Source: Heliocybe sulcata (Eukaryota; Basidiomycota; Agaricomycetes; Gloeophyllales; Gloeophyllaceae). Taken from it: 64,000 bases of DNA. A program made the translations under genes and the position numbers. This document shows, piece after piece, positions 1-64,000 of the stretch (its first letter is position 1; each line of letters begins with the position of its first letter). The notes under the pieces are model-generated. The model had not been told where the DNA came from. It did no database searches and saw nothing but the letters and a program-made list of their open reading frames with translations. Where the stretch lies: contig ML213528.1 of assembly GCA_004369045.1 (NCBI GenBank), forward strand, positions 1 to 64,000, given 5' to 3'.

Positions 1-33
1 CCTAACCCTAACCTAACCCTAATTAACCCTAAA
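1..33. repeat. Telomeric CCCTAA repeat tract
   Basis: The first 33 bases are slightly irregular CCCTAA units, including CCTAA and ATTAACCCTAA variants. This is the complement of the fungal TTAGGG telomere repeat, in the orientation expected at a left chromosome end. Only about five units are present, so the array is cut short by the end of the sequence or assembly. Confidence 0.85.
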
Positions 34-633
34 GCCGACTCCAATCAACGCGATACTGGTTTGCACCCGCAAAATGCATAACAGAAGCTAGTAACAGGGC
101 GTGGAGATGTTGCTAATATCTACAGAGGGACCAGCACGACTTACGACGGCAAGCACCATAAGCCCACCATCGCACCGCCTAAGGAGAACGAAAACGTCAG
201 TACACGGCTTATGTACGGAATAAGTTCAAGACCAACAGGTTCTTGATCTGCCTATCAGTTCTGCAGGCCTCAATACTAATGCCCCGCCGACTGTCGCTAG
301 CTGATAGACTTCAGATGTTAAGGTTCACAAGCGCAACACCAGAGACATAACAGGCGCTCGCACCGACCTTGCCTCACGTATAGTAGATAACCAGATAACG
401 ACTGACCGTATGTACATTTACAGAGCAGAGACAGAGAGATGTCCTCGTACCGTACAGCATGCTTAGAGTATAAGAGGTGAGTCAATACGCGACGGAACAC
501 GACCACGGCGGTGAAGTGGAGGGACGGACTGGTAGTCTCCTCGTACATCCTCTCCGCTACATTCATCAGCCCCCCTCGCGGATGCTCTACCTGCGTCGAG
601 TCCCATCAACGTACGCAGCAGACGAGGAAACGG
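34..633. other. Short subtelomeric stretch without a recognised gene
   Basis: Unique-looking sequence between the telomere repeats and the 3' end of the BuGZ-like gene. Small open frames occur on both strands but none shows a domain, a plausible splice structure or a recognisable motif. No satellite, RecQ helicase or other subtelomeric repeat was seen. It probably holds the 3' untranslated region of the neighbouring gene. Confidence 0.6.
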
Positions 634-2110
634 TTACAAGAAGTCTTCTGCCCGAGCACGCTTCTTGCCCCGCGCTTCCTCGTGTTGAGCGTTCTCGTTC
701 TGTCCGTCCGCCGCACCATCAGCGATATAGCGGTACTTGGGATGTACAGCGCGTTTCTCATCCTGCAAACGATGCGTCAACATTCGACCAACTTCCGGTA
801 ACGAAAGCGGAGACTCACTGGGGAAAAGTTCGGGTCGGCATACTTCAGCTGGGTCGCCTTCTTGAACGCAGGGTTGGTCTGGGCTAGAGCGGGGTTGGGC
901 AGCTTAAGCTCCATAGGCGCTGCCGCGATCGGGTGGGCACTCGCAGGCGGTGATGCAGACTGCGGCGGTGGCGGTGCAGGGGACCCGCCAAAAGGCATGT
1001 TGAGGACGCCTGGAGCTCCGGGGGCGACAGCGGCAGGGGCGGGTATGCGAGGCGGAGACATGGCACCTGGCTGTGGAGGAGAGAAGCCCTGCGGAACGAA
1101 TGCGGGAGGAGGAGGGAAGGGAGGACGAGCGCCGCCTGGAAAAGGAGGCGCACCGGGAGGCATCATGCCGGGAGGAGGCATGGCGAAGCCAGGAGGAGGG
1201 GAGAAGCCAGGTGGAGGCATGCTGCGAGGTGTTAGCCGGGTCCATACATGGATTGACTGGTACTCACCCTGGTGGGAAGCCTGGCATGCCAGGCGGCGGA
1301 GGCATGAAGGGCGCTCCTGGATAACCAGGTGGAGCGCCAGGGAAGAATGGAGGGAGACCTGACGGCGGAGGGGACATCCCCGGCGGCGGCGACATCCCCA
1401 TCCCAGGTGGCACAGGCGGGACAGCAGGTACAGGAGGCGTCGCATACGTCGTGGGCGCAGCGTTGTATACCACGCTGGAAGCCGACGCGTCCGGCGCCGG
1501 GACCGCCGATTTCTCAGACGCGCCCATCAGCGCCTTGTGCGCCTCCAGCTGCGCCTTCAGCTCGTCCTCTGTGAGCGGTCGGTTCTCGATCTTGGGTTTC
1601 TTCGACGGCGGCTGCGAGATGGACCCGATCGCGAGGCCAAGCTCGATCTCCTTCCGCCGCTTGTAGTCAGCGACGTCGGGCGCGGGGATACCCTCCATAC
1701 CGAAGATTTCGACTTCGTAGCCGTCGCGACCGGGGAGGGCATTTTCGATGCGAGGGAGTCTGATATATGTGTGTGTTATGAGCTGAAGAACGGTGAGGAG
1801 CAGTGAAAGAACGCACTGGTCTGGCTCGAGTTTGTGCACCTGCTGGATATGCACTGCTAACCCTCCTGCAGTGTTCAGACGACGTGGACACATGCTACAT
1901 TTGAAGTGCTTCGCCTTCTGGTGTTGCATTAGAACTGCAGTATTGAGGTCAGTATCATAATTCTGCAGCGTGTGGCCCGCTACGCACCCTTCTCATCTTC
2001 GAACTCGCGCTCACAATACCAGCACCAGGGTCGGAGAACCTATGCAGTATCAGCAAAAGCGGGCCCTGAGAGCGGCCAACACCTACAGCCTTATTCTTTT
2101 TCTTCGCCAT
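634..2110 (-). CDS. BuGZ/ZNF207-like C2H2 zinc-finger protein
   Basis: Probable orthologue of BuGZ (ZNF207), a microtubule- and BUB3-binding zinc-finger protein of spindle assembly and mRNA processing; that role comes from animal work. The gene reads as six exons. The first is 24 nt and encodes MAKKKNKA; the second encodes CWYCEREFEDEK; the third supplies QHQKAKHFKC and the second finger. Together these give the paired N-terminal C2H2 fingers. EVEIFGMEGIP then follows, as in the family, and a long proline/glycine/methionine-rich middle. The last exon lies beyond an intron at about 770-817: the DPNFSP/DEKRAVHPKY segment resembles the BUB3-binding GLEBS region, and the tail ends RAEDFL before a stop at 634-636. 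The start is fixed by the ATG at 2110. Length is about 390 residues. It is divergent from the hydrolase gene, 129 bp away, and lies only about 600 bp from the telomere. The family call is firm; the fungal function is inferred. Confidence 0.87.
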
Positions 2111-2239
2111 CTTAAAGCCGGTCGATGTTGTGAACGACGAGTGTGACAGCAGGCGCAGCACTTCCGGCAACGTCCAAGACGGATTTCCGTCTGCGCCGGA
2201 GTGCGAAGCGGACTGTAAAACCCACGTGTCAACGTCTTG
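2111..2239. promoter_or_regulatory. Shared divergent promoter region
   Basis: Only 129 bp separate the two divergent start codons, so both 5' untranslated regions and core promoters must lie here or overlap the first exons. No obvious TATA box was seen. The assignment rests on gene geometry alone. Confidence 0.5.
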
Positions 2240-3873
2240 ATGCCAAAAACGGTGGCGAGAAGTCTGGCGACGAACTCGGAACCGCCGATGATTGGCCAAA
2301 GCTTGTCGGAATGGATCTTCATCAGAGCCTCCATCCTCCTACTCCGTTCTGTCGCACCTCTCTCCCTCCTATACCTCTCGCTTTGCTGGTACTTTAGCAC
2401 GACATTGTTGTCAAAATGGGTCTGGCGGTATGCCCTGGTGGAGACCTCGTTTTTCTTGTTTGTTTACCTGCCAAGAAAGCGGCTACTGCAACGGGTGAGT
2501 TTTCTCTGATATTTGCGGCTGCGGCTTGGTCGCTGAGCATGCCTTAGCCGGCTAAGCACCCTCCTCTCCTCGACCGTGAAGAGCTGCGCATGCACTATGA
2601 GCGCTGCGTTACTCATTTCACGAATACCGCGCACACCACCGGCTGGTTCTTTTCCTGCCCGTTCGAGGCCATCCAACGCGAGAACGTCATGGAATGGCTC
2701 CTCTGGGCGTTTTTCCACTGCACAGGCCAGGACAGGCTGAAGGACTGGGAGGAGCAACTCGAAATGTGTATCGTGCAGCTTGAGAAAGCTATCGGGAAGA
2801 AGTTTGACCCAGGCCGCAATCCGAGTATCACGAGTATGAGGACAACGCTGGACCCGGTGCTTATGGTGCATCGTCCCTTTGTCTGGTATACGGTACGTCT
2901 CATATTATCTCCCGGCGACTACGCAATTAACGGGTCGAAAGATTGTTGGCCTCATAGACGCATACTCGTTCCTGAGGTTGACGTCACTCGGGTTCAGGCA
3001 CTACGCTACTCAAAAATGGTTCGGCGCGTTCCCTCTCAGACCACTTACAGTCTTTTCGTCAAAGTCGATTCATCCAGCGCTGTCGTTCTTTTACCGACCT
3101 CACCGGAGTAAGACGAAGCTCCCTATTGTATTCATACATGGTATCGGAGTGCGTATATACGTTACTATCAAGGAATGTTTTGCTAACGCCACTCGCAGAT
3201 CGGATTTTGGCCATACCTCCCCTTCTTGTCCGATCTCATCCGCGAGAACCCTGATGTCGGCGTTGTGGCCATCGAAATCCTCCCCATCAGCATGCACGTC
3301 ACCTCCGCCCCCCTCTCCCGCAAAGCCATGTGCCGCGCTGTCGACGACGTCCTCTCCTCCATCGATATCTACCGCTTCGTCGTCATTTCCCACTCCTATG
3401 GCACCGTCATCACCTCCCACCTCCTCAAAAACCCAATTTTCGCCCCTCGAATCGCCGCAACCCTCCTCGTGGACCCGATCCCTTTTCTCCTTCACCTCCC
3501 CGCCACCTCCTTCAACTTCCTCTATCGCACGCCGCGTCAAGCGAACGAATGGCAGCTGTGGTACTTTGCCTCGCGCGACCCAGACATTGCGCGGACGCTC
3601 TCCCGACACTTCTTCTGGGGCGAGAGCATCATGTGGAAGGACGAGCTGGAGGGGAAGGATGTCGCGGTCATCCTCGCGGAGAAGGACCAGATCGTGGATG
3701 CGAAGGAGGTGAGGTGGTACCTGACCGATGGGAGCGAGGAGCAGTTCCGCTGGCAGAAGGACCGGTGGGAGGTGCTCTATTTCCGCGGACTGGACCATTC
3801 GACTGTCTTTGATACCCCGGAACGCAGGCGACACCTGCTGGACATTGCCCGGCGCTTTGTACAGCAGACATAG
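2240..3873 (+). CDS. Membrane-anchored alpha/beta hydrolase
   Basis: Four exons (2240-2494, 2548-2892, 2942-3148, 3199-3873) joined at GT-AG sites give about 493 residues. Residues about 25-60 contain a hydrophobic segment (LLLRSVAPLSLLYLSLCWYF), suggesting an N-terminal membrane anchor. The C-terminal half is an alpha/beta hydrolase: VFIHGIG is the oxyanion-hole strand, SHSYGT the nucleophile elbow with its serine, an aspartate in VILAEKDQIVD the likely acid, and the histidine in RGLDHSTVF the likely base. The substrate cannot be told; lipid or ester hydrolysis is a family-level guess. The ATG at 2240 is the first in the frame, but an internal ATG at 2288 is also possible. It is divergent from the BuGZ-like gene. 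All catalytic motifs are present, so it looks functional. Confidence 0.82.
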
Positions 3874-4414
3874 ACCGAAGATCACGAGGTTACCGACTGT
3901 ATTTTCGCAATTCTGTTTCGTACGCTGGCAAGTACTATACCTGCCGCAGACAACTGCACGACGCACCACTACATACACGAAAGTGGTCTCCTATACGCTT
4001 AGTCTGGGACATAGAATGGCTACCCACGATGTGTTATATCTTTCCTGTATCCTACCTCGTCACGTAAATAGCGTAAAGATTCGAGCTTGTTGATGCGTCT
4101 GTGCGAGAGCGCTTTCTACCCTACCCCTTCAGCGGTACTGGCTTCTGCTAAGTTAGTGCTCTACCATCGTGCTGGCTCTTCGGCGGTAGTAGATTCAGTG
4201 CCTAGAAATGCATATGGCATTCAAGGATCGTCGAACCGGGGCGCAGCATTCTATACAATTACCCCGGTGGAGGTACTAAATCACTCTTGAAGCTGGTCGC
4301 CTCGCTGATAATGCATAATGATGTGCCTTACAGTTGATTACATGCCAGCATAGCACGCACTAGAGACGATCTGTCCAGAATATGAAACCGGCTCAGGACT
4401 CATACGAGCCGTCC
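3874..4414. other. Convergent intergenic region, no gene seen
   Basis: Lies between the ends of two convergent genes and probably holds both 3' untranslated regions. A GGTTCGA-like box near 4230 was inspected on the minus strand, but no tRNA cloverleaf could be built around it. Confidence 0.6.
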
Positions 4415-5485
4415 TCAGGAGGCCTCCCTCAACCCGGCAATCCCTTCAAACCAATACACCACCGCGGCGACCTTGCGTACAGCAGGATCGCTCCTCCCCA
4501 GTCTCAAGTCTGGTCTTAACCTCCGATCTTCGTGCGCGTACGGCATGGTCCGATAGCAGACCGCCATTTTTGACTTTAGATGCGGCGACGCTGTTAATGA
4601 GACCGGCTCTCCTGCAGCGGTGACGTCTACTCTCGCATCTTAGCAGTTTTTCGGGCGATGTTTTATGTGTTGACTCACTCTCGAGTAATACGACGTCTCC
4701 TCGTTTTAGGGGAGCGCCTCCCCAGGTCTCTGCGACCTCTCGCCAAGCTGTGAGCTTTGCCACCGCTCCCTCCTCATCGCCGACAATCATCTTCAGAATC
4801 CATACCTCCTTCCCGGCTTCCGGACCCTTCCTGATCATGATCGTATCCGGCCCGTCGACCTCTAGCACCGCTACGACTGTGCTGATCTTCCCTATCGCGC
4901 TGGAGAGCGGCGTTAAGGATGACAGCAGGAAATGGAAGTTTGGGAATTGCGCGATGGACGAGGCGTCCGAGTAGTTGGTGGAGGACGTGGTGTCGCCTGT
5001 GTCCTGGCTGGAACGCGCCGTGCGGGTGGAGAAAACGCTGGTGCGCTCCAAGTTCGTCGTATCATCTCCCGTTCTCTCTGCCGGAGTGGGTGGCCAAGTT
5101 ATGGCAGTGGTCTGGCCTTCGCTGCGCTCAGCATGTCCTTCCGCTCAAAATATTGCCGTCTCTGCTTACCTTCGTCAGCCACCCACTCTTCGCCGTCTTC
5201 TGGCTCCTCATCTTCATCGTCGAAGATGATATTCCCGTAGAACGTCTCCACCCTCCGGCTCGCAGCTTCCAAGGTCGCAGGCGGTAGAACAAGATCCGTG
5301 CTCGAACCCGCCGCTGGCGATAAAGAAGAGATAGTATGCCACTCGTAAGCCGTACTCCATCCGTTCTCGATCTCTTGAGCAGAGGGCGCGCCGACAAACA
5401 CGCGGTAGCGACTTGGCATGAAGGGGTGCAACACAGCCACGGGAGCGGGAGTGTGGCTGTGCAACTCGGCAAGAGACTTGATCAT
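4415..5485 (-). CDS. OB-fold protein, shieldin subunit 2-like
   Basis: Three exons give about 300 residues. Exon 1 starts at the ATG at 5485 (MIKSLAELHSH) and contains RYRVFVGAPSA and a very acidic stretch (FDDEDEEPEDGEE). A 53-nt intron leads to exon 2, which holds SSLTPLSSAIGKISTVVAVL, TIMIRKG, WILKMIVGDEEG, KLTAWREVAETWGG and LKRGDVVLLE. This is the strand order of a single-stranded-DNA-binding OB fold and resembles the domain named after shieldin complex subunit 2. Exon 3 is entered at a CTAAG acceptor and encodes KSKMAVCYRTMPYAHEDRRL and DPAVRKVAAVVYWFE, ending at 4415-4417. Shieldin limits DNA-end resection in animals; a related role in fungi is inference. The OB fold is the safer call and the subfamily name is tentative. 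No reading-frame damage was seen. Confidence 0.7.
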
Positions 5486-5892
5486 GATTTACGTTCTCAT
5501 GCTACTCTTCTACTGTTGCTGAACGCCAACTTCAATACTGAGCTCTTTGAGATCTATTATTCTTTCTGACTCTTTTTTACTAGGCACGGTTTCAGGGACC
5601 CGTCAAGTTTAATCATCAGCGGGGTCAGCTTGCATTGGATTGTGCTCTTTTCTTCTTCGCCGACTTTTAACAATGAGAGACATCTCTCATCATTCCGCCG
5701 TCTTCCGAATATGCGAGAAGGCTTCCACTCATGGGCGATACGCCGTGCCTCGCCAATCACCAACTTCAGTGTTGGTCTGTAGCCGTGCTCTACCTCGTAA
5801 CCTTCCCTAGCACTCTCCCAGCTTAATGGTGGACTGAAAGGGTTACGAGAGCAAGCGCAGCGTGGAGAGGGACTGGGAGATCTCCCGCAAAG
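5486..5892. other. Left flank of the copia insertion, no confident gene
   Basis: A minus-strand open frame of about 115 codons runs into the LTR (5557-5897), but it has no recognisable domain and its compositional look is not convincing. It may be the remains of whatever the element landed in, or chance. Confidence 0.4.
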
Positions 5893-5897
5893 GTTCT
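5893..5897. repeat. Target site duplication GTTCT, left copy
   Basis: The same five bases, GTTCT, flank the outer ends of both LTRs (here and at 11,174-11,178). This is the 5-bp duplication typical of Ty1/copia integration. Confidence 0.9.
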
Positions 5898-6196
5898 TAT
5901 TAACAGTCAAACTCTCTCAGTCGGGGTTATAGAACGACTGTATTAGCACTATACCTATTAACAGTCAAACTGTCATACATAAATAAGTATAGCTATCATA
6001 AGAATGTCATAAGGAACGTACCTCTCTCAGTCGGGGTTATAGAACGACTGAGAGAGCGGAAATCGTGCCAGCAAAGCAATTTGCTGGCACCGGCGTAAAC
6101 CGGAATCGTGAGAGTTTCTACCTACGGGACGGTCCGAGTTGCCTAATAAAGAAATATAACGAACGTATGTTTTATTCTAAACTACGGATTCTAACA
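5898..6196 (-). repeat. Copia 3' LTR
   Basis: A 299-bp direct repeat of 10,875-11,173 with one mismatch. In element orientation it starts TGTTAG and ends TAATA rather than the usual CA. It contains two internal duplications: a motif of about 16 bp (TATTAACAGTCAAACT) and one of about 27 bp including CAGTCGGGGTTATAGAACGA. Confidence 0.93.
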
Positions 6197-6205
6197 CTCC
6201 CCCTC
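6197..6205 (-). other. Copia polypurine tract
   Basis: GAGGGGGAG on the minus strand directly abuts the 3' LTR, the position and composition of the plus-strand primer of LTR elements. Confidence 0.85.
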
Positions 6206-9200
6206 AACGAGAATACCGTCCAGCGGTAGAAGAAAGTCCCAACATCTCCGTCAACTTCTTGTGTGGCGTCTTCCCCAATCCTTTGGTAAAGACATCCGCA
6301 ACATTATCTTGGCTCGCCACATAATTGACTTTCATATCCTGCGCCTGAACTGCCTCCCGAATCCAATGATGGGAGATCCGAACGTGCTTGGTCCGATTGG
6401 ATAGTTCGTCAGGCTTATGAAGCATGCGGAGAGCACTGGTGCTGTCTGTGAGAAGCTGAGTAGGACCATCAGGTGGGAAACCAATCTCCGTGAGTAGCTG
6501 ACGCAACCACATCACTTCACGACCCAAGTGAACAGCTGCGTAGTACTCCGCTTCCGCAGTTGAGACAGCGGTAGCCGTCTGCTTCTTGGCAGACCAAGAG
6601 ATACATCCCTTGCCGAGCAGAATGGCGTAGCCTGATGTAGAACGCGTATGGTCCTTCTCTCCAGCAAAATTCGCATCACAGTAAGCAAGCAGCTGGTCGC
6701 TTTCATCCTTACCGCCGATAGTGAGGGTATAGTCACGAGTCCCCTTCAGATATGCCAAGATGCGCATGACAGCTGCCCAGTGGCGTTTACCAGGATTTGA
6801 CATGTACTGAGACACGTTCTGGACAGCCTTCGCAATATCCGGACGAGTGTGGAATGCAATGTGCATGAGGGAGCCGACCACATTAAGGTATGGAATGTCC
6901 TTCATGTACGCAATCTCTTCCGGCGTAGATGGGCCATCTTTGGCTGAGAGTGACTCCCCCTCGACCATAGGAGTAGCGGCGGGCTTCAAGTTCTCAAGGT
7001 TCAACGACTTGAGGAGAGCGTCGATCTTGTGACGATGCGAAAAGGAGATTGTACCAGCTTCTCGATCGCGAGTAACATTGTAGCCTAGCAAGAGACCGAT
7101 CTTGCCGCTATCCTTGATTGAGACTTTGCCACTGATCTCCGACTTCAATCGCTTCACTTCATTGACAGAGGAGCAATAAAGGCCGAGATCGTCGACGTGT
7201 GCCGTGACAATGGAAAATTCAGAGTCCCTCCGGCGTACAAATACGCAAGGGTCGGAAAGACAGACCTTGAAACCGAGGCTAAGCATGATTGCCTTGAGCT
7301 TCTGGTACCATAGATGTCCAGCTTGCTTAAGACCGTAGAGCGCTTTCTTCAGCTTCCAGACCCAAGTCTCCTTTCCCTTCACTACGTATCCCTGTGGTTG
7401 TCGCATGTAGGCCTCCTCCCCCTCAGGCATTTCACTGTTGAGGAAGGCAGAACCGACATCGACAACATGAATCTCACTGCCGATCTGGGTGATAATTCCG
7501 CTGATGACACAGATGGACACTGAGTTTGCAACTGGTGCGAAGGTTTCGGTGAAGTCAACACCAGGGATTTGAGTGAAACCCTGAGCAACAACGCGAGCCT
7601 TATAGCGTATCAGAACACCATCAGCATTCCGTTTGATCACGTAAACCCAGCGTGAACCAACAGGCTTGCGTCCAGGTGGAAGCGGGACTAGATCGAACGT
7701 CCCCATAGACATAACAGAGTGGATCTCCGTATCCATGGCTGACTTCCATTCCTGTGCATCAGGAGAATCAACAGCTTCTCGGTAGTGACGTGGTTCCTCG
7801 CCAGTCAGAATAAGAGCGTAATCTGACCATAACTCTTCGAGTGAACGTCGTCGTAATACCAAGGCTGAAGTCTCTGGTATGAGCTCCGCATCACTGACTT
7901 GCGCCTCTGACATAGATGGCGAAGCAGTGGATCCCTCTACAGATTCTCCCCCTGCACCCAAGATCTCTCCAGGCTGATCGCTAGATCCACTCCTGCTCTC
8001 CCTTTTCTCCCTAAGACGATTGGAAGATCGAGTTGGTGGTCCAGGAGGCTGGCGTGTTCTGCGGCGTGAAGGTTCTGGTGCAGGTGGAACTGGAGGTGAT
8101 GGATTGGATGGTGCTGGTGGTGGTGGCTGATCACCGTCGTGAGCGTCTGAGGGTGTTGGGTGAGAGGTTTGGCCGGAAGTAGGAGATTCGTCATCAGAAT
8201 TTTGACGAAAAAGTGAATCGAGTTCCTTATACTCCCCCTCGGCCAGAGATCGCTCCCAACCATTGACAAATTCATCAAATTTGACATGAATCAATGAAAT
8301 CACCCTGCACTTCGATTTATCCCATAGGCGATAAGCCTTCTGAGTATTAGAATAACCCAGAAAAATACACTCAGTAGCGCGAGCATTCAGCTTCTGTTTG
8401 CCAGGCTCACTGCCAGAGTATAGCCACGCTTTGCAGCCAAAACGATGGTAGAAGTCGATTTTTGGTAGCTTCTTGCTGGGGAAGCGCACCTCATGTGGTG
8501 ACTTGTTACCAAGAGCGGCCATAGGCATGCGATTATGGATCCAGGCAGCGTAGGATGCCGCCTCAGCCCAGAACATCAGTGGAAGACCGGCATCAATGAG
8601 ATTCGTGCGGACAAGGTCAAAGATCGTTCGATTTTGCCATTCCGCCATCCCATTCTGCTCTGGCGTATATGGTGACATAGTCTCGATACGTATCCCCTGC
8701 TCACTCAAGTAATCGAGCGCCTGCTGAGAGATAAATTCCCTGCCATTATCGCAGTGGAAAGTCACCAATTTCTTCCCCGTTTCCCGCTCCGCCTCTGCTA
8801 GCCAAGTCTTGATAGTAGCAAAGACATCTGACTTCCGCTTCAGGAAATATACCCAAAGCCATTGCGACTTTTGGTCGGTGAGGGTTAACAGGTAGTCTGA
8901 ACCTGAAATGGATTGAACCTGGGCTTTACCCCAAACGTCCGAATGGATGAGCCCTAGGATATCAATATCCTCAGTTCTGCCGCTTTCCGAAGGCAGGAAT
9001 GAGGCTCGTGTCATCTTGCCCTTCATACAAGATGCACAGAGAGGTTGAGTTTCATCCAACTCTGCCTTAGAGATCTTCAGCGATGGGAATCTCCCTTTTT
9101 GCACCATCTTCTTGACTGTGCTCATGCCGATGTGGCCAAGCTTGCAATGCAGCTGTAGTAGCTTGCTTGAAGATGATGTGATCGCATAAGCTTTCTCATT

Positions 9201-9314
9201 AGGTGGTTCGTCGAGATGATAGAGACGGTCTGGACCCTTAGTTCCCATTGCGAAGACTTTCTCCTTTGCCAAGGTGCGTTTAAGGTAACGCCCAGCATCC
9301 TTCTTCTCAAACAT
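6204..9314 (-). mobile_element. Copia pol region: integrase, RT, RNase H
   Basis: A long open stretch of about 1,036 codons. In order it shows the GAG-pre-integrase segment (CKLGHIGMSTVKKM), the integrase core (HCDNGREF and PYTPEQNGMAEW), a proline-rich spacer, reverse transcriptase beginning near GSRWVYVIKRNADG with the AHVDDLGLY active-site region, and RNase H near DANFAGEKDHTRSTSGY and STAEAEYYA. All are standard copia Pol parts. It is described as an element part only. Confidence 0.93.
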
Positions 9315-9392
9315 GATGCAACGCCCACCGCCAAATAATGTATAGCAGCCAGCATCGTTGAAACGAGAGACAGAGATGAGAGTCGGAGATGA

Positions 9393-10724
9393 TCACGGGA
9401 TATAGATGGTGTCCTGTAGCTTCAAAAGCGAACCGTTCTTCTTCTTCGGGTGTTTTGCGACTAGCATTGCTTCGCCACGACCCTGAATTTGAGTACAAGA
9501 CCCCCCTCCGAAACCTTTGACAGAGCCACAAGGTCCGGACGATAAGGACTTGAAGTTGGAATGATCGGAATGGATATGGGAACTTGTCCCAGAATCGATG
9601 ATGATGCTTGGGCCCGAACGCGTACTCGAGATATACGTCGAGTCTCCTAAGCTGGAGGTAGCTTGTGATGATCCTTCGCTCACTGGTTCACTCGGATAAT
9701 AAGCGGAAACAACAGTAGCATAGGCCTCTTCTACGACAAAGTTTGAACTATTGTCGTCGTCACTATCCTCCTCATCCTTAGTAACATGGGCTTTATCCTT
9801 GCCCTTCTTCTTCCCCCCCTTTTGCTTCTTCCTCGGCTGCATTCTGGGGCCTTGCCCCGCCTTCCCCCCTCCAGCGGACCAACAGTCCTTGCTAAGGTGG
9901 CCTTCACGCTTACAGTTGACGCAGAAGAGCTTCCCCTGTGCGCGCGCCTCCCTAATCCTAGCAGTGAGAGCTGACTCTCCTGACTGGCCCTCGTTCGGCT
10001 CAGTCCGGCGTTGCTTCTCCTCCAAGATCGCATTCGAAACGCTAGCCATAGACGTGTTTTGATCCATCTTGATTCCGGCAACAAAGGTGTTCCACGAGTC
10101 GGGATCCCCCGGATCAGAAGGTAGGGTGGATAGGAGTATAGCTGCTGCTACAAAGTCTGGTATAACAAACTGGGCGTTGGCGAGGTAGCGTATAGCCTGC
10201 TGGAATGACGTGACATGCTCAGCGGGGTCGTCGGCAGTTGACATATGCCGGACCAGTCGTCGGAACCACATGATAAGTGATCCAGACCCCTTCTGGGCGT
10301 ACTCCGCCTCCAGCGTAGACCAGATCTGCGACGCGGTACTGCTACCACCAAACTTGGGCAGCAGCTTGTTGTCGATAGTGTTGAAGATCCAGCCAATCGC
10401 CGCCTGATTCTTCCGGTCCCAGTCATCCGCACCAACATCCACTGGCCTCGCCTCCTCTCCACTAACAACTCTCTACACTCCTGCATAGCGAAACACCGCC
10501 TGGATACGAACGCTCCACGCGTAATAACCGTTCTCGTCCGCTAGACGGTCGGTAGTCATATTCGGCAGCATCGACCCCATATTCTGGGGAATCGACCAAA
10601 CGTCAGGCATGATGGTGGTAGAAGGTGTGGGAGAAGGATGTGGTGAAACTCTGGGAGTAGGGGTGTCGTCGACAGAGGGAGTAGTTTCCGGAGTAATGGG
10701 TCGAGAAGTTTGACCTCCAGACAT
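9393..10724 (-). mobile_element. Copia gag-like region with CCHC knuckle and protease motif
   Basis: This stretch holds copia Gag features: the N-terminal segment with ENGYYAWSVRIQAVFRY, the capsid-like segment with STLEAEYAQKG, a zinc knuckle (CVNCKREGHLSKDC), a basic lysine-rich patch and the aspartic protease motif IIIDSGTSSHIHSD. The coding frame is not continuous across the whole region. The zinc knuckle binds RNA and the protease cleaves the polyprotein in this family. Confidence 0.85.
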
Positions 10725-10862
10725 AAGCTTCTTCGCTCAGAGCAGCTAGCTGATACTGGCGAACACAGTATGAGTTCAGCCAGATACTGGAGAGCACAGT
10801 ATGAGGAGAGCAGGGGAGTAGAGCAGTTCAGGACAAGGAGTTGCAGTTATAGGGAGTGGCTT

Positions 10863-10874
10863 GGGCTCATAACC
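10863..10874 (-). other. Copia primer-binding site for an internal initiator-Met tRNA fragment
   Basis: The twelve bases next to the 5' LTR read GGGCTCATAACC on the plus strand, identical to the anticodon stem-loop of eukaryotic initiator tRNA-Met (CAU anticodon). On the element strand this would pair with a tRNA cleaved in the anticodon loop. Such half-tRNA priming is known for Drosophila copia. Confidence 0.75.
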
Positions 10875-11173
10875 TATTAACAGTCAAACTCTCTCAGTCG
10901 GGGTTATAGAACGACTGTATTAGCACTATACCTATTAACAGTCAAACTGTCATACATAAATAAGTATAGCTATCATAAGAATGTCATAAGGAACGTACCT
11001 CTCTCAGTCGGGGTTATAGAATGACTGAGAGAGCGGAAATCGTGCCAGCAAAGCAATTTGCTGGCACCGGCGTAAACCGGAATCGTGAGAGTTTCTACCT
11101 ACGGGACGGTCCGAGTTGCCTAATAAAGAAATATAACGAACGTATGTTTTATTCTAAACTACGGATTCTAACA
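10875..11173 (-). repeat. Copia 5' LTR
   Basis: A 299-bp LTR identical to 5,898-6,196 apart from one C/T difference. It carries the same internal duplications and the same TG...TA termini in element orientation. It would contain the promoter of the element. Confidence 0.93.
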
Positions 11174-11178
11174 GTTCT
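11174..11178. repeat. Target site duplication GTTCT, right copy
   Basis: Exact match to 5,893-5,897, marking the right edge of the copia insertion. Confidence 0.9.
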
Positions 11179-12700
11179 CAAACCTCAGGCGAATATGCTC
11201 TCGCATGCGCCTCCTGGACCTCAGACTGCCTCCACGCTGATTTATCTCGATCAGCCAAAAGCGACTGGTAGAGGGGAACTTCTCTGCAGACGAGCCCGGG
11301 CTTTCGGTGCCTCCGTAGTACTGACACCCCGCTGAAATACAGTCCGTGGCGATACCTCGGATTCAGGGATCATCTGAGTTCCCGGAGACTCGTTTGGGCT
11401 AATCCCCAGCGATATCACTGCTAGATTCGTTGCAGAAGCACGTCCTGGTCGTGCGTCGCGCTTCAGGCATTGGAGGACATGGCGTACGAAAAGACATATT
11501 GCCATTCACCCGTACGCTGCTCTCACCAGTGAGCTCGTGTCGACTGTAACATACGGTTGACTCTTCATGTTACACGCACTGTACAAGGCCGGCACTGCTG
11601 TGGGTACCGGAGTCCTTTGTGCATTGGGTCGGTGATGGGGATTACTGCTCTTTGTTAGGTGTAGCTCGACAGGGTCCGGACGTCTTACGCACCACGAGCT
11701 TCCCCATTTCGCTACCCTATCCCCAACGGGGACAAGCAGAGGAGAATCAACGAACGCGATTCGCTCACCATCAGCAGACAGTCGCTTGCCCCTGAAATTA
11801 ATCTCCGTGCCAGACGACTGTTCTGCCACATCCACGTGACGGCTGCGCCCCTTGCCACAGGTCATGTTACCTGTACACTTGAGCTCGAACGTACCTGGAC
11901 GAAGTGGCCGTCTAAGGAGATAATTAACTCCTGTTACGCGGTAGGCTTCTGTCGGTAAAATCTACGAAGAGAAGAGCAGGCTTGATCGTCTGACGCTTCG
12001 ACTGCTATCCGGGCAGATCGTTGTGTTTCGTAGATAGGGCGTTTCTACCTGATCCCGAGAAAAGACGCGCAGATCCGAAAGTTTGAGCAGTCTCCAATGA
12101 ATGATGCCAGAGGAAGGAGTTGTCGTCTTGTCTCGATCCGTAGGAGATAAGCCCCGGATGTGATTGGCAGGCGAAACGAGAAGCGTTAGCGCAACTTTGA
12201 TCGGGTCCTCGGTGGGTCACTTAAATCCCGCTATGCAGGGTGGCGACGCAGGCGGGGAGCTGGAGGATATCGGAGGGAGCCAATTAGGGCAGGCGGAGAG
12301 ATACATGGATGGTAATATTGGGTGAAACAATGATCAGGACGAGGTGATGGTTGGGGCGCGTATGACGAAGGCGAGTATGATGATGCGCTCACCGAAGAGG
12401 ACGGTCCAGGGGCTGATGCGTTATTGGCGTGCGCCCTTGATATCCCAGTACTAGCAGGAATGATGACGAGCGGGCGATAATGCCAGCGTTAGCGTAGAGA
12501 TTAATGACATGATCTGTTCGCCAGCAAGTCATTAGCTCGACGCTACCATCACGTACCATCCCTCTCAACATCCCCAGATCTGTTCTTCCTAACCACAACT
12601 ACGATCAAGAGCTGAAACAGCTAGAGAAAGACAAGTCGACGCTCCAACCTAATGGATGATGCGCCTCTTCACCTCACCTGGGCTATGATGCGGACTTGCG
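11179..12700. other. Gene-poor flank with unrecognised open frames
   Basis: Minus-strand open frames at 11,251-11,505 and 11,506-11,865 (the latter containing KCTGNMTCGKGRSRHVD and SADGERIAFVDSPLLVP just inside or beside it) look more protein-like than chance, but no domain, start or complete splice structure could be found. They may be remnants of one decayed gene. The plus strand shows nothing supportable. Confidence 0.3.
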
Positions 12701-13669
12701 GGTGTACAGTTCAGTCGGTGTCGGGGTTAAGGTGAGCGATCCTGCACGGCCGTACGTCTCCCGACGCCGACGGAACCAAACCCAGTTCCCGCCACTACCT
12801 TTATCCTCCGTATTCCCATGGTACCCGGTTCCGTTTCAGAGTACGCCTAACTCTAAAATGCCTCGACACGCCCATACGCACCTCTGTTGTTATACATATG
12901 TGTGTATAGCAACTGGACACGTATATACTATCGCTATGACACCGTTGGGTTTACGTACAGGCGACATTGGAATACATTCTATGCTACACTCTAATCGACC
13001 CTGGATCGCTGGTATCCTGGACACTGAGCAGCATCTGGCCACGCATGCGAGGCTGCAACAGAATACCACCCTACGCGATACTCGAGGGACACGAATAAGC
13101 CTGTCATCGCCTCCAGCCTTCCATTCGCAACTCGGAAGAAGCCAAACAAGGCAAGAATACCCCAGTGGAGTCCGGCGTTTACCACCTCCGAAGCTCATTC
13201 ATAATCGAAGCTCAAAGGCACACACTGCATACTAATCAATCCCCCTCGGGAGGGTCTAAGAAAAGCAAAGACGGACGACGTCGGAGCCAAGAATAGCAAA
13301 CACATGCGCGGATCTGGGGTCGCGTGCCCGACGCGGGTGTCAGGCAGGATGTAAGTACGGAGGAAGACGATCCAGGAGCGAGGAGTACTAGTGGTGGTGT
13401 GTCTTCCCATCCGCCTACTTCGAGTGAGGTCCGAGAAACACAAAGTGCCTCTGGTTGTCTAAATCGAGACGCAGGACGCTGGTCAGAAGCTCCGGAACGG
13501 TCTGGTCTGAGATCTGAGTACAATCGGTAGTGTCATAGGGACGGGCGCGTCCGAGCAGAAGATGGGTGATCGATGATTGTGCAAGACTTTTCATCTCCAT
13601 CACCGGAGCGCAGAAAGACAGTGTCCAGTCGGTGATGTTCCCGAGGCTGGAAAGACGCGCTGTCCCGAC

Positions 13670-13755
13670 TTCCTACACAATCCGTGAGGACATCCAGGAA
13701 ATGGAAATTCCGGGACGTCCGGGTTGTCCGAGACTCCGAGCTGTCCGGGTAGCAA
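13670..13755 (+). repeat. Diverged inverted repeat, copy 1
   Basis: The segment containing CCAGGAAATGGAAATTCCGG and GACGTCCGGGTTGTCCGAGA resembles, with substitutions and small gaps, the reverse complement of 14,213-14,300. Shared cores include AAATTCCGGGACGTCCG. It could be the ends of a decayed element of about 630 bp, or two scattered repeats. Confidence 0.45.
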
Positions 13756-14212
13756 ACATCACCAAATAGTCAGCCGCGAAGGGCTCATTAGTTAATATTT
13801 GGGTGGCTGTGCTGGTGGCTGCAGTCGCAGTGTGAATCGGAAGAAGTCTGGTTGATATTGTGATTTGCTTCTGCTCATCTTCTGCTATGAATGGCTTAGA
13901 AAATATTCTGAACTTGGCCGAAATTTATTTGACACTGTTCAACCCTCTGTCCCTCTCCAAACTTTACCAACTGATTAATTCCAAAGCCCGGCTACATATC
14001 AGACCTTATTTATAGCTTTGATGAGAGATTGACACCGCAATCTTGGCAAATAAACTCCATGTAATCTTTATGAATAGAACCTTATGAAGTTCCCCTGCAA
14101 GTAGAGGATGTATTGCACAGAGGAAAGGAACACACGCCGGAGAGAGCAGGACACTAACGATAACCGTGACAATAGTCGCGTGCGCGTGATGTCACAGCAG
14201 CACAGTTGTGGC

Positions 14213-14300
14213 GCGACTCGGAGAGCGCGGACACTCGGACGTCCCGGAATTTCGAACTCCCAGATTTCCTGCAATCCGTGCACACCAGAGGCAAGCTCCG
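14213..14300 (-). repeat. Diverged inverted repeat, copy 2
   Basis: Partner of the copy at 13,670-13,755 on the opposite strand; the exact shared core AAATTCCGGGACGTCCG reads on the minus strand here. No coding content was recognised between the two copies. Confidence 0.45.
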
Positions 14301-16291
14301 AGTCTCCGAGTCGGGAGACGCAGACCCGAGGGAAGGAACCGCGCCCGCGTCGGGTAACCCGGTAAGGCGTTGACGAGAGCGACCACTTCAGACTTTGTAA
14401 TGTCCCACAAGATCCAGAGCCTGTGCCGAGGGGGGCAGAGAGGGCAGACAACATGCCGCAGAGTGCGTCCGTGGCATCCGGGTTAGAGGCGGAGAAGCCT
14501 GGATCGAGAACCGTTGTCGAGGTGACAGTTCGAGTTCGAGAGGCGCGCCTGAGGATGAGCCAGGCGTGCATGCGGCTGAGTCCAGGACGAGTCTGAACTT
14601 GCGCCGACGTGGGAGCAGATCTCTTCTACACCGGGACCGCGGTAGTTCTTCCGTAAGCCATCAAGACACACCACTCCGTCAGCAAGCCCGGCGTACGAGC
14701 TCTCCGAAATAGAAGGCGGTGGTGAGATGGCAGGAAGGTGTGATAGCCGAGCTATCGGTCGCCTGGACTGGAGTTGAGCAGCGTCCGTATCTAACATGGC
14801 GAGAACTGGACCAGCGTATAGTGGGAGCCTCGTAACTAACTCGAGTAAGGAGACGGCCACGTAGAGCTGCCGACAAGATGTATCCCGGAGTTACGCGTAT
14901 GTCCCTCCGAACTCTGTGGGAGGACGAAGGTGTCGATCCGCAGGTTGGATGATAAGCGAGCGTCGAGACGTCGGTAGCGGAGGCAGAAGCGTGCGAAGCG
15001 AGAGATGTGCCTGGCACATATTCACCGGCGGCTGGATGGGGACTTGCAGATCCACAGCGATTGTCGAGGTGAGATAGAACAGGGGCCAGCGGGAGACGAT
15101 AAGACGCGCATTTGTTTGCTTCCGGGTGCAGCAGAGAGGGTGCACAGGAGAGAGGTCGAGAGGAAAGCTGTGGTAGTTGCGGTCGGAGAAGAAGCCCGAG
15201 GGAGCCCATCAATGCCCAATATTGGACAGAGAGTTAGCCGCGATAGCGGATTGACAGCGTAGCCCACAGACAGTCGGTTAAGCAAACGGTGATAGGGGAA
15301 TGTATTGTTACCTAGACTGATTGATGCGAGGACACTTCAAACGGGATCAGAGGGTTAGGGATCGCCAGGGTTGCAACGTTGAGTCGTAGTTATCGTCGTG
15401 TACACTTGTAGGCCAGCGCTGTGTCGTCCAGAGAGTCGATGCTGCGAGCTTTAGAGGATTAATATTAAGAGCCCCACTCGATGAATGCAGTGCAGCGTCG
15501 ATGGGCGAGCGGCTGAGACCGGACAGTGACGCACTCTGGCACGGGACTTGCAGAGGCCTGTTTGCGCGTATTTGCCCGTCGCGAAGCTTCTGTTTCCCGA
15601 TATGGGCAAGTTAGCAATAAGGGCAGTGATCGGTAATTGCCGAGTTGCGAGTTGCTGATAATGGCCGGGGACGCAGAGCTGGGTGCGCTGCTCTTCCCCG
15701 CCAACCTCTGCTCCTCGTCGGATGGTCCTTTGAACGGCCCACGTTCCCTCCCTCGTTCTTCCCCTCTCCACCCCGATCGACCCCAAGCCGACCCAAGGAT
15801 AACGCCTGGAGTGAGTACAGCCCTTCTTATCGCCGCCGTCGCCGCTGCTGACGACGACGACCGCGCCGCGCAGAATCTCGCGACCCTTGCCGGCCTCTCC
15901 CACCCGCCCTTCAACACTCCCCTCGAACGACAACCGCAAGCCTTCAAAGGACCCGATAGACCGCTTGAGCCCTGCTCGCGACTATTGATCGATCCCACCG
16001 CTATCTGACACTACACACCTTGCCAGGCTCCGCTGAGAAATCGCGTGCCTGTACCTCACGACCCCACTTTTTCTTTACGCCGACTTTGTATCGTACCTGG
16101 CATCCGCTGAGCACCGCTCGCGTACCAGACCGTACTCGTCATCACCTTTCCAAAACTTACCTTTTGACCGACTTACCTTTGCTCAACTCACCGACTCTCG
16201 CTAACAACAACACAACCAGTAGGCCGCCCTCTTTCCTGCCTCTTCGTGTACTTACCGGTCCCAGATAATCCGAAAAATCTATACAACAACA

Positions 16292-17558
16292 ATGGCAATG
16301 ACACTCCCAATCGCCATTCCCAACCCCTCGTCCCCCAGCACCCCGCCCTCCGACGCCGCTCCTGGCTCCCCCACCGCCGCCTCTGAAGGCTCCACCAACT
16401 CTGCCGGCTCCCCCAACCAGCCGACGCACCATCCCAACGGCCAGCCTATCAAACGCAAGCCCAGCCGCCGCGCCAACACCGCCGAGCGCCGTGCCACGCA
16501 CAACGCCGTCGAGCGCGCCCGCCGCGAAACACTCAACGGCCGGTTCCTCGTACGTTTTACCTTCCTCCCTTCTTGTGCTGTCGCTGACGCGCTTCTAGGA
16601 CCTCGCCGCGCTCCTCCCCAACCTTTCTCAGATCCGGCGCCCGTCCAAGTCCGCCATTGTCAACAGCAGCATCGCGCATATCCACGCCTCGCGCCGTCAC
16701 CGCCTGCTCGCCTCGCGCGAGCTGCGTCTCCTCAAGCTCGAGTCCGACGCCCTCCGCCGCGAGCTGAACGAGTGGCGCGACCGTGCGGGGCTGCCGCGCG
16801 TCGAGGAGCCTGTCCGGGGCGAGGGCTTCAACGTCGTCGTCTCGGGCGAAGTGGAGATCCTGCCGATTGCGGGCATGGACGGGGAGGATGTGGAGGAGGC
16901 GGAGGAGGACGGGGAGGAGTTTGTCGGCGCGCAGCAGCCGCAGCAGCAGGAGGAGATGGTGGTGAACCTGGAGGAGATGCGGGCGGTCGCGATGATGAAG
17001 ACTGCCCAGGCTGCGTCTGCTGGGTCTGGCCCGTTTGCGCATGTGCCGCCTGCGCTGAACCTGGCTGGTATTATGCCGCGGCCGAGTCCGTTTGACCAGT
17101 CGGGCGGGCTTGTGGGTGCGGGAGGGTTCCCGTTTGGGGGAGGGGAGGTGGATAAGGTTGCGGCGTGGAATATGCATATGTATCAGCAGCAGAATTCGGG
17201 GATGTTTACGCCGCCGCATTCTGCGCATGGGCCGTCGCCGCCGCCGAGCAAGCAGGGGGGGTTCTTTGCGCATGCGCAGAGGGGCTTGTATGGGAGCCCT
17301 GTGGAGAGTGAGGAGGGGATGGGGATGATGGGAAGGGGGAGGAGTGTGAGTGTGGGGAGGGAGAGGAGCGGGAGCTTTGGGATGGAGGGGCAGGTGCCGA
17401 GGAGGATGGGGTGGGATGGCGGAGGGATGGGGATGGGGATGATGGGTATGCAGGGCGGGATGGGCGTGCAGGGGGGCATGGGCATGGGTATGGGTATGGG
17501 GAATGTGGGTATGAAGGCGCTGGCTGTTGGCGGGGGAGGGTATGGGATGATGATGTGA
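16292..17558 (+). CDS. bHLH transcription factor
   Basis: Two exons (16292-16549 and 16599-17558) encode about 405 residues. A Pro/Ser-rich N-terminus leads into the basic helix-loop-helix domain at residues about 60-130. The basic region THNAVERARRETLNGRF carries the His, Glu and Arg positions that make E-box (CACGTG, class B) contacts in Max-like factors. Helix 1 crosses the intron into DLAALLPNLSQI, and helix 2 is KSAIVNSSIAHIHASRRHRL, followed by a leucine-bearing, possibly coiled stretch (LRLLKLESDALRRELNEW). The remaining two thirds is low complexity: acidic, glutamine-rich, then a glycine/methionine-rich tail ending GGGGYGMMM. It should act in the nucleus as a dimer; targets are unknown. 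The start ATG follows an A-rich leader and no upstream ATG in frame competes. A generic fungal bHLH protein, not assignable to a named regulator. Confidence 0.88.
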
Positions 17559-18950
17559 GCGTGCGCGTGCTTGCTATACCCTATGCTCGACTCGCTATGC
17601 CATGAACGATATGCCCCTCCCGTCTGTGTCGCGCTTGTTTTCTTGATACCACCCCTCGCTCTGTGCTATTTATCGGCCGAATACTCAAGGTGTCCGTGTA
17701 TCACCGCTGTAGTCTGTATTGCTGCTCTCGTGGGCGGTTACTTTTTTTTTTTTACTCTTTTTTTTCGTTTGTTTGCGATGGTACTCGTGTATGGATGAGA
17801 TCTAGATAGGAAGTCGCTCGTTGATCGAAATTGTCGCTCGTTAAATTATTGCTTTGGAAGTGGTGTGTTGGGCTGGCTTGGTTTGCCTGTTGGGGTGATG
17901 TATACTTTGAATTGGTAGATGTGTACGGTTGTAGTAGAATAGAATAGGATAGAATATGTGAGTTCGAGCTCGAGGTGTGACCCCTAGTTGGGGAGAGACA
18001 TGTGTTTTGGGCGGGCCGGAGTGTGCAGGTACCCGGGTCTGAGAAGAGAAGGAGAGTACGGCATTGTGATATATGAACTAGGTACGGAGAAGATGTAGGG
18101 CGAGATGGGCGAGTTTGTGGACGGCTGGTGGTAGAGGGGTACGTGGAGGGTATGGAGGTGGTAAGCTTAAGCAATAGCTAGTCCTCTTGCGTTCGCCGGG
18201 CGTTGAGTCCCGCGAACCTCGGTGCAGACACCTGCAGTCTGTTACCAGCCCATCGTGGCTAATGCGGATGAAAGCACATCTCGAGATCGCGTCTGGGACG
18301 CGTCATCCATGAGCTGGCGGGATAAGTGCGATCGCGGACCTCGATACATGGTCTGCAAAGGAAGGGGGACGCAGATAAGCTTTGTTGGCGTCAGCGGTCC
18401 ATAAGTGCTCACATTCGGCTCAGGGCGGCTGTCTGCTACTCGTGCGGTGAATGGCCCAGGCTGGTATGTGAAGAGTGACGAGCAGAAAGATATGGACAGA
18501 TAGAACGCACCGAACGTCAAAGTTGACTAGCCGTGAGGAGTATAGATCCAGCGAGTTACAACGTCAGTCGACGCGGAGATAGGCCTTGCCAATGGATCTC
18601 GTGCGACATGGCGTACCTCTGACGTTCGTAGTAGGGAGTCGAAAGGGGCTAGAAGGAGAAAGCGCGCGAGGGCCTGGTTGTGTTCCAACAGAACGAGAAG
18701 ATACGCCATATGCATGGCGTCGCTGACACCTGCGCTTCCGAAACCCAACCCGTGCAGTAGCTCTCGTCTGTCCGGTCGATTGGCGCTATACCGCTTGGAT
18801 CGCAGTAAGGATGGATCGCAGTAAGGATGCATATCAGACAGATGCTGAGGAATGCAGAGGTATCTGTCGCATTGCAGTCAAGTGCCCCAGAGGACGATTG
18901 GACCGACTCGCGGAGACCAGGGCTCACGGAGGAAGAGTACGATCTTTGGG
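17559..18950. other. Downstream region of bHLH gene, no confident gene
   Basis: Contains the probable 3' untranslated region of the bHLH gene, with a T10 run near 17,743, and then unassigned sequence. A minus-strand open stretch (about 18,649-18,950) with hydrophobic runs (FLSICLICILTAIH) may be a remnant of a membrane-protein gene into which the KDZ element inserted. A 14-bp unit containing GGATCGCAGTAA is duplicated in tandem near 18,795-18,827. Confidence 0.45.
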
Positions 18951-18958
18951 AGCGTACA
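18951..18958. repeat. KDZ target site duplication AGCGTACA, left copy
   Basis: The eight bases AGCGTACA directly precede the left inverted repeat and recur directly after the right one (27,189-27,196). 8-bp duplications are reported for Zisupton elements. Confidence 0.9.
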
Positions 18959-19077
18959 CACCTGGGCTTCCCAAAGGAGTAGTCTTATAATAGTGGACAT
19001 ACGACCCACTGGCTCAGTATTGTAAGAGTCAAAGGCTCTATTTCCTAACTCCGGCGGATGCGCCAGCGGTACCACTG
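18959..19077 (+). repeat. KDZ left terminal inverted repeat
   Basis: 119 bp starting CACCTGGGCTTCCCAAAGG. The reverse complement matches 27,070-27,188 with three A/G differences. The inner part holds an ACTCCGGCGGA motif shared with the right-end repeats. Confidence 0.93.
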
Positions 19078-19149
19078 CCCTTGAGCTGGATAGCCTAGTA
19101 CCGGAGACTCCAGCGGCACCGCCAGTAGCCATGGGCACGAGCTTCGGAG

Positions 19150-19182
19150 TCGGGATAGGCGGGAGTCGGGATAGGCGGGCTC
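19150..19182. repeat. Short tandem duplication in KDZ left end
   Basis: The unit GAGTCGGGATAGGCGG occurs twice head to tail just inside the left end of the transposon, in noncoding sequence. Confidence 0.7.
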
Positions 19183-19405
19183 GGCACCGACGGGTACATG
19201 ATGGCGGGAGCAGGTATATGGCGGGCTGCCCATCATACAGTAGTACCTACCCTGAAGGCTAAACCATGTAACTTAACCATAGTGAGCGAATAACATATTT
19301 CATTTATCAAAGTTGTTCAAGGTACAAGAACGTCGGTGAAGTTAAACCTATGGGATTACAAGCAACAGTTCCAATATAGAGAGGCATACTGGTAGAAGGA
19401 TATCT

Positions 19406-21438
19406 TTAAGAGGTTGCGATGCCAGTGCTCAAGCCGTCGACTGAGACATTGAAGTCCATTCCATCGAAACCACTCGGGAGCGCTGATGCCGTGCCCGATA
19501 CACCTGCACCAGGGAAGGCACCTAAATGTCCGGCGAGATGACCGGTCTCTGGGCCCCACATTGCTGCCATGGTATGCGCAACCGGGTCGTGAAGTCCATC
19601 GAATTCCCCGGTGCCCAGCATCATGTCAGGAGCGAGCCGTGGCAACATCGCGTGGAAGGGATCGCGCAGGAAGTCTTGCATAGGTGTGAGTGACATACCG
19701 GCGTCGACATGCATGGCGTCCGTCTTGAAAAGCAGCTGTTCATGTACGGCAGTGGGAGTGACAGACATCGGAGCAGACTGCAGTGCAGTGGCAGTAGACA
19801 AGGGCGGAGGGGTATGGCACATTGGGGGAGCAGGCGAAGGGGACGATGCTAGCGGCGTAGCGGACGGCAGGACTGGACTGCGTGGTGTATTGTCGGTGTT
19901 GGAAGCGACGGAAGACAGAACGGCGCTCGCGGCAGCACGGGCGACAGGGCGAGCGACAGGGCGGGCGACAGGGCGGGCGACGGCATGTGCAGGTGTCTGC
20001 TCACTCTCTTCGTCTGAGTCCTCGATGATCTCCCTGCTCTTCGGTTGGTTTTCCTTGTCGCGTAGGGTACCACCCGCTGTCGTGACCACTGCCGTCCTCT
20101 TCTTCCCTTTCTTACTACCCTTGTCCGACCGCTCCTTCCGGGTGTATTCACCCTCGATGGTCCCATCCTCAATCTGCTGCTGCCGAAGAGCAGCGGCCTC
20201 CTCGAACTCCGCTTGACCCAGCTTGCGGAAAAATACATGACCGTCCTCCCATTGCTTGTAGAGAGCTTCCAGGCGAGGAAGAGACTTCACGACATCACTA
20301 AGGTTGCCGAAGGGGATGTCGTCGGGCCAGCCATCGATTACAAGACGATGTTTGACCGTGATATCGCTCCAGAAATTCGTGTACTGCATCTGCACCTTCT
20401 TGGAAGGTCCGACAGCCTCACCTGGGCTTTGTTAGTCTTATTCTGTCAAACAGCTATGGTTATGCGACGCACACAACTTCCGATCAATTAGCTTTCGCAG
20501 GCTGCTTTTGAGGTCCGTTGAGCGCTTCTTGTATGATAATGCAGCGCCTGCATAATACGATCAGATAGTGGCTGCGATAGACAATGATAACATACCGGTT
20601 AACCCTCGCAGTGCATATGCCTCCATACGACACATGAAATCGTGCAGTTCCAACCTGGTTGTATCTTCCAAGAAGTCTTGTACCCCGTTCGTGCAGAATG
20701 CCCTAGGACTTGATGCGGTATCCGTCCGCCCGCGCACCAAAAGAAGGATTGACTCGGTTCCTGTTCTCTCCTGGAGAAGTGTGAGCTGTCCAAGCGCACA
20801 GTTTAGTATGAGATGGTCGAGATCGAGGTAGATAGGGCTTACTTCGTCCTCTATGGCTTGTGATGTATGTACAAGATCATGTGAACGTGATGTCGCTGTA
20901 GTCCGCATTGCCCTCGCTTGGGTAGCCTTCTCTTCCTCGAACTCCTTGACGATAAGCTCACGCTCTTCATCAGTGAGAGTTTTGTATGCATCTCTGATGG
21001 TCTGTAACAGCGACGGAAGGATGGCCTTCCCTGTACTGCCTGGAGTAGTACCGAGAATCAGCACATATATCCGAGACCGATAGCTATGACAATAGACATA
21101 CCGCCACCCTGTCCATCCCGGCGCATCTTCCACGAGAAAGCATTCCAGGCACTTGTCTTTGAGCGTATACCTTTTGTGAGAGACCCGCGCCCTACGTGGA
21201 TGTCGCAAGAGACACGTTGGAGACTTTTGCCATGTTTCTGTGCGATGTCTTCCACCATCTGTGCGATACGGTCCAGGACATTGTTGATATCGGTGTCGTA
21301 TGCAGCATTTTTCTGGTGACGTTGCAGCTTGAGTCGGTCGCGCGCTTCTTTGCTGAGTTTGACACGAGTAGCCTGTTGCCGTGGACCTTGCCTTCCCCGC
21401 ACAGGCTGTATGTCCTTGTATCGTCGTGTGGGCGCCAT
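19406..21438 (-). CDS. KDZ-element passenger protein, C-terminal gene
   Basis: Multi-exon gene inside the KDZ transposon, from the ATG at 21438 (MAPTRRYKDIQPVRGRQGP) to the stop at 19406-19408. The first exon is basic and rich in Lys/Arg/Gln. Later exons hold TSAWNAFSWKM, GKAILPSLLQTIRDAYKTL and TDEERELIVKEFEEEK, a pattern faintly like an HMG box, then TNFWSDITVKHRLVIDGWPD. The C-terminal third is low complexity, with a tandem VARP repeat (19,937-19,980) encoded by a 12-bp unit. Similar proteins accompany KDZ transposases in other Agaricomycetes as far as I recall, but no enzymatic function can be claimed; DNA binding is a guess. The frame upstream of the ATG is open into the preceding block, so this could be the 3' part of a larger gene joined through a GTAAGT donor near 21,459. 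Confidence 0.65.
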
Positions 21439-21439
21439 C

Positions 21440-23096
21440 AGTGAAGTCGTTACAGGAAAGGTAACTTTTGGACTTACTCCCTTTGGCACATACTCAGTTT
21501 GGATCAACAAGTCCCAAACAAATAACGCGTCGCGGTGGCACATCGCACGTGACCAGTATGCAGCCTTCTGATTATTCAAAGAAGATATCTCAAACAAGCT
21601 TTTATTGAAAAGGAGGATAGAATCCGCAATATCTACATTCAAGGAGCTGGCCAAAAGATGAGCAAAAGTAAGAGAGTTTCGAGAAATGCGAGGAAGTAAG
21701 TGAATATGGAGACCCAGCTCCGACTGCGCCCCATATCGACATTCTCGCACCAGAGTCGGAATCAGTCATACCAGTCATACACAGTGATAGACTCACTGCC
21801 CGGCTCATTGGCTGTGAACCTTTCAAGTCCAGCAGCATAGCATCCACCAGTACCTGCACAGAAGCATCCGGTGCCACCCACTTCTTTTCCTCGATAGCTT
21901 TCTTCCAGCGGGAACTTCGCAATGTCGAGACAATAGCCCACAGTTCGGGAATCACGTTGTCCTCGAGATGAAGATGGTCCAGAGCTCGGTCTGTAGCAGC
22001 ACCAATGCTCAGCAGCGGCTGGGCGGCAATGAGAGATGGCGCCTGATGCAGAGGACTCGGAGCTGGATGGTGAACGGTACGGGCTGTCACAGAGGGCGGC
22101 ATAGCCACGAGAATGGAATGGTCCGTAGTACCAGATGAGGAATTGCCTAGCTCGGCGTGTTGTACAGAGCTGTTTGTCTTTGTGGGCGTCAACATGCCTG
22201 TTCCCATGAGTAGATTAATAAAAAATTTGTACGTACAGGTTCGTGAGAGGGCAACGGTGTCGTGTGATGTTCCTGCTCTTCCATCCCTTGCAATGCATTT
22301 GTAACCTCCGCTGAAGTGACAGATTGCACCATCTCGCTATTCTCTTCGTCAAAGTCACCTGCGATATCATCTAGGACTTGCTGGTCCTCTTCGCCAGTAA
22401 CCCAGACTGAGAAATGCGCAGAGGGTTCTGACACACGTCGAAACATACACTGCTGGGCTTCCCCATCACCTGCCCATTCTGCCTCTGGAGGACCGACTGG
22501 CGGCAATTGCGATGCCTCCCATCGTTCGGCAAAGCGATGCAGATGAGGGAGCGCTATATCATCGTGGAAAATGCGCCCCATTTCTCCCAGCGGCAGTGCC
22601 AGCTCTGAAGCATGCTGGATAGCCTCCCTTGGCGACACGTAGGCATCCATTTGGATCCTGGTGAGCGCATGGCTTTGGGAAGTCGGCAGCCGTCCAGCTA
22701 CTCGCATGAAGTACGAGATCCCGCCGTCCTTCCTGTCCAAGAATGTAATCTAGGCGGCACATGTGTTCCAGTCATATATCGACAGCCCAGCAGGTAACGG
22801 CTCACCGCATCCAGTACATCACAGAGTCTCTGATCCATCAACACTCTATGCTCCTCAACTTCGTCATCTGTAGGCTCCTGATCTCCTCGGCACATCATAC
22901 TGTGGTCTGCATGAAGACCAGAGGCCTCACATAGCTCACTATGGCGGCCATCAGCATGTGCGCCGTACCTCTGGATGGCCCGGACAGCAGCATTGGCTGA
23001 ATCCTTGTCAGGAACATTTCGGATAGTATATGAGGGGGAGAGAGGGTCTTGAATGTAGATGCGAGAAAGTTGCGGTCTTGTAAGGTGGCAGCGCAT
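21440..23096 (-). CDS. KDZ-element passenger protein, N-terminal gene
   Basis: Starts at an ATG at 23096 (MRCHLTRPQLSRIYIQDPLS). Exon 1 ends at 22806, exon 2 starts at 22749 (ITFLDRKDGGISYFMRVAGR), and further exons contain QMDAYVSPREAIQHASELAL, HHTTPLPSHEP, LDHLHLEDNVIPELWAIVST and LLASSLNVDIADSILLFNKS. The ends of exons 2 and 3 were placed by keeping the frame open. The last part (YVPKG) runs without a stop into the frame of the next gene, so the 3' end is uncertain and the two may be one gene. No domain was recognised. It lies head to tail with the transposase on the same strand, which fits a transposon-borne accessory protein. Confidence 0.5.
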
Positions 23097-23360
23097 CGTG
23101 GCGAGTGATATAGTGCTGGAAAGAGTTTGTCGGATACGCTGGTGAGTGATCAGTTGAGTCGCGCGCCACTGCAACTGTCCGATCGGACAGTACTTGGACG
23201 TTACTCTATGTCTGTTTCACGGCCTCACTGCGTCAAATCGTTCGATTTTGCACATATTTCTCGTGAACTATATGTATACTGATTCATTCTTCTAATGCAT
23301 GTATTTTACCATCAAGAACAACGCCGATTGTCTATGCAATAAATGAAGTTCAGTAACAAT

Positions 23361-26300
23361 TTACTCGACCTGGCAGACGAAGTCGACCATTCCTTCAAGC
23401 TGCTGCGCAACCTCCTCCTCATCCTCAATATTGTGCTCTGGAATGTCCTCTGCTATTTCGTCCTGCTCAGCAGCTGCACCTACACATTCTCCTGGTAATA
23501 CTGACCCCAATCTTCGACCCGCACCCCGTCGACCCGTGAAACCCGCCCAACGCTTGATGCGGTCTAAGCGTTGAGTATGAACAGCATTGATGGCTGATCG
23601 CATAGCCCAGCGTCTCTCAACTTCGAGCGCGAGGAGGTTGTCTGAGCGAGACGTTGATTCCGAGAGTTTGCGAAGGACGCACTGTGTCTCGTGCTCTTCA
23701 TCTCGGACAGCCGTACGCAGCCTGCGCATCTCAGCATTTAGCCGCTCTATCTCCTCGTGTGCGCGCTGCAGCTGCAGATACTTGATAGTTGCCTCGCGAT
23801 TCGCAGGTTGCGCCCAAGGCTTCTCCCGAATGTCATCGCGTGACAGGCGTAGCAGTTCGAACTCGCCAAGGAAGCTGTAATCCACGATCTGCTTCCAGGA
23901 TAGTAAAGGACGTGGCGGAGATAGCTTGGCTGCGAGAGTATTATATGACTGGAGTGCATGCTTGATTGCCTCGGATCGACGTTGTAGTGCTTTCGCAATT
24001 TGTGTGCGTAGTTTGTACCCTGTTGAAATGATAGAAGAATGGTTACTCAGTGAAAGTGATTAACGCAGTATACACGCACCTGTGCCAGATACATTGAGCT
24101 TCGAAAGCTCAAAAAGGCGCTGCACGACTAGACGCTCAAGCTCGTCTAGGGCTTTGCGATACTTGCGTTCTTTTAGCTTTAATCTTGCTGCCTGGTACTC
24201 CGACGACTTATCGTCCCACCGTGCTTCGATACCAATTTGATCTTCCAGCCGTTCGACGGTGGCTTGAGCCTTCTCAAGCTTCCTTTCACAGGAGCTGATG
24301 TGCCGACCTGACTTGACAAGCTCCTGGTGAAGGTTTGGTAGCGGCGGCCAACTTGCCTTCAGGCGTTTCACGGCAATACAAGCATCATCAAATGCCGCCC
24401 TGGCAACTATAAGCAGCGATACTGAGTGAATACAACTGTAGCATACCTTGCTTTGGCAAGATTTTCCAAGCCTTCGACGTACTCGAAGCGAAGAGTTTCC
24501 TCGGGCGGTTCCTTCTTTAGGCCTTGCAAGTAAGCGCGTTCTTGCTCTAGAAAGCCATTGAAGTCACTGTCAGTCAAGCACAGCGCGAGCTTCAGTTCTT
24601 CCAGCTCTGCTGAACCCTCTTGAATGATCTTCAGTGCTTCTCGGTAGTGGTTGAACATGTACGTAGCTGATTGTATTCAGTCAGTCATGCTATATAAGTC
24701 CAAAACAGTCGCGCTCACATAATGCAGCATACTTATCTTCATCCCAAAACTTGTAGTGCTCCTCAATCGCTTGCCATCGGTGGAACTTCGAAGCATGGTG
24801 CGTCGTAGCGGCAAGTTCATTTGAGCTGGAAAAAATGCGCTCACATCCCTCCAGATCAGCTCGTCCCATTCCCGGCACGTAGAGTGGGTGCCAGTTCAGC
24901 TGACAGCCCCGGTTATGTGCATGGCCGTGAAACGCTCCAACGACCATTCTCAGATGATGGGTTTTCGCTTTCGGGCCTAAAGAGCTCTTGGCAAGGGTCT
25001 TCTCGAAGGTGCAACCAATGTCGAATGCAGCAGCGATGTCATCGCCGAATACATCTATGAGCTTGTCGACTACAGCCAGGGGGTATTTGGCCCTGTGAAG
25101 ACAGGTGACAGTGCGACAGTGAGAATCAACACAAAATGCTTACAATTCACCACTCTGGATCATGTCACAGATCAGAAGAACAGTACCGTGGCGACAAGCG
25201 CTTAAAAATATACCGCACTCATCGAAGAGTGCAAACATCCGTTTACACTGCTCGGGTCCGGCATTCTTCCAGCGTTCAATACAAACTGACACTGGATCGG
25301 ATTTGTCGTCCACCCAGTTGGAATCTGAGTCCAAGTCAAAATCCTCGTCATCCTCTGCCATTCCCTTTTGCTTGCCATGCATGGATTGCTAGGGATACTG
25401 ACTGAGGTGCAGTCCAACTGCTGTTATCGAGGAACACGTACCTTCACTTCATCCTTGAATTGATCGACCTGTGATGCATGAAGCCAATAATCTGAGCGCA
25501 TTTTCCGGGTGTCTACGCGATCTTCCTGTCTGCGGACTGCGGCATTAGTTCTCTTAAGCGAGTTGTTACCGTCCATCTGGCACATGAACGAGAACTGAAG
25601 TGGAGGCTCGTCCTCGAGCTTATAGAAGCATGCCGGGCAGGCATTCTTGAGCCGCCAGTCAGGGCTATCGTGTTGCATTGCCTTCTTAACGCGGATGTCA
25701 ACCCGGTGCAAAATCTCCAGGTATACATCGTATGCCATCGAGTACTGATCGGCGAGGTATCGATGATATGGAACCTGAATGGTTCATGTCAGGTTGAAAT
25801 GGATGTAAGACTATAACCAGGCTCGAGTGCGTACATTGTGCATATGACATAGCTTGCGAACTTCTGCTTGTATACTGAGCCTGGGGCATACTCGGTGGGT
25901 TTGCCGAAAGACAGCAAGTGTTCTAATTGATATGGCAACCGTGGGATACAGCGGCGAACATCCGATATAGCCATTGCACAGAAGTGTAACGTTCGGGAAT
26001 ATGTCTGCTGTTTCTGGGCGGAATTCCTTTTCCTTTTGATCTAACAATAGAGTAAGCTTCTGGCAACCAAGTGAAAGCAAGACGGCCCATACGAAATATG
26101 TCGACTATGTGTATAGTGAAGACCGATGCATTGGTGCTATCTGCCGGGCATGCCAGCTCTGGAGGTGTCGAAGAGGTCGATGTTGTAGCTTCACTACGAT
26201 AGGTTTCGGACTCGGGCAACTCTTGACTGTTGTTTGCAAGCGCTCGGAAGACCAGATACGCATCGACGAGATTGTCGTATTGTACAGCCCATTCTGCATT

Positions 26301-26797
26301 CCGAGTCTCTACCCTACGGGTTCGGTCTCGATCGTCCAGATAGCGACTGACTTCCGTGAGGATGTAACTCTGTTGATTCTAACATAAATACATACATGCC
26401 GGTTATCTGGGCTAATTGCTCTGCAAATCCATGGAGCACCTCCCCCTCTCGACCCTCATGGCTTATATCAAAACCTTCTTCACCTGGAGGGATGGTATTG
26501 AATGCTGAGCGGTATTCCGGGGTGGACTCCGTATCGAATGCATTGGAGGTATCCATCTCCATAACAGCCTCACGGTGTTCAGAGCTCATACCTATATACA
26601 ACTGAGTTGAATGAAATCCCTGTATAGCCCTATTAGAGGAACACACCGGTAATAATTGCCGCTCTCCTCTCTTCATTGGCTTTCCGTCGTGTGTCTTGTT
26701 TGGACGGGAGGAGGGCCTTGGAAACAAGCTTCCGGCTCCCTCCGGAAGTGCGAGATATTACTTTCTTTGAGATACCCCCCTTATTTCTCGAGCCCAT
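23361..26797 (-). CDS. KDZ transposase
   Basis: About nine or ten exons give roughly 950 residues. The start ATG at 26797 opens a basic N-terminus (MGSRNKGGISKKVISRTSGG) typical of KDZ proteins. Next come a short acidic exon (GEEGFDISHEGREGEVLHGF), a CxC1-like region with ECAVQYDNLVDAYLVF, and exons with LLCNGYIGCSPLYPTVAISI. The catalytic part shows FMCQMDGNNSLKR (acidic residue one), AAAFDIGCTFEKTLAKSSLG, HGHAHNRGCQLNWHPLYVPG and DLEGCERIFSSSNELAATTH (late acidic residue), an RNase H-like fold by family knowledge. The C-terminal third is charged and predicted coiled coil (QLQRAHEEIERLNAEMRRLR), ending at 23361-23363. It would excise and insert the element by acting on the 119-bp ends. No stop within the assembled exons was noticed, so it may be functional. 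Confidence 0.88.
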
Positions 26798-26944
26798 GGC
26801 AATCCTGAAGGCTTTCGAGATAGAGCGCGCGCAGAAGAAGTAGGGCGCGTCGCGTCTTGTACCGTGACCGCGAAGCCCGAGTTCGGCACGTGCAAGGCAG
26901 CGGAAACATCCGCACTTACGTGCGTCATAGATCTGAAGGATGTT

Positions 26945-27100
26945 CCCGCCGGAGTCTGCGAGTGCGTCATAGGTATGTATCCGCCGGAGTCTGCTACTAG
27001 GGAGCTCAGCAATCCGCCGGAGTCAGCGAAGGTACCGCCGGAGTATCTTGCGGTCCAGGTCTTGGAGGCCAGCGGTACCGCCGGCGCATCCGCCGGAGTT
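26945..27100. repeat. KDZ right-end subterminal repeats (CCGCCGGAGT)
   Basis: The 10-mer CCGCCGGAGT occurs five times in about 155 bp here, the last copy lying inside the inverted repeat; inverse ACTCC-type copies occur near the left end. Clustered subterminal motifs commonly serve as transposase-binding sites in large DNA transposons. Confidence 0.75.
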
Positions 27101-27188
27101 AGGAAATAGAGCCTCTGACTCTTACAATACTGAGCCAGTGGGTCGTATGTCCACTATTATAAGACTACTCCTTTGGGAAGCCCAGGTG
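27070..27188 (-). repeat. KDZ right terminal inverted repeat
   Basis: 119 bp, reverse complement of 18,959-19,077 with three differences, ending GCCCAGGTG next to the duplication. Confidence 0.93.
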
Positions 27189-27196
27189 AGCGTACA
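27189..27196. repeat. KDZ target site duplication AGCGTACA, right copy
   Basis: Exact copy of 18,951-18,958. Confidence 0.9.
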
Positions 27197-27399
27197 TGGA
27201 CAGAGAAACGACCGTCCACTAGCCTGAGGGTATGAAAACCATAATCGCTGCACCTTCCTGCCGACCTGGATGCACTCCGAGACGATAGCATTCAATGCAT
27301 GACGTCTCGGTTGGTTGCGAACCTCATATGTTTTTGTGTTTGATCCCGGTCTCTCCCGCCTTTCTTCGTTAAAGTCTCCGAAGTTCTACAATGCAGAAA

Positions 27400-29490
27400 G
27401 CTCGCCGGCGACAATCTTGTTCTCCTTGTTCTCCGGTTTCAGCCGCTTGCCCATCGACCATCACCAAGTGAGGCCTCCGCCGTGTATCCTATCCTCCTAT
27501 GGTATGCATTTCTCGACCAACTCAAGAGGCTCTGCTGGGACACTCGAATCTCCGAAAAACAGTCTAACTAACCCATCTGGCGATCCACTATGCTCGCAGA
27601 GACGGAGGTGGGCGTCCTTTGATCCAAGCGTCCTGATCGCTGCTCTTATCATCCTTCTGTGATCCCGTCTTGACGTCTCCTCGACTCCTTCCTTCCCATC
27701 AATCACTCTACGTAGAATGACCAGTTGGTCGGCAGTCTCGTCTCCCTGTCTCGACCATCCATCACATAGCCTACTCTGTCGAACCGCTATCACGGCTAAC
27801 AAGACCTTGAATATTGGCCTTGATGGATTTATCGCGCACCGTAACCTCCCTCTCCGAGGACAACTATGACCGCTCTCAAATGTCTGCTACTTGGCGACGC
27901 TATGTTTATTATCGGCACAGCGAGACCGTTCGCTAATTCATGGAGCTCCTACATACTAGTGCGGAAGCAAAAACCTCGCTTACGACCATGATCGTCTTTC
28001 TCCGCTCACTTACCGAGGTCCTGTCGGATCTCATCTCGACAATCATTCCTGAGGCCTGATTACTGATCCTCTGGATTCCGCCGCCGGCTTCTGGCTTCCC
28101 GCCTCTTTCATTTTGCGCGTACATGACTGGATGATCTCCCGCCTTCTACCGCAGGCTCTTGCGTCCACCGCCGTCCCCTATTCTCTACACTGCTGAGCGC
28201 CTTTGGAAACAACGCACCGCTAGTATCCAGCTACCAATGATACCTCAGGCCTCAGGATCGCTGTCATCCCCACCAACGCCAAAACGTTCCTTTAGGCCGC
28301 TGTTTATACAATGCGGCCTTAGAGTTCGTGAGACTCCGAATACGGGAGCAATCGTTCGCTTACCGTTCATTCTCAGGTATGGATTTCCTAGCGAGCCTTT
28401 GTCGCGGTTCTCTCTCCCGGGGACGCAACGTTTGCCTCCGAATTGATGATCCGTGCGCGACGGATGGTAGTCATCACCTGGGCACAGCCACAAGTCCAGC
28501 GGCCTCATCGTATTTTGAGCTACGTAGCTTCATGATCAACTCGTAGCAGCGGCCTTGTCGCCACACCTCCAGCTATCTGCCAGTCCTGCGCGTTCGCCGC
28601 TTCTTTCAGATGGACATCACGATAAGAGATCTCGGTCGGTCATGGCTTTCGTAGTTGGCCTCTGGCGACCCCAGTGTCTTCGTCTCACCCCCTAGCCAGC
28701 TCGTAGCTGATTCATCACACAGTTCCGAGTCGCGATCTCGCCTGACTACTCTGCTGCTGTACACCAACCCGATTCAGAGGAGTCCTGGACTAGCTGGGCA
28801 ACGCACACGGTGCTCGTCTGCCAGACGAATTCCACTATGCGCATCTCAGTCATCTTGATCTGGGATGTATGCGCCTCCGAAGTCTGCTCTCAAGGCTGGC
28901 CTGATCTCGTCCATGTACCGCCCTACCGTCGACGCTGCCTGCTCGGTCATTTCTGCTCCCTGGCTCCTTCTCTTCCTGGCTGATTGATTCCTGACGACCC
29001 CCTCTTCCAGCGATGAACTCTCATCTCCGATCCCGTCTAGATATAGACAATCACAGGCATCGACACCCAGTTTTTCAACGTTATTTTGAGCCGCTGCTTT
29101 AAATCCGCGCTCTCACCATCGCCGCTCTTCTCCGGTGGGGCTTCTTCCCTCCCACACTCAGCGCGGACGCTTGACCAACGCACTGCTATGCTACATTTGG
29201 CTCTGGAACGGCGCTCTGGTACGCCTGTGGCGTGTCTCTGGGAATGACGTATCTGTGTATCGTGCTCAAAGCTGGGCCTGGTCAGCGTTACTGCTACTCC
29301 CTACCACATTATTATCCGGTACGATGAATGCCCATGATGCCCTCGAGCTGGTGCTGGCGTCCTTCGGTTGTGGTTTCTCTGGCTTCGGTTCATAGAGTGG
29401 GCACGGTACCACTGCTATCCGTGGTTTGATTGGCTTCTCGGATTAACGAAGATCGAAGTCGAAGGCTTCGCTGATGAGCCAGATATATTG
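27400..29490 (+). repeat. Diverged segmental duplication, copy 1
   Basis: Blocks of this segment recur in the same order and strand at 30,990-32,350. Examples are CCCATCGACCATCAC, TACCGTCGACGCTGCCTGCT and GGCTTC(T)C(C)GGA followed by ATCGAAGTC. The copies have drifted by many substitutions and indels, and copy 1 is longer. Several open frames (for example 27,315-27,662) are interrupted relative to the partner, so both look like decayed genes or old noncoding sequence. No domain was recognised. Confidence 0.65.
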
Positions 29491-30989
29491 ATTTGATAGG
29501 GACAGCTATTTCCGTGTCGTGCTCCTCACGCACCGGGAGGGGGCTCTGCTTACACGTAGTGACTGCTGTATCACAGTATTACGAACAGCATAACTCGGAA
29601 AGGCAGGTACCTACGTGATCCTGTTCCCAATGTACTACCGTGAAGCGCGACTAAAGATACTTCAATCATCTGCATCAGTGAAGCCATTTTCATGCCTGCT
29701 CAGCGCTCATCGTCTGGTCCGACCCTCATCGCTTCAAGCACGGTGCGAGTCTCTACCTCTGTTCTGCATACTCTGCTGCTAGTACACTCACTTCCCTGAG
29801 TTCTGGCATGCTTTCTGGTCTGGTTTCCAACCCATGCTCGGCTCAGCTTGCCGGCAAAGATTCCGACGTCCTCGGCGCCGTCGACCTCCTTCAAGTCCGC
29901 AAATACATTGGAGGAGTGCAGGAGTAGCTGATATGAGGGTCTGTGAGCTGACGAAAGGGATTACAGGTGCGCAAACTCGTCTGTTCTCGACCTTTATACG
30001 TTGATGCAGGGAGTGGCCATGCCCGCCCTGGACGTCGACGTTGGCGGGCAGTGCTAGCTCCAAATCGTTTTCTTTTAGATGTACGACATTTCCATACGCT
30101 GTACTATCCATGTCTACCCCCCAACCGCCTACCGCTCGTCGTAAACGGGCCCGACGACGCTCTCCACGTCACCCGACCCAACGCGACCTCGAGACCGAGT
30201 ACGCAACGCGCACTCGATCTCGATGGTTGCTTTGACTCCAGGGACGCGTATGAAACACAGGAATTCTACCTTGCGCAGAACGGATGTGTACTTCCTCCGG
30301 TATCATCTTGTTTTGATTTTCTTCATTCTTTACCCCTCCGCCCTCCACTTCTTCCTTTCCAGGCACCTGTCTTTGAACAGGAGGACGTTCCTGACTGTTC
30401 TATGACTCAGGATGCCGGCGGGATGCACGTATTGCGAGCGCGGTGTCTCGCCATCATATTCTGATCCTTTTTCTAGTCCCTCCTGGACCGGACCAGCGAT
30501 TCCGAGCGAGGGGTCCATCCCTGGACCGGATTGGGATTTCGACGCCACTCAGCACCAACTGCTAAAGCCATACGGGGTCGCAGTTCTGGTCCCTGAAGCC
30601 CTACCGCCATCGCCGTCGTCCCCCTCCTCCTCGGACACCGAAACAAGAACATATATGCCTGCTTCGTTTGACCATTGTATTGAACTGGAGGTATATACAG
30701 GACCACAGGGGCCGTTTTGTCTGCCTTAGGTCGCTGGTGCGTTCTTTTGCTACGATTTATTTCCTATTTCCTTCCATTTTGCCTCCTACTCAGCTTCGAC
30801 CGCTTCTTGCCTCCTGTCTGCAAACAGGAGCCGCAAGGTGCATTACCGACTTGCCCGCAAATATTCAGTATTCATCTCCCGCTTCCACTGCTCTCTTGCC
30901 TCTGTCCCTTCTCCATCGGTCAGCTGCGTCGAACCTCTTACTCTCCTGTTCGATTTTGTTTGTCTCTCATCTTCTTTAATTCGTCGGAA
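29491..30989. other. Spacer between the two duplicated segments
   Basis: No confident gene. A plus-strand ATG at 30,108 opens a basic frame (MSTPQPPTARRKRARRRSPR), and a second open stretch at 30,412-30,729 is Ser/Pro/acidic-rich (PSWTGPAIPSEGSIPGPDWD). They could be exons of a small nuclear protein gene, but no convincing splice pair connects them. Confidence 0.3.
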
Positions 30990-32350
30990 TCCCTGAAGCA
31001 AAGCAGTCTTGTTCCCCATCGCCTCCAGTGTCAGCCGCCTACCCATCGACCATCACTCGTCCCGCATATTCTATCCTACTATGGTAAACAGTTCTCGACC
31101 AGCTCAAGATAGATCGCTCGGAAGGAGAACTCTCCGGGCCACACAGCCACTCCACCGCTCTCGTCATGGTTTTATGATCTCCTCTTGATGTCTCCCTATC
31201 GATCACTCTGCGTAACAATGAACGGACCATCACGCATCAGCGACTCATCGCTTTCACTCAACTCATATCGCGGCTAGGTATTGGGCTTGATGGATCTCTG
31301 GTCCACCGCATGTGCTCGACTACGGAAGCAGAAATCACGCTTACGGCATCATTGTCTTCGGTCCTCTTCCATCTCATCTCGACAAACCCGTCAGATTCTC
31401 TGCATCTCGCCGTCTTTGCATCCCTTCCATTTCGCGGATACAGGGCTCGATAATCTCCGGCCCTCCACCGCAAGATCTCGTTTCGGCGTACACGGCCGTC
31501 TCCATTCCCTACACTGCCCAACGTCCTCGAAAAGGCCGCCAACGCTACTATCTATCTATCATCAATGATACTTCAGGCTACCCTCCTTCGAAGCTCAATC
31601 ACACCATCGCGTTCCCTTAGCCCAGTGCTCATACGGTGCGGCCTTGCGATCTCGTACCGAGCAATCGTTCGCTTAAGCGCTGGCGCTTATCACTTAAGTG
31701 GCTGTTCGTTCTCAGGTAGAGCTCTGCTAGCCGAGCCTCTGTCGCCGCAGGTACGCAACATTTGCCCCCGAATCAATGATCCCTTTGTGATGGGTGGGTT
31801 TACTCATCCGGCAAGGGTGCAAGTCCAGCTCTTGCTCATCGCATGTACCATCCTACCGTCGACGCTGCCTGCTCGGTCATTCCCGCTCTCCGGCTCCTTG
31901 TCTTTCTGACTGATGCCCGACAGCCCTCTCTTCTGGCCACAACCTCTCTGGTTTCCTTTCCGGTTCCTGATATAGACAATCACAAGGGTGTTGTACGACG
32001 TTACTTTGAGCCCTGCACTCCCACCATAGCCGCTCTTCTCCCGTGCGCTTCGTGTCCTGGATCTGCCTGTCTCCGTGGCCGGCGAGGCGCCGACACCTGA
32101 TCTGCGTAGCACTTGCTACGTGTGCTTCCGAAAACGGCGTCCTCTGGCGTACCTGTGTCACAGTTATTATCGACTTCGCTGTTCGCTTCACCGCCAGATG
32201 CCTCCGAAGCGGTGCATGAATGAGCTTCGGACGTGGCTTTGGACCGGGGCTCCACTGTGGAGTGAGTGCTATTCGAGGTCTGATGGGCTTCTCCGGAGTA
32301 ACCAACATCGAAGTCAGGTGCTTCGCCGATGTAGATATTTGATAGGGTTC
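30990..32350 (+). repeat. Diverged segmental duplication, copy 2
   Basis: Direct, shortened copy of 27,400-29,490. The right ends correspond: both have a TGATTGGCTTCTC/TGATGGGCTTCTC block, then a CGAAGTC block and a TTTGATAGGG end. The interval between matching points changes along the segment (about 3.5 kb at the left, less at the right), showing many length changes since duplication. Confidence 0.65.
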
Positions 32351-32499
32351 CGAAAGAGGCTCTGCAGTATTACAAAGAAGATTACTTCGAAAGGGCAGGT
32401 AGCTGCTTGATCCTGTACTCGCGTTGAGCGCGCATAGCCCCCGTTGAGAAGTCTCAGATCGTAGTTTCGCCGGGTGGGGGAGGGGTTCTAAAGCATATG

Positions 32500-34170
32500 C
32501 GCCCTCCGCTCCGGAAACACCTCGTCGACGGTAATTCGGACGCAAGACTCTGATCTGCTTCATTGCAACCCGACAGCTTGACGAGCAGAACTTACGGAGG
32601 GATGTAGCGCATTGATAACGGGAGTAGCCTCTTCCCCGAACACATGGGCGAGTGTAAAAACCTCCAGGGAAGGTGTCCTTGACGTCAAGATACGCCAATA
32701 AATACTCCTCGCGTCCACGCGTAGCTCCCGGAATTGATCCTTGTCTATGCTCGCCAGACCCAGAGTGTCCAAAAACTGAAGATGAGAGAACGGACGCAAG
32801 AAGGTCTGCTGCCAGATACCAAAAGTCCTCCGTGAGACGCTCCATAAATCTGGACAAGGGGTCAGACACCTCTTCCAAACCGACATCTGGAATCTCCACG
32901 GACGGGCATACGACTTCAGTACTCAGTGACCACGTCAGACACAGTACCGCCCAGTCTCCAATGACCTCGATCGTCTTTCTCGATAACATAAACATCAGGA
33001 TTACCGGAGCTCACGCAGTGCTCCAAGTACCGCATATCTGCTGTATCGCAGGCGGAGGTTTGGGGCGGTGGAACCATACCTTACACGCCCACGCACGGTT
33101 TCTCGTTCCCGTCTCGCCTCTCAGCAAGGGAATAAGATCCAAGAGCGGTCATATATTCTTAAACAGCACCGAGCGCAACATCGCACACCAACGCGAGATG
33201 GTACATACCCGTCTGTCACGCCGAGGTCCAGTCGCAGGCGGCTTGTTCAGAGAGGTCAGTGGCACGTACGAACAAACACAGCGTACCGGATCGACACCCG
33301 CACCCCGTGCACCGACGCCACGAGACAAGCAAGGCCGGAATGGATCGAGATACGTCCGCTTTTTAAGAACCCCCGAGCACACGTTCCCTTCAATCGCGGG
33401 GCTTTTCCAGGTGAACGACAAGAGCGTCCATCTGCATCAGCCATCGTTCGACATGCCGTCCGCGTAATGGAACCACTACACGGAGAGGAGATATGCCGTG
33501 AACAAAATACCAACGCTCCCGAGTAGCCGTCTTTTCGTGACCCAAGCCAGAATGCTCACGCACAAAGTCTACATGTCATGAATTTCGCACACGAGTCAAA
33601 CATTAATATTCAGGAACAGCACTTCCCGAATGGCATACACATCTCCCTCTGATCCCGACTGCAGAAAACGATCCCGGTGACACGGTCGATGGCGTACCAG
33701 CTCGGCCCAATCTGCCTGGCAGGGGAGATCCATTGGGCGGCTGGACCCTCGACCTCGGGATGACCTAGCAAGCGAGTAAAAGAGCAGCAATCGGGGCAAG
33801 CAACAGTTCTCAGCACGTTCGCGTCGTACCACCTGAAGAAGGGCGTGGATATCCTGCGAAAGTATCAGCCACCGCTTACAACTGATATCACAGTACCGCA
33901 TCACCTACGTCGCCACCCCTCCGTTTCGCAGCCTCATGTTTACGATCCCAGTCCACACTTGCTGCCACGAGCATCCCATGACTCCGCTGTGATGTACGAA
34001 TCCGAAAACCGTCCTCCCGTCAATTCGGGATACAACGCACGCATACTGATCTGTCTGTTTAGCTTTCGTCCACAATTGAATTTGAGAAGGACGTACCATA
34101 CTTCAAACCCATGACATACAATCGCACCGCAAACAAACGTCTCTGCCTGCGCACCGATCCAAACTCAGCG
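32500..34170 (-). pseudogene. Remnants of an unrecognised gene or genes
   Basis: Minus-strand stretches read like protein but in shifting frames. At 32,560-32,886 is SVSRRTFGIWQQTFLRPFSH, SIDKDQFRELRVDARSIYWR and SRTPSLEVFTLAHVFGEEAT, which resembles the C-terminal LRR-like part of fungal F-box proteins. Near 32,930-33,050 is GNPDVYVIEKDDRGHWRLGG. At 33,600-33,830 is NVLRTVACPDCCSFTRLLGH and WYAIDRVTGIVFCSRDQREM. Stops and missing splice sites prevent one model. The fold-back element inserted at the upstream edge. Family not established. Confidence 0.35.
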
Positions 34171-34177
34171 ACGAACG

Positions 34178-34185
34178 GCACCTGC
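34178..34185. repeat. Fold-back element target duplication, left copy (GCACCTGC)
   Basis: Eight bases next to the left arm match GTACCTGC at 35,847-35,854 at seven of eight positions. The single C/T difference is consistent with a mutation after insertion. Confidence 0.7.
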
Positions 34186-34786
34186 CACCTAGACGTCCCA
34201 GACTATGAGCCTTATTAGGCTTACCGTTGCAACTGTCCCTGGGGCCTAGCTAGGCTCAAAATCGCTCTGGGCTGACACCGGCGGTGGTACCGGGGCAGGG
34301 GTTCCCTTAGCTGTAGAGTACTATAGTGTAGACATACTATATATTTATAACACACTATCCATCGACGTCGGTCGCCGACGGTGCCAGGCGCTGTTGCCTA
34401 ATTAGGCCACCCGCACCTCGCGCACGATGTCGACTGTGTAGACTGTCCTTTGGACAGACAAAATACGGGAAAATGCCTGTAAACATTTATAATGGTGCCT
34501 TTATGCGCTCCACGGTCGCTCCCGCCCAGCGCGTCCGCGATGCCGACATAAAGTGCATTGTTGCTTCAGTGGCGGTGCTACCGTCACCTGAAATGGGTAT
34601 GTGGGAAAAACATATGGACATGGAAAAATGCGCTACAATGGCTCCTAGAAAGTCGAAACAAAGCACAATAAATGCAGAAAAAATGGTATATACTGAACAT
34701 AGATTCTATTGTATATCACTAGCTTTATATTGAAACATGTATCCTATATCTTCCAGAACGAATTTATCTTTGTCCACTAGCTGCAG
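34186..34786 (+). repeat. Fold-back element left arm
   Basis: 601 bp, reverse complement of 35,246-35,846; no mismatch was seen by eye. It contains three perfect or near-perfect palindromes of the form GCCTNNNNAGGC at 34,209-34,220, 34,244-34,255 and 34,396-34,407. Confidence 0.92.
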
Positions 34787-35245
34787 TAAGGGCACTCGGG
34801 CGCATAGCAGAACAATAAATGGATGATATCCTTTAGGACAAGTTATGAATATATACTATAATGAAATCGAAAGTATTCTACCATATTTATAGGCTACTGA
34901 GGCCAGTGCCTCTTCTCCTATGGCAGGAGGTGCACCTGTGATAGGCACTGTGAGTGGCATATACTAGATCGAAGCCTGGGGGCTGTTCAGAGGTACTTGG
35001 ATGGCTGTAATGGGCTAATATACATTGAAAATAATTGTAAAAGGTGCTATACCATCATACTATTGCCTCATTGTATGTCTATCAGTAGCAGGAGGGGTAC
35101 CAGACAGAAGTGATACCTGGAGATGCAGTGGACAGAATATTCTGGGGTACTAAGTAAACTTAAAGGAGTATACTAGGGTAGTATAAATACCAGAGCTTAA
35201 AGGTTCTGGATACTTACAAGGCTCACAAATACCCATGTACTGTAC
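34787..35245. other. Fold-back element central segment
   Basis: 459 bp between the arms, AT-richer than the flanks, with no open frame of note and no recognised domain. It would form the loop of a very long hairpin if the strands separated. Confidence 0.7.
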
Positions 35246-35846
35246 CTGCAGCTAGTGGACAAAGATAAATTCGTTCTGGAAGATATAGGATACATGTTTC
35301 AATATAAAGCTAGTGATATACAATAGAATCTATGTTCAGTATATACCATTTTTTCTGCATTTATTGTGCTTTGTTTCGACTTTCTAGGAGCCATTGTAGC
35401 GCATTTTTCCATGTCCATATGTTTTTCCCACATACCCATTTCAGGTGACGGTAGCACCGCCACTGAAGCAACAATGCACTTTATGTCGGCATCGCGGACG
35501 CGCTGGGCGGGAGCGACCGTGGAGCGCATAAAGGCACCATTATAAATGTTTACAGGCATTTTCCCGTATTTTGTCTGTCCAAAGGACAGTCTACACAGTC
35601 GACATCGTGCGCGAGGTGCGGGTGGCCTAATTAGGCAACAGCGCCTGGCACCGTCGGCGACCGACGTCGATGGATAGTGTGTTATAAATATATAGTATGT
35701 CTACACTATAGTACTCTACAGCTAAGGGAACCCCTGCCCCGGTACCACCGCCGGTGTCAGCCCAGAGCGATTTTGAGCCTAGCTAGGCCCCAGGGACAGT
35801 TGCAACGGTAAGCCTAATAAGGCTCATAGTCTGGGACGTCTAGGTG
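35246..35846 (-). repeat. Fold-back element right arm
   Basis: 601 bp mirror copy of the left arm, with the GCCTNNNNAGGC palindromes mirrored at 35,625-35,636, 35,777-35,788 and 35,812-35,823. A further GCCTTGCAAGGC lies just outside at 35,863-35,874. Confidence 0.92.
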
Positions 35847-35854
35847 GTACCTGC
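35847..35854. repeat. Fold-back element target duplication, right copy (GTACCTGC)
   Basis: Matches the left copy at 34,178-34,185 at seven of eight bases. Confidence 0.7.
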
Positions 35855-36010
35855 AGGATCTAGCCTTGCAAGGCTGATGGGATACACCGAACCGCCCACG
35901 CGCGAAACCAAATGGAGAATGAACTAATATACAGATATACATAGAAATACATGTATGCGCCACACTGTCCAGAGCAAGAAATCACAAACGCACCTCCTCA
36001 TCTCCTCACC

Positions 36011-37155
36011 TCAACCCTGCATCTCGCGCTCAATCTCCGCAAGCTCGTCGTCCTCCCAAAAATCATTCTCCGTAATCTATCAATGCCCAACCCATCAGCA
36101 CCGTCCACAACCGAAAAAAAATCAAACAATCCACCCACCTCAAACTCAACCGCCGGCTCCTCCTTCCCCTTCTCCCCCACCTCCGCCTCTCCCATCCCCC
36201 TCTCCACGCCCGCCCTCAACGCATCCCAGTCCCTCTCCTCAACAGCAGGCAGCCCCGTCCCCGCCACCGCCAACGCATCCGCGCCCTCGTTCCCCTCAAA
36301 CCCACTATGCCCCTTCACATACCTCAACCTAACCTTTCCCGCGCGCGCGCGCGCGTCCAGGAGGGCAGCGAGGTACTGAATGAGGGGCTTGTTCCTGACT
36401 GGCCCGGGGCCGGTGGACACGCGCCAGTTGTTGGCGAGCCATTTCGGGAGCCATTCGTGGAAGCATTTGAGGGAGTATTGGGAGTCGGTTTTGATGAGGA
36501 GGGGCGTGGGGGGAGGGGGTGCGGTTTCGAGGGCGCGGGCGATTGCCTGGGGGGTTAGGAGTGAGGGGGTGACTTGAGGGGATGGGGGTGGGGGGAGGGG
36601 ACGTACGATTAGCTCTGCGCGGTTGTTCGTCTGGTCGCCTGGGCAGCGTTCGGAGAGGTTCCTATCAAAATGTGAGAGAAGTACAGCATAGGATAACGCA
36701 TTATAGTAAGCGACTGTATCGTGAACGATGAATTTTCAGTCAAAGGACGTACCTGGGATCGTTGTATCCCCACCACACGCCAATTCCCGCAAGAGCGCCG
36801 ACCTGGCCGTTGCTTCTACACGCCCCGTCGGTATACACCACGTCCCACCCCGCCTCGTCTTCTCCCTCAACATCCACGATCATCTGCGGTAACCTCGCCA
36901 CGCTCGACTTTTGCACGCTTCTCGCCACAGGCCCGGGCTTCACCTTCATAAACGCCTCCGCCTCCGCGCGCGTCTTGAACTTCTGGTGCGTCGCACCATG
37001 GAACCCCTTGGTCTGCGCCTCGCAGTCGGTCCTGGGCGCGTGGGGTGAGTGCGCGCGCACGGGGCGGCGGGAGGGGCGTACCAGGTGGCGTAGATGCCTG
37101 GCTGGCGGCCGACGCGGACGGCGTAGAAGCCGCCTTTGGTGGTGGTTTTGGGCAT
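36011..37155 (-). CDS. Ribonuclease H1
   Basis: Degrades the RNA strand of RNA-DNA hybrids in nucleus and/or mitochondria. Five exons give about 293 residues. Residues 1-55 form the hybrid-binding (viroplasmin-like) domain: GGFYAVRVGRQPGIYATW continues after the first intron into KGFHGATHQKFKTRAEAEAF. The RNase H fold follows with all four catalytic acids: the Asp in VVYTDGACRSNGQ, the Glu in NNRAELI (in a tiny exon), the Asp in IKTDSQYSLKCF, and the Asp in GFEGNEGADAL. The final short exon, entered at about 36,075, encodes ITENDFWEDDELAEIEREMQ and ends at 36,011-36,013; without this splice the frame would carry a spurious tail. Start is the ATG at 37155; no mitochondrial presequence precedes it. 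A (CG)n tract at 36,339-36,356 is coding. It begins only about 160 bp from the fold-back element and looks intact. Confidence 0.92.
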
Positions 37156-38059
37156 GGGGAGGACGAGCACGGGGAGGTAGGTGCGTGTATGCGGGGGGCG
37201 GAGGAGGCGCTGTGCCCTGCGAAGAGCGAGTATTTTGGACTGGTTCAAGTGAGCGTGGGAAGATAGAGATTCGAGTGCAGGCGATGACGTTCTCCCTCCT
37301 GGTTTATGTCACTCTTTCACCTGTGCTTTTTGCTCGGAAGTGCTCTGGCTATCGACTAGCTAGGGACTACAGTTGCTCCACGTCGGGGGTCTCCTGGATT
37401 AGGGAAGCAGATCGACGAGCCGTGAAACGAGTGTTGCGTGGTTCTTCATTTCACTTGCAAGTAATGTTCACCAGGGCCCGCATTTTCCGTTGTCGATACA
37501 GGAGATAGAACAGTCGCACGGTCTTGACTCTTGTATGCGTCCGTCAGCACAAATGAGCGCTTAGCGGTGGACTGTTTCGTGCAGTTCTCGGCTGTGTATG
37601 CTTTCTGTTCCTCTGACAGTAGCCTCAGGGCAGCCAGTCAGCATACACAGCCAGTAGCTGTACACACGATATCCATCACGGGTGTGACGGATACTCCTCT
37701 CCATGTTCAGACCGTCTACTACAGTGCCCCACCGTCGGAGGAATAGGGTTCTGCTCAATGGCTCTCGATTACGGACATCGTACCACTCAGACGCTCATAT
37801 TGATCTCCTCCGTACCGATAAAACCTTCTACGTGCTGCAATCGGAAAGCTGTGAAGAGCTATGGAGCGCCGGGGCGCTTCAGCACCCACTATATAAACGC
37901 TCACCGTCAAGCTGTGTGGGACATTCCGTATGGCACCTGTCACCCTCCATCTCAGCCTGCAGGGCGCGTTTCGCGGCGGTGAGCCCACCCCTTCGTGAAC
38001 TGACAATTAACAATGAAAGGCTGGCTGAAGTCCTGCAGTAAGCAAGGGGGTTGCCAATG
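37156..38059. other. Region between RNase H1 and the IFI6-like gene
   Basis: Holds the RNase H1 promoter. A short plus-strand frame ending in a GGTGAGC donor near 37,977 (MAPVTLHLSLQGAFRG) might be a first exon of the next gene, but its phase could not be matched to the following exon. Nothing else was recognised. Confidence 0.4.
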
Positions 38060-38781
38060 GTCTTACTATCCCCACGCCCGCCATGCAGTCTTTTCTCACC
38101 ATCGGCCGTCCCAGATCTCACGACGAAGACTTCACTGCAATCGGCCACTGCATTCAAGTCATTGCTGTTCAATACCCTACCAGACGTGAGAATGCCTGAC
38201 ATCACTGGTGTACTGCCCGGCGGTGAGTCAACCACTTCGTGAAGGCCGCAAAGCGGCTGCTGAGGCTACTCCCTAGCGAAAAGACTGGTTCGTCAGTGGT
38301 GAGAATTCCTTGCCCGCGCCTGCCTCTTCTTGACTGACATACCTACCATACCAAGGCCCGCCATCCAAACTCGGGCCTATACTCCAAGAGACCGCTCGAC
38401 ACTCGGCCGAATACGTCAAAGCACGCCCGGCCATCTTCATCCCCGTCGCAGTCACCATAGTCATACCCATCCTCTTACTTATCGTACCCTGGCTTCTGGT
38501 CGTAGCAGCGCATGCACTTGGCTTCTGTGCTGTGGGCATCGTCAAACGTACGTCCCCGATAGCAGACCATCGCTCAACGTTCACGCGCTGAATCAACGCT
38601 GTATCGAGGCTCCCTCGCGGCCCTCTATCAAGCGACCGTATTGGGAGGTATCATCCTCAAAGGCTCCCTTTCCGCCTGTATGTAGTCCATCGGCGCACTA
38701 GGTGCGTGTCCTCCTGCCATACCAGTGTTGGTTGTTCTCGTGGTTATGGGCTGTGTAGCTGCATGGCTATCGCATAGATAG
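38060..38781 (+). pseudogene. Interferon-induced 6-16 (IFI6/IFI27)-like membrane protein, in-frame stop
   Basis: Three linked segments fit splice rules. The first, ending at 38,220, encodes TSLQSATAFKSLLFNTLPDV; exon 38,356-38,547 encodes GPPSKLGPILQETARHSAEY then a hydrophobic run (FIPVAVTIVIPILLLIVPWL); and exon 38,609 onward encodes RSLAALYQATVLGGIILKGS. The pattern GF..xGI...SLAA...G....GSL...Q-SIGA is that of IFI6-16 proteins, small mitochondrial or ER membrane proteins that fungi also encode. Where a conserved glutamine is expected, TAG stands at 38,683-38,685, after which the frame stays open through SIGALG and a second hydrophobic helix to 38,781. A CAG-to-TAG change would explain this. 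An unseen splice or a sequencing error is the alternative. Upstream start not determined. Confidence 0.55.
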
Positions 38782-39148
38782 TTAATGGGCCTGAGCAGCC
38801 TATGATCTCGTATGAGACGTGTTTGGGGGGCCAAGATGTGTCCTCACGCGAATCTGTATCAATCCTTCCTTTCCTTGGAGAGACTTTACCTGACGATCGA
38901 GCGTGCTGTATGTGTCTAATGCCACAGATTTGAATGTCACGCTATCAAGAGGTGGCTGCAACAATCTCAGCAAAATCACGTGCCTAGAGCGAATCGAGTC
39001 GAACAATGGTATCGGCTAACATCTTCGCGAAGCTCGACTCGCCTCGTGCGGGCAATGGCGCGTGTCTCGCATCTGGAGCTTAAATCAGACGCGATCAACA
39101 GATTCTCAATTGCAACTTTCTCCCTTTTGATTTTCGCAGAATCTTGCA
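38782..39148. other. Promoter region of the first F-box-like gene
   Basis: No gene. It contains a 64-bp block (39,022-39,085) that is nearly identical to one upstream of the tandem paralogue. Confidence 0.6.
39022..39085 (+). promoter_or_regulatory. Conserved upstream block, paralogue 1
   Basis: 64 bp beginning TCTTCGCGAAGCTCGACTCG match 41,603-41,666 at 63 positions. It lies about 64 bp before the start codon and opens with the palindrome CTTCGCGAAG. Identity is far above that of the coding exons, suggesting a control element or recent gene conversion. Confidence 0.6.
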
Positions 39149-40953
39149 ATGTCCCAGCCCACGATCCACCGTGGGTTAGATCAAGGATTACGCAGCACGA
39201 GTAATGTAAGCCTCGAGGACTCGATGCTGATCTCCATTCTCCACTCATCATTTTGGACAAGGCACCTCTGTGCTCGCAGAGTGCCGCACTAATAATCCCA
39301 GCCGATGCTCAACGGACGATATGCCGAGACATCCGAGGCAGCAGTGACGACTGGCAAAATGACATGTACCATCTCGCGCTGACCTGCAAGGCGTACAACA
39401 CGACTGCGCTGGATGCTTTATGGGAGCGTCTCTACTCGATCTGGCCACTTTTCAGGCTGATGTACTCATTCAAGCTCAGAACGAACGTGAAGACCGGCCA
39501 AGTGTGGGCTGTAAGCACGCTGCATACCAGACCCATGCTACTATAACACTGAAACATCCCGTAGAGAGCCCCAATGGAATATAACGAGGCCGACTGGCGC
39601 CGCTTCGCCAAATACGCCCCACGCGTGCGTCTTCTGACGCATCGCGAGGACTCGGCGGTCCCCGTCCTTGCGCTCATCCGGGCCATCAAAGCGCACACAA
39701 CCGACCATACCTTCATCTCCAACCTGCGCCGACTGACGTGGCACCTGGGTCCTACGAATCAAGAGGACTCCCTTCTCTCACTGCGCGAGTTTACGCTCCG
39801 CCACCTGCAATCCCTTGAGATCAACTGGCCTGAGCACCTGCCCGACGGTATACCGTCCATTGTCCGCGGCCTACCAGGGTCTGCTCCGCAACTCCGAAGA
39901 CTGCGTCTGGGCTCACTAATCAGTTTCACTATCGAAGACCGCTTCCTTGAGCCTCTGGCCCAGCTCCAGCACCTGGAGACGCTGGAGCTCAAGGTACTGG
40001 ATGACTCTCAATTTGAAGAGCTGTACACCTCCGTACGCAGTCTCAAGCGCTTGTCAATAGGGTATTGCGACACGCACTGGCACCAGATCCAGGTCGATGG
40101 GATCCACCCCAGATTGGAGGAACTCATCCTGGGCGGTTTCTTCGCACGCGAGGCGACGCCGGTAATTGCACACCTAGGTAGCACGTCTCTCCGGCGGCTC
40201 ACCAAGCTCTCCAAATGCGAGATCGCGTCTCTGCTCGAGATTTGGCAGCTGTGCAACGAGCTCTCGCCGCGGTTCGCCAGCACGCTCACCAACGTCCGCA
40301 TCACCATGGACACCCTCGCAGCCAGCGAGGGGCTGTCTCCGGACCCGCCGCAGCTCATGGACGCGCTCTACCCGCTCCTCGAGCTGCCGGAGCTGCGCGT
40401 CTTCGAGCTGGCCGTCCACCAGGAGCTGCGCTCTTTCGTCCCGGAGCTGCACGACAAGGACATGCACCTGATGCTGGTCGCGTGGCCGCGCATCGAGCGG
40501 CTCTCGCTCCTCGTGCAGTTCGTGGGGCTCACCACCGGCAGCCTCGTCGAGGTGGCGCACCACTGCGAGGAGCTTGAGGACCTCCGTCTCTGGCGCATCA
40601 GTATCCCTCCCGACGTCGCTGTCCCTGAGGGCTTCTTCACATCCTTGCCAAGTCTCTGTGTCTTGCACGTGCGTGATTACGAAGCGCCACCGTCCGCGTG
40701 GGGGGCGTACGCCCGTTTCCTGAGAACATTGTTCCCGAATCTTGAGGTGCCAGATGACGTGGAGGATATTTTGCCTACAAAAAATCGACGGTGCACGAGT
40801 CCCGGCACGGACAGCGAAGACGACGAAGAGGAAGAAGCCTGTACTAGCGACTCGAGTGAAAGCGACGGCCCGCTGGACGTCTCGGACATTGCATCGGTTT
40901 CCGATCGTGAGGAACGGTTCATGCGCGATGTGCGGAGGGACATGGGGGAATAA
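39149..40953 (+). CDS. F-box-like/LRR-like protein, tandem copy 1
   Basis: Three exons (39149-39205, 39262-39510, 39565-40953) give about 564 residues. The N-terminus is MSQPTIHRGLDQGLRSTSN. Exon 2 has an F-box-like helix set: IIPADAQRTICRDIRG, MYHLALTCKAYNTTALDALW and ERLYSIWPLFRLM. Exon 3 contains irregular leucine-rich repeats (LQHLETLELKVLDDSQFEEL, SLKRLSIGYCDTHW, EELEDLRLWRISIPPDV) and ends in an acidic serine-rich tail (DSEDDEEEEACTSDSSESDG). F-box proteins of this lineage-expanded agaricomycete group are thought to pick substrates for SCF ubiquitin ligases; this one's target is unknown. Intron positions match the downstream paralogue exactly (exon 2 is 249 nt in both), showing tandem duplication. 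No damage seen. Confidence 0.82.
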
Positions 40954-41714
40954 GCATCGCTGTCGTCATATGTCCTACGAAGTGAGCATTGCAGTTATCA
41001 TTGCCACGGCATCACTGGGGATGTGTGCTCGTCGACAGGCTGGATCCGCTCGTACCTTACGTCGTCTTCATGCCTTGGATTTTCTTGTGAGTCCCGGTTA
41101 GTATAGCGAGTCCTATCATTTATTTAGTTGCTGCGAACGTTCTCTAGGGGCATCTTCATGTCCTCGCAAGTACCTCGAATACTATGTAGCGTTTAGTCAC
41201 GTAGATTTAACTACCCCTACTATCGGAACCCCTCAGCCTTGCGTCTTCAAGCTTGAGCCTTGACCATGCGATGGGTACAACATTCAAGTTTTAAACGCGG
41301 GGGCGCGCGAGGAATTTAACCCCAAAAGCAATATTGTGGAATATGCCAGTAATAAATTTCAAGTAGTGGCCTTACTGTTTCTCGCTCCGTTCCAAGGTGT
41401 ATCCTTAGGCAAATCTGTATCATCATTTTCGTCCGTGTACGAAACATCATCTAGTACCCGCCCCTGCTCTCCAACACCACGAATTACGATCTGTCGCACG
41501 TTCAAGACGTGGCCGCCAGCATAGTCCTATCTAAAGCGGTTATACCCGAGCCTGGTTTGTTCTGAATAGTCGAACAATCGCTGGCGCTGGTACCGGCCGG
41601 CGTCTTCGCGAAGCTCGACTCGCCTCGTGCGGGCAATGGCGCGTGTCTCGCATCTAGAGCTTAAATTCAACAAGATTTTCGTTCTTCTCCCTTCGATTTC
41701 CGCAGAACATTGCC
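40954..41714. other. Intergenic region between the tandem F-box-like genes
   Basis: Contains the 3' end of copy 1, no further gene, and the upstream block of copy 2 at 41,603-41,666. Confidence 0.6.
41603..41666 (+). promoter_or_regulatory. Conserved upstream block, paralogue 2
   Basis: Partner of 39,022-39,085 with a single G/A difference, located about 48 bp before the start codon of the second paralogue. Confidence 0.6.
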
Positions 41715-43528
41715 ATGCCCGTGATTCACCATGGGTCGGATGAAGGACTACGCAACACGAGCAATGTAAGTCTCAAGGATGTAGTGCCGCTCTCTGTTCT
41801 CTGCTGATTCGATCATTCTGGATAAGGCACCTCAGCGCGAGCAGCGTGCGGCACTGATGGTCCCGGCTGATGTTCAACGGACGATATGCCAAGCCATCCG
41901 ACGTAACGGCGGCGACTGGCAAAATAACATGTACCACCTCGCATTGACCTGCAAGGCATACAACGCGAGCGCTTTGGATGCTTTATGGGAGCGTCTGTAC
42001 ACGATCTGGCCACTCCTCACGTTGATGTACTCGTTCAAGATCAAGAAGAATGCGAAGACTGGTGAGGTGCAGGCTGTAAGCATGTTGTGTGCCAAGAGTC
42101 ATACGTCCGCGATACTGAGTCAGCCCATAGACGGCCCCGATGGAATATAATGGGGAAGACTGGCGCCGCTTCGCGAGATATTCTGCACGCGTGCGTTTCC
42201 TGACACATCGCGAGGATCTGGCGCCCCTCGACCTTGCGCTCGTCCTGGCCATCACGTCGCACATGCCCGATCATAGTTTAGTTCCAGGGCTGCGCCGACT
42301 GACTTGGCGCTTGGGGCCTACGAATCAAGTGGACTCCATGCTCTGCCTGCGCGAATTTACATTCCGCCACCTAGAATGCCTTGAGATCAGCTGGCCGGAT
42401 GATCTACCTCGCAGCATACCGTCTATGCTGGGTGCCTTACCGGAGTCTGCGCCGCAACTAAGAAGGCTGCGTTTGAGCAACATATTCAGTATGAAAGATC
42501 GCTTCCTTGAGCCTCTAGCCCGACTCCAGCACCTGGAGACGCTGGAGCTCGATACACTGGACGACTCTCAATTTGAAGAACTGTACACCTGCGTACGCAA
42601 CATCAAGCGCCTGGCAATAGGCTTCTGCGAAACGGATCTGCACGTTATCCAGGCTACAGGGATCTTCCCCAGATTGGAGGAGCTTACCCTTGCCGAGTCG
42701 TTCTCACGCGAGACGACGCCGATGATCACGCACCTGGGCAGCACATCTCTCCGAAGACTCACAAAACTATCTAAATATGAGGTTGCCTCTCTGCGCGACG
42801 TTTGGAGCCTGTTCACTGCGCTCTCACCGCGGTTTGCCAGTACTCTCACCGACATCCGTATTACTATGCATTTCTTAGCTTCAAGTGAGGAACTGGGTCC
42901 GGACCCGCCGCAACTCATGCGTTCCCTCGAACCGCTCCTCGACTTGACGAAACTGCAGACCTTCGAGCTGGCCGTTCACCACGAGCTGGACAATTTTGTC
43001 CCGGAATTCCACGACGCGGATTTACACGCCATACTGCTTGCGTGGCCGCACATCGAGCGGCTTTCGCTTCTCGTGCAGTTCAAGGGGCTCACCACCGACA
43101 GCCTCGTACAGGTGGCGCGCCAGTGCAACCGTCTCGAGGACCTCCGACTCTGGCGAATTTGTATCTCTTCTGATCTCGACATCGCTGCCACCTCGTCGGC
43201 ATGCTTACCGGGGCTTCGTGCGCTGCAAGTTCGTTACTACGAATCTTTGCCGTCCACAGATGAGTTATACGCACGTTTCTTGACACGGTTGTTCCCAAAT
43301 GCCGAAGTTGACCTGCCTGATGACGTGAAGGGCTCGCCTGCAGCCAGTCGACGGCACGCGAGTCCGATCACAGATGGCGAAGAGGATGACGACGCCGAGG
43401 TCCATACGAGTGACTCGGACGGGGATGACTTGCCGCTGGACGTAGCGGACATTGTATCGGACACGGAGGGTGAAGAGACGTTGCTGCGCCTGTATGAGGA
43501 GAGTCAGATACTGATATCTGACGCGTAG
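41715..43528 (+). CDS. F-box-like/LRR-like protein, tandem copy 2
   Basis: Three exons (41715-41765, 41827-42075, 42131-43528) give about 565 residues. It aligns end to end with copy 1: MPVIHHGSDEGLRNTSN at the start, then MVPADVQRTICQAIRRNGGD, MYHLALTCKAYNASALDALW, MEYNGEDWRRFARYSARVRF, leucine-rich repeats (LQHLETLELDTLDDSQFEEL, NRLEDLRLWRICISSDLD) and a short acidic tail. Substitutions are spread along the protein but length and introns are kept, so both copies appear to be under constraint. Function as for copy 1: likely substrate adaptor, unproven. Confidence 0.82.
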
Positions 43529-44340
43529 GCAACAGCATCATCGGGTTTTGTGTGTCCTGTAGAGTATCGCAGTTTGCACTGCCCTAGCATCACTGACGGT
43601 TCATCGAAGTGAAGTCGCTTTCTATAGGATGTGTTCGTCGATAGCCTGGATCCGCACATACTTTACGCCGTCTGCGACATCACTTATGTATTCATCACAG
43701 AACGTTCCTTAGGTTCCCAGGACATCTTCGTTCCTCGCCGCCACAAGAGGAATATTGTGGCGCATAAATACTCCCATCACTCACGAACTCTCAGCCTTGG
43801 GTCTTGAGCTTGTATACAAGAGAAAGGGACCCGAACGGCGCGAACAGCTGCTGAGGACATCAGCAATATGATATCTGTGTTAGATATGGTCGTACATAAG
43901 AGTGAGTGGAGTTTGTAACTCGGATGAAGCAGAATCAGAGTGTCTATTGATGTTCCGTGTATGACGCCAGAGTTATTGTAGGAAGTCCAAACAAAGATAA
44001 CCGTGCGGCAGAGTCTGAGCTTGTACCGAGGCTATATGACAAGTGATCATTCCTGAGTGAGGCCCAATCTCACGTTCAAAGGCACGGTTTCAGGCCTCAG
44101 GGCTCGACGCAGAGAATCCCATGAGACATGATTGATCCTTGTCCAGGGTGGAGCCCTTTCATCCTCCATCGTGGTGAGTTCATCACGAAGTTGATTAATA
44201 CCGAAAGTGCGAGAAATAGAAGGAATGTGAGTCCAAATATAATGCTTGCACTGATATCGCTCTCATCTTCGCCGCCGCGGTCAACCTTATATACGCTTCG
44301 CTGTTAGAGCGATTGGTCTACTTTGTATCCAGTCCTCCCC
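43529..44340. other. Intergenic, no gene seen
   Basis: 812 bp with only short open frames. It should hold the 3' untranslated region of the second F-box-like gene and the promoter of the DUF6533-type gene. Confidence 0.6.
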
Positions 44341-46137
44341 ATGGACCAGGCAGTGTCCGCGGTGTCGGAGCACCAGGCCAGAGTATCGTAAGTGCCTCAG
44401 AAGCGATTTATCCCAATCAACTTTGGTCTCCTCAAGTACTGTAACGGGAAGCTGACATGTTCAAACTCTGTATCCGCAGGCAGGTCAACAAATATGCAGA
44501 TTTCTCCAGGCTTGGTAAATAAATTCACGTCTTGAATCGAGCCTATCCTATGCTGAACAAGTATCCCGCCGCGATCTAGCGCTCATGTTCTATGATATGC
44601 TTCTGAATCTTGGTCGCGAGAAGAGACTCACCTGGGATAGCAAGTTCCGCGCATCCAGTGTCGTTTATCTGTGCGTACGGTACCCGGTGGTTGCGTTCCA
44701 AGTTTTCCAAGTTTGTTGGACTACGTCGACACCACAGGTGCGTCCGGTTTCTGACACAGGCGGAACGCCATCGTTAATCAGAACATGTTTGTGCTGACAT
44801 ATAACACTGCAGTATGTGAAACTAGACTTCGGTAGTGGTGAGGCGGGTCAGATGGCCTAACGTACCTCCCTAGCTGTAATACCATTGAGCGGGCGGCATG
44901 GGGCATCGCCCTTGTCCCGACTCGCATAACAATTTGTGGTAACTTCTGATGTTCATCGTCATCGTCACCATTTACGGTGTCTGATCCTGGGCAATGAACA
45001 TAGCATCTTTCATTCTTCGCGTAAATGCCGTGACGGAAAGAAACACGATTCTGGTTGGCGTCCTGACGCTCATCGGCCTACTGATAATTGGCCTCGACCT
45101 TGTATGTACCATTCACGATTCATTACTCAAATCTGATCTTCGTCCTGACAGTGGCAAGACGTTAACGCATCATGCACTCAAGGCCAGAACACACTGTGCG
45201 ACTATCTCAGCTTGTGTTACCCGGAACCCTCTGCTAATATCCTTCTGAAGGTGTACGCACTTCACTTCCACTTGTTAATTCAATCCATTTAATTCCGTCA
45301 TTCTCGCGGCTCTTTTGCACGACTAACACGTGCTGCATGTAGCAAGTGTCCTGACTTTCATCTCCCTGATCGTCTTCGACATCACCACCAGCATCATCTC
45401 GTGGCGCCTCGTCAGGGTCATCCATAGTTCGAGCGGATTGCACAAGCTGTCTGGGAAGAGCATGATCTGGTTGGTCATGCGTAGCGGGGTCCTTTATTTC
45501 ATGTACGTCCATCTTGCCATGAAGTACTTCCGGTCAAGCTGGAGGCTCGAGCAGCTAACTGGTGGTGCAGGGTGATGACCGGTATACAGCTCGGTGCTGT
45601 AATCCTGTATTTTGTACGTTGTAGCTGTTTTCATTCCCATAACTTTGTGACTAACCTGACTGCATCTCGCGTAGCTCCCTCAGGTATGCGTTTGTGGTAT
45701 TATATCGCCCTATCTCATCCGGCTCTATTCCAGGGCGTCTACTCTGCTGTCCTTAACGACTACACCATCCTCCTCTCCTCAATCCTTACGGCTCGCTTCC
45801 TGCTCGACCTACGCGACATGGCTGAGCCAGAATCCGACCAATCCGTGGCTACTGAAGATCTGAACTTGCACCCCATACGATTTTGCGGTCGTAGTCGGGA
45901 CCTGGCGAGAGTGGGGTTGAGCAGTCGAGTGCTTGGCACCGAGCTGGGTTGGTCCGGGATTTTGAAGATAATATCATGTCGACGATTCGGCTCGACGGAT
46001 CGGAGGAAGCTGGGAGGCAGAGGTCGAGTATGGCGTGGCCGTTGGATGATTTCACACGGAAGACAGGGCGGAGGATGTCGCAGGACAACCAGGCTACAGC
46101 TGATAGCTGCGACGCGTTGACCGTAGCTTACAAATAA
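44341..46137 (+). CDS. DUF6533-type seven-helix membrane protein
   Basis: Starts MDQAVSAVSEHQARVS, spliced to QVNKYADFSRL and then VSRRDLALMFYDMLLNLGRE, KRLTWDSKFRASSVVYLCVR. This is the DUF6533 signature: an N-terminal helix, then FYD..L....E....W. Later exons add membrane helices: NIASFILRVNAVTERNTILV with GVLTLIGLLIIGLDL; VLTFISLIVFDITTSIISWR; SMIWLVMRSGVLYFMYVHLA; and LNDYTILLSSILTARFLLDL, which ends in the usual LRDM segment. A hydrophilic C-terminus follows, with either the frame to 46,120 or, more likely after one more splice, the frame ending at 46,135-46,137 (VRDFEDNIMSTIRLDGSEEA). These proteins are abundant in Agaricomycetes, with no known function. Middle exon limits (44,710-45,330) are uncertain; damage there cannot be excluded. 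Confidence 0.68.
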
Positions 46138-47362
46138 TGAAACTATCTCGCATATATACGCACCTGGTGACGGATGAATGAGAAGCAACTGGTACCTGAC
46201 CCAGCACCGAGCTTACCAAATACAGAGGGGGCTCCGGGAAGCGTACTTCGAAACTGGGTGAACCGAAACGCATCGAGCAAGGCCATGCTCTCGAGGCGCT
46301 CCGCAAGCAGGCTGGATGTTTATTTTTCAACATAGTGTCATCACATTCAACTTGCCACCTCTGTAGAACATTCATAGCCTCCATGTCAACGCGCACTAGC
46401 AGTTCAGAGAAAGCAGAGACGGACCGTGCAGTGCTCCTGCTTGTAGAGCCTCCGATAAGAATCTATACATCAAGAGGAAACTGTACCAGTGGGTGCTTCT
46501 GTCATATCTGCAGTGCCTCCAAAATTCACGGCAGTATAGGACTACGGACTGGCACTCGTCCATCCGGAAGTCGCGTTACGCTGATCAGCTGTGTGACATG
46601 CACTCGGTCCAGTACCGCGACGTCCGTGCAGACCGTTCGAAAGGCACTCCTAAGTTGCAAGAAAGCCCACAGCATACCTAGACGCGAACAACGAGGCGAA
46701 GACCCTTATATACAGTAAGTCCTACGCGCTGAAGTCAAGGAGGTCGTGTTAGAAAAAGGCGAGCGCGTGCGGGGCGACGCGAGTCCCGTGACTAGGTTAG
46801 GGCAGGCTTGCAATTTCCTTCGACGCGAAGTCGCACCAGCGACAGAGCTAAGCGAGCTGGCCACGGTAGGCGTGCTTTGGAATGCCTGTTCCTCTTTTCT
46901 ATTGCCAGAAATTGAGTGAGATAAGGCCGGGGCGACATTAAAAGCTCAAGGTATGCAAATCGGCTCCGAATCCACACTCCTGTTTCGCTGACCCTCGCAG
47001 GTACCGATGAAGTCTTGTTTGATGATAGAGCTTAAGGCGAGCAATGCATTCCAGGGATGTCGACGTTAGGGACAGACTAAATGGAGCTCCTTTAACCGCA
47101 CTGTGGACTCATGAGTCTATGGTATGCACTCAGTTCTCCTTTCAGGGACGCCCAGAATCGTTTAAAATCGTTCATCTACGTACAGCGCAGCAGGGCCAGG
47201 CCTAATATCAAGCTTCTTGTATGGATCTCCTCTATATATCCGGGCCGAAGGACGGCACGCTCAGTCCTCGAGGCGTTCTTCCCTGGCTAATACAAATACG
47301 CAGGCTGTCGCTCGTAGAAAGCCTTTTGACCCGCATCTTTGCCTTTACAGCGACGACTAGCC
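46138..47362. other. Intergenic with unassigned open frames
   Basis: No supported gene in about 1.2 kb. A plus-strand stretch at 46,460-46,681 (KRKLYQWVLLSYLQCLQNSR) and a minus-strand stretch at 46,210-46,390 (DMEAMNVLQRWQVECDDTML) look mildly protein-like but lack starts, domains and splice partners. Confidence 0.35.
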
Positions 47363-49825
47363 ATGGATAGGATAGCATGGATAGCCGCTCTTCGAAGGGC
47401 GCCCGCAGACCCGTGGACCATCAAGCAATCTCTCTCCCAAGTACAAGACCAGCCGACTTTGGGACCTGACGGGCAGGCCATGTCCCAGGATCAGCTGGCG
47501 GACTGGGTTGTGAGAGAGTCTGCAGACATATTCAAGCACAGGTCGGACAGATTACTTTGTGCGAATGTGGACATCAGTTCCAGGACGACTTGCCGCAGCC
47601 ATGGTACCAAGACTTGCAGCAATTGCAAGCTCGTCTCGTATTGCTCTCAAGTATGTGACAGCATCTATTATTATACACGTCATTTACATCCCTGGTAGGA
47701 ATGTCAGCGAAAACATTGGCGCGTACATAAACGCGGTTTGCTTTATTTTACGGCCGTCGTCTTCAATACTCTGACCGTAAACCTTGCAGATTGCAAAGAC
47801 TCCTTGATGTCGAATGACTGGCGAACAGCTTGGGAGCGGGAGAACCGAAGTCCAGCATGGATGGATCCTTCTTTTGGACCCCTGAAGCCTGACCCATTCA
47901 TGCTCGGCCTTCACTTGTATCTATAATCATTGCACGACTCGCAGCTTGCGCTGAAATTCGCTCGCAGATGGGGCAACATCCCTGCCATGGACCTGTTCAA
48001 TCTTGATAACAACGAGAAAGATCATTCGGCCGATCTTTCCCTGGCTTGCGTCGGTAAGTCGTCACTCCCGAAGCCTTCGTATCTTCCTTCACGCGCTTCA
48101 ATAATGATAGCATCCGGAGATTTCCGCCACGTCGTTCGGAGCGTGAACGCACTCCCAGACGACTACACCGGCAAGCTCACCATCATGCTGAACGACCGCG
48201 ACCACGTCATTTCGATGCGCAACTTGGCGCTAATATGTTTGCTCGGGACAATCGAGGACGAGGTTGTCGCTGCCGAGCTCGCCCTCCACTTCTGGTACTC
48301 TGTTTTCCTCCCGATCGAATATCAGCTGCGCATCTTAGTCGCGCTGACACCGCTTGTGGAACAACTCTTACTCGCGCCGTCGGCATGCAAGATCGAGTTG
48401 GGAAGTCGTTCCTCGCTCTACTGCGACGCGCCTCCCCAGTTGGGCAAGCTCATGCTGGCGATGCTCAAATCGACCTACTCAACGTCGCACGCCAGTGAAG
48501 AGTACAAGCGTATCCGGTGCATACCCTCAATCATCTCCATCGAACACTTCTCTGATGCAGCTCGGATATCTTCCTCAGATGCGCTCCATCTCGAAAAGAT
48601 TTCTACGACCGCGCCTACTGCAACGTCGAACCCGCGCACCGGGTTGCATTACAAGAATTTCGTCTCTTCGGCTTGGTAGTCCCGTTCGGTGCTCTCAACG
48701 CCCACTTCAACGTCCCCAACCGATCGCTCTTCTCGCCGACCGGGTCATGGCTGCTGAACGACCATGTCACCCCTCTCGAGTCCTGGGAGTAAGTATCCAT
48801 AAGACATATTCGTCAAAACCATCTTATGACATATATCCAAGCTTGAAATCCGTCGTAGCAGCCGGAACAGCACACGGTGCCCAGCGCGCCGATATCTTCG
48901 GCTGTCTCTACTTCTTCCTCACCGACGAACTCCGCACCTTCGCCCGCCGGCTCCGCCAATTCCGCACCACCTTCCACGTCTACAACGAGGACGCCAGCGA
49001 TCTTGCTGAGCGGCTGAAAGCCGGCGGTCTCAGGGCATCTGGCCTGCCGCCCTCAACGCGCTTCGATCGTATTGAGGTCTCCAACATCATGGACGCAGAG
49101 TACGTCGGTATACCCCGAGTTTTGGAGAACTGGGCGTCTCGCCTCCGGGCGAGCAAGGACGCGGTTCTCGTAGGCTACTTTATGAACTGGCGCGCTCGGC
49201 AGGAGGGAGCGGATCCGTTCTCAGCCGGGGACCGCGTGACGGACCGTATAATGGCGCGTCTGCGCAAGGACAACCGAGCGAGTTTCTTTCTATACTCCGA
49301 AGGCCCTTCGCTGACCTTCTATTAAGATGCGTAAGCCGAGTCCGCAAGGTATGACGCTCTTGCCGTATGTCACTACATAGACACTAATCCTTCCATTTGG
49401 TAAAGATATGTTGCGGGGCGACATACGCAGTCGGATGATCGTTCAGTATATGAAATGCGCAGAGCCCGTGCACGAGAACTGGACGGCGTTCAAGAAGTAC
49501 CTAAAGGCTCAGAGTATTGACGAGACACTCCGGCGCCTAAGCCTCCGAATGAAAGATAGGCACACCGTAGTTCCCCACGTAAGTGCCTTGTCTTCACTCG
49601 GACACCTGCCACATAGTACTCATGGGCGGCAGCGTAATTTTGCTCCGTTGGACGGACCCCCAAATGCATTACCGGCTTTCGCAGACGAAGACAGCTGGTA
49701 CTTGCACGTGCGTTCCTCTAGATCTCGTCGGTGAATGAGTGCTTCTACTGATGTGCTTTACGCGCTAGGTGTATCTCGGAGGGTTGGCCTGGTCGGAGCG
49801 TTATGTGGAGATTGCGCGGCAGTAA
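47363..49825 (+). CDS. MYND zinc-finger protein with DUF4470-like domain
   Basis: Many-exon gene starting MDRIAWIAALRRAPADPW. A MYND finger spans about residues 70-120: CANVDISSRTTC, CSNCKLVSYCSQ spliced to ECQRKHWRVHKR and then DCKDSLMSNDW, keeping the Cys/His pattern. The DUF4470-like domain follows: FARRWGNIPAMDLFNLDN, ASGDFRHVVRSVNALPDDYT, KLTIMLNDRDHVISMRNLAL, VVAAELALHFWYSVFLPIEY. After a GTACAAG donor near 48,501 come FYDRAYCNVEPAHRVALQEF, PFGALNAHFNVPNRSLFSPT and DIFGCLYFFLTDELRTFARR. The end, spliced through 49,408 onward, has KMKDRHTVV-type LRMKDRHTVVPH, LDGPPNALPAFADEDSWYLH and WSERYVEIARQ with stop 49,823-49,825. Near 49,320 the frame meets a stop (GPSLTFY) and the next coding piece is in another frame: a one-base lesion, an assembly error or a missed splice. 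Role unknown; MYND fingers bind proteins. Confidence 0.75.
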
Positions 49826-50621
49826 ACGCTGGGACATCCCTTGGACAGTTCAGTGTTCACCGTTTTCTGAATACCGTTGCGGTCATTCTCGGTATAGACA
49901 TTTGGTGTTGTCAGCACGTCATCCCGTCGCTTGGGTGTATACAAACATGATTATCTTGGCTTCTCCGTGCATTTCGTGTCTATTGACTATACACCATGGC
50001 AAGTGCCGCTTCGAGGCCCAGTATAGTTACACATTTTTGTTACAGGAAGATCTCCTTTTTATTTTATTGCGGCCTGAGTGGGTTGCCGAAAATCTGCCAA
50101 GTACGGGCGAGTATGCCTGCTGGTTGTGACCAGGGAGCCTGGTAGAAACCGGATGAGAGGCGAGGTACATGACTGAGCCGAGCGTTCTAGTTCCCATCAG
50201 GCCGTCAACCGGTGATAACGATCCGTCCCGTCCTATAAATCCTCTCACAGCAGCAGTGCGGCTGAAGCAGAGGAAAAGCTGGTCGGGATAACTCCAGTGG
50301 TACTCAGCCATTCAAGGTAGGTGAGCATAGTTGACAAGAAGGGGTTACGAAGTTCGTACAGGAAAACGCAGCACGGAGAAGATCCAAGATGAGAAAGCTC
50401 GATCATAACCGGATTAAAGGACAGCACAACCATAGGTAACTCTCTTACAGATCGCATCCAATGACAGCATTGTAGTCACTTTTGGTTGACCAAGAAGGCG
50501 CTGAACATCGCCATCAGGCGATCTCGGCCAGAGCAGCGGCCTTCTCATCAACTGCGCCCTTCTCCAGGGTGCTAAGTACAGAAGAATGAGTCGTGACGAT
50601 GTGGTGAAGAAAAGCGCAGCC
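49826..50621. other. Convergent intergenic region, no gene seen
   Basis: Lies between two convergent genes; only short open frames are present. Confidence 0.6.
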
Positions 50622-51521
50622 CTACCTAAAGTGCACCTCGTGCACTGTGGTGTCCGCCGCGATCATTTGGCGGCGAGAGTGATGGCGAATAATGAAGAAG
50701 CCGTAGACGATGTAGATCAACGTTTGAACCAGAGCGGAAAACACCGCGATGTAATCGAAGCGGCGTTCATCAAACCAGCTACGATAGTTTGATCTGTTCA
50801 GCGGCGTACTCGGAGGAAGGGTAGCTAGAATGTGATACGCACCGGAGGACCCAATGAGGGAGGTATAGACCGCGGAACGCAAAACAAAGCAGCAGGTACT
50901 TCGTCAACAAACTGTCCTTGATTTCCATCTTGCCGTACTCCATCAACTGGGGTATGTCCGCCAGGGCGGCCGTGTACATGGAGAAAGCCCAAGCGATTTC
51001 CATGACGGCGCCGAGCGGCATGTTGCCAAGGCGAGAGCCGTTGGGAGGAGTCCAGTTGTAGTTTACGAAGAAAGCCAGGCATAAGGAGGGTAAGACGACG
51101 GAGAGAACTTGAGCGAGAGTCGTCCGTCTTTGTTGAGTGCGTATGGGTCTCTGGGAGACGACGAGGGTGCCAACAGTGAGCAAGGAGCCGAGAATAATGT
51201 AGAACCTCATGAAAGCGTTGTATACGCTCATGGATGGCATGATGAAGAGGTCCAAGTAGCGAGCGACGAAGGCGATGCAGTGCATAATCTGCGTGGAAAG
51301 CGAGATGTCTGGAGTCCCTCTTAGAAATCATTACGAAGCGAGTGGGGTGGATAGTACGTACTTGAGCTACCGTTCTTGTGTATCCTATACAGCAAGACTG
51401 GGATTGTGAGCGCCAGGGACGCATCGGCTGCGTGCGAACATGTGTGAGCAAATGACGCGCATGCAGAGCAAAAGGATTGCTACGAACCTGCCATCCTAAA
51501 GGCGCAGTAGGTAAAGGACAT
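50622..51521 (-). CDS. ERD2-like protein (KDEL receptor family)
   Basis: Seven-helix ER/Golgi protein of the ERD2 family, which returns HDEL/KDEL-tagged proteins to the ER. The start MSFTYCAFRMA is spliced to ADASLALTIPVLLYRIHKNG, then to GTPDISLSTQIMHCIAFVAR with YLDLFIMPSMSVYNAFMRFY, the position of the conserved RYLDLF motif. Further on are VLPSLCLAFFVNYNWTPPNG, LGAVMEIAWAFSMYTAALAD with IPQL, and KYLLLCFAFRGLYLPHWVLR; after a 64-nt intron come WFDERRFDYIAVFSALVQTL and IYIVYGFFII. All match the family in order. Compared with standard ERD2 it has an altered loop (SQRPIRTQQRRTTLAQ), extra residues and a C-terminus lacking a KKxx-like end, so it may be a divergent paralogue rather than the housekeeping receptor. 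Four exons are seen. Confidence 0.83.
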
Positions 51522-52011
51522 GGTTGAAAGCTGCGGTAATCGAGAGCGCACTAAAGGTAGGAAGGGAGAGGCTTGACTTGACAACAGTACTTGGACGATG
51601 CTTATAGTCTATCTTGCCTACATCGCGGCGTATGACTGCCGTACTGCGATCTGATCGCACAGCCTTGAATACAAGACTTCGGCAAGTGGCCTTTAATAGA
51701 CCGAGCAACGATCAGACGATACCAAGTGCCCTGGTCTACACGTGAGGACGAGCAGCATTTATTCTCTGCTGTGTTTGAATCGGGATGAGCGTTGTTTGTT
51801 GCAGAAACATCCTGTCTGCGAATGCACGGAAGCCGGAAGTGTCGATCGCGAGAATGAGTCGCAAGGTTCCGAGAGGAGTCGACGTGGACCTCGAAAGCCT
51901 GCCCTTAATGCATCGGACTCTGGCCTCCGCGAGACGGTATCGTCCATAACGTCAAATACAGTCCACGGATCGTGATCATAATTATAAGCTAGGAGGTATA
52001 GCCAGTCTCAA
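51522..52011. other. Intergenic, no gene seen
   Basis: Promoter side of the ERD2-like gene and 3' side of the DUF4436 gene. Short open frames only. Confidence 0.6.
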
Positions 52012-53892
52012 TCACAGCGTCTTCGGGTACGGACTGTTCTGTGTCTTCAGAATCTGCAGTAATTCATCGAACTTGTTAAGGAGCTCGGTACTTGGGTTCT
52101 CCGAAGATAAAGCCTGCGTCTGGGTTGACGATTGTGGTGTATCACCATGCATCTTTTCGGGGTCTCGAAACAAGAACACAGCTGTCAAAAGGACAGCCTG
52201 ACATAGCGGAGCCGGATTAGCGAGGAAGGATAACCAGAATATAGCAGTGAGACGTACGCAGAAGGCGATGATGGCGAGACAGGGTAAGATTCCCATGAAA
52301 TCTGAGGAACAGCGCGGTATCAGCACAATTCCATCTGCGAGCGTGGCATGCTGACTCACCGAGATTAGCGCCTGAATGGTCGCAAGAAGTACGACAAGTG
52401 TAACAGTTAATTAGCAAGTACCCAGTTAGTGATCAAGTACTCACCGAAACCGGGAGGTGCATCGGGCAAGGTGCTACGCAAACTAGTGAACGCAAACAGC
52501 GACGCGATCGGTGTGACAAGGACTTCAGACTTTACAACCCTGCCCAGGAACAAGACTGCGACACATGTTGACAGGAAAGTAAGGCTGATGAGCCCTGTCA
52601 ATGCCGCGATTAGTTCTCCGAAGAGTGGACACCGCGCAGTGGAACGCGCATATAGCGACAATCACTGCCAATGCATACATTCGGACTGAGAGACCCCGCG
52701 TGATTGTAAACCTGCCGATGAGCACCTGGTCATGTGCCACGTCGTGATACAACCCAGAATCGCTTCGGTTCATCTTCGCATCGAACCCTCTGCAGTGCAT
52801 ACAGGAGTTAGCTTGATACGCCGGAGCCTAAAGAACCTGTTACTGACGTCGCCACACCCCAGGTCCAGCCTATTGAAACAGGCACAGTACTATTGTCGGG
52901 AAGGTTGCCGTATATCACGATATTGGCCCAGTATCTGGAGAGGAACGAACGTGAGAGATATCGGATGCTTGGAACGGCGATGGTGACCTACTGGTCGAAA
53001 GGGTACGCCTCTATAGAGCGACCATTGCTGAATTTGTTCAGGGCCAAATTTGTACGGAAAAAGTAGGAGCTCCCCCGAAAGTCGCGCTTGGCTGAGCAAT
53101 ACTGGGTACCGTTAATGACGAATACGGGAGTCGATGACGGATTATTATTTCGCGGGCCTTCGCTGCCATCCGAGCGCATGAGGTTTCTAGTGGCGGTTAT
53201 GAGGTCGTACAGAGTAGATGAATAGAGACTTCTACGCACTGATCAAAAAAGAGCGACATGCTCGTATTGATCAATGTGGAGTTCGTGCAGTTGCGAGCGT
53301 AGTCGTAGATCCACCAGTCCATGACCATGGTCTGCTGCTCAGCAGAGACCGATATCAGGTCCGCGCCCAGAACAATCTACAGGCACGTATCATTAAATGC
53401 GGAAGTCTCTAGAGCTTAAGTAAGGAGACTGCTCACCCCTGAGTAATTATAATAGATTGTCCCGTCGAAACTCTCTCCTCGCAGTGCCCAGCCCACGGGA
53501 ATGCTAATCGCCAGGCAAGCAATCATCGAGACAACGCAGACTAAGAGCCAGTGATTCGTCAGCCCTCGCTTCAGCATCCCTCTCCATTCATGCGCTTTGA
53601 TCCAGACCCAGCTAGCCCGACTACTGGCGTCTTGCTCTCCCTCGGATGCCGGCACCCGAGAGTAGATTTTGCCCGGATAATCAATTATCGATTCTCCTTC
53701 GTCTTGGTCATCGGATTCAGCTACCAGCACCGCTGGCTGAGTATCGCGGCGCCTTATAGCACTGTTTCTCAAATAGCCAGATTGTCCGACCACCTCGTGA
53801 GCGTTGACCTCTACTACCGTATGATCGCTGACATTCAGTGTCGTAGTCGATGACACCGGCGACAGAGAGAGGACTTCCGGGGACACGGTCAT
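52012..53892 (-). CDS. DUF4436 multi-pass membrane protein, paralogue A
   Basis: Multi-exon gene starting MTVSPEVLSLSPVSSTTTLN. After a long hydrophilic N-terminus comes the first helix (HWLLVCVVSMIACLAISIPV followed by GWAL). The lumenal part shows TMVMDWWIYDYARNCTN, then STPVFVINGTQYCSAKRDFR, SSYFFRTNLALNKFS and EAYPFDQ, with Cys and N-glycosylation signals. It continues ANIVIYGNLPDNSTVPVSIG, ITRGLSVRMYALAVIVAI, LTFLSTCVAVLFLGRVVKSE, PIASLFAFTSLRSTLPDAPP with GFG, FMGILPCLAIIAFC and AVLLTAVFLFRDPEKM. These are the DUF4436 landmarks. Function is unknown; the family is fungal and predicted in the endomembrane system. Exon edges were placed by landmark and may be a few bases off. No stop was seen within landmark exons. 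Confidence 0.8.
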
Positions 53893-54187
53893 CTATCAAA
53901 GACGAACGGGGAGAAACAATGGGGTCGAGAGGATGGACACAAGATGGCGGTCGGTAAAATCAATACCATATTCATGGTTATATGAACCAGCAGGATGATC
54001 AAACCTATGCGAGACCGCGAGTATCTTCTCTTAACAGGGAAATATAGACAAGCGTGCGGTGGCACAGGAGCGGAGAACTTCTTGCGCGCTCAAGGGAACT
54101 TGGTTAGCCACGCAGATGCCGTCAGAGAGAATCGTTCTGGAGATGCCAAGCCTACTAGAACATGCACAGATCTCGGGTGATGCAAAT
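53893..54187. other. Intergenic, promoter of DUF4436 paralogue A
   Basis: About 295 bp with no supported gene. Confidence 0.5.
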
Positions 54188-54970
54188 TCACGCAGACACC
54201 CCGGCGAAGTCTTCGACTAATACGTTCCCGCCGTGAAGCCCATCATTTACGTGAATGAGATCCAGAATCCAGATAGACTTCAGGATGATGTCGCAAGCCT
54301 CGATGGAGAATGGAGACAACCGAAGCTCATGTGCACAGGGAATATTGAGTGCTTTACGATCGTTTGAGATATGAGAGCATCGCACGATCTGACGTTCGTA
54401 GCAAGTGGCAGAGCCTGCAAACTTTATGAGGATAGACCGAAGCAAAGGCTGTGAAGGATGCACAGCTTGCTCTCGAACAACCATCAAATCGAAGTCTCCC
54501 AGCTGAAAGTGATGAGGTTCCGCAGTAACCGCCGCTATCACGGACGATGGTTGATGGTGAAGCAGGATAGGCTTCAATTCCGCCGATTCAAACGCGGAGG
54601 ATCCATCATTGATCGTCTTATGATCAGAGCGCAAGACCGAAAGCCTGAGTGACCGGGTGTACGAGCGTGAGGACGGATACGGCGGAAGACGAAGACCAAA
54701 TGTTCCGAGACGTTCAGAGGAGTGCGGGCAGTGTCGGGCGACATGGAAAGGGGCAGGCCAATCATCGGGTCGAAGACGAGGATCGTCATACCAAGACAAA
54801 GATGAGGGAAAGCTAGTGCTGCCGCTAGTTCCAGGAAGGATGCTTCAGATGTTTCTGAAGAGTCTGCATAATGCATATCAACGTCACTCGCTGATATGAC
54901 CCTACTCTCCAAAAAGTTCATAACCAGCAGACTAGCACCCGGGGAGCTGCATCTGGCTTTCCAACCCATT
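54188..54970 (-). CDS. Unrecognised protein, possibly F-box-like; may be a remnant
   Basis: Two minus-strand segments read as protein. The upstream one contains MHYADSSETSEASFLELAAA, LAFPHLCLGMTILVFDPMIG and SEHLVFVFRRIRPHA. The downstream one contains FESAELKPILLHHQPSSVIA, LGDFDLMVVREQAVHPSQPL and SPFSIEACDIILKSIW, ending at 54,188. The second part is reminiscent of the C-terminal half of fungal F-box-like proteins, but no F-box was found. The pieces overlap in different frames around 54,600-54,660, so either an intron lies there or the gene is damaged. Low certainty. Confidence 0.35.
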
Positions 54971-55020
54971 GAGATACATCAGCGAACACCCGTCACACAA
55001 GAGATATGAGCCGACTAAAA

Positions 55021-55899
55021 TCACCACTCCTCATAGACGTAACATTCTGCCTCCCATATCTCGCCTCTTACGAACCCGCCGTCACCCAGCATATCCCAAT
55101 TCATATCTCCTCGCTCGCGTCCGTAAACGGCAGGGAGAACCAACTTGATCCTATCCCCATGGTTTATCTGCTTCACCAGCTCATGCGCCGTGTCCCACGA
55201 GACCACAAAACGCGTCTTCGGATAGGACGGTAGCGGGATAGACAGCGGAACACGGATCACTTCCGAGTACGTCGGCAGACGCGTGGAGTCAGATGAACAA
55301 GCAGGACGGTGCAACGACACCTCAAAAGGATGGATCACCCTATTCCTCTGCGCCTCCCCTGAACCCACCCATACCCCATTTCCACCAGCCCTCATCCTAA
55401 CGCCGTTCAAGGGACTCGGCATTCTCAATACCCACACGACTCTTCTCACTCTCCTACTCTCTGTTCCGCCCACTGGCACATCCAGGTAGACTTTTTTTCG
55501 CCGCTCACGCTCCAGTACGCTGAGGCCGCGCGCACCAACGACTGTCTCCAGGCGGCGGTGGGAGGATAGACGGTGCAAGTGGCCTGAGAGGTTAAGAATA
55601 GGGATGACCAGCTCTGGAGGGAGAATACGAGTGAGAATCAGGTATATCGGGACGGATGAGGGTGTTGGAGGAGGCGGCGCGTTCGGAGCTGGCCGCGTCG
55701 ACCGCGATGAACTGGATGACGAGGGAGACATCCGTAGAGTATGCGGAGAAGAGGGTGACGGTGCCTTTGAGGTGCCTCGCAGACCATTAGGGGTTTCTTG
55801 CAGAGTTGGTAAACTAGAGAGCCTCTGTCTCGGTCCCCGAGAACTTGAACTCGAAGCGCCAATGATGGCGCTCTGAGATATTCGGCGTTCTCTTTGCAT
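55021..55899 (-). CDS. Conserved fungal protein of unknown function, single exon
   Basis: An intronless frame of 292 residues. The ATG at 55899 (MQRERRISQSAIIGASSSSS) is preferred over an in-frame GTG two codons upstream. The first 80 residues are Ser/Pro-rich and probably disordered. The rest has ILTRILPPELVIPILNLSGH, SSHRRLETVVGARGLSVLER, KKVYLDVPVGGTESRRVRRV with VWVLRMPSP, then WDTAHELVKQINHGDRIKLV, LPAVYGRERG and GEIWEAECYVYEEW. The LPPELVIPIL start followed by a sandwich-like domain with WD..HELV..I..GDRI occurs in a family of uncharacterised agaricomycete proteins, from memory; LPPEL is also how many F-boxes open. Ligand and role unknown. Reading frame intact, and it ends 50 bp from the neighbouring unrecognised gene. 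Confidence 0.65.
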   Translation of the reverse strand: MQRERRISQSAIIGASSSSSRGPRQRLSSLPTLQETPNGLRGTSKAPSPSSPHTLRMSPSSSSSSRSTRPAPNAPPPPTPSSVPIYLILTRILPPELVIPILNLSGHLHRLSSHRRLETVVGARGLSVLERERRKKVYLDVPVGGTESRRVRRVVWVLRMPSPLNGVRMRAGGNGVWVGSGEAQRNRVIHPFEVSLHRPACSSDSTRLPTYSEVIRVPLSIPLPSYPKTRFVVSWDTAHELVKQINHGDRIKLVLPAVYGRERGDMNWDMLGDGGFVRGEIWEAECYVYEEW

Positions 55900-56739
55900 C
55901 TCCACAAGACTTGCTCGACCAGAAGATCCAATACCAGAGTGAGTTACGCAGATGAGTTACGGTGCAGGCGTTGGGCGTAAGGTAATCAAGGATATAGCTA
56001 CTTGGCCTCGAACAAGGAAGCTGGTGGGAATCGAATCGAGAGCAAGTCGCGAGTTGCGAGTTGTGGCGTCCCTTCGGCCCCGTCATGGCACCCTAACCTT
56101 AATCTACTACGTCCTCTGAACAATACCACCTAAAGCCACAAGCTCTTTTGCAGCCTGGCATGCGATTCATGGAGTTGATTTCCCTCAATACAGCTGTCAT
56201 GGCGATAACTGGCTTCGGATACAGAGACGGTACAAACATTGCAAGTACTACGACAACATTTCGGATTCTACAGTCACGAGAGCGAGAGATCGAGGTACGT
56301 TCAATGTGAAAATGGTTTTGGAAGAAGAAGGGTAGTTCGTAAAAAAGAAGCTTAGAAAACAGAAGAACAACGAAGGTGCCAGGCGACTAACGAAAGGGTG
56401 TCGCACTTCGAAGGAAACAGATACAGTGAAGGTATAAATATCCTCAACATCCAGAAGGAGAAGACCAATTACAAGAAAATCGTGTCATGCGCGTGTGTCG
56501 GTGTATAATGTGAGTGTAGGCTTCGGCTTTGAAGTGGGTGGATAGCGTAGTGGTTGTGAATAAGGATAGGGTGGTGGGTGGTAAGTGGTCATGTCGACGG
56601 TGCGGGTTCGTGACTAATGATACACTGAGGTGAATGATCTAGGACATCAATTATCGTCATCAGCGTCATAACCAACTATAAATATGATAGTAAGACTCAC
56701 ACAATCCATAATTCATCATCATTATATCTCATGCGCCAC
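55900..56739. other. Intergenic, no gene seen
   Basis: About 840 bp between the conserved protein and the pheromone gene. It is AT-richer than its neighbours, has no usable open frame, and likely holds a promoter and a 3' untranslated region. Confidence 0.6.
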
Positions 56740-56853
56740 TCAGGCAATGACACAGTACGAGAACGCGCCCTTGCCCGAAGACTCCTCCTCAACGGGGACT
56801 TGCACGTCCTCGATGTCCTCAAAGGCGATAACAATGGTGTTGATGGAGTCCAT
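56740..56853 (-). CDS. Mating-type pheromone precursor with CaaX motif
   Basis: A single-exon gene of 37 codons, too short for usual gene calling. The peptide opens MDSINTIVIAFEDIEDVQVP, continues VEEESSGKGAFSY and ends in the CaaX box CVIA immediately before the stop at 56,740-56,742. Basidiomycete B-locus pheromone precursors have this form: MD/MDS start, acidic middle, a charged doublet where the N-terminal part is cleaved, a Gly/Ser-containing mature peptide, an aromatic residue before Cys, and a C-terminal CaaX that is farnesylated, trimmed and carboxymethylated. Here cleavage after the EEE run would leave a peptide of about ten residues ending in a modified Cys. It would signal through an STE3-type receptor on a compatible partner. 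No receptor was found nearby. Start and end are fixed by the small frame. Confidence 0.85.
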   Translation of the reverse strand: MDSINTIVIAFEDIEDVQVPVEEESSGKGAFSYCVIA

Positions 56854-57450
56854 TTCTTCACTGAGCGTAGAGCGTAAGAACAGAGAGAGGTGCTTTCGCT
56901 AGAGTGAAGTAGAGCGAAGACGAAGGTGCTTTGGCTCGAGAACTGGAACTCGCTTGGTGGAGTCCTGGCCTCTTGGCTCCTCTTATATATGCGACAACAA
57001 GTCCGTATCCAAATGTCCTTCTCGGATGCCACAATGTCTCTTCCTGTGCGCCTACCTACCCAGGACGTCAACAGCACAATAGCGCCATGCTATTGTCCCA
57101 ACCGTATCGGAGGCCATTCCGAAGCCAGCCTGACATCGCGTCTATAAACAGCATTCCATTAGCACAGCTCAGTCACAGGCGTAGCACAAACAATAGAGGA
57201 GGCCTGTGTGATGGCTTCGGCCAGGACAATAACGCCAGGTACGCATTTCGGGAACGAGGCGCCCACAACGCTCGGGCGGGCCTCCGGGGTTGCTATATTT
57301 GGATATGGTCCTGACAATTGCGGTAATCGCTCCGGGAGCCGCGACTGTGTATTGTGGAAATGCGCAATATACAAAGTCGCGACGCGTCGTCTTGGAGAAG
57401 ACGGTGGCGATGAGCGGACGGGAACAATATTCATCGCTGCCATACTGAAG
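56854..57450. other. Upstream of the pheromone gene, no confident gene
   Basis: Probable pheromone promoter. Overlapping open frames on both strands at 56,930-57,490 lack domain support. No second CaaX-ending mini-gene was seen here. Confidence 0.45.
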
Positions 57451-59230
57451 ATGCATCGTCAGCCGGCGGGATTCCAGGACGCTCAACAATAACATGGCGA
57501 GTCTTGCTTGCGATGCTTCGGACCCGAAGGGATCTTGACCGTCTCTGATTGATCATATCGCGGAACATATACCGCTCTGCCCTAAATCACCGCGGGACCC
57601 GTACCAGGGTGGTAGGCGGGAAATCATGATCATGCGTCTAGAATATGGTAAGCCATGCATCCCAAAAATACTTACTCGTCTTCCGGAGTTGACCCGAGGA
57701 CCATGTGCGATAGTATACTTTCAGTTTACATTCCCCAGACCATGGGTATGTCGGTCTCCTGTAGGTCCACGAAACAATAGTACGTGTAGTCCACCAGGAA
57801 AGTGGCGTACCTGAGCATGAATGCAGGACTGATGATGTTGCATTGCGATCCATAACTTCGGAGGGCATAACTCTGTTCACAATAAGACAGTCAAACGCAA
57901 GAAGTGACCTGAAACTGAGTCATGGCCTTCACATGCGCGTGTCTAGAGCTTCGAGATTCGGCACTGGGGCGCCGACAACAGAGTTGATCTTAGGACCCTC
58001 GAACGGCGAGACAGTGAAGTAAGCAGCTCACCAAATATGCACCGTACGGCCCTTCGCAAGACTGTTATGAGCATCGATGCAAAGGAAATTCTGTTCTGTC
58101 TTGAGCTGACGGGCCTTCGAGTTCATGCCGATGCGCGCATGACAAGTCTGTCGAGCAACAATAATGAACATTGGTCAGAAAGGGCGTACCTGACCACGAT
58201 ACAGGCACTATCGCTGCATCGACGAAGAGTACGGAGCTGATGAAGTCGCATCACAATCCGCAAATTCTCACTCATTGACAGAATGACAATAAGACGATTA
58301 TGGAGACTGATCAAGCCGACCTAATGACAGGATAGTCTCCGTCTGGGCCATGGTTCGAAGGCACGGTTGCGGCACGCAGACCGGCTGACTGAGCTTATAG
58401 CGGGCAAACATTTGCGACGGAGATGGCCTCAGTGTACGGCGGAGGAGGCTTCTACTGGCTGTCTTTCACTACTGGGTCAGCAATCATAGTTCCGTCCCCA
58501 GCAAACGCAGGATTAAGAGCCGTTCTCAGAATTTACACGCACGATTCTCCAACCTCGCTCGAACATGTGACCCTGCCACGCTCACGGAACAATAGAGTGC
58601 ATAGATCAATGACGAGCGGTCATACCTGACAGGAGCAAGACCACGTAAGCTGTTGACTCCCGCACGTGCAGGAGGGTTTCATTCTTCGATAGCCGGCCAC
58701 AAGTATGCAGCTTAGTGCGATGAGCATTTTACCCAAGCGGGCTGGCAGTAGTTAGTCATGACTCGGAGGCTTGTGATGTATGCGCTTACTACATGACCGG
58801 TGTGGCGCATCCCCGTATCTCCTTGCTGCGACACTCTGCCCAGTGCCCAGGAAACTGAGTGCTATGGAAGTGGCAACGCAGAGGTGAGTGCCGAGAACGT
58901 CGTCCTGCGTCTTAGTTAGTCAAAAAGGTCAGAAACTGTCGTATCGTCAGTGGCGAGCAGCAAGCACACCGCCCATGTCACGATGGTGCGTGTTATCCCC
59001 AATGATACCTTTTTGACCTTCGTATACCACCAGGCAAGGTCTCTTCCAAATACATTAGACATCAGCAAAGCCACGAGCCCCGCGCTCAACAACACTCGAA
59101 CGTTTTGCGTCGCAGGACATCGTTCATCACAACTGCACTGGTGAAACAGTAGAGAGCGAGTTGGAAGACCCGTAGCAAGCGATGGTACATTTGATCCATA
59201 TCCAACTTCACATCCTACACGATGTTCGTC
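57451..59230 (-). pseudogene. Possible decayed multi-exon membrane-protein gene
   Basis: Minus-strand pieces have the look of membrane-protein exons separated by short introns: QMYHRLLRVFQLALYCFTSA (about 59,190-59,100), VLLSAGLVALLMSNVFGRDL (59,100-59,030), GTHLCVATSIALSFLGTGQS (58,890-58,800), LGKMLIALSCILVAGYRRMK (58,740-58,660), RYATFLVDYTYYCFVDLQET (57,815-57,745). They could not be joined without stops, and no family was recognised. DUF6533/DUF6534-type and STE3-type receptors were considered; the conserved STE3 motifs are absent. It may be a pseudogene or a gene whose exons I could not place. Confidence 0.3.
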
Positions 59231-59235
59231 GCCGC

Positions 59236-59776
59236 TCACGGAAGCTGTGTGGCAGCAAGATAAGGAACGACAACCGTCTTCTCCTTATCCCACTGTGCAG
59301 ATCGTTCCTTTGTCAAACAAAGCCCCGGGAGACAGGATACAATCTACACTCACGACACCTGCAGTCCAGTAGATATCACCCTCGACGATCTTCTTCGCGT
59401 CCTCGAGGCTCGCAGCCTGCAGGACCAGACCAGACCCGGTCATCTTCTTAGTCTCGGAGGAGACAGTCGCGGGATCGACGAATGCACCTCCGACCTCTAA
59501 CCGCAGCATCTTAGACAAGTCTTCGGATAGGGAGTTGATATACGCACTGATAGTCCCGTTCGCAATCAAGCTCTTCGCGTTCTCCAAATGCTTCGGCCTC
59601 ACCTCCAGCCTGCGCTGCAACGCTCCCTCATCGGTATAGTCGGGTGCGTAGACGAAGAATAATGATCCAGTCGACATCTTCCTGGTGCTGAGAGGCGCGA
59701 TCGTGAGAGATACGCGGGCAGCGCTGGGTGCTTTATAGATGGGTCGTGTAAGGATAGAGCAATAGGAACGGATCAT
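59236..59776 (-). CDS. YciI-like (YCII-related) small protein, probably mitochondrial
   Basis: Two exons give about 160 residues. The N-terminus (MIRSYCSILTRPIYKAPSAA then RVSLTIAPLSTRKM) is Arg/Ser-rich without acids, a plausible mitochondrial presequence. The domain begins SLFFVYAPDYTDEGALQRRL and continues RPKHLENAKSLIANGTI, GSGLVLQAASLEDAKKIVEG and DIYWTAGV. A GTGAGT donor then leads to a final exon, WDKEKTVVVPYLAATQLP, with stop at 59,236-59,238; without that splice the frame would run on into a different tail. YciI proteins are dimeric alpha-beta-barrel proteins with a His/Asp pair; the enzyme activity of fungal ones is unknown. It is divergent from ISA2, 228 bp away, so they may share a promoter. 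Confidence 0.8.
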
Positions 59777-60004
59777 TGCGAGGCTTACTGGGCGCGTACC
59801 CTAGTATATGGCCCGGGTACTCGTCTTAGACTCGCAGCGGGAGTTACATTTAGGAGGACGATTGGACGGACATCTGGTCTCCTGGACTGCCGGACCACTT
59901 CCGGGGAGACTTGCCGGACCACGTGCTATCAGCCTATTATTAATTCGATATGTTTCTCCGCAGATCTCATCCGTCCTATTATTCGACTTCTTGACTTCAC
60001 CGCG
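59777..60004. promoter_or_regulatory. Divergent promoter of YciI-like and ISA2 genes
   Basis: 228 bp between divergent starts of two probably mitochondrial proteins. The plus-strand open frame at 59,808-60,200 overlaps the ISA2 coding sequence in another frame and was not accepted as a gene. Confidence 0.5.
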
Positions 60005-60781
60005 ATGGCGACAACTTGCACTGCTCGAAGCCTTTCACGGACAGGATCTGTTGCACTCTCTAGAGGCTTCCTCTCCGGATGTCGACGAGCACAGTTGTTG
60101 CGAGCGTACTCTGCGCTATCCAGTGGACCTCCTGGGTTCCGACAACATGCACCTGCGTTATTCCCTGCACGACCCTTCTCATCCACTCGAACATCGCTAG
60201 CAGCACTCGCCAGCCATCCACCGTTGCAACATAGTGTCCTGCTGCATATACCATCACCAGAAACGCTCGAAGAAGAGGAGCTGGATGTAGAGCTGCTGCC
60301 GGAGGAAGAAGCAGGTGTTGGCATTACGGATCGTGCTGCTGAGGTACGTCGTGTACTGGATGTCCCGTACACTTGCCTTACGCCTGCATCGAAGCAATTA
60401 CGCTCGATAGCGGCTCGCCAGAATAACCCAGATGCCGCGCTACGAATAGCAGTGGAATCGGGCGGATGCCACGGATACCAGTACAAGATGGAGCTTGCGA
60501 CGAGTCGGAACCCGGATGATTAGTGCGTGTGCCCGATTACCCTGTCACTTACTCATCCGCTGATCGATGGAATCCTCGTATCTGGGACATGCAGTCTCTT
60601 CACACACCCTAATATCCGTCCGTCCAACATCGTGATTGACGCTATCTCACTCGGGCTGTTGAAGGGATCCACGATTGACTACGCAACCGAACTGATCGGT
60701 AGCAGCTTCCGTATCCTGGATAACCCACAAGCTAAGGGTAGCGGTTGTGGTTGCGGGGTTAGCTGGGAGCTCAAGGAGTAA
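60005..60781 (+). CDS. ISA2: Mitochondrial iron-sulfur assembly protein ISA2
   Basis: Three exons (60005-60343, 60395-60522, 60595-60781) give 217 residues. A basic, Ser-rich presequence (MATTCTARSLSRTGSVALSR) indicates mitochondrial import. The A-type scaffold domain begins ITDRAAEQLRSIAARQNNPD and keeps the three cysteine ligands: the first in VESGGCHGYQYKMEL, the other two in KGSGCGCGVSWELKE at the C-terminus. In yeast, Isa1/Isa2 with Iba57 make 4Fe-4S clusters for aconitase and lipoate synthase; the same role is inferred here. The middle region YLFTHPNIRPSNIVIDAISL and LLKGSTIDYATELIGSSFRI is typical of ISA2 rather than ISA1. Splice phases agree exactly at both junctions. Intact. Confidence 0.93.
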
Positions 60782-61148
60782 GCCGGCATAGGAGGGACCC
60801 AGTTCTGTCGCAGAGGTACAGGATCATATTATATTGTAATCTCTTATATCTTGCATCATTCTGTTGTATTCTAACATTGTTGGTGTCATCTCATCTTCGA
60901 TTGTTTTGTAGTCGGAGACTCAACAGCAACTATGCGGTCGCCAGTTGCGCTGTTAACTGACGCAATAGGGAACAAGCACCAAGGCGTATGCGATGTACGT
61001 GATGGCGCAAGCGCGACAGAGCTTACGACCGTGCTATTTTACATTCACAGTAGGAGCGGAGGCATATCCCGGACCGGAAGCAAATTCAGGCGCAACAATA
61101 GGACCAATAAATTAATAATTAACAAACTGCCCATACTCTCTGTGTGAT
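60782..61148. other. Convergent intergenic region, no gene seen
   Basis: Lies between the ends of ISA2 and DUF4436 paralogue B. Contains T-rich stretches and no supported gene. Confidence 0.6.
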
Positions 61149-63016
61149 CTAGTCTTGCTTCTCCTTGTCTTGCACGATCTGGCCGTCCACATCATACTTC
61201 TCAGGATTAGCGAAAAGGAAGACACCGGTCATCAAGACAGCCTAATTCCAAGTCGTAAGTACGTTAGTGAGGCAAACAAAGAAGCCACTTACGCAGAACG
61301 TGATGATCGCAAGGCAAGGCAGGATACCGACGAAGTCTGCGAACACTCGGTGTGTCAGTTGAGATCTCGCGCGAGCGACAGAGCTCTCACCGATATCGGC
61401 ACCAAACCCTGTAGGCGCGCCTGGCAACGTAGACCGGAGCTGCGTAAAGGCAAATAGCGTCGCAATTGGCAGGACGAGCACCGTCGCGGACATGCTCCGG
61501 TGTAAAAAGACGACCGCAATGCAGGTTGCGAGGAACGTCAAAGTTACCAGCCCTAGAAGAGGAGGTTAACCTCGCTGAGGGAATGGCTAAGAGAGGATAG
61601 TAGACACACAGATGGCAATGACGATGGCTATCGCATATACGCGAATGACAGGGCCGCGGGTTACAGTCAAGAGGCTCTGGTAAGTACCATCGTTGTATGC
61701 ACCACTGTAGCCTCGTTCCAGCTGAGCATTGAACCCCCTGCCATAAGCCACAGATCGTCAGCACGACGCCTGAAAATTTGTAGAGCACATACACCGCAAT
61801 ACCGTACGTAGTTACTATGCCCACCTCCGGGAACGTTGTGTTGTCCGGCAAGCTTGCAAACATAAATATCGTTGCGTGATACCTGGTGGGAAGGATCAGA
61901 TATTTTAGCTTAACATGATAGTAAGGCGGCTGAAGACATACTTTTCGAAAGGATAGGATTGGGCCGTGCGTTTCCGGTCAGATAAGATGGCGATTTCCGT
62001 CCGAAAGTACGGGGAGTTGGCGAAGGCGTCAGTGGAGCATGCCTCCGTAGTATTTAGTACGAAAACTGGCGTCGACGGGCGATTGTTGCTGGGCGTAGAG
62101 GATCCGGAAGAGCTTGACGAGCGCAGAAGATTCCTATCATAACATGTGAGAGGGACTTGCGCGTAGAAGGGTGAGCACGTACTCGTCAAAGTAGAGGCTG
62201 ACAGCCGTATTTGCGTAGTTACTGCAGCCGTCCGCGCTCATGTAGATATTCCAGTCAATGGTCATGGACTGTTTTTCCAAACTGATCGCGATCAGACTAG
62301 CCTCCAACTCGATCTACACAGTTGATTGAGTACTCCAGTACGTGTCTCAGATATCAGTATGGTACAGGGAGAATGCTCACAGCTTCCTTCCCGGTATCCA
62401 CAGCGTCTTGGAATGAACGCAAGCGCAGGGCCCATCCGACAGGCACGCTTATGGCAACGCACAGGACGGTGGCAATGAGGCACAGGATGAGCCAGTGTAC
62501 ATGGCACCATCTCCAGACCTTGGCCCACAAAGAGCGGAAACGCGCTGGTGCGAGCTGGGCAGTTGAGACTTTGCCCGCATCATGGCCAGACGCAGCCACG
62601 GGCAACGTAGCTGCAGAGTTCGCACTGGTGTTATTCAGGGTGCTCGTGTCAGGTGTGGCTGTCGGTATTGCCTGTTGTGGCTGCTGCACCTGATCTGCAG
62701 ATGTCTGAGCAGCGAGGAAAGGGGAATATCCCAAGTACGATGCACCCGTTCCAGGAGTCGTGGAATATGGGGTTACGGCCTTCGAGTAGGGAGTAGAAGT
62801 GGCTGTTACGGCATACGGATTAAATTGGCCCTCTGCAGAGCTTGCAGTGTCCGCGGCCTGAGCTTGCGAATTCTCGCCGGCGGTGAGACCGTTCATCATT
62901 TGGACAGGAGGCAGGCGAGGCAAGGACTTCAGGGATGAAGACCGCTCGCGTGTATGCGAGGATTCAGAGCCAGCAGGGAAAGAGACGCCGCCATCGGAAC
63001 TCACGCTGCGCGACAT
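61149..63016 (-). CDS. DUF4436 multi-pass membrane protein, paralogue B
   Basis: Multi-exon gene from the ATG at 63016 (MSRSVSSDGGVSFPAGSESS) to the stop at 61,149-61,151. The long N-terminus is Ser/Thr/Ala/Pro-rich. The first helix is WLILCLIATVLCVAISVPVG. Then come KQSMTIDWNIYMSADGCSNY, STPVFVLNTTEACSTDAFAN with SPYFRTEIAIL, AQSYPFEK, ATIFMFASLPDNTTFPEVGI, LTFLATCIAVVFLHRSMSAT, PIATLFAFTQLRSTLPGAPT with GFGADI, DFVGILPCLAIITFC and a last short exon AVLMTGVFLFANPEKYDVDG. Each landmark has a counterpart in paralogue A at 52,012-53,892, on the same strand 9 kb away, so the two arose by duplication. Cysteines and Asn-X-Thr sites in the lumenal part suggest secretory-pathway residence. Function unknown. 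Confidence 0.83.
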
Positions 63017-64000
63017 TTTATTCGCCTAAAGTACCAAGAGAATCAAGACTTGGTGGAAGCGGGACGTTGTCAAGTTAGAACAGTTGTCCGCAACCAGTGG
63101 AGGGTCGCCTCTGGAAAAAGAGTGCGTTCAGAGGAGTTACAGTTCTCCAAACCGCAAGAGGTGGTCGTTAAAAGAGCAGTGTTCAGACAAAGTTGGGCCA
63201 TGGCGCTAGGCTGACTTATAGTGAACAGAAAGCGCTAGACCTTACTCCTTCAGTCGATATGCCGGCATCCGCTTGTGATGGCAAGGATACGCTGATGCAC
63301 GGTATATTCTCCTGCACAGCATTCTCGCTCCAGTATCTTGTCGACCAGTGCGCCTCCAGCTATCCGTTTGCTGGACTTCCCGGGTCCGAAGGTGACTTTG
63401 GCGTAACGTTCCGAAAGACATGTTCACCGGGAAGGCTTTTGTAGACTAGTAGCCATCATAAAGTTGAATGGGCGCCAATCAAAAATATCTGAAACCGTTG
63501 ATAGACTGCATCAGTACTTGACAGCGCTGGCGTAATTATATACCTTGACCTCAGCTAGGCGCTCTTGTGGTCCAAATCTCCGGCCGCTGCCCCGAAGGCC
63601 GGAAAGAACGATTTGGCTCGAGCTCTCCATTTAGCAAAGCGCATATTAAGCAGCTTATGCGCAAAGCACGTAAGGATAGCTTTAGCGCCCACGCTACAGC
63701 TGCGACTTGAAGTTGCGACCACTCGCGAAGCCACCGACGACCACCGACGACGAAAGTGTGAGGACAGATTGAAACCTGCCCTAGACTCATCACGTGAGCG
63801 AGTGAGTCGCAACTTAAGCAAGCTCAGCGTCTGACCGATTCTGAGCATAGCATACTCGAAAGCTTGACTATCACCCCAAATTCTGGCATGATGAGGCGTC
63901 GACGCTGCTAGACCACAAGACTTCGGAACACTCGCCGTTTGGCACTACACGAGGTTAGAAGCGTTCAGAGCCATGCATCTTCTGACTCGTCAGGCCGACT
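63017..64000. other. Right edge of window, no gene seen
   Basis: Promoter side of DUF4436 paralogue B and unassigned sequence to the end of the window. A frame at 63,551-63,848 contains simple GACCACCGACGA-type repetition and was not accepted as coding. Confidence 0.5.

Follow-up and report, generated by a model that had tools for sequence, protein, structure and literature searches.

The element and its surroundings

The window, the whole 64-kb stretch analysed (positions 1 to 64,000 of Heliocybe sulcata contig ML213528.1), contains a fold-back element at 34186-35846. Its inverted arms, 34186-34786 and 35246-35846, match at 601 of 601 bp without a gap, an exact identity that rests on assembly GCA_004369045.1, and enclose a spacer of 459 nt. 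Both ends read CACCTAGACGTCCCAGACTA and are of the CAG type (CACCTAGACGTCCCAG). The element is flanked by the 8-mers GCACCTGC on the left (34178-34185) and GTACCTGC on the right (35847-35854), its target-site duplications (TSDs), which are identical at seven of eight positions. The perfectly matched arms, the CACCT start of the ends and the imperfect 8-bp duplication, all claimed in a preliminary description, are borne out. Of the inverted repeats reported within the window, two reach 40 bp, and that of the element is the longer (609 vs 123 nt); a fold of its inner 633 nt merely repeats the inverted-repeat signal. No transposase was seen: just two frames of at least 120 aa are present, mirror images of 133 aa each, and the one scanned matched no Pfam family. 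An RNase H domain (PF00075, 75 bits) is found in the adjoining frame, 35998-36735 on the minus strand.

Alignments of the arms resolve the element into five parts. The left arm begins with an outer part of 414 bp that is specific to the end type (34186-34599, plus strand) and continues into a remnant, 187 of 597 bp, of a shared core (34600-34786, plus strand), which stops at a deletion junction, 34786/34787. Between the junction and the right-hand core lies an alignment residue, the remnant of an asymmetric palindrome centre (34787-34835). The right arm comprises the complete, CpG-depleted core of 597 bp (34836-35432, minus strand) and an outer part of 414 bp with the AGGTG end (35433-35846, minus strand). 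The copy corresponds to palindrome positions 1-601 joined to all of the sequence that starts just beyond the centre. One inner arm has lost about 0.5 kb, with one break at the palindrome centre, and the 459-bp loop derives mainly from the inner part of the right arm. The arms described earlier are real, but 601-bp arms around a 459-bp loop are not the native design, the copy being internally deleted.

The KDZ (Kyakuja-Dileera-Zisupton) element reported nearby is also real. It occupies 18959-27188 on the minus strand (8,230 bp), ends 7.0 kb from the palindrome and carries the TSD AGCGTACA on both sides, identical at eight of eight positions. Pieces of the KDZ transposase domain (PF18758) were recognised by profile match at 24741-25591, minus strand, and a CxC1 match lies below its cut-off. 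The earlier claim that the two elements share their ends holds for CACCT but not for the remainder, the ends of the neighbour being CACCTGGGCTTCCC; it is a possible helper of the palindromes of type C described below, not of the window element.

Members of the family and their end types

The 16-bp end was searched in the 31.6-Mb genome with up to two mismatches. The search listed 81 matches, 32 of them exact, vs 33 with a reversed control, so that the two-mismatch matches contain much noise. Forty stretches were fetched, then six more, and the window was added. Four loci found by the end pattern (L045, L054, L063 and L071) were dropped since they matched none of L048, L061, L059 and L034, and L064 was dropped since its match was limited to 36 bp. 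The elements longer than 200 bp with both ends recognisable number 27, the window element included. This count excludes one-ended loci (for example L033, L042, L047, L052, L055, L057, L062 and L065) and L072 (C23:101094-101239), a MITE-like remnant of 146 bp that keeps both family ends.

The paired elements fall into four end types. Type A, with CAG ends, has 14 members including the window element; type B, with CAC ends, has five, one with a KDZ domain; type C (CACCTGGGCT) has four, one of which is the KDZ element of the window; and type D (CACCTTAGGCAGG) has four. An additional type C pair is located at C3:1097025-1100846, outside the fetched stretches and the count of 27. Flanking duplications identical at eight of eight positions, for which the chance is 1.5e-5 per element, are found in 25 of the 27; the window copy has seven of eight and L034 one of eight. 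Ends that recur with such duplications make the observation in the window more than chance. L034 itself (C3:663767-665914) is a palindrome with intact ends and unmatched flanks, CACTGGTA and CGTACTAG, possibly a recombination product. The inner 459 bp of the window element have 28 matches in the genome, all in family elements or halves of them except a relic at C16:617508. A palindromic transposon family occupies more than 20 places of one genome.

Intact palindromes and the identity of their arms

Palindromes whose arms approach 1 kb are usually considered unstable in cells. The intact members of this family are near-perfect palindromes of about 2.1 kb, with arms of about 1.0-1.08 kb and an asymmetric centre. 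Among the gap-free copies, L048 is 97.9% self-inverse over its entire 2,163 bp and L061 is 95.7% self-inverse; the arms of L060 match over 1,022 bp at 99.0% and those of L075 over 1,023 bp at 96.7%. L076, of type D, is a looser palindrome with arms at 81-88%. Twenty non-autonomous paired elements span 2,051-2,330 bp, gap estimates included, a range that leaves out L050 (7,135 bp), L068 (2,830 bp) and the gap-free deletion derivatives, namely the window copy, L036 and L040.

Within a copy, the two cores are identical in the window element and L034 (1.000 in both), and nearly so in L048 (0.998), L067 (0.997), L036 (0.988), L061 (0.985) and L060 (0.983). Seven of ten comparisons therefore lie at 0.983-1.000; the other three, L075 (0.946), L068 (0.921) and L076 (0.875), are not homogenised. 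Core identity between different type A copies is 0.83-0.99. The simplest account would be arm-to-arm conversion within copies of types A to C; type D does not have such a pattern.

An arm assembled once and put on both sides would also give identical arms, in which case the fold-back, or its perfection, would be unreal. Exactly identical arms, 601 bp in the window copy and 755 bp in L034, agree with such an artefact, and N gaps in 17 of the 25 non-autonomous paired copies (eight are gap-free) indicate that the assembler struggled. Several observations nevertheless make an artefact highly improbable. Both flanks of the pairs carry TSDs, which match at all eight positions in 25 of 27. Real differences separate the arms of L048 (2 in 1,017), L036 (about 1%) and L075 (5% in the core). 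The lengths that the assembler estimated for gap-bearing copies are near those of fully sequenced palindromes, and two scaffolds terminate in one copy with the same TSD.

These scaffold ends lie within family arms, at L051 (C34:199500-203067) and L046 (C20:1-3500), with the flanking 8-mer GTAGCGCC in common. The 60 bases that close C34 and the 60 that open C20 are reverse complements of each other, so that one palindrome is probably split between the two scaffolds, which are probably neighbours. Members of the family thus break assemblies. Another flanking 8-mer, TCTGAGCA, is common to the left-ended L047 (C21:485895) and the right-ended L042 (C10:681589) on different scaffolds; either the element took part in a rearrangement or the scaffolds were misjoined.

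Breaks at the palindrome centre

Five of the six derivatives compared, namely the window copy, L036, L040, L069 and L070, have a break at most 115 bp from the palindrome centre. The 146-bp L072, with no break near the centre, is the exception among the six. Centre breaks may be over-represented, since intact palindromes are those that assemblies lose. L069 and L070 are single-arm copies. L069 has a single CACCT end, yet duplications identical at eight of eight positions flank it, as would result if gap repair following excision had copied a single arm, halted at the centre and then been linked to the opposite flank. L070 is a weaker case of such repair: its second duplication matches at seven of eight positions about 20 bp beyond the end of homology, and, as a control, an internal match with no more than one mismatch also occurs in 8 of 13 other one-ended loci. 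The family provides natural examples of breaks at palindrome centres.

The single-arm copy in L070 (C5:296401 onward) occupies positions 902-1931 of that locus and stops about 115 bp before the ATG of a frame at 2046-2285, which matches the NAD-binding domain of lactate/malate dehydrogenases. An influence of the copy on the host promoter is possible.

The connection with KDZ transposons

A search with PF18758 gave 21 matches at 11 places, two of which sit between recognised ends: the element at 18959-27188 and L059. The latter (C29:105794-114955, 9,162 bp) has a KDZ domain, ends CACCTAGACGTCCCAC, terminal inverted repeats (TIRs) of 284 bp at 97.5% identity and the TSD CTAATTAC on both sides, identical at eight of eight positions. 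Its terminal CACCTAGACGTCCCA shares the outer 15 bp with the window element. Base 16 is C in L059 and G in the window element, and the outer 111-114 bp of the two are 71-72% identical; against family members, the same 15 terminal bases are shared and identity is 71-74% over the outer 111-166 bp.

A KDZ-type origin of the ends of the window element, as proposed earlier for a non-autonomous element, is thereby supported by comparison of the termini, although a helper with the exact ends was not found. The full-length KDZ element with the same ends whose existence was in question is matched by L059 over 15 bp but not at base 16. With this mismatch, the 71-72% identity of the outer region and the different ends of the neighbour, the exact helper has not been seen. 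Exact CAG ends were found on no KDZ element, ends having been read at two of the 11 KDZ places, and no autonomous element with type D ends was found among those read.

Duplications of 8 bp are also made by hAT elements, as stated in PMC12730594, and the ends might belong to hAT or another such superfamily, the likeness to KDZ being a coincidence; that the exact CAG-ended helper is unseen would fit. We consider this very improbable. Two KDZ-domain elements combine CACCT ends with TSDs identical at eight of eight positions, one of them (L059) sharing the 15 terminal bases, and none of nine matches to the hAT dimerisation domain (PF05699) lies inside the 27 paired elements, whose N gaps could hide a gene. 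The preliminary description had named linkage to a hAT transposase as the finding that would refute a KDZ origin. Membership in CACTA/EnSpm is not supported either, the TSDs being 8 bp and not 3 bp; that superfamily has 3-bp TSDs and CAC..GTG termini (PMC12730594).

One further candidate, L050 (C27:334742-341876), is a 7.1-kb element (7,135 bp) with CAG ends, TSDs identical at eight of eight positions, palindrome pieces inside and a 1,865-bp gap. A DNA segment of 142 bp is 94% identical to the KDZ element L059. L050 was rejected as an autonomous CAG-ended element because it has no protein match to KDZ parts, although N accounts for 1,865 bases of its sequence; it is a composite.

A core with four sets of ends

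The outer part of the arms measures 414-427 bp in types A to C and about 350 bp in type D; the inner part is a core of 597 bp common to palindromes with all four end types. Across end types the outer parts are 0.34-0.52 identical and the cores 0.64-0.94; in types A and B the outermost 110-130 bp can nonetheless be aligned at 65-70%. The GC content of the core is 0.39-0.42 and its CpG observed/expected ratio 0.16-0.28 in five elements; the corresponding values are 0.48-0.57 and 0.83-1.12 for the outer 400 bp, and 0.53 and 0.99 for the whole window. The core is absent from both KDZ elements read (L059 and 18959-27188), and the core block has no exact match in viral contigs. The core of L075 reaches 0.92-0.94 identity with type B cores but only 0.80-0.83 with cores of type C, the type to which its ends belong at 0.98 identity. 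The histories of its core and its ends therefore differ, and the identity patterns show that the core has passed between two or more end types.

Such persistence might mean that the core is a functional module, a source of double-stranded RNA or a set of spaced binding sites, kept palindromic by selection. Indels are indeed scarce: six cross-type pairs have 0-2 events at 117-202 substitutions. In four within-type pairs fixed by the script, one per type, the core has 265 substitutions and 2 indels vs 142 and 14 in the ends (Fisher p = 3.2e-5). The remaining four pairs, however, have 188 and 3 vs 103 and 2 (p = 1.0), and the value for all eight, p = 2.5e-4, comes from pairs that are not independent. 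A conservation rhythm of about 150 nt, with a power of 479 vs a shuffle 95% maximum of 157, also favours function, but it spans four cycles only and, with a plain shuffle control, could reflect chance or an ancient repeat inside the core. Segments 3 and 4 of such a putative 150-bp repeat exceed the shuffle maximum in two of five members. No helical rhythm of 10.5 bp was seen.

Protein coding in the core was not adopted because the codon score is inconsistent over nine pairs: the best of six frames exceeds the single-frame shuffle 95% mark in three and the maximum in one (C vs D), and substitutions are flat across codon positions. A conserved RNA structure was rejected for want of convincing covariation. 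A coarse shuffle of columns gives z below -3 for four of 16 RNA windows, and in the stretch examined predicted pairs changed on both sides number 1 of 15 on one strand and 1 of 31 on the other. Rfam gave no match to the core at E up to 1. These results speak against a functional core, and decay of an old methylated repeat can by itself give the CpG loss; we hold the functional reading to be rather unlikely. A tentative suggestion, possible rather than probable, is that the non-coding, length-conserved, CpG-poor core is a long-lived selfish module, maintained in palindromic form, that survives by taking the ends of whichever KDZ transposon happens to be active. If true, core and ends would have separate histories across the four end types.

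Proposed origin and relation to known elements

We think it likely that the window copy is a non-autonomous, internally deleted palindrome that was moved by KDZ in trans, with arms converted, centre trimmed and core exchanged. KDZ cut-and-paste transposons have the same CACCT...AGGTG ends and 8-bp TSDs, so the palindromic passengers were most likely moved by a KDZ transposase acting in trans. Conversion between arms would hold the two arms of one copy near-identical. Repair after excision or breakage of a palindrome would tend to halt at the centre, as the breakpoints suggest, and so give rise to derivatives; the window copy would be one of these, with one arm complete and the other reduced to 601 bp. 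The core has also passed between end types, as the identities show. The switching of helpers by non-autonomous elements could be studied well on a core found with four sets of ends, and the palindromes, if transcribed, would yield long perfect hairpins.

MITEs and internally deleted, Ds-like elements are non-coding, have inverted ends and are presumed to be mobilised in trans. The palindromes differ in greatly exceeding the length of a typical MITE and in combining a single core with four end types. They share 8-bp TSDs with Zisupton, Dileera and KDZ1, as given in PMC12810828 and PMC12730594 (for Zisupton and Dileera, the latter). The Cryptococcus element KDZ1 has TSDs of 8 bp and TIRs of 241 bp, and KDZ2 and KDZ3 have TSDs of 4-8 bp; in the same paper, no clearly non-autonomous KDZ copies were seen moving in Cryptococcus (PMC12810828). 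The KDZ TIRs given in these two papers measure 139-241 bp, and the KDZ elements of the present genome are 8.2 and 9.2 kb long. Kyakuja is unlike the palindromes, with a 7-bp TSD and no TIR (PMC12810828 and PMC12730594). Unlike KDZ elements, the palindromes have no transposase, are almost wholly palindromic and contain a core that is not in the two KDZ elements read.

A parallel in behaviour is offered by Galileo/Foldback of Drosophila, which, according to PMC3573991, has long, variable TIRs of up to about 1.2 kb and occurs as two-TIR copies, solo TIRs and chimeras in which TIRs of one subfamily are joined to internal regions of another. It is a member of the P superfamily with 7-bp duplications and internal tandem repeats (PMC3573991); the palindromes have KDZ-type ends and 8-bp duplications. 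The window element has the long inverted arms of Foldback (601 bp) without its internally repetitive arms, its only repeats being two-copy ones of 9-16 bp. This kind of behaviour is already known (PMC3573991). KDZ-type palindromes with a common core look new: no description of palindromic KDZ passengers was found in the open-licence full-text literature searched.

Other repeats in the window

Two identical direct repeats of 299 bp, at 5898-6196 and 10875-11173, lie 4,977 bp apart and resemble LTRs that flank a young retrotransposon. The region 39007-43528 is a tandem duplication with a spacing of about 2.57 kb, each copy of which contains a frame of about 460 aa with a weak likeness, below the cut-off, to F-box LRR proteins.
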